Assembly: GCA_021782795.1 (NCBI GenBank) | Contig: JAJXUP010000004.1 | Coordinates: 1 to 36,748 of the forward strand | Length of the DNA: 36,748 nt | Direction: 5' to 3' | DNA from: Pseudomonadota bacterium | GTDB lineage: Bacteria; Pseudomonadota; Gammaproteobacteria; Burkholderiales; Sulfuriferulaceae | Shown here: positions 1-36,748 of the stretch, piece by piece | How positions within the stretch are numbered: the first letter of the stretch is position 1 | How the letters are laid out: each line of letters begins with the position of its first letter | Notes under the pieces: generated by a model | Told to the model about the DNA's origin: nothing | Databases searched by the model: none | Seen by the model: the letters and a program-made list of their open reading frames with translations, nothing else | Program-made: the position numbers and the translations under genes

Positions 1-933
1 ATCTTCAACATGCTGGACAATGTCGTGGGTGGCTACAGCGACCGTGCGCGCAAGCTGCGTCAGGCGTTGTCGATCGCCGTCAATTATGAAGATTTCATTT
101 CCATTTTTCTCAATGGACGCGGTATTGCAGCGCAAGGACCGATACCGCCGGGCATCTTTGGCTACGAGGACGGGGAGGCGGGTATCAACCCGGTGGTGTA
201 TCACTCGGTAAATGGTCGCATCGAGCGGCGATCCCTGGATGATGCGCGCCGGTTGCTTGCCGAAGCAGGGTATCCCGGGGGGCGCGATGCGCACACGGGG
301 GCACCGCTGGTGCTGTATTATGACAATACCTTTACCGGACCCGACGCCAAGGCATACGTTGACTGGATGGCATCGCAGCTGGCCCGGTTGGGCATCCAGA
401 TGGTATCGCGCAGCAGTGATTTCAACCGATTCCAGGACAAGCTGCGTCGCGGCAACACGCAGATGTTTGTCGGCGGCTGGAACGCCGACTATCCTGATCC
501 GGAAAATTTTCTGTTTCTGTTTTACGGGCCAAATGCCAAGGTGGGCAGCAACGGTGAAAACGATGCCAATTATCATAACGCACGTTATGACGCATTGTTC
601 GACCAGATGAAATACATGCCGGACGGGCCTGAGCGGCTGCGGGTGATCCAGCAGATGATCAGTATCCTGCGCTACGATGCCCCCTGGATGTTTGGCTACT
701 TCCCGCGCCAGTACATGTTGCGTCAGGGGTGGGTTGGCCCGGGCAAGGCAAACGTGATCGCCAACAACACGCTCAAGTATGTGCATGTCGATCCGGCGCT
801 GCGCGCCCGCCAGCGGCAGGCGTGGAACCATCCGGTGCGCTGGCCGTTATTCGTCCTGGGAGGGTTGGTATTGATGGTACTGGTTTCGGCCCGGTTTGCC
901 AGCGGCATACGTGACAGGATGACCGCGCGATGA
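1..933 (+). CDS. ABC transporter substrate-binding protein, family 5 (peptide/oligopeptide type), C-terminal part; 5' end outside window
   Basis: Frame is open from base 1 (IFNMLDNVVGGYSDRARKLRQALSIAVNYEDF...). Family-5 SBP features include RQALSIAVNYEDFI, GPIPPGIFGYE, LLAEAGYPGG and FVGGWNADYPDPENFLFLFYGPN. The ATGA stop overlaps the next permease gene. Confidence 0.88.
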   Translation: MFNMLDNVVGGYSDRARKLRQALSIAVNYEDFISIFLNGRGIAAQGPIPPGIFGYEDGEAGINPVVYHSVNGRIERRSLDDARRLLAEAGYPGGRDAHTGAPLVLYYDNTFTGPDAKAYVDWMASQLARLGIQMVSRSSDFNRFQDKLRRGNTQMFVGGWNADYPDPENFLFLFYGPNAKVGSNGENDANYHNARYDALFDQMKYMPDGPERLRVIQQMISILRYDAPWMFGYFPRQYMLRQGWVGPGKANVIANNTLKYVHVDPALRARQRQAWNHPVRWPLFVLGGLVLMVLVSARFASGIRDRMTAR

Positions 934-1907
934 ATGCCTACTGGCTGCGCAGGCTGCTATATGCCATACCGATTCTGATCGGCGTGAATCTGCTGACATT
1001 CTGGTTGTTTTTCATGGTCAATTCACCGGAAGACATGGCGCGCATGCATCTGGGCAACAAACGGGTGACTGCGATGGCGATTGCGCAGTGGGAGGTCACG
1101 CATGGCTATGACAAACCCCTGTTCTACAATGCCGGCAGGAAGGGGCTGACGGCCTGGACCGATACCCTGTTCTATACCCGGTCGATACGCATGTTTGCAC
1201 TGGATTTTGGTCAGTCCGACGACGGTCGCGACATTGGCCGGGAAATTCGTGCTCGCGCCGGTCCCAGTCTGATGATTGCGCTGCCGTCGTTTCTGATTGG
1301 CCTGTGGACCAATATTGCACTGGCCCTGATGATGGTCTGGTTTCGCGCTGGTTGGCCAGATCGTCTGGGCGTGGCGCTGGCAGCCATGCTGATGTCGGTT
1401 TCGAGCCTGTTCTATATCATGGCCGGTCAGTTCCTGGTGGCGCGTCTGTGGCGACTGGCGCCGGTATCCGGATTTGTGCCAGGTATCGATGGATGGCGCT
1501 TTGTGCTGCTGCCTGTGCTGATTGCCGTGCTGTCTGGCATCGGCAATGGCAGCCGCTGGTACCGCAGCATCTTTCTCGAGGAAGCTGGAAAGGATTATGT
1601 GCGCACCGCGCGTGCCAAGGGACTGTCGGAATCGCGTATCCTGTTCCGTCATGTGTTGCGTAACGGACTGATTCCGGTGGTGACCAGTACCGTGGCGGTG
1701 TTGCCGCTGCTGTTCATGGGCAGCCTGCTGACAGAATCGTTCTTTGGTATCCCCGGTCTGGGCTCGTATGTGGTGGACGCCATCGCTGCGCAGGATTTTT
1801 CCGTGGTACGCGCCATGGTGTTTATCGGCACGGTGTTGTACCTGATCGGGCTGTGGCTGACCGATCTTGCCTACGGCTGGGTTGATCCGCGGGTGAGGTT
1901 GTCATGA
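930..1907 (+). CDS. ABC transporter permease (DppB/OppB/YejB-like)
   Basis: Starts YWLRRLLYAIPILIGVNLLTFWLFF; EAA-loop region EEAGKDYVRTARAKGLSESRILFRHVLRNGLIPVVT; multiple TM segments. Confidence 0.93.
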   Translation: MNAYWLRRLLYAIPILIGVNLLTFWLFFMVNSPEDMARMHLGNKRVTAMAIAQWEVTHGYDKPLFYNAGRKGLTAWTDTLFYTRSIRMFALDFGQSDDGRDIGREIRARAGPSLMIALPSFLIGLWTNIALALMMVWFRAGWPDRLGVALAAMLMSVSSLFYIMAGQFLVARLWRLAPVSGFVPGIDGWRFVLLPVLIAVLSGIGNGSRWYRSIFLEEAGKDYVRTARAKGLSESRILFRHVLRNGLIPVVTSTVAVLPLLFMGSLLTESFFGIPGLGSYVVDAIAAQDFSVVRAMVFIGTVLYLIGLWLTDLAYGWVDPRVRLS

Positions 1908-3241
1908 TGGGCATTCATCCGGTGATATTGTGGACCGACGCGCTGGTCTGGCTGCTGGTCGCAGGATTTGCATTTGCACTGGCGCGGCGCGACAGTGGGC
2001 TGCGCAAGGGGGTGGCACGGTTGACGCGCGCGCCGGTGGCCGTGGCCAGTGGCATGGTGCTGGTCGCCTATCTTGGCGTGACGCTGCTCGATTCGTTGCA
2101 TTTTCATCCGGCAGCCGGCGATTCCGGTGTGGTCAGTGTATTTGATCTGCTATTGCGGCCGTTGCAACGGGTGAGCGAAAAAACCTATTCGGCGCCGTTG
2201 GCGGACCGGCTGTTCGTGCAGGAACAGGTGCTGCGGCCAGATGGCCACCAGCAGCGCGTCTATCCGCTGTTGGCCATCGTTGCGCAGCAGGCGCATGGGC
2301 ATGCGCAACCGGCCGCAGCAGTATGGTACGGTGTATTGCAGGGACTCGGGCTGGCTGGCGCAAGTGCCGCATCGGTCCTGATCTGGTTTCGCCGCAGGCG
2401 AGCGGCGCGAGCTGCATTGCCACCGCTGGCCTGGCGCACGGCGCTGGTGATGTGGACGGTAGGGTGTGTGTTGTTTGCGGTGACAGTGCAGCTTGCCGCT
2501 TCATGGCATGTGTTTGGCACCGACAAAGTGGGTCAGGATGTGCTGTATCAGTCGCTCAAGAGCATTCGTACCGATTTCCTGTTCGGCTTGCTGACCACGC
2601 TGGCGACACTGCCGCTAGCCGTCGGACTGGGGGTGGCCGCAGGCTATTTTGGTGGCTGGATCGACGATATCATCCAGTATGTCTACACCACGCTGAATGC
2701 CATTCCCGGCATTTTGCTGATTGCTGCGGCAGTACTGCTGATGCAAGGTTATATCGAAGTGCATGCCGCCCATTTTGACAGTCTGGCACTGCGCGCCGAT
2801 TTTCGCCTGCTGTTTCTGTGCGCCATTCTTGGCGTGACCAGCTGGACCGGGCTGTGCCGGTTGCTGCGCGCCGAAACCCTCAAGCTGCGCGAACTCGAAT
2901 ACGTGCAGGCAGCGCGCTCTTTCGGCGTGTCCGACTGGCGCATCATGTGGCGCCACATCCTGCCCAATCTCACCCACCTGGTGCTGATCAGCGTGGTCAT
3001 GGACTTTTCTTCGCTGGTGCTGGTGGAAGCGGTGCTGTCCTACCTGGGGCTGGGTGTCGATCCATCAGTGCCGAGCTGGGGCAACATGATCAATGCAGCC
3101 CAGCTCGAACTCGCACGCGAACCGGTGGTGTGGTGGCCGTTGACCGCGGCATTCAGCCTGATGTTCGTGCTGGTGTTGTCGGCCAACCTGTTTGCCGACA
3201 GCGTGCGCGAGGCGTTTGACCCGCTTGGAAGCCGTTCATGA
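1904..3241 (+). CDS. ABC transporter permease (DppC/OppC/YejE-like) with a large soluble insert after TM1-2
   Basis: GTDKVGQDVLYQSLKSIRTDFLFGLL and the EAA loop LRELEYVQAARSFGVSDWRIMWRHILPNLTHLVLI, then EAVLSYLGLGVDPSVPSWGNMI. ATGA overlap with the upstream gene. Confidence 0.92.
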   Translation: MMGIHPVILWTDALVWLLVAGFAFALARRDSGLRKGVARLTRAPVAVASGMVLVAYLGVTLLDSLHFHPAAGDSGVVSVFDLLLRPLQRVSEKTYSAPLADRLFVQEQVLRPDGHQQRVYPLLAIVAQQAHGHAQPAAAVWYGVLQGLGLAGASAASVLIWFRRRRAARAALPPLAWRTALVMWTVGCVLFAVTVQLAASWHVFGTDKVGQDVLYQSLKSIRTDFLFGLLTTLATLPLAVGLGVAAGYFGGWIDDIIQYVYTTLNAIPGILLIAAAVLLMQGYIEVHAAHFDSLALRADFRLLFLCAILGVTSWTGLCRLLRAETLKLRELEYVQAARSFGVSDWRIMWRHILPNLTHLVLISVVMDFSSLVLVEAVLSYLGLGVDPSVPSWGNMINAAQLELAREPVVWWPLTAAFSLMFVLVLSANLFADSVREAFDPLGSRS

Positions 3242-5247
3242 GCGAAACATTGCTTGAAATCAGCGATCTGTGTGTGAGTATCGGTGATGCGCGTGTGCTC
3301 GATGGCGTCGGCTTCGGTATCGCGTCGCAGGAGACTTTTGCCCTGATCGGTGAATCGGGGTCTGGAAAATCCATGATTGCACTGGCGATCATGCGTCTGT
3401 TGCCATCCGCCGCGCGGTTTGAGGCTGGGCATGTCGGCTGGCGCGGGAGGGATTTGCTCGATGCACCTGAATCTGCGGTACGTGCGTTACGTGGTGGTGA
3501 AATCGCCATGATTTTCCAGGAACCGATGACCAGCCTCAATCCGGTGCTGACTCTGGGAGAGCAGATCGGTGAATCATTGGCGTTGCACCGCCAGTTGCGC
3601 GGCAAGGCGCTGCGTCGCGAGGCCGTCGGGCTGTTGCAGGCAGTCGGCATCGCTGAAGCGTCCGCCCGGCTGGCCGAATATCCGTTTCGCCTGTCAGGCG
3701 GCATGAAACAGCGCGCCATGATTGCCATGGCGCTGGCCGGGAATCCGCGCCTGCTGATCGCCGACGAGCCGACGACCGCGCTCGATGTCACCGTGCAGGC
3801 GCAGGTACTCGAACTGCTGCGCGAGGCGCAGCGGCGGCGGGGCATGGGTATGCTACTGATCACCCACGACCTGGGGGTGGCCGGGATCATGGCCGACCGC
3901 ATCGGCGTGCTGTATGCCGGCGAACTGGTTGAAATTGCCACGCGTGAACAGTTTTTTTCCGCCGCGCGGCATCCGTACAGCCGCAAATTGTTCGCTGCGT
4001 TGCCCGGACGGAGTGCTGCCCGACTGATGCAGATTCCTGGCAGTGTGCCTCAGGCCGGCACCCGTTTTTCCGGATGCCGTTTTGCACAGCGCTGTGATCT
4101 GGCGGAGGCGCGCTGTTTCGTCACCGTTGCGCCGTGGGTCGAAGTGGACGCCGGACATTTTGCGCGTTGCCATTTACTGGAAAAGGCGTTCATTGCATCC
4201 ACTGAAACATCTGCTGTGACGGCGCCTGTGGTCAGCAATGGCGGCGCGCCGTTGCTTGAGGTGGACCAGCTGAGTGTGGAATTTTCCCTGAGTGCCTTGC
4301 GCTGGTTTGAAGCGCGGCGGACATTGCTGGCGGTCGATCGGGTCAACCTCTATCTGCATGCCGGCGAAACATTGGCGCTGGTGGGCGAATCGGGATGCGG
4401 CAAGACCACACTCGGACGGGTGATTGCCGGATTGCAGGCCGCAGATACCGGCAGCCTGGTGCTGCGCGACAGCGCAGAATACCCGACTGATGCCGGCCAG
4501 CGCAGAATCGGTCGTGCTGGAGTGCAGATGGTGTTCCAGGATCCATTCGCATCGCTCAATCCGCGCATGCGCATCGACCACCTGCTGGAAGAAGGGATGG
4601 TGGCCATGCACGTCGAGGAGGATGCGCGGCGCAGGCGCGGGCGCCTGCGCGAACTGATGGCCCAGGTTGGTCTGCCTGAACAGGCGCTCGAGCGTTATCC
4701 GCATGAGTTTTCTGGCGGCCAGCGCCAGCGCATCGCTATTGCGCGGGCGTTGGCGGTGCGGCCGCGGTTGATCGTGTGTGATGAACCGACCAGTGCGCTC
4801 GATGTGTCTGTGCAGGCCCAGGTGGTCAACCTGTTGCGTGACATTCAGCAGCAATCGGCAGTCGCCTTGCTGTTCATCACGCATAATCTGGTGCTCGCAG
4901 GCTATCTCGCACACCGCATGGCCGTCATGTATCTCGGACGTATCGTGGAAACCGGTGCGACTGCCGATCTGCTGGAGCGCCCGTTGCATCCCTATACGCA
5001 GGTATTGCTGGCGGCGATTCCGCGTCCAGGCCAGGCAGCGGCTGGCGTCATTCGGGGCGAGGCAGCCTCGGCGCTGCATCCGCCGTCAGGGTGTGCGTTT
5101 CATCCGCGCTGTCCACGTGCGCAAACGCTGTGCACACACACCGAGCCGAGCGCGCTATCGTTTGCGGGTGGGCACATCGTGCATTGTCATTTTCCGCTGA
5201 CTGCAGATGCACAGGCCGGAGGGTCGGTCGCTGGCCTGACTCAGTGA
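3238..5247 (+). CDS. ABC transporter ATP-binding protein with two fused ATPase domains (YejF/DppDF-like)
   Basis: Two Walker A motifs (GESGSGKS, GESGCGKT), two signature motifs (LSGGMKQR, FSGGQRQR), two Walker B motifs (LLIADEPTTALD, LIVCDEPTSALD), and two oligopeptide-type C-terminal Cys motifs (GCRFAQRC, GCAFHPRC). Confidence 0.95.
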   Translation: MSETLLEISDLCVSIGDARVLDGVGFGIASQETFALIGESGSGKSMIALAIMRLLPSAARFEAGHVGWRGRDLLDAPESAVRALRGGEIAMIFQEPMTSLNPVLTLGEQIGESLALHRQLRGKALRREAVGLLQAVGIAEASARLAEYPFRLSGGMKQRAMIAMALAGNPRLLIADEPTTALDVTVQAQVLELLREAQRRRGMGMLLITHDLGVAGIMADRIGVLYAGELVEIATREQFFSAARHPYSRKLFAALPGRSAARLMQIPGSVPQAGTRFSGCRFAQRCDLAEARCFVTVAPWVEVDAGHFARCHLLEKAFIASTETSAVTAPVVSNGGAPLLEVDQLSVEFSLSALRWFEARRTLLAVDRVNLYLHAGETLALVGESGCGKTTLGRVIAGLQAADTGSLVLRDSAEYPTDAGQRRIGRAGVQMVFQDPFASLNPRMRIDHLLEEGMVAMHVEEDARRRRGRLRELMAQVGLPEQALERYPHEFSGGQRQRIAIARALAVRPRLIVCDEPTSALDVSVQAQVVNLLRDIQQQSAVALLFITHNLVLAGYLAHRMAVMYLGRIVETGATADLLERPLHPYTQVLLAAIPRPGQAAAGVIRGEAASALHPPSGCAFHPRCPRAQTLCTHTEPSALSFAGGHIVHCHFPLTADAQAGGSVAGLTQ

Positions 5248-6728
5248 ACCGGATGGCGTACGCGTGATGCGCGGTGGTGGGCTTTGCGCACGGGAGGCTT
5301 TTTCTTCGCTGGTGTATGAGCACTGCGGTGGGCAGTGGCCTTGCGCACGGCATGTACGTTGCGTTTTTTTGCCTTGCCGTGTGCGGCGGCATGGTGCTGC
5401 GCCGGGCCGGCGTCGGTGGCAGCGTTCTCCGTCTGCTGCATGGACACCTGGATGAAGGCACCGTCGTTGTCACGACCACGGATCGGTACGATCAGCGACT
5501 GGTACTCGCGAAAATGGCCCTTGCGATTGAGCTTCAGCGGGTTGTGCGCCTTGAGTTCGGCCACGCTGGTGTGGCAGCGGCGTGCGACGAGTGGCAGCGA
5601 TTCGCCGCGGTTGGCCGGACAGCCCTGCCAGCTCACCAGTGGCCGGGTGTAGTGGTTCAGGTTGGTTGTGAATGTATCGGCACGGTCGACGGGCAGCAAT
5701 ACCTGCATGCCGCTGTCGGAACGGATGACCGGTCGGCTATAGCCCGGGTTGAGCGAAAGGAAGTCGTGTACCGGCATGTTGGCAAGGCGTGCGGCCAGGG
5801 CAACGTCCATGGGTTTGTCGAGTGTGACGGTGGTGAAATAAGCCTTGTCGGGAATGCTTTCCAGGCTGATGCCGTTGGCTTGCGGATCACTGACGATCTG
5901 GCGGATGGCCAGCAGTTTTGGCACGTAATCGCGGGTTTCGTCCGGCAGGTTGAGGTCCTGATAGTCGGTCGGCAAGCCGAGCGATTCGTTACGGGCGATG
6001 GCATGCTGTACACAACCTTCGCCGCAGTTATAGGCTGCAAGCGCCAGTTCCCAGGTGCCGAACTGCTGGTGCAGTCGGGTCAGGTAGGTAAGTGCGGCAT
6101 TGGTTGCTGCGACGATGTCGCGCCGTCCGTCGTACCAGCTGGTCTCGCGCAAGCCGAAATTCTTGCCGGTCTGGGGCACGAACTGCCAGATGCCCGAGGC
6201 GTGGCTGGCAGAGTAGGCCATCGGGTTGTAGGCACTCTCTACCATCGGCAGCAAGGCAATCTCACTGGGCATGCCGCGTTTCTTCACTTCGCTGGCGATG
6301 TAGTGCAGGTAACGCTTGCTGCGATCGATCATGCGGTTGATATAGTCTGGCCGGTGGGTGTACCAGCTCAGCTGGTTGTCTACACGCCGGCTTGACTCAG
6401 GGGTCAGGGCAAAACCTTCGCGCAAGTGTTGCCACAGGTCTTCGGGTCTGGCGACAGCGGTGTTGGCGTCGAGACCGGTGCCGGGCGTGCCGGTGCTGGC
6501 GAGGCTGGTGCTGGGCGTGCTGGTGCCGGCGAGGCTGGCTCCGGCAGACGCATCACTGGCCATGGGCGTGTCGCTGCCGTCCGGTCGGCAGGCGGCCAGC
6601 GGCTCGGTGCCGATCCACTGCTGCAGCATCGAAGTCGAGGATTCGGCGGTAACGTCGGTGCCAAGGTCGGTGGGCAATCCGGCAGCAAAGGCACCCGCTG
6701 CAAACAGTCCGACACCCAGAAACAGCAT
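5241..6728 (-). CDS. mltD: Membrane-bound lytic murein transglycosylase D-like (SLT domain plus LysM-type C-terminus)
   Basis: SEIALLPMVESAYNPMAYSASHASGIWQFVPQTGKNFGLRETSWYDGRRDIVAATNAALTYLTRLHQQFGTWELALAAYNCGEG is the MltD-type SLT signature. Basic His/Lys/Arg-rich tail. The ORF is open to 7064; the start used here is the Met before the hydrophobic LFLGVGLFAAGAFAAG segment and is uncertain. Adjacent to gloB. Confidence 0.87.
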   Translation of the reverse strand: MLFLGVGLFAAGAFAAGLPTDLGTDVTAESSTSMLQQWIGTEPLAACRPDGSDTPMASDASAGASLAGTSTPSTSLASTGTPGTGLDANTAVARPEDLWQHLREGFALTPESSRRVDNQLSWYTHRPDYINRMIDRSKRYLHYIASEVKKRGMPSEIALLPMVESAYNPMAYSASHASGIWQFVPQTGKNFGLRETSWYDGRRDIVAATNAALTYLTRLHQQFGTWELALAAYNCGEGCVQHAIARNESLGLPTDYQDLNLPDETRDYVPKLLAIRQIVSDPQANGISLESIPDKAYFTTVTLDKPMDVALAARLANMPVHDFLSLNPGYSRPVIRSDSGMQVLLPVDRADTFTTNLNHYTRPLVSWQGCPANRGESLPLVARRCHTSVAELKAHNPLKLNRKGHFREYQSLIVPIRGRDNDGAFIQVSMQQTENAATDAGPAQHHAAAHGKAKKRNVHAVRKATAHRSAHTPAKKKPPVRKAHHRASRVRHPVH

Positions 6729-7067
6729 TGCCGACGTCAGCAGCTGTCGGCAGGAGCGGATGACCAGACTGCTTACGGTCGCGGTGGCAGGGAATTGCCG
6801 ATTTATTGCGCCACAGGCAGGATGACGGTCGGTCCCGGGAAGAGTGTGCTGCGTACGCCACAGGCCGTTACCGGCAACACGATGTGCCGGCGTGCAGCAC
6901 GGCAGCCGGCCGGACTGGACGTAATCGACAGGTGTGGCCAGGCTGGCGAATTGCCACGATGACTTCGGTGTCGGGCGCATTGCTTCCCGGTCGCGAAATA
7001 CGCCTTGCATTTCATTCGGCAAGGCCCATGCTGCTGTCATGTTGGAACGGATCGGCGCATGCATAGG

Positions 7068-7850
7068 TCAACGAAACTCGTTCTTCAGACTGCGTAGTAT
7101 ACTGAATACTTCGGTCGCGCTGTCAACCATGCGTCCGCTGCTGAATTCGGCATGCCGTCGCAGTTGTGGCAGATGACAGCGCAGGAAGGGGTTGGTGGCG
7201 AGTTCGGCGTCCAGCGTGGATGGCAGCGTGGGCTGGTGCCTGGCCACATGTTCGCGGTCAGCGCGCGCGCGGGCCTGCAGTGCGGCATTGTCGGGTTCGA
7301 CCGTGAGCGCGAAGGCAATATTGCTCAGGGTATATTCGTGGGCGCAGAACACCCGGGTCGCGCCCGGAAGCCGGGCCAGTTTTTCCAGCGAGTGATACAT
7401 CTGTTCGGCACTGCCTTCAAACAGGCGGCCGCAGCCACACCCGAACAGCGTGTCGCCACTGAACAGCAGGTGCTGTTCGGGAGCGTGCCAGGCGATGTGG
7501 CCGGCGGTGTGTCCGGGCACGTCGATGACCTGTAGCCGGATGCCCAGTGCATCGAGGGTGACGGTGTCGCCTTCACGCACTGGACGGTTCATGCTGGGGA
7601 TGTCCTCGTCGGCCGGGCCGTAGACGTCGATGCCGTATTGCGCTACCAGCTCGGCATTGCCGCCGATATGGTCGTGGTGGTGGTGGGTGTTGAGGATGGC
7701 GCAGGGGGTGAGGCCGTTGCGCTCGAGAAATGCGCGTACCGGCGCGGCATCGCCCGGATCGACCAGCGCTGCCTGATGCCGGTTGTGAATGGCCCAGATA
7801 TAATTGTCCCGAAATGCCGGGATCGGGCTGACATGAATTTCAGTATCCAT
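7068..7850 (-). CDS. gloB: Hydroxyacylglutathione hydrolase (glyoxalase II)
   Basis: MDTEIHVSPIPAFRDNYIWAI...NTHHHHDHIGGN...GHTAGHIAW...FSGDTLFGCGCGRLFEGSAEQMY...FCAHEYTLSN. Start Met located at 7850. Confidence 0.96.
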   Translation of the reverse strand: MDTEIHVSPIPAFRDNYIWAIHNRHQAALVDPGDAAPVRAFLERNGLTPCAILNTHHHHDHIGGNAELVAQYGIDVYGPADEDIPSMNRPVREGDTVTLDALGIRLQVIDVPGHTAGHIAWHAPEQHLLFSGDTLFGCGCGRLFEGSAEQMYHSLEKLARLPGATRVFCAHEYTLSNIAFALTVEPDNAALQARARADREHVARHQPTLPSTLDAELATNPFLRCHLPQLRRHAEFSSGRMVDSATEVFSILRSLKNEFR

Positions 7851-7865
7851 TGGCGCTATGATAGC

Positions 7866-8600
7866 ATGACCGACCGTTACAGTTCTTTTGCAGAATGGTT
7901 TGCCAGCACTGACGGGGAATACCTGCGCAGTCGTGAGCAGATCATCCTTGATGCCATGACGGCCGACCTGTTCGGCTTCAATGCGGTGCAGGTCGGGCTG
8001 CGCAATGTCGATCTGCTGCGCGCGAGCCGGATCAAGCACCGCTATCGTCTTGACGTTGCGGTAGGCGCGGACCTGCTCGCCGATCCGGCACGTTTGCCGT
8101 TTGCCGGTCAGTCGATCGACCTGCTGGTGTTGCCACATGCGCTTGAATTTTTCCCCTATCCGCACCAGATTCTGCGCGAAGCAGAACGTGTGCTGATCCC
8201 GGAGGGCAATCTGCTGATCAGTGGCTTCAACCCGTGGAGCCTGTGGGGGGTGTATTACCGGTACAAGCGTGCCCGGGGCAATTTCGTCTGGGAGGACCGT
8301 TTCGTCAGTCTGCACAGGCTGCGCGACTGGCTGTCGCTGATCGGCTGCGAGCAGCAGGACTGCCGCAGCTGTTGTTTTGTGCCGCCTTTGGCACAAACGG
8401 GGTGGGTGCGCTGGTTCGAATGGCTCGAGACGGCAGGCGAGCACTGGTGGGCGAAGGGAGGCGGCGTATATTTCGTGCATGCGGTGAAGCGGGTGCACGG
8501 CATGCGACTGATTTTGCCGGACTGGCAGGATCGTCGCGATCTTGGAAGATTGTTGCGCCCGGCGTCCCGGGCGCTGCAGAGCGGGAGCAGGGATGAGTGA
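7866..8600 (+). CDS. Class I SAM-dependent methyltransferase (conserved gloB/rnhA neighbour)
   Basis: [31 protein letters not shown]...[52 protein letters not shown]. Position between gloB and rnhA. Confidence 0.85.
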
Positions 8601-9060
8601 GAAAGAAGGTCCGCAGGTGGAGATTTATACCGATGGAGCATGCAAGGGAAATCCCGGAGTGGGCGGATGGGGCGCACTGCTGATCAGCGGTGCGCATCGC
8701 AAGGAATTATGTGGCGCGGAGCCGATGACCACCAATAATCGCATGGAACTGATGGCGGTGATCGTGGCGTTGCAAAGTCTGAAGCAGCCGAGTCGTGTCG
8801 AGGTGCATGCCGACTCCCAGTACGTGGTCAAGGGCATGACCGAGTGGCTGTCGGGCTGGAAGCGGCGCGGTTGGCGTACGAGTGACGGCTCCCCGGTCAA
8901 GAATGTCGACTTGTGGCAGCAGCTCGACACCGCGGCATCCGGGCATCGCATCGGCTGGAACTGGGTGCGCGGTCACGCCGGGCATCCGGGAAACGAACGA
9001 GCCGATGCGCTGGCCAACGAAGGGATTGTCGCGCTCACCGGCAAGCGGGAGGGGCGCTGA
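8593..9060 (+). CDS. rnhA: Ribonuclease HI
   Basis: [22 protein letters not shown]...[16 protein letters not shown]...[14 protein letters not shown]...[20 protein letters not shown]. Confidence 0.97.
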
Positions 9061-9064
9061 CGCC

Positions 9065-10981
9065 ATGCCGCTGCTGACATTGGACAATGTATCGCTGGCC
9101 TTTGGTCACGTCGCGCTGCTTGATCGGGTGGCATGGGTTATCGAGCCCGGAGCCCGTCTGGGGCTGATCGGGCGTAATGGTGCCGGCAAGTCGAGCCTGC
9201 TCAAGGTGCTGGCAGGCATCGTTGAACCCGATGATGGCACGCTGTGGCGCCAGCCAGGCCTGCGGCTGGCGTTTGTTGCCCAGGAACCGGTGCTCGCTGC
9301 CGACAGTACCGTGTTCGAGGCCGTGGCCGAGGGATTGGGTGAAGTCTGCCGGTTGCTGGTTGACTATCACGGCCTGACATTGCGGCTGGCAGACGCGCAT
9401 GCGGATCAGATCGCCCTGCTCGAACAGATGCAGCAGTTACAGACGCGGCTGGAAGCGGCCGATGGTTGGCGGTTGCAGGCCCGGGTCGAAAACGTGCTCA
9501 GCCGGCTGGGGCTTGACGCCGATGCGCGTGTCGCTGCGCTGTCGGGAGGCACGCGCAAACGGGTGGCGCTGGCGCGGGCGCTGGTGGGCGAGCCGGATGT
9601 GCTGTTGCTCGACGAACCGACCAACCACCTCGATCTGGCATCCATCGAATGGCTGGAAACGCTGATCGGTGAATTTCCTGGCAGCGTGGTCGTCATTACC
9701 CACGATCGCCGTTTTCTCGACCGTGTAGCCAGGCGTATCGTCGAGCTCGACCGTGGTCGCCTGCGCTTCTACGAAGGCGGCTATTCCGCCTACCGCCAGA
9801 TCAAGGCCGAACAACTGGCGGTAGAGGCGGTGGAGCAGGCACGGTTCGACAAGTTCCTGGCGCAGGAAGAAGTCTGGATCCGCAAGGGCGTCGAAGCGCG
9901 GCGCACGCGCAACGAAGGCAGGGTACGCCGGCTTGAACAGTTGCGTGTGCAACGCAGTGAACGGCGCAATCATCTGGGACAGGTGCAACTGTCGCTCGAT
10001 GCGGGCGAACGTTCCGGCAAACGGGTGGCGGAACTTACCGGCGTAAGCAAGTCGTACGACGGCAAACCGGTGATTCGCGATTTCAGTGTGCTCATCCGCA
10101 GCGGCGACAAGGTCGGGCTGATCGGGCCAAACGGCGCCGGCAAAAGCACGCTCATCAAGCTGCTGCTGGGAGAGATCGTTCCCGATGCCGGGCAGGTACA
10201 GCGTGGCACGCGGCTGGAAGTGGCTTATTTCGACCAGTTCCGCAGCCAGCTGGACGACGAGGCGACGCTGATCGATATCATCAGTCCTGGCAGCGATCAT
10301 GTCGAGATCGGCGGCGTACGCAAGCATGTGATCAGCTATCTCGGTGATTTCCTGTTTGCGCCCGAACGCGCACGTTCCCCGGTCAAATCGCTGTCTGGCG
10401 GTGAGCGTAATCGTCTGCTGCTGGCCCGTCTGTTTACCCGGCCGGCCAATGTGCTGGTGCTCGATGAACCGACCAACGACCTCGATATCGATACACTGGA
10501 ACTGCTGGAAGAACTGCTTCAGGATTATGCCGGAACGGTATTGCTGGTGTCGCATGACCGCGAGTTCCTTGATCGCATCGTCACCCAGGTAATCGCTTTC
10601 GAAGGCGATGGGCAGTTGCGCGAGTATGTCGGTGGCTATGATGACTGGCTGGCGCAACGGGCGAGGCTGGCAGAGCAGGCGCCAGGCAACAGGCAAGGTG
10701 AAGACACAACGCTGGCGAAGAAGCTGGCTGCCAGGCCGGCGGTTGCGCCGGTACCGGTGCAAAGGCGAGAGTCGAAACGCAACGCGGGGAACGATCTGCA
10801 ACAGGTCATGAACGACATCGCGCGGCTGGAGCAGGATCAGTCCGGACTGGCTGCCCAACTGGCGGATACGGAATTGTATCGGGGCGATCCGGCACGTCGC
10901 GTGGCGCTCGAACTCGAACTGTCACGCGTGGCCGAAGCCCTGGAAGCTGCACTCGAGCGCTGGGAGGCGCTGGAGGGCTGA
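9065..10981 (+). CDS. uup: ABC-F family ATPase, Uup-like
   Basis: Two ABC domains (GRNGAGKSSLLK, GPNGAGKSTLIK), LSGGTRKRVALA and LSGGERNRLLLA, LLLDEPTNHLDL and LVLDEPTNDLDI, linker, and a C-terminal coiled-coil region. Confidence 0.93.
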   Translation: MPLLTLDNVSLAFGHVALLDRVAWVIEPGARLGLIGRNGAGKSSLLKVLAGIVEPDDGTLWRQPGLRLAFVAQEPVLAADSTVFEAVAEGLGEVCRLLVDYHGLTLRLADAHADQIALLEQMQQLQTRLEAADGWRLQARVENVLSRLGLDADARVAALSGGTRKRVALARALVGEPDVLLLDEPTNHLDLASIEWLETLIGEFPGSVVVITHDRRFLDRVARRIVELDRGRLRFYEGGYSAYRQIKAEQLAVEAVEQARFDKFLAQEEVWIRKGVEARRTRNEGRVRRLEQLRVQRSERRNHLGQVQLSLDAGERSGKRVAELTGVSKSYDGKPVIRDFSVLIRSGDKVGLIGPNGAGKSTLIKLLLGEIVPDAGQVQRGTRLEVAYFDQFRSQLDDEATLIDIISPGSDHVEIGGVRKHVISYLGDFLFAPERARSPVKSLSGGERNRLLLARLFTRPANVLVLDEPTNDLDIDTLELLEELLQDYAGTVLLVSHDREFLDRIVTQVIAFEGDGQLREYVGGYDDWLAQRARLAEQAPGNRQGEDTTLAKKLAARPAVAPVPVQRRESKRNAGNDLQQVMNDIARLEQDQSGLAAQLADTELYRGDPARRVALELELSRVAEALEAALERWEALEG

Positions 10982-10991
10982 CCATGCAATG

Positions 10992-11013
10992 CCGCCCTGC
11001 AGTTGCAGGGCGG
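10992..11013. terminator. Perfect inverted repeat between convergent uup and rne, possible bidirectional terminator
   Basis: CCGCCCTGCA-GT-TGCAGGGCGG. A TTTTTA stretch follows only about 10 bases downstream on the + strand, so it is not a textbook U-tract. Confidence 0.5.
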
Positions 11014-11027
11014 TATGCGTGGACTTT

Positions 11028-13943
11028 TTACTGCTGTTGCGATCCGGATGCGTCTGGCGTCGATCGGGTCTCGACCTGCTGCAACGGCTCTTCCACGGCC
11101 TGCGTCACTGCCGGAGCCGACCTGCGGCGACGCGGCTGTCGTGCCACTACCGGCTCGGGTTCGACGGACTCGGTCGGTGCGCTGCGTGTTTCCACCATCT
11201 GCAGTTCCGCCGTTTCCGACGAAGGGGCCAACAGCTCGGCCAGCAGTTGCTCGATCGGAGCTTTGACTGTTGCAGCTGCCGCCAGGGTGCCGGCAGGCGT
11301 GCTGACCGGCGCCGGTACGGGCTGAGCAGCCGTTTCGGCCGCAGCTGTGGCCGGTACGGATGGTACAGCCACTTCGGTGGCAACCGTGGCCGGTGCGGAT
11401 GCTGCAGCCACTTCGGTGGCAACCGTGGCCGGTGCGGATGCTGCAGCCACTTCGGTGGCAACCGTGGCCGGTGCGGATGGTGCAGCCACTTCGGTCGCAA
11501 CTGTGGCCGGTGCGGATGCTGCCGCAACCCCGGGTTGCACGGGGATGACTGTTTCGGCTGCAGGCTGCATGGTTTCAGCACCCGGCAAGTCGATGCGCGG
11601 TACGGTGTCGCGCACCAGCGAGACAGCGGCTGGTTGTGCGGCCGTTTCGCCGGCAACGGTCGGTGTCGTTGCGCTTGCCGCAGCCGGTGCAGCCTCGTTC
11701 AGCTCCTCATTGATCATTTCGCCGCCCGTTTCGCTGGCAGCCGGTGTCGTCTCAGGCCTGCGTTCGCGCCGGTTACGCCGGCTGCGGCGGCTGCGGGATG
11801 GAGAGGACTGTTCCTGTTCGCCAGCCGCGGCACCGTCGGCACGTGGCGTGTTCGCCGAGTTGTTCGCAGTCGGTGCCTGTGTTGCTTCGACACCGGCTTC
11901 TACCTGCGGGCGGGGCTGGCGCGGCGGACGTGAGCGTCGTGTACCTTCGCCACGAGTTGCGGTTTCGTTCGTAGCGGCTGCTGGCGGTTCACCGGCTTCG
12001 CGTTCGGGACGCTGCGGACGTTCGCGACGCTGCCCTGGCTCGGACTGTTGGCGGCCGTCGCGACGTGGTTCACGAGGTTCGCGCGGCTCGCGCGGTTCGC
12101 GTCGCTCGCCTGGTTCACCACGCGCAGAACGGTTGCGCGGTGTCGGGGCGGGCTGTGGCGTTGGTGCGGGAGCCGGTGTGGCTGCTTTTTCCGGTGCGCG
12201 GCGGTCTTCGCTGCGATCTTGTAGCCAATCGAAGATGCGCGTGATCAGACTCTTGCGCCCCGGTGTGGCGGCCTGGGCCGGTGTTGTAACCGGAGCCGCT
12301 TCTGCCTCGGGGCGCCGTTCGGGTACGATCGGTGCCGGTTGTGCAGGCGTGATGCCATGCACCGCGGGTACCTGGACCGGTGTGCGGTTTTCCTTGCGGG
12401 CGTCGGCGGGCTGGGTTTCCTCAATCGTTTCAGAGAGCTGGTAGCTCGGCACCAGCTGGTCCTGGGCGCTGATTTCGTCCTGGCGCAAACGCGTGATCTT
12501 GTAGTGTGGCGTGACCAGGTGGATGTTGGGAATCAATACCACGCTGACCTTGAGTCGGGATTCGATCGCCACGATGTCGGCACGCTTCTCGTTGAGCAGG
12601 AAAGTGGCGACATCTACCGGGATCTGTGCATGAATCGCCCCGGTGTGGTCTTTCATGGACTGCTCCTGGATGATGCGCAGGATGTGCAGTGCGGTGGATT
12701 CGATGCCACGGATAAAGCCGGTGCCGCTACAGCGCGGGCAGGGCTGGTGGCTTGATTCGCCAAGCGACGGTTGCAGGCGCTGGCGTGACAGTTCCATCAG
12801 ACCGAAACGCGAAATTTTGCCGAACTGTACCCGTGCGCGGTCGTAATGCAGTGCGTCGCGCAGCCGGTTTTCGACCTCGCGCTGGTTGCGCTGGTTTTCC
12901 ATGTCGATGAAGTCGATCACGATCAGGCCGCCCAGGTCGCGCAGACGCAGTTGGCGAGCCACTTCTTCTGCTGCTTCCAGGTTGGTGTTGAAGGCGGTCT
13001 GTTCGATATCTGCGCCGCGGGTGGAGCGTGCCGAATTGACGTCGACAGCGACCAGTGCTTCGGTGTGGTCGATGACGATCGCGCCACCGGACGGCAGGTT
13101 GACTTCACGGGCGTAGGCGGTCTCGATCTGATGTTCGATCTGAAAACGCGAGAACAGCGGGATGTCGTCGTGGTACAGCTTGACCTTGTTGACATTGCCA
13201 GGCATGACGTGGCTCATGAACTGGCGTGCCTGTTCGAACACTTCGGGCGTATCGATGAGGATTTCGCCAATGTCGGGCTGGAAATAGTCGCGGATCGCGC
13301 GGATCACCAGGCTGCTTTCCTGGTAGATCAGGAATGCGCCCTTCTGACCGCTGGCAGCGGTGTCGATGGCGGTCCACAGTTGCAGCAGGTAGTTGAGATC
13401 CCACTGCAGTTCTTCCACGCCGCGGCCAATGCCGGCGGTGCGAGCGATGATGCTCATTCCGGCCGGCAGTTCGAGCTGGTTCATCACGTCGCGCAACTCG
13501 TTGCGGTCTTCGCCTTCAATGCGGCGCGATACGCCACCGCCACGCGGGTTGTTGGGCATGAGTACCAGGTAGCGGCCGGCGAGGCTGATGTAAGTGGTCA
13601 GCGCCGCCCCCTTGTTGCCGCGCTCGTCCTTTTCTACCTGGACGATGAGTTCCTGGCCTTCGCGCAGGGCATCCTGAATGCGCTGGCGACCGGAATCGCC
13701 ACCGCTGGCGTAGCAGCTGCGGGCGACTTCCTTGAACGGCAGAAAGCCATGGCGGTCGTTGCCGTAATCGATGAATGCGGCTTCCAGTCCCGGCTCGATG
13801 CGGGTGACGATACCCTTGTAGATGTTGCTCTTGCGTTGCTCCTTGCTTGCGGATTCGATGTCGAGGTCGATGAGTTTTTGTCCATCGACGATGGCAACCC
13901 GCAGTTCTTCTGCCTGGGTTGCGTTAAACAGCATGCGTTTCAT
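11028..13943 (-). CDS. rne: Ribonuclease E
   Basis: [61 protein letters not shown] (S1 region); [18 protein letters not shown]; Zn-link [12 protein letters not shown]; long Arg/Pro/Ala-rich C-terminal half. RBS-like GGGAG upstream. Confidence 0.97.
11347..11541 (-). repeat. 39-bp (13-aa) in-frame tandem repeats in the rne C-terminal region, about 4 good units plus a degenerate one
   Basis: Unit (+ strand) gtggccggtgcggatgctgcagccacttcggtggcaacc; encodes (A/P)[12 protein letters not shown] repeats. Confidence 0.92.
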
Positions 13944-14075
13944 TGACTTGATTTCTCCCGCGCGCGTTTCACACGGGTTCAGGCCACCTCCGTCGATACG
14001 GTCGCGACTGTCACTGCAGCATGGCTGTGAAGGCGGTGCAGGACCGGAAGGATGGCGATATGGCAGGTTAAACCC

Positions 14076-14101
14076 GTGTCTGCGCAGTGCTGCGCAGACA
14101 C
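14076..14101 (-). promoter_or_regulatory. Strong hairpin in the rne 5' leader
   Basis: GTGTCTGCGCA-gtgc-TGCGCAGACAC: 11-bp perfect stem with a 4-nt loop, about 130 nt upstream of the rne start, with no T-tract on either strand. Confidence 0.55.
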
Positions 14102-14685
14102 AGTGGAGGACGGAGCTGTGGCAGGCGTGAACCGACGGGTGGTGTGATCAGGATAAGATTCGGAATCAGGGTTCATGATGTATAGGGCTTCATGCCGTTT
14201 CACCGGGTGCATGCGCAGCGTTTGATCTGCTGTGCAGGCCGCATTATCGTGTCTTCACCCGTGCGGGTTGGCGTAAGGCTCACACCGTTCCTCGCTGGAT
14301 GTTGCTTCGCGCGCTTCATATATGTGTTGCTACCGATCGCTGCTTGTGCGCCAAACCGCTTTTCTGTCATGCATGCGGTTCGCGATCCGTGTTCGGTCAT
14401 GAGGACGTGTATAATGTGCCGTTCATGTCCGATGGTGTCAGGGCGCTATGGGGCCGGGCATTGCCGCATGCACTGGAATCCGGGCAAGAGACGCGCAACA
14501 GCATGTGTGCACGTCGGATTTTCCTGATTTCTTCCTGTAGCGGGTTGCGCCCGGGCCGCATGCGGCCTGTCGGGATCCGGTGAGCGAAATTAACCGGTTT
14601 GTTTTTACTTCTGGACACTGCGTCGGGCAAAGGATGAAATTTTCCGTTGTGCCCGGACTGGCCAGTTGTCGCAAAAAGTGCTGAC

Positions 14686-14714
14686 AGTATATGCAAAATG
14701 AATGATTTACGCAA
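14686..14714 (-). promoter_or_regulatory. Candidate sigma70 promoter for rne, overlapping the rluC start
   Basis: On the minus strand: TTGCGT - 17 bp - TATACT. Would give an rne leader of about 730-740 nt. Confidence 0.4.
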
Positions 14715-15648
14715 AGAATCTGTCACTTTTGTCAAGATCGATGAGTCTGCGGACGGACAGCGGGTCGACAATTACCTGTTCGGGCATCTCAAGGGCGTGC
14801 CCAAAAGCCATGTCTACCGCCTGTTGCGTACCGGACAGGTGCGCTTGAACAAAGGGCGGGTCGACGCTGCGCGCAAGCTGGCATTGGGTGACGAATTGCG
14901 GATTCCGCCGCTGCGTCTGGCGAGTGCGCCACCGCCGGTGGTGCTGCCCCGGCGTGGCCATCGGCTTGCCGACCGTATCCTGTGGCGCGACGATGCGTTG
15001 CTGGTGCTGGACAAGCCGGCCGGGCTGGCCGTACATGGCGGCAGCGGCGTGAGCTTTGGCGTGATCGAGCAGTTGCGCGCCGAATTGCCCGAATGCCGTT
15101 TCCTCGAACTGGCCCACAGGCTCGACCGGGAGACATCCGGGGTGCTGGTGCTGGCTTGCCGGCGCAGTGCGCTGGTCCGGTTGCATGACCAGTTTCGCGC
15201 CGGAGAGATCGACAAGCATTATCTGGCATTGGTGCAGGGCGACTGGAACTGGCCGGTGCGCCATGCGCAGGCACCGTTGCACAAGTACCTGGATGCCCAG
15301 GGCGAACGCCGCGTCATGGTGAGCCCGGAGGGCAAACAGGCGCACACGGTGTTTCGCCTGGTCGGGCGCTGGGGTGAGTTCGCCCTGCTGGATGCGGAGC
15401 TGCGCACCGGACGCACCCATCAGATCCGCGTGCATCTCGCCCATATGGGATTTCCCATCGCTGGTGACGATAAATACGGTGATTTTGCGCGTAACCGTGA
15501 GCTGGCGCGGGCCGGACTCAAGCGCATGTTCCTGCATGCCGCGCGTATCGGCCTTGCTCACCCGCTGACCGGCGAGCCGCTGCATATCGAAGCGCCGCTG
15601 CCGGATGAATTGCAACAATTTATGGATCGACTGAAACCCCATGCCTAA
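14698..15648 (+). CDS. rluC: 23S rRNA pseudouridine synthase RluC
   Basis: S4 domain (DGQRVDNYLFGHLKGVPKSHVYRLLRTGQVRLNKGR); LDKPAGLAVHGGSG; LAHRLDRETSGVLVLA; RTGRTHQIRVHLAHMGFPIAGDDKYG. Divergent from rne, as in many proteobacteria. Confidence 0.95.
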   Translation: MNDLRKESVTFVKIDESADGQRVDNYLFGHLKGVPKSHVYRLLRTGQVRLNKGRVDAARKLALGDELRIPPLRLASAPPPVVLPRRGHRLADRILWRDDALLVLDKPAGLAVHGGSGVSFGVIEQLRAELPECRFLELAHRLDRETSGVLVLACRRSALVRLHDQFRAGEIDKHYLALVQGDWNWPVRHAQAPLHKYLDAQGERRVMVSPEGKQAHTVFRLVGRWGEFALLDAELRTGRTHQIRVHLAHMGFPIAGDDKYGDFARNRELARAGLKRMFLHAARIGLAHPLTGEPLHIEAPLPDELQQFMDRLKPHA

Positions 15649-16297
15649 ACGTTTTGATTTGCTGGTATTCGACTGGGACGGCACACTCATGGATTCCACG
15701 GCCGTCATCGCGGGTTCGATGCGTGACGCCTGCGCCGATCTCGGCTTGCCCGTGCCGGGCGAGTCCGAGGCGCGCCACATCATCGGCCTGGGACTGACGC
15801 AGGCGATCGCCTGCCTGCAACCGCAGTTGCCGCAGGAACACTATCCGCCGCTGATCGCCCGTTATCGGCAGCATTTTCTGTCGCGTGACCAGGATCTCGT
15901 CCTGTTCGATGGCGTTGCGCAAACGATTCCGCGGCTCCATAATGCCGGTCACTGGGTCGCGGTGGCCACAGGAAAAAATCGCAACGGGCTTGATCGTGCG
16001 CTCGACCAGAGCGGTCTGCGTGACTATTTCCACGCCACGCGTTGCGCGGAGGAATGTTTCTCCAAGCCGCATCCGGCCATGCTGCACGAACTGATGGACG
16101 TGCTCGATGTGCCACCGGAGCGTACGCTGATGATCGGCGACACCAGTCATGACCTGATGATGGCACGCAATGCCGGTGTGGCTTCGGTGGCGGTCAGCTA
16201 TGGCGCGCACAGCGAAGAAGAATTGCATGAATACCGGCCGTTGCACCTGGTGCACACGTTTGCCGAACTGGCAGACTGGCTCGATCGCCACGCCTGA
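15641..16297 (+). CDS. HAD-superfamily hydrolase (phosphoglycolate phosphatase-like)
   Basis: FDLLVFDWDGTLMDS; VAVATGKNRNGL; KPHPAMLHELMDVLDVPPERTLMIGDTSHDLMMARNAGV. Confidence 0.9.
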   Translation: MPKRFDLLVFDWDGTLMDSTAVIAGSMRDACADLGLPVPGESEARHIIGLGLTQAIACLQPQLPQEHYPPLIARYRQHFLSRDQDLVLFDGVAQTIPRLHNAGHWVAVATGKNRNGLDRALDQSGLRDYFHATRCAEECFSKPHPAMLHELMDVLDVPPERTLMIGDTSHDLMMARNAGVASVAVSYGAHSEEELHEYRPLHLVHTFAELADWLDRHA

Positions 16298-16322
16298 GCC
16301 GGCAATGAACGGGGGATGAATC

Positions 16323-17264
16323 TTGGCTGAACCGGACAACCGCTGGGAGCGGGACGTGATCGAGAAAACGCTGCTTGCCGCAGTCACCGAGCAGCGCAGG
16401 GCCCGCCGCTGGGGTATTTTTTTCAAGCTGCTTGGTTTCGGTTACCTGACCCTGCTTCTGCTGTCGCTGGCTGGCTGGCTGGACGATGGTAACCTGTCGA
16501 TGGTTGGCAGACATACAGCGCTCGTCGAACTGAGCGGCACGCTGGCCAGCAATGCCGTCAATGCCGACGACATCATCACCGGATTGCAGGATGCATTCGA
16601 CGACAAGGACACTGCCGGCGTGATCCTGCGTATCAACAGCCCTGGCGGCAGTCCGGTCCAGGCCGGACGGATCTACGACGAAATGATGCGCTTGCGCCGC
16701 AAGCATCCACACGTGCCACTGTATGTGGTCGTGGATGACATTTGCGCTTCCGGTGGATACTACGTGGCTTCCGCCGCCGAGCGCATCTATGTGGACAAGG
16801 CCAGTCTGGTCGGTTCGATCGGCGTGATCATGGATGGATTCGGCTTTACCGGCAGCATGCAGAAGCTCGGCGTCGACCGTCGGCTGCTGATTTCCGGCGC
16901 CAACAAGGCGTTTCTCGATCCATTCTCGCCGGCGAACCCCAGGCAGCAGGCCTATGCGCAGTCGATGCTCGACGAGATCCACCAGCAGTTCATTCATGCT
17001 GTACGCGAGGGGCGTGGTGCCCGGCTCAAGGAAACTCCGGACATGTTCAGCGGGCTGATCTGGACCGGTGCGCAAAGCGTGCAACTGGGGCTGGCTGACG
17101 GATTTGGCAGTGTCGACAGCGTGGCGCGCGATGTCATCCATGCCGAAAAACTGGTGGACTATACGCCGCAACCCGGACTGGCGGACCGTTTTGCCCATCA
17201 GTTCGGCATGACGCTGGCGCGCAATTTCAATCCGCTGTCCTGGATGGACATGAGGCTGCATTGA
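16323..17264 (+). CDS. S49 family signal peptide peptidase (SppA-like)
   Basis: TTG start with GGGGGA upstream. One N-terminal TM; LRINSPGGSPVQAGRIYDEM; VDDICASGGYYVASAAERIYVDKASLVGSIGVIMDGFGF. Confidence 0.92.
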   Translation: MAEPDNRWERDVIEKTLLAAVTEQRRARRWGIFFKLLGFGYLTLLLLSLAGWLDDGNLSMVGRHTALVELSGTLASNAVNADDIITGLQDAFDDKDTAGVILRINSPGGSPVQAGRIYDEMMRLRRKHPHVPLYVVVDDICASGGYYVASAAERIYVDKASLVGSIGVIMDGFGFTGSMQKLGVDRRLLISGANKAFLDPFSPANPRQQAYAQSMLDEIHQQFIHAVREGRGARLKETPDMFSGLIWTGAQSVQLGLADGFGSVDSVARDVIHAEKLVDYTPQPGLADRFAHQFGMTLARNFNPLSWMDMRLH

Positions 17265-17319
17265 TTTCTGCCGCAGGCGAATTCCGGTTGGGCAGTGGCC
17301 GCATCATGTCGGGCGTGGC

Positions 17320-17898
17320 ATGGGGGGCGGGCGCGTGAGCGCCACGGGTTCGCTCGACCGTTTTCTGGCCGAAGTCGAACGCCGGGCCTACCGTCAGGCG
17401 GCTTTTGCCGTGCGCGACGAACAGGCGGCGCTCGACATCGTGCAGGACGCCATGATGAAGCTGGCGGAAAAATATGCCGACGCGCCGCAACAGGAATGGC
17501 CGCTGCTGTTCCAGCGCATCCTGCAAAATGCCATCCGTGATTATTACCGGCGCCAGAAAGTGCGGAATTTCTGGACCACGGCATTGTCTTTCTTTGCGTC
17601 GGGGCATGAAGACCAGGAAGAGGATGACCCCCTCGAACATGTCCAGTCCACCGACGAGCGTGACGACCCGGTGCATATCATATCGGCCGGCAAGAACATT
17701 GCCATGATCGAGCAGGCCATAGAAAAATTGCCCGCGCGTCAACGCGAAGCCTTCCTGCTGCGTTACTGGGAAGAACTGGACATTACGGAAACTGCGGCGG
17801 TTATGGGGTGTTCGGAAGGAAGCGTCAAGACGCATTGCTCGCGGGCGGTGCATACGCTGGCCGATCTGCTGCGGAACAAGGGAATCATCGATGAATGA
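17320..17898 (+). CDS. RNA polymerase sigma factor, sigma-70 family (ECF-like, two-domain)
   Basis: Sigma2-like AAFAVRDEQAALDIVQDAMMKLAEKYAD...IRDYYRRQKVRNFW. Sigma4-like IEKLPARQREAFLLRYWEELDITETAAVMGCSEGSVKTHCSRAVHTLADLL. An acidic linker joins them. Start may be GTG 17335. Confidence 0.9.
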   Translation: MGGGRVSATGSLDRFLAEVERRAYRQAAFAVRDEQAALDIVQDAMMKLAEKYADAPQQEWPLLFQRILQNAIRDYYRRQKVRNFWTTALSFFASGHEDQEEDDPLEHVQSTDERDDPVHIISAGKNIAMIEQAIEKLPARQREAFLLRYWEELDITETAAVMGCSEGSVKTHCSRAVHTLADLLRNKGIIDE

Positions 17899-18274
17899 GG
17901 ACGCATACGCGAGAAAGGTATTGACTGCGCTTGACGACAGTCTGGCCGATTTGCGTCCGGATGTTTTGCGCAGACTGCGCAATGCACGTGAACAGGCCTG
18001 CGAACTGGCGAGCCAGCATGCCTCCGAGTCCCGGTTCAGGGGGATGCATAGCGCCACGCTGGTTGACTGGATCCGGCAACATCGGGTCGGCGTGATCGGT
18101 ATCCTGCTGGCGACGCTGGTCGTGCTGGGTGGCGTCATGTGGCAGTCTTCCGGCAACAACGAAGAAGACATGGCGGACATCGACGCCGGGCTGCTGACGG
18201 GCGATCTGCCGGTCAATGCCTATCTGGACAACCATCTGAGCAAATGGGCGGACAGCAGCGATTCCGCCAACTAG
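17891..18274 (+). CDS. DUF3619-like small protein with one TM helix
   Basis: MNEDAYARKVLTALDDSLADLRPDVLRRLRNAREQACEL... followed by VGVIGILLATLVVLGGVMW. Overlaps the sigma factor stop by 8 bp. Family call from memory. Confidence 0.72.
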   Translation: MNEDAYARKVLTALDDSLADLRPDVLRRLRNAREQACELASQHASESRFRGMHSATLVDWIRQHRVGVIGILLATLVVLGGVMWQSSGNNEEDMADIDAGLLTGDLPVNAYLDNHLSKWADSSDSAN

Positions 18275-18303
18275 TCAGGCACCTGGCCGCTACCCGCCAC
18301 GTA

Positions 18304-18786
18304 ATGTTGGCGCAGGTCAGACGAGCGGGTGTGCTGGTGGCGTGTCTGATCCTGGCGGCTGGCAATGTGGCGGCGTCAGCAACCACAACGGTTGCGGCTG
18401 CGCCAGGCTGGCAGCAGCTCACGCCCGAGCAGCAGACCATTCTGCAACCGGTGCAATCGCGTTGGCCTCACATGTCCGACGTGCAACGCAATCGCCTGCT
18501 GGCGGTTGCTGCAAAATATCCCGGACTCAGCCCCCAGGCGCAACAGCGTTTTCGCAAACGGCTGACCGTCTGGAGCGCACTGACGCGTCAGCAACGGGAT
18601 CTCGCCCGCAGAAACTACCTGCGCCTGAAAAAGTTGCCGCCAGCGAAGCGGCGGGTCGTCAAACAGGAGCTGCTCAAGGCGCATCCGCCGCTGTCGGTAC
18701 CGCAAACCGGTGTGGGCGTGACGGCGCCGAGCTCGACCATTCCCGTCCAGACGCCGCCTCTCCGGTCAGGCAGCAGCGACCGCTAA
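18304..18786 (+). CDS. DUF3106-like exported protein
   Basis: Signal peptide (AGVLVACLILAAGNVAASA); WQQLTPEQQTILQPVQSRWPHMSDVQRNRLLAVAAKYPGLSPQAQQRFRKRLTVWSALTRQQRDLARRNYLRLKKLP. Confidence 0.75.
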   Translation: MLAQVRRAGVLVACLILAAGNVAASATTTVAAAPGWQQLTPEQQTILQPVQSRWPHMSDVQRNRLLAVAAKYPGLSPQAQQRFRKRLTVWSALTRQQRDLARRNYLRLKKLPPAKRRVVKQELLKAHPPLSVPQTGVGVTAPSSTIPVQTPPLRSGSSDR

Positions 18787-18795
18787 TGCAGACCT

Positions 18796-19236
18796 TCAAT
18801 ACGTGTTGCGGACTTCGGTGACCTGCGGGTACACCCGCCGCACCACCGTTTCCACCACGTTTTTCAGATCGAGTACCGAATTGGGGCAGCCGGTACAGGC
18901 ACCCTTGAGGCGAACCCGCACCACGGTGTCGGTGAAATCCACCAGTTCGAGGTCGCCGCCATCGCGCAACAGCACGACCCGCGCTTCTTCCAGGATGGCA
19001 GTCAGCCCTTCATGGGTGAGCGGCGGCGCCTCTCCGGGCGCAACCGAGCCGCGCAAGCGAGAGATTTTTGCCTGCCGTTGCGCAATGCGTGCTGCGAGCA
19101 GAGGCTGCTGCTGCTCCAGTTCGTCCAGTTCGTCATCGCTGTACCAGCGGGTGTCGTCCACGCCGAGTTCGGCATTGCGTGCGGCCAGTTCCTCGGCGCT
19201 GAACCGGCGCATCGGGGCGGGGCTATGTTGGCTCAT
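18796..19236 (-). CDS. NifU-domain (NfuA-type) Fe-S scaffold-like protein
   Basis: C-terminal RDGGDLELVDFTDTVVRVRLKGACTGCPNSVLDLKNVVETVVRRVYPQVTEV, with the CxxC of NifU/NfuA domains. Confidence 0.87.
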   Translation of the reverse strand: MSQHSPAPMRRFSAEELAARNAELGVDDTRWYSDDELDELEQQQPLLAARIAQRQAKISRLRGSVAPGEAPPLTHEGLTAILEEARVVLLRDGGDLELVDFTDTVVRVRLKGACTGCPNSVLDLKNVVETVVRRVYPQVTEVRNTY

Positions 19237-22200
19237 TGTTCGTCCATCCAGGTGCGTGCGTTGCGGAACATGCGCAGCCAGGCGCTGTTCTCACCGGTAC
19301 TGTCAGGGTGCCAGCTGAACTGGACGCGGCGGAACAGGCGTTCCGGATGGGGCATCAGGATCGTGAAACGCCCATCCGCGCTGGTGACGCCGGTCAGACC
19401 CTGTGCGGAACCGTTGGGATTGAAAGGATAGGTTTCGGTGGCCTGGCCATGGTGATCGACGAAATGCATGGCGCGGATGACACGGCTGGCGTCGCCGGTG
19501 CGGCTGAAGTCTGCGCGGCCTTCGCCGTGGGAGACGATCACCGGCAGCTGGCTGCCGCTCATGCCGGCAAACAGGATGGATGGGCTATCGTCGATTTCCA
19601 CCATGACCAGCCGAGCTTCGAACTGTTCCGAGCGGTTTCGGGAGAAGCGTGGCCAGTGCGTGCTGCCCGGAATGATCTCGCCGAGGTTGCTCATCATCTG
19701 GCAGCCGTTGCAGACTCCGAGAGCAAAACTGTCCGGCCGGGCGAAGAAGGCCGAGAACTGATCGCGGGCGCGCGGGTTGAACAGGACAGACTTGGCCCAG
19801 CCTTCGCCTGCGCCGAGCACGTCGCCGTAGGAAAAGCCGCCGCAGGCTGCCAGAGCGCGGAAATCGTCCAGTCGTACCCGGCCGGAGAGCAGATCGCTCA
19901 TATGCACATCGATGGCATCGAACCCGGCACGGTCGAAGGCAGCGGCCATCTCCACATGGCCGTTGACGCCCTGTTCGCGCAGGATGGCGATGCGTGGCCG
20001 GTTGCCGCCGATGACAATGTGCTGTTCGGGATCGAAGGTCAGCTGCATGAAGCGACCCGGATCGGTTTCATCCGCGCTGGCGGCAAATTCGCTGTCGGCG
20101 CAGTCCGGATTGTCGCGTAACCGCTGGATGCGATAGCTGGTTTCATTCCATGTCGCCTGCAGTTGCGCTCGCGTCAGGTCAAGCACCGTTTCGCCACGGT
20201 GCTGCACGTGAATGCGTCCGCCATCGTTGATGGTGCCGATGATGTGCAGTTCGCTGCGCAGGCCGGCGCTGAAGAAGGCCTGCATCAGTGCCGAGGTGTG
20301 TTCGCGTTTCACCTGGAGCACGGCGCCGAGTTCTTCGTTGAACAGCACGCGCAGCAGTTGGTGGCGGCATTCGCCGGGCACTTCGACGCTGTCGCTGATG
20401 AGTTCGTCGTCGCCGGCTTCGGCACGCACACAGTCGAGGCAGAGTTCGTCAGCCTCGATGGTCACACCGCAGTGGCCGGCGAAAGCCATTTCGCACAGCG
20501 TGGCCCACAGGCCACCGTCGGAACGGTCATGGTAGGCCAGCAGCCAGCCCTGGTCACTGGCGTGACGGATGGCGTTGTAGAACGCTTTGAGCACGCCGGG
20601 GTCGTCCACGTCGGGGCAACGGTCGCCCACCTGGTTCCATGCCTGGGCCAGCGCCGAACCGCCGAGCCGGCTGCGACCGCGGCCAAGATCGATCAGGATC
20701 AGGTCGGTCTCGCCCTGGTCGGTACGCAGTTGCGGAGTCAGTGTGCGGCGCGCATCGTGGACTGGCGCAAATGCGCTGATGATGAGCGATAGCGGTGCGG
20801 TGACCGATTTTTCCTCGGCGCCATCGCGCCAGGCGGTTCGCATCGACAGCGAATCCTTGCCGACCGGGATGCTGATGCCCAGTGCCGGGCACAGTTCGAG
20901 CGCAACCGCCCGCACCGTGTCGTATAACGCGGCATCCTCGCCCGGGGCACCGGCGGCAGCCATCCAGTTGGCCGACAGGCGTACGGCACCGATCTCGCCG
21001 GTATCGGCTGCGACCAGATTGGTCAGCGCCTCGCCGATCGCCATGCGACCCGAGGCAACCGGATCGATGAGCGCAAGCGGTGTACGTTCGCCGACGGCAA
21101 ATGCTTCGCCGGCATAACCGTCGTAATCGAGCGTGGTCACGGCCACATCGGCCACGGGAACTTGCCAGGGACCAACCATTTGGTCGCGTGCGGTCATGCC
21201 GCCAACGCTACGGTCGCCAATGTGGATCAGGAACGCCTTGCTGGCAACCGAGGGCATGCGCAGCACGCGGAGTGCGGCATCGTTGATGCCGATGTCGTCC
21301 AGGTTCAGTGGCGTCAGTTCAGGTACATGATGCCGGGTGGTGCGCGTCATGCGCGGTGGTTTGCCGAGGATCACGGCCAGATCGATGTCCACTGCCGGGC
21401 GGCCGAACAGCCGGTCGTCGACACGCAGGTGTGCGGCTTGCGTCGCCTGACCGACCACGGCAAACGGACAGCGCTCGCGTTCGCAGATCGCGCGAAAGCG
21501 TTCAAGGTCGTCAGGTGCGATTGCCAGCACATAGCGTTCCTGCGCTTCGTTGCACCAGATCTCGCGCGGCGAGAGGCCACTTGCTTCCAGCGGCAGGTTG
21601 CGCAGTTCGAGCCGTGCGCCACGCCCGGCGCCGTCAATGAGTTCCGGAAACGCGTTGGATACGCCGCCTGCGCCGACATCGTGGATCGACAGGATGGGGT
21701 TGTGTTCGCCCATCTGCCAGCACCGGTCGATGACTTCCTGGGCGCGGCGTTGCATTTCCGGGTTGCCGCGCTGTACCGAGTCGAAATCGAGCTGCTCCTC
21801 GTTGCTGCCGGTGTGCATGCTGGAGGCTGCGCCGCCACCGAGCCCGATCAGCATCCCCGGACCGCCGAGCTGGATCAGTAGGGTGCCGTCGCCAAACGTG
21901 TGCTTGAAGCAATGATTGTCGGCGATGTTGCCGACGCCGCCGGCCAGCATCACCGGTTTGTGGTAGCCACGCATGGCGCCGTCACTCTCGATTTCGAGCG
22001 TGCGGAAGTAGCCAGCCAGGTTGGGGCGGCCGAATTCATTGTTGAACGCTGCGGCGCCCAGCGGTCCGTCGATCATGATCTGCAGCGGTGAAGCGATGCG
22101 TGCCGGACGGCCATAGCCCTCTGGTCGCCCGGGCAGGCTTTCCCACGGCTGGGAAAATCCGGGGATGCGCAGATTGGATACCGAGAAGCCACACAGTCCG

Positions 22201-23186
22201 GCTTTGGGTTTGGAGCCGACGCCAGTGGCGCCTTCGTCGCGGATTTCGCCACCCGAGCCGGTGGCGGCACCGGCAAACGGCGAGATGGCGGTCGGATGGT
22301 TGTGCGTTTCCACCTTCATCAGGATGTGGGTGAGACCGGCATGCCGGGCATAACGACCGTCGGCGTCGGGGTGAAAGCGTTGCGCCAGGGTGCCGGCGAT
22401 GACCGAAGAATTGTCCGAATAGGCCACGATCGTGTCCTGCGGCCGCTGCGCGTGTGTGCTGCGGATCATGCCGAACAGGCTGTCAGCCTGCGGCTGGCCG
22501 TCAATCACCCAGCTGGCGTTGAAAATCTTGTGTCGGCAGTGTTCGGAGTTCGCCTGGGCGAACATCATCAGCTCGACGTCGACGGGATTGCGGCCCATGC
22601 GGGCATACTGTTCGGCCAGATAGGCGGTTTCTTCTGTCGACAACGCAAGGCCCATGGCCTGATTGGCCTGTTCGAGCGCGCTCGTCCCCGCCTGTAGCAG
22701 TGGGATTTCTTCCAGCGGCCGGGCTGGCAGGTGCTGGAACAGCTGCTGTGTCTGGTCGGTATCGTCGAGCACGCTCTCGGTCATGCGGTCGTGGATGTGC
22801 GCCGCGACCTGCCGGCGATCGTCGGCGCTAAAGGCCCGACCGTCACGGCGGCTGAAACGGTAAGAGACCCCGCGTTCGATGCGGGCGACATGCTGCAGTC
22901 CGCACAGCCGCGCGATTTCGCTGGCTTTGGATGACCACGGAGAAATCGTGCCCAGCCGCGGTACGACCAGTATTTCCTCACCCTGCGTCAGTTCGGGCGC
23001 AGGATCGCCATAGTCGAGCAGGCGTTGCAGCGTGGCTCTGTCTGTTGCCGTCGCTTCAGCGGTGAGTTCGACATAATGCATGAAGCGCGCGCCATGGCAC
23101 AGGTAGTCAGGCAAGCTGGCGTGCAGCTTGTCGAGGCGGAATGGGGAGAGCGCGGAGCTGCCGGGCAGGGACAGGAAATCTGGCAT
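19233..23186 (-). CDS. purL: Phosphoribosylformylglycinamidine synthase
   Basis: 1317 aa single-chain form. VETHNHPTAISPFAGAATGSGGEIRDEGATG; SIHDVGAGGVSNAFPEL; C-terminal glutaminase ILREQGVNGHVEMAAAFDRAGF...GVCNGCQMMSNL...PHPERLFR. Confidence 0.97.
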   Translation of the reverse strand: MPDFLSLPGSSALSPFRLDKLHASLPDYLCHGARFMHYVELTAEATATDRATLQRLLDYGDPAPELTQGEEILVVPRLGTISPWSSKASEIARLCGLQHVARIERGVSYRFSRRDGRAFSADDRRQVAAHIHDRMTESVLDDTDQTQQLFQHLPARPLEEIPLLQAGTSALEQANQAMGLALSTEETAYLAEQYARMGRNPVDVELMMFAQANSEHCRHKIFNASWVIDGQPQADSLFGMIRSTHAQRPQDTIVAYSDNSSVIAGTLAQRFHPDADGRYARHAGLTHILMKVETHNHPTAISPFAGAATGSGGEIRDEGATGVGSKPKAGLCGFSVSNLRIPGFSQPWESLPGRPEGYGRPARIASPLQIMIDGPLGAAAFNNEFGRPNLAGYFRTLEIESDGAMRGYHKPVMLAGGVGNIADNHCFKHTFGDGTLLIQLGGPGMLIGLGGGAASSMHTGSNEEQLDFDSVQRGNPEMQRRAQEVIDRCWQMGEHNPILSIHDVGAGGVSNAFPELIDGAGRGARLELRNLPLEASGLSPREIWCNEAQERYVLAIAPDDLERFRAICERERCPFAVVGQATQAAHLRVDDRLFGRPAVDIDLAVILGKPPRMTRTTRHHVPELTPLNLDDIGINDAALRVLRMPSVASKAFLIHIGDRSVGGMTARDQMVGPWQVPVADVAVTTLDYDGYAGEAFAVGERTPLALIDPVASGRMAIGEALTNLVAADTGEIGAVRLSANWMAAAGAPGEDAALYDTVRAVALELCPALGISIPVGKDSLSMRTAWRDGAEEKSVTAPLSLIISAFAPVHDARRTLTPQLRTDQGETDLILIDLGRGRSRLGGSALAQAWNQVGDRCPDVDDPGVLKAFYNAIRHASDQGWLLAYHDRSDGGLWATLCEMAFAGHCGVTIEADELCLDCVRAEAGDDELISDSVEVPGECRHQLLRVLFNEELGAVLQVKREHTSALMQAFFSAGLRSELHIIGTINDGGRIHVQHRGETVLDLTRAQLQATWNETSYRIQRLRDNPDCADSEFAASADETDPGRFMQLTFDPEQHIVIGGNRPRIAILREQGVNGHVEMAAAFDRAGFDAIDVHMSDLLSGRVRLDDFRALAACGGFSYGDVLGAGEGWAKSVLFNPRARDQFSAFFARPDSFALGVCNGCQMMSNLGEIIPGSTHWPRFSRNRSEQFEARLVMVEIDDSPSILFAGMSGSQLPVIVSHGEGRADFSRTGDASRVIRAMHFVDHHGQATETYPFNPNGSAQGLTGVTSADGRFTILMPHPERLFRRVQFSWHPDSTGENSAWLRMFRNARTWMDEQ

Positions 23187-23281
23187 AATGCAGGCGGAGT
23201 GAAATAAAATGCAATTTTACCCGAAATCCGTAAGGCTGCCCGCCGGATCACAAGGCAACCGATACGATATGACGAGGACAT

Positions 23282-23659
23282 ATGGCTGACAAACTGGTAA
23301 TCATGCTGCTGACGATCGGCCCTGAGCGGCCGAATTTCTGCGGTACCCCGTTCTTTCAGGCGGCCGCGGCTGCGGCGATGGATGTCGAGGTGGAAATCTA
23401 TTTTGCCAGCTCTGCGGTGCGCCTGTTGCGTCGCGGTATTGCCGAGGAGATCTATCCCTCCGATAACCGCACCAAATCGGTGTATGGTTTCATGCAGGAG
23501 GCGGCCGAACTTGGAGTCAGGTTTTTCGCCTGCGGTGGGGCGCTCGATGCCTATGGCGTAACGACGGCCGACCTGGTGCCCGAATGTTGCGGCATCGCGG
23601 GCGGTGCGGCCTATATTTCCCGGGTCATGGATGACGAATGGCGTTCCATCAGTTACTGA
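23282..23659 (+). CDS. DsrE/DsrF-like family protein
   Basis: MADKLVIMLLTIGPERPNFCGTPFFQAAAAAAMDVEVEIYFASSAVRLLRRG...GVRFFACGGALDAYGVTTADLVPECCGIAGGAAYISRVM. RBS GAGGAC. Confidence 0.8.
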   Translation: MADKLVIMLLTIGPERPNFCGTPFFQAAAAAAMDVEVEIYFASSAVRLLRRGIAEEIYPSDNRTKSVYGFMQEAAELGVRFFACGGALDAYGVTTADLVPECCGIAGGAAYISRVMDDEWRSISY

Positions 23660-24041
23660 CCGCCTGGCAGCGTGCGGGTTGTGCCTGCTGCTGCTGGTCG
23701 CCTCGTCGGGTGCATCCGCCGCAGCCGGCGTGCAATTGTGGCTGCAGTCTTCGCGTCTGGCCGGATTCCGTTATTACGAAGGGCGTGCATTGTGGCCGCA
23801 GCTGCACGAGGGTGATGTGCTGAGTCTGGTGCGCGATCGTGACAACCCGTGGGACAGACGTGCCGTGCGCGTGGAGTGGCAGGGCCACATGCTGGGCTAC
23901 GTGCCGCGCAGCGACAATGCAGTTGTGGCGCGCCTGCTCGACCATGGCACCCATCTGCGCGCACGCATCGTGCGCCTGACCCGCAGCCGCAACCCGTGGC
24001 AGCGTGTGCTGTTCGACATCTACGAACCGATGGGTCGATGA
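23631..24041 (+). CDS. HIRAN-domain protein with N-terminal signal peptide
   Basis: LAACGLCLLLLVASSGASAAAG followed by LAGFRYYEGRALWPQLHEGDVLSLVRDRDNPWDRRAVRVEWQGHMLGYVPRSDNAVVARLLDHG (HIRAN core). Exact start uncertain. Confidence 0.82.
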   Translation: MTNGVPSVTDRLAACGLCLLLLVASSGASAAAGVQLWLQSSRLAGFRYYEGRALWPQLHEGDVLSLVRDRDNPWDRRAVRVEWQGHMLGYVPRSDNAVVARLLDHGTHLRARIVRLTRSRNPWQRVLFDIYEPMGR

Positions 24042-24709
24042 AGATACTTGCGTTCGATACGGCGACCAGCCAGTGCACCAGTGCGTTGTGGATCGATGGC
24101 CATGTGCGCGAAATCAGCGTGCATGCCGGGCAGACGCATTCCAGTCTGTTGTTGCCGCACTGCCGGCAATTGCTCGACGAAGCGGGGTTGCGTTTGCAGG
24201 CGCTGGACGGCATTGCCTTTGGCTGCGGCCCGGGATCGTTCACGGGGGTGCGTATTGCCTGTGCCGTGGCCCAGGGACTGGCGTTGGGTGCCGATCTGCC
24301 TCTGGTGGGTATCGAGACGCTGCTGGCGCTGACACGTTCAGCCGATGGCGACCGCGTGCTGACCTGCCTGGATGCGCGCATGGGCGAAGTCTATTGTGCG
24401 GCCTGGATGCGTGGCGCCGATGGCGGTTGGCAGGCGGTCGGTCCCACCGTAGTCTGCGCCCCTGGGGAGGTGCCGGTGCCTGATGGTGCAGGCTGGCGTG
24501 GCTGCGGTAGCGGGTTTTCCGTGTATGCAGACGCGCTGGAAGCGCGCTTTGAAGGGTGTGTCGAGGTGGTTGATGGCGAGCGGCTGCCTTCGGCCAGCCG
24601 CATTGCCGAATTGGCGCAGCATGAACTGGGCCGGGGCGGTGTGGCTCCCGAACTGGCCCTGCCGCTGTATGTACGTGACCGGGTTGCGCTCAAGATCAGC
24701 GAGCGTTGA
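24038..24709 (+). CDS. tsaB: tRNA threonylcarbamoyladenosine biosynthesis protein TsaB
   Basis: MKILAFDTATSQCTSALW...HSSLLLPHCRQLL...GIAFGCGPGSFTGVRIACAVAQGLALG. Confidence 0.94.
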   Translation: MKILAFDTATSQCTSALWIDGHVREISVHAGQTHSSLLLPHCRQLLDEAGLRLQALDGIAFGCGPGSFTGVRIACAVAQGLALGADLPLVGIETLLALTRSADGDRVLTCLDARMGEVYCAAWMRGADGGWQAVGPTVVCAPGEVPVPDGAGWRGCGSGFSVYADALEARFEGCVEVVDGERLPSASRIAELAQHELGRGGVAPELALPLYVRDRVALKISER

Positions 24710-24714
24710 ATACC

Positions 24715-25161
24715 ATGTTGCGACCGATGAATGATGCTGACCTGGCAGACATCGCCGGGATCGACCGATGCTGCTATGCGTTTCCCTGGACGCTGGGTAA
24801 CTTTTCCGATTCGCTGCTGGCGGGTCATCGCTGCTGCGTGTACGAGGAAAATGGCCGGATTTTCGCCTATTCGGTGATGATGGCGGTGGTTGACGAAGTG
24901 CACCTGCTCAATATGACCGTCGCGCCGGAACGTCAGGGGCTGGGGTATGGGGCGGCGCTGCTGCGGCGTCTGGTCGCCTGTTCGAGACAATCGCATTTTG
25001 CCAGTATGTGGCTTGAGGTGCGTGAGTCGAATGCTGCGGCGCAGGCCCTGTATCGCTCGGCCGGATTTGTGCGTGCCGGCGTGCGCAAAAACTATTATCC
25101 GGCCAGCAACGGCCGGGAGGATGCTTTGTTGATGGTACTGGATCTGCAACATGCGGCGTGA
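24715..25161 (+). CDS. rimI: Ribosomal protein S18-alanine N-acetyltransferase RimI
   Basis: GNAT fold: VDEVHLLNMTVAPERQGLGYGAALLRRLV...MWLEVRESNAAAQALYRSAGFVRAGVRKNYYPASNGREDALLMVL. Alternative TTG start at 24706. Confidence 0.93.
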   Translation: MLRPMNDADLADIAGIDRCCYAFPWTLGNFSDSLLAGHRCCVYEENGRIFAYSVMMAVVDEVHLLNMTVAPERQGLGYGAALLRRLVACSRQSHFASMWLEVRESNAAAQALYRSAGFVRAGVRKNYYPASNGREDALLMVLDLQHAA

Positions 25162-25561
25162 CGAGGTGCTGGACATGCTGGAGTTGGCGCCACGCTGGCG
25201 GCGCAATCAACCGCAGCGACGCGTCTGGCATGTGCTCGAACTTGTCGGTGCAGACGGGGACCGCGGCTGGCTGCTCGCCGACGGGGAGCCGGCTGGCGAT
25301 GCTGCACGCCTGCTCGACAACGTGCTGCTGGCGTTCGGGCTGGTGCGCGGGCAGGCGCAATTGCTGGATGCGGATGCGCTGGAGCCGATCATGCAGGCGC
25401 ATCCATCGGGCTGGTTATGGTGTGCCGGTACACGACCGTCGCAGATCGTGACACATGATCGCAAACTGCTGCTCAGCCCATCGCTGCAGGACATGCTGAC
25501 GGATGACGGGTGCAAGGCACGTCTGTGGCACGACTGGTGCGCCGCCTTCCTGCCGGCCTGA
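25151..25561 (+). CDS. Small protein resembling DNA polymerase III psi subunit (HolD-like); tentative
   Basis: 136 aa, immediately downstream of and overlapping rimI. N-terminal LDMLELAPRWRRNQP resembles the psi N-terminal motif (LQQLGITQWSLRRP in E. coli HolD, from memory). Later LLDNVLLAFGL and SPSLQDMLTDDGCKARLWHDWCAAFLP also align by eye. Confidence 0.55.
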   Translation: MRRDEVLDMLELAPRWRRNQPQRRVWHVLELVGADGDRGWLLADGEPAGDAARLLDNVLLAFGLVRGQAQLLDADALEPIMQAHPSGWLWCAGTRPSQIVTHDRKLLLSPSLQDMLTDDGCKARLWHDWCAAFLPA

Positions 25562-25685
25562 GGGCTGGCGGAAAGGGTTGCGCATGAGTACGTGCGGACG
25601 CGCCGCTGCCCGCTTGAACCTGCATGAGGGGCACGGTATCAGCGCAGCCCGCGCCGGCAGCGCTTTTCGTGCCCCCGAAGGACGA

Positions 25686-26009
25686 TCAGCCGTGCCAGGC
25701 GTGTTCGAGCACGTCCAGGCGCAGGTCCTGTGTGAAGGACTGCCCCTGACCGGTGACGGAAAGCGTCACCACACGTACGCCGGGGGTGGCGAACCCCAGT
25801 TCCTGGGTATAGGTGCCCGGAGCACTTACGGCTTGCTTGTTGAGGACCTTGCCGCTGCTGTCGGTCAGCGCGCATTCCACCGTACCGCTGGCGTCGATCA
25901 GTGCCTGGATGCGGAAGTTTTCGTTTGCGCTGCGGCGGTAGACGGCAGGATCACGGTTGGCGTTGTATTCCAGGTTGTTCAGCTTGACGAGTTTGACCAG
26001 CTTTTTCAT
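25686..26009 (-). CDS. Conserved-looking small protein of unknown function (predicted beta-rich)
   Basis: 107 aa MKKLVKLVKLNNLEYNANRDPAVYRRSANENFRIQALIDASGTVECALTDSSGKVLNKQAVSAPGTYTQELGF.... Alternating hydrophobic pattern. Occupies an otherwise gene-free interval. Confidence 0.65.
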   Translation of the reverse strand: MKKLVKLVKLNNLEYNANRDPAVYRRSANENFRIQALIDASGTVECALTDSSGKVLNKQAVSAPGTYTQELGFATPGVRVVTLSVTGQGQSFTQDLRLDVLEHAWHG

Positions 26010-26111
26010 GTTGTCATTCCATTTGTCGCTAAAGTTGAGTAAAATGATCGGCTATTATGCGTCAACAGTCGAAGATTGTATTCTCAAACTTGTCATGGGT
26101 CTAGTCAAAGC

Positions 26112-26525
26112 ATGAACCATCCTTTGTTGCAACACACGTTCGATCAGGCCGACCAGCAGATTGGTGCGATGGAAATCGCCCTGGCATCAGCGCAGGACAC
26201 TCCTCTGGCCGAAACCGTGGAACAGGCGACCCGTATCGTGCGCCAGTTGATCACTGCCTATATCGCCGATGTAGGTGAGGCATCGCAGCCGGCAGACGAT
26301 GCCGATCTGCTCGAATGCCTGCGCGTACTGGTCAAGGGTGACCCATCGTGGAACACCATTCGCGACAACTGCCGTGAACTGGTGTACTACCACAATTGTC
26401 TGCAGATGGATCGGGCGGATGCGCTTCCTGCGCATCCGCAAAAGATGACCGTACGTACATTGCGGCATCTGTTTTTGTTCATGAAGTCGCGCTGCATGCG
26501 CGAATCGCGTCTGGAGATGTCATGA
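26112..26525 (+). CDS. Small predicted alpha-helical protein, first gene of the AAA+/VWA cluster
   Basis: [55 protein letters not shown].... Stop overlaps the start of the AAA+ gene (26522). Confidence 0.72.
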
Positions 26526-27370
26526 AAGCATTGTTGAACCGGTTGCGCGGTGTCGAGCGCGACATTATTCAGGCGCCTCAGGAAGATGCTGCAGCCGAAC
26601 CGTATTACGAACCGCAGGGCAATGAGATCGTCCTGTTCGAAGCGGCCTGGCGCAAGCGTCTGCCGGTGATGCTCAAGGGGCCGACCGGTTGCGGCAAGAC
26701 GCGTTTTCTTGAGCATATGGCCTGGCGGCTGCGCCGGCCGCTGGTGACCGTGTCCTGCCACGAAGATCTGACCAGCGCCGATCTTGTCGGACGATTCCTG
26801 CTTGAAGGCGACCAGACGGTGTGGCAGGACGGGCCGTTGACGCGAGCGGTCAAGGCCGGTGCGATCTGTTACCTGGACGAAATCGTCGAGGCACGCACCG
26901 ACAGTACGGTGATCATCCATCCGCTGACCGACCACCGTCGTCAGCTTCCGCTGGAAAAAAAGGGCCAGGAGATCGAGGCGCATGAAGATTTCATGCTGGT
27001 GATTTCCTACAATCCCGGCTACCAGACCGTGCTCAAGGATCTCAAACCGTCGACCAAACAGCGCTTTGTCGGCATACAGTTCGACTATCCGACCGAAGTG
27101 ATCGAGCGGCGCATCGTGCATAACGAGGTGCCAGAACTGACGGAAGACCAGTTGCACCGTCTGGTGGCACTTGGACAGCGCGCGCGCGCACTGAAGGACC
27201 ATGGTCTCGATGAAGCCACGTCTACCCGGGCACTGGTATATGCCGGGAGTCTGATCGCCGCCGGTCTGCCCGCGCTGGAAGCCTGCGAAGCGGCGCTGGT
27301 GCGTCCTGTGACGGATGATCCCGAACTGGCCGAGGCGCTGCTGGAAATCGCGCGTGCGCATTTCAGCTGA
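26522..27370 (+). CDS. MoxR-type AAA+ ATPase, CbbQ/NirQ/NorQ family
   Basis: Walker [62 protein letters not shown] (Walker B); [30 protein letters not shown] is a family signature. Confidence 0.93.
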
Positions 27371-27389
27371 GCGGTCGGAAAGTGGCGGC

Positions 27390-29921
27390 ATGAGCTCAGT
27401 GGAAGTCCTGGCGGCGATCCAGCAGGAACTTGCCGGTCTCGAATCCATCAGTTTCGTCGCGCATCGTGACGCGCAGACGGCGCTGGTCGAGGTGCAGCCG
27501 GTGGCAGGGGACAGCGTAGCCCTGGAGTGGCTGCGTGCCTGTCGCGTGCTGTTCGAGCACGACCGGGACGCAGGCAAGGCGTTCATCCGGGGCAGCGCCG
27601 AGGCGGCCCGTGCCTGTGCTGGCGTGGCGGACTGGACGCAAAGCGCATTGCAGTTCATTGCCTGGCGTGGGTCGTGGCGAGCGGTGGATGGGTTCATGAC
27701 CCAGTTGCCAGCGGCCTGTCGGTTGCTGGGCGAGGCCGACAGCAAGCGCTGGGTGCAGTGGGGTCTCGAATGGTGCGCACGCCATCTGGAATCGGGTATT
27801 GCCTGGTTTCAGTGCCCGGTGGCGGAATTTTCCGGTGGGCACGGGCTGGCAGGCATCGAACAGGTGGCGTTGCCCAGCGTGGAGCTGTTCGAGAAGCGCC
27901 GGCTGGCGCTTGGGACCTACCTGCGCGGCGCCATCCGCGTACGCGATCTGAGCGGCGCGGCAGCCGTGCTGCCGTGGGCCAAGCGTGGCGCTGACATCCT
28001 GCAGGCCGGACGCCTGCGTGGTGAAGCGTATTTCCGCCTCGAATCGGAAGAGAGCCTCGCGCTGCTGATGGAAAACCTGCCGGGTTTCCGTTTGAGCGAA
28101 CACCATCGCCTGTTCCAGCTCATCCTGCGCGCCTGGTTCGGGAGCGGGTTCGATCTGTACGACAGCGACTGGTCGCCAGGCAAGGGTCGGGCATGGGTCG
28201 AAACCGATGGTGTAGCGCTGTATGTGCCGCTGGTCATGCCGGAACGTGGCACGGCGATGCTGTCGGTGATGCATGCGGCGGGTCATCTGGTGTTTCATTC
28301 TTATGAACGCCGCTATATCGAGGCACTGTTCCGCGCTGCCGGACGTGAACATCCGCCGCTCGATGCCGAGCAGCGCATCACCTGGCGGCCGCTGTTTGCT
28401 GCCTATGGCGAAGACATGATCCGTTTTCAGCTCCTGTTCGACCTGTGCGAAGACACGCGTGTCGATGCCCGCATTGCTGCCCAGGTGCCCGGGTATCTGC
28501 GTGGGCTGCAGGCTGCGGCAGAGGGGGTCGAAGTGCCGACCGGTGCGGCTGGCGAGTATATCGAATGGGGACGGGCGTTGTTGCGCTGGCAGGCACGGGG
28601 TGGCAGTGGTGACGAACGCTTCGATGCGTTGCATCCGCTGCTCGACACCAGTGCGACCATCGTCGATGCTTTCCGGATTGCCAATGTGCTGTATGCTCGG
28701 CCGGATCTGCCGCCAATCACGCTGGCTGGGCGCGAACTGGCCATTCTGCCCTGGCGTGCGCCCAATGCGGCGCGACCGGTCTACCCGCGCAACACGCTCG
28801 ACGAGGCAGCAGAAAAGCATGAGGCCGAAACGCCGGATGGTGAGGTCAGCGCCACGGATCTGCGCGAGAAACAGCAGACCACCACGATTCCGCAGCAGGC
28901 TGCGGGTGAGGATCCGGACATGGAGATCCCTCCCGAAGACACCGCCGGCTCGGGCGGTCGGGTGGGTGTGGGGCTGGCCCAGCCGGCGCACGTGCAGGGC
29001 ACGGGTCGCGGCCCCGAGTACAGCGAGAAGGGCACGCCTTATCCGGAATGGGATTATCGCGATAACCGCTACAAGATGCACTGGGCCTGGGTGCAGGAGA
29101 AAGTGTTGGGCGAGCATGATGCCGCGGCCGCAGCGTCCCTGCTTGCGGCCCATGCGCAGGTGCTGCAGCGCCTCAAACGCGCCATCCAGGCGCAGAAACC
29201 GCAACGCATGGCGCCACGACGACGCCAGTTCGAGGGCGAAGAGCTGGATTGGGATGCCACGGTGGAATGGGTGGTGGAAAAACGTCGTGGAACGTCGCCG
29301 TCAGCCGCGATTTACCGCCAGCGTCGCATGCAGACGCGGGATACCGCAGTGATCCTGCTGGCCGACCTGTCGACCTCCATCATGCAGCAGTGTGCAGAGG
29401 GCGGTCGCGTGGTCGATCGCATCCGCGCTGCGATGCTGCTGTTTGCCGAGAGCATGGAAGCCGTGGGCGACCCATATGCTGTGGCCGGATTCGCGTCCAA
29501 GTATCGCGATAACGTCAGCTATTATCCGATCAAGTCATTCGACGGTGTATTGGGCATGCGCGAGCGTGCCGTGCTGGGCGGGCTGAGCGGTCGTCTGGCT
29601 ACGCGTATGGGTGCGGCCATTCGCCATGCGGTGGCACAGTTCGATTCGGTCGCATCGGCCCGTCGTTTGCTGCTGATCCTGTCCGATGGCCGTCCTGCCG
29701 ATTACGATGACGGTGGCGACGAGCGCTATTTGCAGGAAGACACGCGCATGGCAGTGAAAGAGGCGATCGATGCCGGCGTGCACCCGTTCTGCATCACGCT
29801 CGATGAGGCAGGCAGCGAATATCTGCCACAGATCTTCGGTAGCGGGCATTACCTGGTGATACGCCACATGAACGAGTTGCCGAAGAAATTGCCCGAGGTG
29901 TATTTCAGGCTGCGACGTTGA
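27390..29921 (+). CDS. VWA-domain protein, NorD/CbbO-type partner of the AAA+ ATPase
   Basis: YPEWDYRDNRYKMHWAWVQEKVL motif; C-terminal VWA with MIDAS AVILLADLSTSIMQQC and LLLILSDGRPADYDDGGDERYLQEDTRMAVKEA. Confidence 0.9.
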   Translation: MSSVEVLAAIQQELAGLESISFVAHRDAQTALVEVQPVAGDSVALEWLRACRVLFEHDRDAGKAFIRGSAEAARACAGVADWTQSALQFIAWRGSWRAVDGFMTQLPAACRLLGEADSKRWVQWGLEWCARHLESGIAWFQCPVAEFSGGHGLAGIEQVALPSVELFEKRRLALGTYLRGAIRVRDLSGAAAVLPWAKRGADILQAGRLRGEAYFRLESEESLALLMENLPGFRLSEHHRLFQLILRAWFGSGFDLYDSDWSPGKGRAWVETDGVALYVPLVMPERGTAMLSVMHAAGHLVFHSYERRYIEALFRAAGREHPPLDAEQRITWRPLFAAYGEDMIRFQLLFDLCEDTRVDARIAAQVPGYLRGLQAAAEGVEVPTGAAGEYIEWGRALLRWQARGGSGDERFDALHPLLDTSATIVDAFRIANVLYARPDLPPITLAGRELAILPWRAPNAARPVYPRNTLDEAAEKHEAETPDGEVSATDLREKQQTTTIPQQAAGEDPDMEIPPEDTAGSGGRVGVGLAQPAHVQGTGRGPEYSEKGTPYPEWDYRDNRYKMHWAWVQEKVLGEHDAAAAASLLAAHAQVLQRLKRAIQAQKPQRMAPRRRQFEGEELDWDATVEWVVEKRRGTSPSAAIYRQRRMQTRDTAVILLADLSTSIMQQCAEGGRVVDRIRAAMLLFAESMEAVGDPYAVAGFASKYRDNVSYYPIKSFDGVLGMRERAVLGGLSGRLATRMGAAIRHAVAQFDSVASARRLLLILSDGRPADYDDGGDERYLQEDTRMAVKEAIDAGVHPFCITLDEAGSEYLPQIFGSGHYLVIRHMNELPKKLPEVYFRLRR

Positions 29922-29956
29922 TATGCTGCGATGATCTGGTGCCGCTGGGGGTTTTT

Positions 29957-29985
29957 GTGACAAATCCGGTGGGTTCGGCTATAGT
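29957..29985 (+). promoter_or_regulatory. Candidate sigma70 promoter upstream of the LOV-GGDEF-EAL gene
   Basis: GTGACA - 17 bp - TATAGT (5/6 match in each box). Confidence 0.5.
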
Positions 29986-30017
29986 TGCGTGCTGATTTGT
30001 CATGTCTGGGTATGGAT

Positions 30018-30049
30018 CTGGGTATGCGTCCTCGCCCAGCGGTTTTTTT
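30018..30049 (+). terminator. Candidate Rho-independent terminator or attenuator between norD/cbbO-like and the GGDEF-EAL gene
   Basis: CTGGG ... CCCAG CGG followed by T7 (30043-30049), with alternative upstream 5' arms. Confidence 0.45.
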
Positions 30050-30144
30050 GATGAGATTCCCCAACCATCACGGTCGCGTTGGCGAACGACCAGGCCAATG
30101 CCTGTATTGTGCAGTGATATGCAACCAGCCGCAGGGACGCGTCC

Positions 30145-32259
30145 ATGCATGACGCGGTTCGCGGTGATCTGCGCAGCATCCTGAAGCAGGCTGCGGGTCT
30201 GGCCGGTTATGCCACCGAAGACCTGCTGGCATGGCTGGTGACGTCCACGGACGGACGGTGCCAGGTGCTGGCGCTGCATGGCGACTTTTCTGTTGATGCG
30301 CCGGGTCTGGCTGGTGCAGGCCAGACAGCGCTCCCTGATGCTGTCTCTCAGCGCAACATGCTGGACGCATGGCTGACGGAACATGGCTATGGCCTGTGTC
30401 GCATCGAACCCGTGCGCGCCGGTGATGGCAGCGTGCTCGGCCAGCTCGTGCTCGGATTGCGCCCGGAGGCATCTGTTGCGGGCGTTCAGAGTGACTGGGT
30501 GGAATCGCTGGCACGCCTGTTGGCGCTGCGGGTAGAACAGCACCGGCAACATCAGCTGACGTCCGATCTGGTGACTGCGTTTGCCGCCATTTCCGAAGGT
30601 GTGCTGATGACGGATGCGCGGCAGCACATCTTCTACGTCAACCCCGCCTTTACGCGGATTACCGGCTACAGCCTCGATGAGGTGCGCGGCCGCAATTGCA
30701 ATCTTCTGCAAGGTGCCGACTCCAGCCAGGAAGTCCGCGACCGTATCCGAACCGCGCTGCAGCATGAACTGCCGTTTTTTGGCGAGATACTCAATTATCG
30801 CAAGGACGGTATGCCGTTCTGGAACGAGCTGACGATTCAGCCGGTGCGCACCGAGCGCGGCGAGATCCGGCATTTCGTCGGCGTCATTCGTGACGTCAGT
30901 CAGCGCAAGGCGCGCGAACTGATGGTTGAACACCTGATGTTGCACGATCCACTCACTGACCTGCCCAACCGGCGTGCGCTGGGCGATGTGCTGGCGCGGG
31001 CGATGGAGCGCTCGCATGTACAGGAGCGGCTGCTTGCGGTGGCGGTGCTTGATCTGGACGGGTTCAAACCGGTCAACGACGCATTCGGTCATGACGCCGG
31101 CGACACGGTGCTGAAGACGATCAGCAACCGTTTCCGGGGCAGTCTGCGTGCCGGTGATTTCGCGGCGCGGCTCGGTGGCGATGAGTTTGTGCTGCTGTTC
31201 AGCGATCTGGAGCATCTGGACCAGCTCGAGGCTGCGCTTGCCAGGGTGCAGGACGGCCTCGAACAGCCGATTGCGCTTGATGACGGTGTGGTGGTGTCGA
31301 TCAGCTGCAGCATCGGGGTGTGCATTTACCCATTTATCGATGTGTCCAGTCCGGATGGTCTGCTGCGTCTGGCCGACCAGGCGCTGTACGAGGCCAAGTC
31401 GGTCAAGGCCGTGCGTGAGCGCAACTGGGTGCTGTTCGGCGAGGAACACTGGCGGTCACGCAACGACCGGATACTGCGGCTGTTTACCGAGGATCATCTG
31501 GTCGTGCATTACCAGCCGATATTGAATGTAGACACCGGAAAAATCGTCGGCGTCGAAGCACTGGCCAGGCTGCGCGATGACGCCGGTGACCTGTTGTACC
31601 CGTCCGAGTTCCTCTCCCGGCTCGATGCGGCGCAGACGACCGAGCTCAGCCGCATGGTGCTGACACAGTCGCTTGCCGATCTGGCGCGGCTCGATGCTTT
31701 GGGTTCCCGTTTGTGGGTGTCATTCAATATTGCTCCCGAATCGTTCTGCGGCAACTGCGTGCCATGCCTGGAAGGGGTGATCCGTGCCAGCGGCATCGAT
31801 CCGTCCAGGGTAACGGTCGAGGTGCTCGAAGGCAGCGATTTTCTTGAACGCACCAGTGCGTTGGCCATTTTTCACGAGATCCGCAAGCTGGGAATTCGCG
31901 TGGCGCTGGATGATGTCGGCAGTGCCTACGCCTCGCTGCTGCGCATGAAGGAATTGCCGATCGACGAGATCAAGCTTGATCAGGGGTTTGTGCGCACGCT
32001 GGAACACAATCCGCAGGATCTGCATTTCGTGCGTGCCATCCAGGACCTGGCGGAAGAACTGTCGGTCGACCTGGTGGTGGAAGGGGTGGAAACTCTGCCG
32101 ATCCTCGATGCCATGCAAGGCATGGGTGTGGCGTTCGTACAGGGCTATGCCATCAGCCGCCCGGTGCCGATCGAGCGCCTGGTGGAACTGCTTGCCGGGC
32201 AGCCCGGGCGTGGCGCCAGGGTAGCAGAAGGATTTTTGGACTGTATGCCAAAACGCTGA
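30145..32259 (+). CDS. LOV-like PAS / GGDEF / EAL protein (diguanylate cyclase/phosphodiesterase)
   Basis: N-terminal GAF-like region; PAS/LOV YVNPAFTRITGYSLDEVRGRNCNLLQG...NYRKDGMPFWNELTIQPV...FVGVIRDVS; RLGGDEFVLLF; EAL domain VGVEALARL ... LDDVGSAYASL ... EIKLD ... VVEGVET ... VQGYAISRPVPI. Confidence 0.92.
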   Translation: MHDAVRGDLRSILKQAAGLAGYATEDLLAWLVTSTDGRCQVLALHGDFSVDAPGLAGAGQTALPDAVSQRNMLDAWLTEHGYGLCRIEPVRAGDGSVLGQLVLGLRPEASVAGVQSDWVESLARLLALRVEQHRQHQLTSDLVTAFAAISEGVLMTDARQHIFYVNPAFTRITGYSLDEVRGRNCNLLQGADSSQEVRDRIRTALQHELPFFGEILNYRKDGMPFWNELTIQPVRTERGEIRHFVGVIRDVSQRKARELMVEHLMLHDPLTDLPNRRALGDVLARAMERSHVQERLLAVAVLDLDGFKPVNDAFGHDAGDTVLKTISNRFRGSLRAGDFAARLGGDEFVLLFSDLEHLDQLEAALARVQDGLEQPIALDDGVVVSISCSIGVCIYPFIDVSSPDGLLRLADQALYEAKSVKAVRERNWVLFGEEHWRSRNDRILRLFTEDHLVVHYQPILNVDTGKIVGVEALARLRDDAGDLLYPSEFLSRLDAAQTTELSRMVLTQSLADLARLDALGSRLWVSFNIAPESFCGNCVPCLEGVIRASGIDPSRVTVEVLEGSDFLERTSALAIFHEIRKLGIRVALDDVGSAYASLLRMKELPIDEIKLDQGFVRTLEHNPQDLHFVRAIQDLAEELSVDLVVEGVETLPILDAMQGMGVAFVQGYAISRPVPIERLVELLAGQPGRGARVAEGFLDCMPKR

Positions 32260-32282
32260 TCGCTCACCAGGCGATCAAGAAG

Positions 32283-32558
32283 ATGGCGCGCGTCAATCTC
32301 GACCGGTTGCACCTGGAGACGCTGGAAAACCCCCGTGTGTGCCAGATGCACCTGGCAATGCAGCGGCTCGGCTGCGCCGAGCCGGATGAATTGTTCGCCC
32401 TGCATGATGAATACCACCACTGCCTCGGCCGGGTGCTGCGCAGCATCGATGCCACTGCCATGACCAGTGGGCAGTGGCAGCAGGTGGAGCAGGCCATGCA
32501 GCGCTTTCTGGACGCATTGATGGTTGCGCACGCTGCGCGTAAGGCTGACGCAGCTTAG
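32283..32558 (+). CDS. Short ORF, likely the C-terminal CZB-like domain of the upstream GGDEF-EAL protein displaced by a frameshift (or a separate small gene)
   Basis: MARVNLDRLHLETLENPRVCQMHLAMQRLGCAEPDELFALHDEYHHCLGRVL.... The same frame is open upstream through FGLYAKTLIAHQAIKK, which joins the EAL frame at T5 (32233-32237). Confidence 0.55.
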   Translation: MARVNLDRLHLETLENPRVCQMHLAMQRLGCAEPDELFALHDEYHHCLGRVLRSIDATAMTSGQWQQVEQAMQRFLDALMVAHAARKADAA

Positions 32559-32564
32559 GCAGCG

Positions 32565-33020
32565 TCAGCCGTGACGATTGTGACTGCGCATGGCGCGCTG
32601 GATTTCGCGTTCGGTTTCGCGGGTTTTTGACGCCTCGCGCTTGTCGTGCTGCTTCTTGCCTTTGGCCAGACCGATTTCAAGCTTGATGCGTGAACGTTTG
32701 TAGTGCAGGTCGAGCGGCACCAGCGTGTAGCCGGCACGTTCCACCTTGCCGATCAGGCGGCTGATTTCTTCGGCATGCAGCAGCAGTTTGCGGGTGCGCG
32801 TGGTATCCGGATGAATGTGTGTCGAGGCTGTGGCCAATGGGCTGATGTGCGCGCCGATCAGGAAAACTTCGCCATTCTTGATCACGACGTAGGCTTCCTT
32901 GAGCTGCACACGACCCGCCCGGATGGCTTTAACCTCCCAGCCTTCAAGCATCAGCCCGGCTTCATATTTCTCTTCTATGAAATAATCGTGCCAGACTTTC
33001 CTGTTTTCCGCGATGTTCAT
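32565..33020 (-). CDS. smpB: SsrA-binding protein SmpB
   Basis: [57 protein letters not shown]...[50 protein letters not shown]. Confidence 0.97.
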
Positions 33021-33075
33021 GACACTTTTTTCCCCGAATCGGGTATTCTACCAGTTTTTGCAGGCAAGCCGGATC

Positions 33076-33509
33076 ATGGCGTTGGTGAACAGAAGCGTGC
33101 TGGTGGGTCACAGCGCGCAGCAGATGTTTGAGCTGGTCGACCGAGTGGAGGATTACCCGCAATTCCTTCCCTGGTGTGGGGGCACCAATGTCAGCATGCG
33201 CACGGAAGACCGGTTGGTGGCGAGCATCGACATCAATTACATGCACATTCGTCAGCAGTTCAGCACCGAGAACAGCAACGAGCATCCGACGCTGATCCGT
33301 ATTCGCCTGGTGGACGGACCGTTTCGTCTGCTCGAAGGCGAATGGCGTTTTCGTGCGCTGGGAGACGAGGCCTGCAAGATCGAATTCATGCTTCATTACG
33401 AGTTTTCCAGCAGGATACTGGATACCGTACTGGGGCCTGTTTTCGGATTCATCGCCAACAGTTTCGTTGAAGCGTTTATTGAACGTGCAGATCGGGTGTA
33501 TGGGGCATC

Positions 33510-33513
<4 letters not shown>
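33076..33513 (+). CDS. ratA: RatA-like / COQ10-START family protein
   Basis: MALVNRSVLVGHSAQQMFELVDRVEDYPQFLPWCGGTNV...LVDGPFRLLEGEWRFRAL...LGPVFGFIANSFVEAFIERADRVYG. Divergent from smpB and followed by rnfH. Confidence 0.92.
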
Positions 33514-35368
<1,855 letters not shown>

Positions 35369-35428
35369 CCGGACAGTCCGGCATGTGCCGGAGTGGAATC
35401 CTTATTGCCTGCCCGTGGCGCTGACACC

Positions 35429-36748
35429 ATGAACGAACAAAAGATACTTATTCTCGACTTTGGCTCGCAGTACACCCAGCTCATCGCGCGTCGGGTGCGC
35501 GAGGCGCATGTGTATTGTGAGCTGCATCCCTACGACGTCAGCGAGGCGTTCATTCGCGCGTGGCGGCCCGCGGGCATCATTCTCTCGGGCGGACCCGCAT
35601 CGGTGACCGGCGCGGATACGCCGCGCGCACCGCAATGCGTGTTCGAGCTTGGCGTGCCGGTGCTCGGCGTCTGCTACGGCATGCAGACCATGGCTGCGCA
35701 GCTGGGCGGGGCAGTCGAGTCATCGCACGTGCGTGAGTTCGGTTATGCCCGCGTGCGCGTCAATGCCAGCAGCGCATTGTTTTCCGGCCTGCGCGACGCC
35801 GTGGATGCTGATGGTCAGCCCATGCTCGACGTATGGATGAGCCACGGCGACAAGGTGACACAACTGCCGCCCGGCTTTGTTACCATTGCCGACAATGCGG
35901 CAACGCCGATTGCGGCCATGTCCGATGCCGCGCGCCGCTTTTATGGCGTGCAGTTTCATCCCGAGGTGACGCATACCCTACAGGGCAAGGCGATTTTGTC
36001 GCATTTCGTACATGGCATCTGCGGTCTCGCGGGTGACTGGCGCATGCCTGCCTGGGTCGATCAGGCATTGGAAAAGATTCGCGCTACTGTCGGTAGCGAT
36101 CAGGTGCTGCTCGGCCTGTCCGGCGGTGTCGATTCGTCGGTGCTGGCAGCACTGCTGCACCGTGCCATTGGTGACCAGCTTGTCTGCGTGTTTGTCGACA
36201 ACGGCTTGCTGCGGCTCAATGAGGCCACCCAGGTGATGGAAACCTTTTCGCGCCACCTTGGGGTGCGTGTGATCCACGTGGACGCTGGCGCCGAGTTCAT
36301 GCACCATCTGGCGGGGGTTACCGATCCGGAGCAAAAGCGCAAGATCATCGGGCGTGAGTTCGTTGAGGTGTTTCAGCGCGAAGCCGCCCGGCTGCCGGAC
36401 GTCAAATGGCTGGCGCAGGGGACCATCTATCCCGACGTGATCGAGTCGGCTGGGGCCGGTACCAAAAAGGCCCACGCCATCAAGTCGCATCACAATGTCG
36501 GGGGGTTGCCAGAGAAGCTGCATCTCAAGCTGCTGGAGCCATTGCGCGACCTGTTCAAGGACGAGGTGCGGGAACTGGGACTGGTGCTTGGCCTGCCGCA
36601 TGAAATGGTCTACCGCCATCCGTTCCCCGGGCCGGGGCTCGGAGTGCGTATTCTGGGGGAAGTGCGCGCCGAATATGCGGAACTGCTGCGCCACGCCGAC
36701 GCGATCTTCATCGAGGAATTGCGTGCCGCCGGATGGTACGAGCAGGTG
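35429..36748 (+). CDS. guaA: GMP synthase (glutamine-hydrolysing), truncated by window end
   Basis: [123 protein letters not shown]. Open to the last base. Confidence 0.97.

Follow-up and report, generated by a model that had tools for sequence, protein, structure and literature searches.

An apparent one-base loss severs a CZB-like tail from a LOV-GGDEF-EAL enzyme in a mine-water-type bacterium

The window, i.e., the whole 36,748-nucleotide stretch of DNA that was analysed, is contig C30 of a 2.1-Mb draft genome (205 contigs, 91% complete). The host is a mine-water-type bacterium whose genus includes a Sulfuriferula-named assembly. On the forward strand, which carries all features of this locus, positions 30145-32259 encode a LOV-GGDEF-EAL c-di-GMP enzyme of 704 aa as read, recognized from its open reading frame and from Pfam matches to PAS, GGDEF, and EAL. 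The LOV-type PAS domain (Pfam; 30568-30915) contains the flavin-cysteine motif GRNCNLLQ (aa 182-189; 30688-30711). It is followed by a GGDEF domain whose RLGGDEF motif is intact (Pfam and translation; 30940-31401) and by a complete EAL domain (31468-32163) that spans positions 3-236 of the 236 in PF00563. Beyond a linker (32164-32232) lie a run of five thymines (T5; 32233-32237) and, in the -1 frame, a tail domain that we call CZB-like on the basis of its homologues, profile, and fold (32235-32558, stop codon included). A mechanically called small ORF (32283-32558) starts within this tail, leaving out its first His and part of its helix 1.

The first-pass annotation had proposed that a frameshift at the T5 run splits the tail from the enzyme, and both frames read as it described. 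The run lies within GGATTTTTGG and is read as GGA TTT TTG in the zero frame, after which the EAL frame reaches a stop at 32259, with its last eight residues (FLDCMPKR*) off-register. The -1 frame, FGLYAKTLIAHQAIKK...ADAA*, is open to 32558 for 108 codons; its translation includes FGLYAKTLIAHQAIKKMARVNLDRLHLETLENPRVCQMHLAMQRLG and, further on, LHDEYHHCLG. The codon of the first tail His (in AHQAIKK) sits at 32265, so this residue is indeed encoded only upstream of the small-ORF ATG at 32283, as had been pointed out. When the ORFs of relatives were aligned to the window, ~40 homologues broke frame at the same place.

To place the lesion, we relied on the spacing of the linker. Of the 64 relatives in which this spacing could be measured, 52 have exactly 30 residues between the GY at the EAL end and the tail's L-F-G motif, and the zero frame of the window likewise has 30 residues from GY to 32232. 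Hence, the lesion lies at ~32232-32235 and amounts to a net loss of one base. Adding a T to the T5 run, the repair put forward in the first-pass annotation, does restore the frame but is not the sole option. T5 is also what the closest Sulfuriferula-type relatives (L081, L082, and L115) have here, read as CTT TTT GG (CTTTTTGG), so a base other than T may have been lost, possibly the one that precedes the run.

A search of 61 genomes, own genome included, found tail homologues in eight, with E-values down to 6.5e-15, beyond what chance would give. All 16 tail homologue loci in these eight genomes are in one open frame, directly after a GGDEF-EAL of their own; the own genome has two further tail copies (G000:C152 and G000:C172). 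We scanned named genomes with the EAL end, because the sequences in the initial tail alignment differed too much for this purpose, and obtained 80 relatives, many from Acidithiobacillus and others from Sulfuriferula-type, Nitrospirae, Aquificaceae, Halothiobacillus, and Acidihalobacter members. Contig ends cut three of these loci near the tail, and the remaining 77 all have an in-frame EAL tail region, with an HxxYH-type core that is clear in 52 tails. The tail is thus continuous with the EAL domain wherever the contig reaches, and neither the genome search nor the 80 named loci contained a stand-alone tail gene. With continuous tails and no separate small gene among the relatives, the proposal that the small ORF is a severed C-terminal domain stands.

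These relatives are family members rather than strict orthologues, since the closest are at most 59% identical over GGDEF-EAL. A GGDEF-EAL tree places the window gene, whose branch is long (0.69), among Acidithiobacillus and Sulfuriferula-type sequences in a 13-member group with good support. The neighbourhood is not common to the window and the relative G008. The smpB-guaB block and the cbbQ/cbbO-type genes, which flank the LOV-GGDEF-EAL gene at 26328-36748 of the window, are on different contigs in G008, so the placement of this gene between the two appears not to be conserved.

The same comparison bears on a different reading of the small ORF, namely as a separate gene that starts at ATG 32283 or at an upstream non-canonical codon and acts in trans. 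The tail frame is open, and a CTG at 32241 lies 8 nt after an AGAAGGA stretch, but there is no convincing ribosome-binding site, a product begun at ATG 32283 would lose part of helix 1 together with the first His, and the tail does not stand alone in any relative found. Nor did the window sequence give any support for re-initiation or separate expression of the tail. We consider a separate gene extremely improbable.

We then asked what the tail is. Its consensus across the family is SLxGLYAxQ...H...NP...L.D...CPIH...RLG...LHxxYHxA, and the His/Cys/HxxxH arrangement noted in the first-pass annotation is conserved. Among 72 homologues, the first putative ligand His (32265-32267) is a His in 46, the putative ligand Cys (32340-32342) is a Cys in 61, and the two putative ligand His residues of LHxxYH (32403-32405 and 32415-32417) are His in 63 and 54, respectively. 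The window tail therefore has the His-Cys-HxxxH order of a 3His/1Cys zinc core, with metal binding itself putative.

Several lines of evidence connect this tail to CZB (PF13682; E. coli DgcZ, 3T9O, and Helicobacter TlpD), which has the same His...Cys...HxxxH order. First, an hhalign comparison of a 53-sequence tail profile with CZB domains, mostly from the same genus, gave a probability of 86% (P 5.6e-6), with the Cys and HxxxH in register; the score of 33-36 compares with a shuffle maximum of 17-18, and 0 of 200 column shuffles reached it. The first tail His falls near a Trp one helical turn after the CZB His in this alignment, which makes it the least certain ligand. Second, AlphaFold models of the window tail and of a second member are all-helical (pLDDT 86 and 96). 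In Foldseek searches, the window tail ranked the DgcZ CZB 3T9O first (probability 0.99, TM 0.64, E-value not significant), and the second member ranked it sixth by E-value (probability 0.80, E-value not significant), although its TM of 0.64 was the highest among the matches listed. Third, the tail resembles CZB in its predicted helical bundle and in its coupling to a c-di-GMP enzyme, and canonical CZB domains occupy the tail's position, directly after EAL, in other enzymes of the own genome and genus. There are seven canonical CZB domains in the own genome (G000:C9, C17, C37, C58, C64, C118, and C183), at least three of them directly after PAS-GGDEF-EAL. The spacing of the tail core, 25/21/4, is similar to the ~26-30/23-26/4 in CZBs of the genus.

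The tail nevertheless departs from CZB in several respects. The CX(L/F)GXW(Y/L) sequence around the Cys serves as a CZB motif criterion (PMC8262984); the window tail has CQMHLAM at this position and the family consensus is CPIH, i.e., C-x-x-H in its place. No Trp follows the first His at a distance of three residues, and the tail begins with a SLxGLYA motif of its own. Neither the window tail nor 33 family members scored above the Pfam gathering cut-off for PF13682, whereas true PF13682 matches occur elsewhere in 17 of a set of 31 genomes drawn mainly from this genus. Searches of Pfam, NCBIfam, and PDB sequences gave no credible match to the tail, and we attribute weak matches such as CATASP and DIRP to chance. 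We conclude that the tail is probably a divergent CZB-like domain and a remote relative of CZB. The label "CZB-like" given in the first-pass annotation is thus kept, on profile homology and a consistent predicted fold, because the tail is not a canonical CZB by motif or by Pfam, though likely a remote relative.

The state of the tail bears on the age of the lesion. GC content at the three codon positions is 0.69/0.38/0.77 in the tail and 0.72/0.41/0.72 in the EAL gene, and the tail has a positive codon score and no stops. Compared with other pairs, its divergence is within range and at most slightly low; this comparison is not decisive for relaxed selection. Since the codon bias is native, all putative ligands are kept, and there is no clear excess of divergence, the lesion is either recent or an assembly error.

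To learn whether the assembly is generally rich in indels, we aligned ORFs of relatives to ~89 kb of homologue-covered sequence of the own genome and found no other convincing frameshift, which indicates that it is not. A candidate at 25142-25151 of the window was rejected as a gene overlap, and one in L193 (G000:C14; 2927-4521) as two genes with an overlapping stop and start. The two L193 genes encode ABC ATP-binding domains that form one fused protein in G008. A candidate in L187 looks like a stop-to-stop extension that precedes a gene start, and a weak one at 15405-16009 has one distant match as its sole basis.

The sole convincing frameshift in ~89 kb thus fits a recent, genuine deletion of one base that is fixed in the population sampled, or common there, and leaves a tail-less and possibly deregulated enzyme. 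The site at a homopolymer (in the window, a 36-nt stretch meets a run of five or more in only ~7% of cases) and the completeness of the EAL domain agree with such a deletion, to which we give slightly better than an even chance. Given no clear relaxed selection in the tail, a real mutation would have to be very young. Alternatively, the base was lost from the consensus of a draft, metagenome-type assembly, and the organism has an intact fused gene. This fits the draft state of the genome (205 contigs, 91% complete), a tail that is intact in its ligands and codon bias, and the continuity of all relatives; it fits less well with the lack of a second convincing indel in ~89 kb and with a five-base run, an easy target for short-read sequencing. 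We rate a consensus error at somewhat under even odds.

The first-pass annotation had also named -1 slippage and phase variation at the T5 run as causes, and these two find no support. Programmed slippage would yield a short and a long protein, and the T5 before the stop and the AGAAGGA stretch just upstream might be taken to favour it. However, A_TTT_TTG does not fit the X_XXY_YYZ slippery heptamer, the downstream folding is ordinary (z -0.42), and 64 of 70 relatives have no T5 near the motif, the other six being in frame without slippage. With no heptamer, no unusual structure, and a run that is not conserved, slippage is very unlikely. Phase variation is unlikely as well: we looked for a long hypermutable repeat tract and found T5 only, a short run and one of many such runs in the window. 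Mutation and a sequencing indel remain from the four proposed causes, and, most likely, the base went missing by recent mutation or in the assembly, with no special mechanism.

Taken together, we favor the explanation, with a probability of roughly 0.87, that this locus carries the CZB-like tail of a LOV-GGDEF-EAL enzyme severed by a net one-base loss, either recent or an assembly error. On this reading, a LOV-type sensor precedes the GGDEF-EAL c-di-GMP enzyme encoded here, and a CZB-like, putatively metal-binding regulatory domain follows it; as assembled, the sequence lacks one base where the EAL linker meets the tail, and translation stops eight residues on. If the lesion is real, the protein made by the cell would consist of the sensor plus its two catalytic domains and would lack the tail. 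In DgcZ, the GGDEF enzyme is inhibited by CZB-bound zinc, an effect that is lifted when the Cys becomes oxidized (PMC8262984). By analogy with this E. coli enzyme, the tail might gate c-di-GMP synthesis or breakdown by metal or oxidant, in which case its loss would free the enzyme and uncouple c-di-GMP turnover from the metal/redox signal of the tail.

A frameshift is by itself ordinary. What is new, as a modest by-product of tracing it, is an undescribed CZB-like subfamily that is common in acid-mine bacteria: a C-terminal family, unseen by Pfam and NCBIfam, on many acidophile GGDEF-EAL enzymes. PAS-GGDEF-EAL-CZB and protoglobin-GGDEF-EAL-CZB enzymes have already been described in Acidithiobacillus (PMC6416229). 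They have the same architecture as the window enzyme and belong to the same guild of acidophilic mine bacteria, but their CZB is of the kind that domain searches recognize, whereas the tail described here represents a divergent subfamily and, in the window copy, is interrupted by a frameshift. If the tail binds zinc or another metal, control of c-di-GMP and biofilm would be tied to metal or oxidant levels in metal-rich acid waters, and the CZB family would widen beyond the CxLGxW motif.

Within the set L080-L159, the tail family occurs in Pseudomonadota, Nitrospirota, Aquificota, and Acidobacteriota, with many members from acid-mine settings, and this distribution suggests horizontal spread. 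Seven tail paralogues in Acidithiobacillus and relatives (L119, L124, L125, L135, L139, L144, and L152) keep the LxGxYA-type start and have lost the Cys and/or His residues, which suggests a changed signal. As a broader and tentative proposal, to which we assign a little less than an even chance, the tails may form an unnamed metal/redox-sensing subfamily, remote kin of CZB with a C-x-x-H/LHxxYH signature, that controls GGDEF-EAL enzymes in acid-mine bacteria of several phyla; some paralogues would be ligand-less, and this genome would carry a switch-off allele.

At its other end, the window enzyme resembles LOV-GGDEF-EAL enzymes of the blue-light photoreceptor type in its GRNCNLLQ motif, GGDEF, and EAL domains, and differs from them in that its lineage adds the C-terminal CZB-like tail, severed in the window copy. 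This LOV motif in the PAS domain of the window has no counterpart in the closest tail-bearing relatives (L004-L006), whose PAS is of the ordinary kind. Other LOV-GGDEF-EAL-tail proteins are encoded at L126, L129, L130, and L132.
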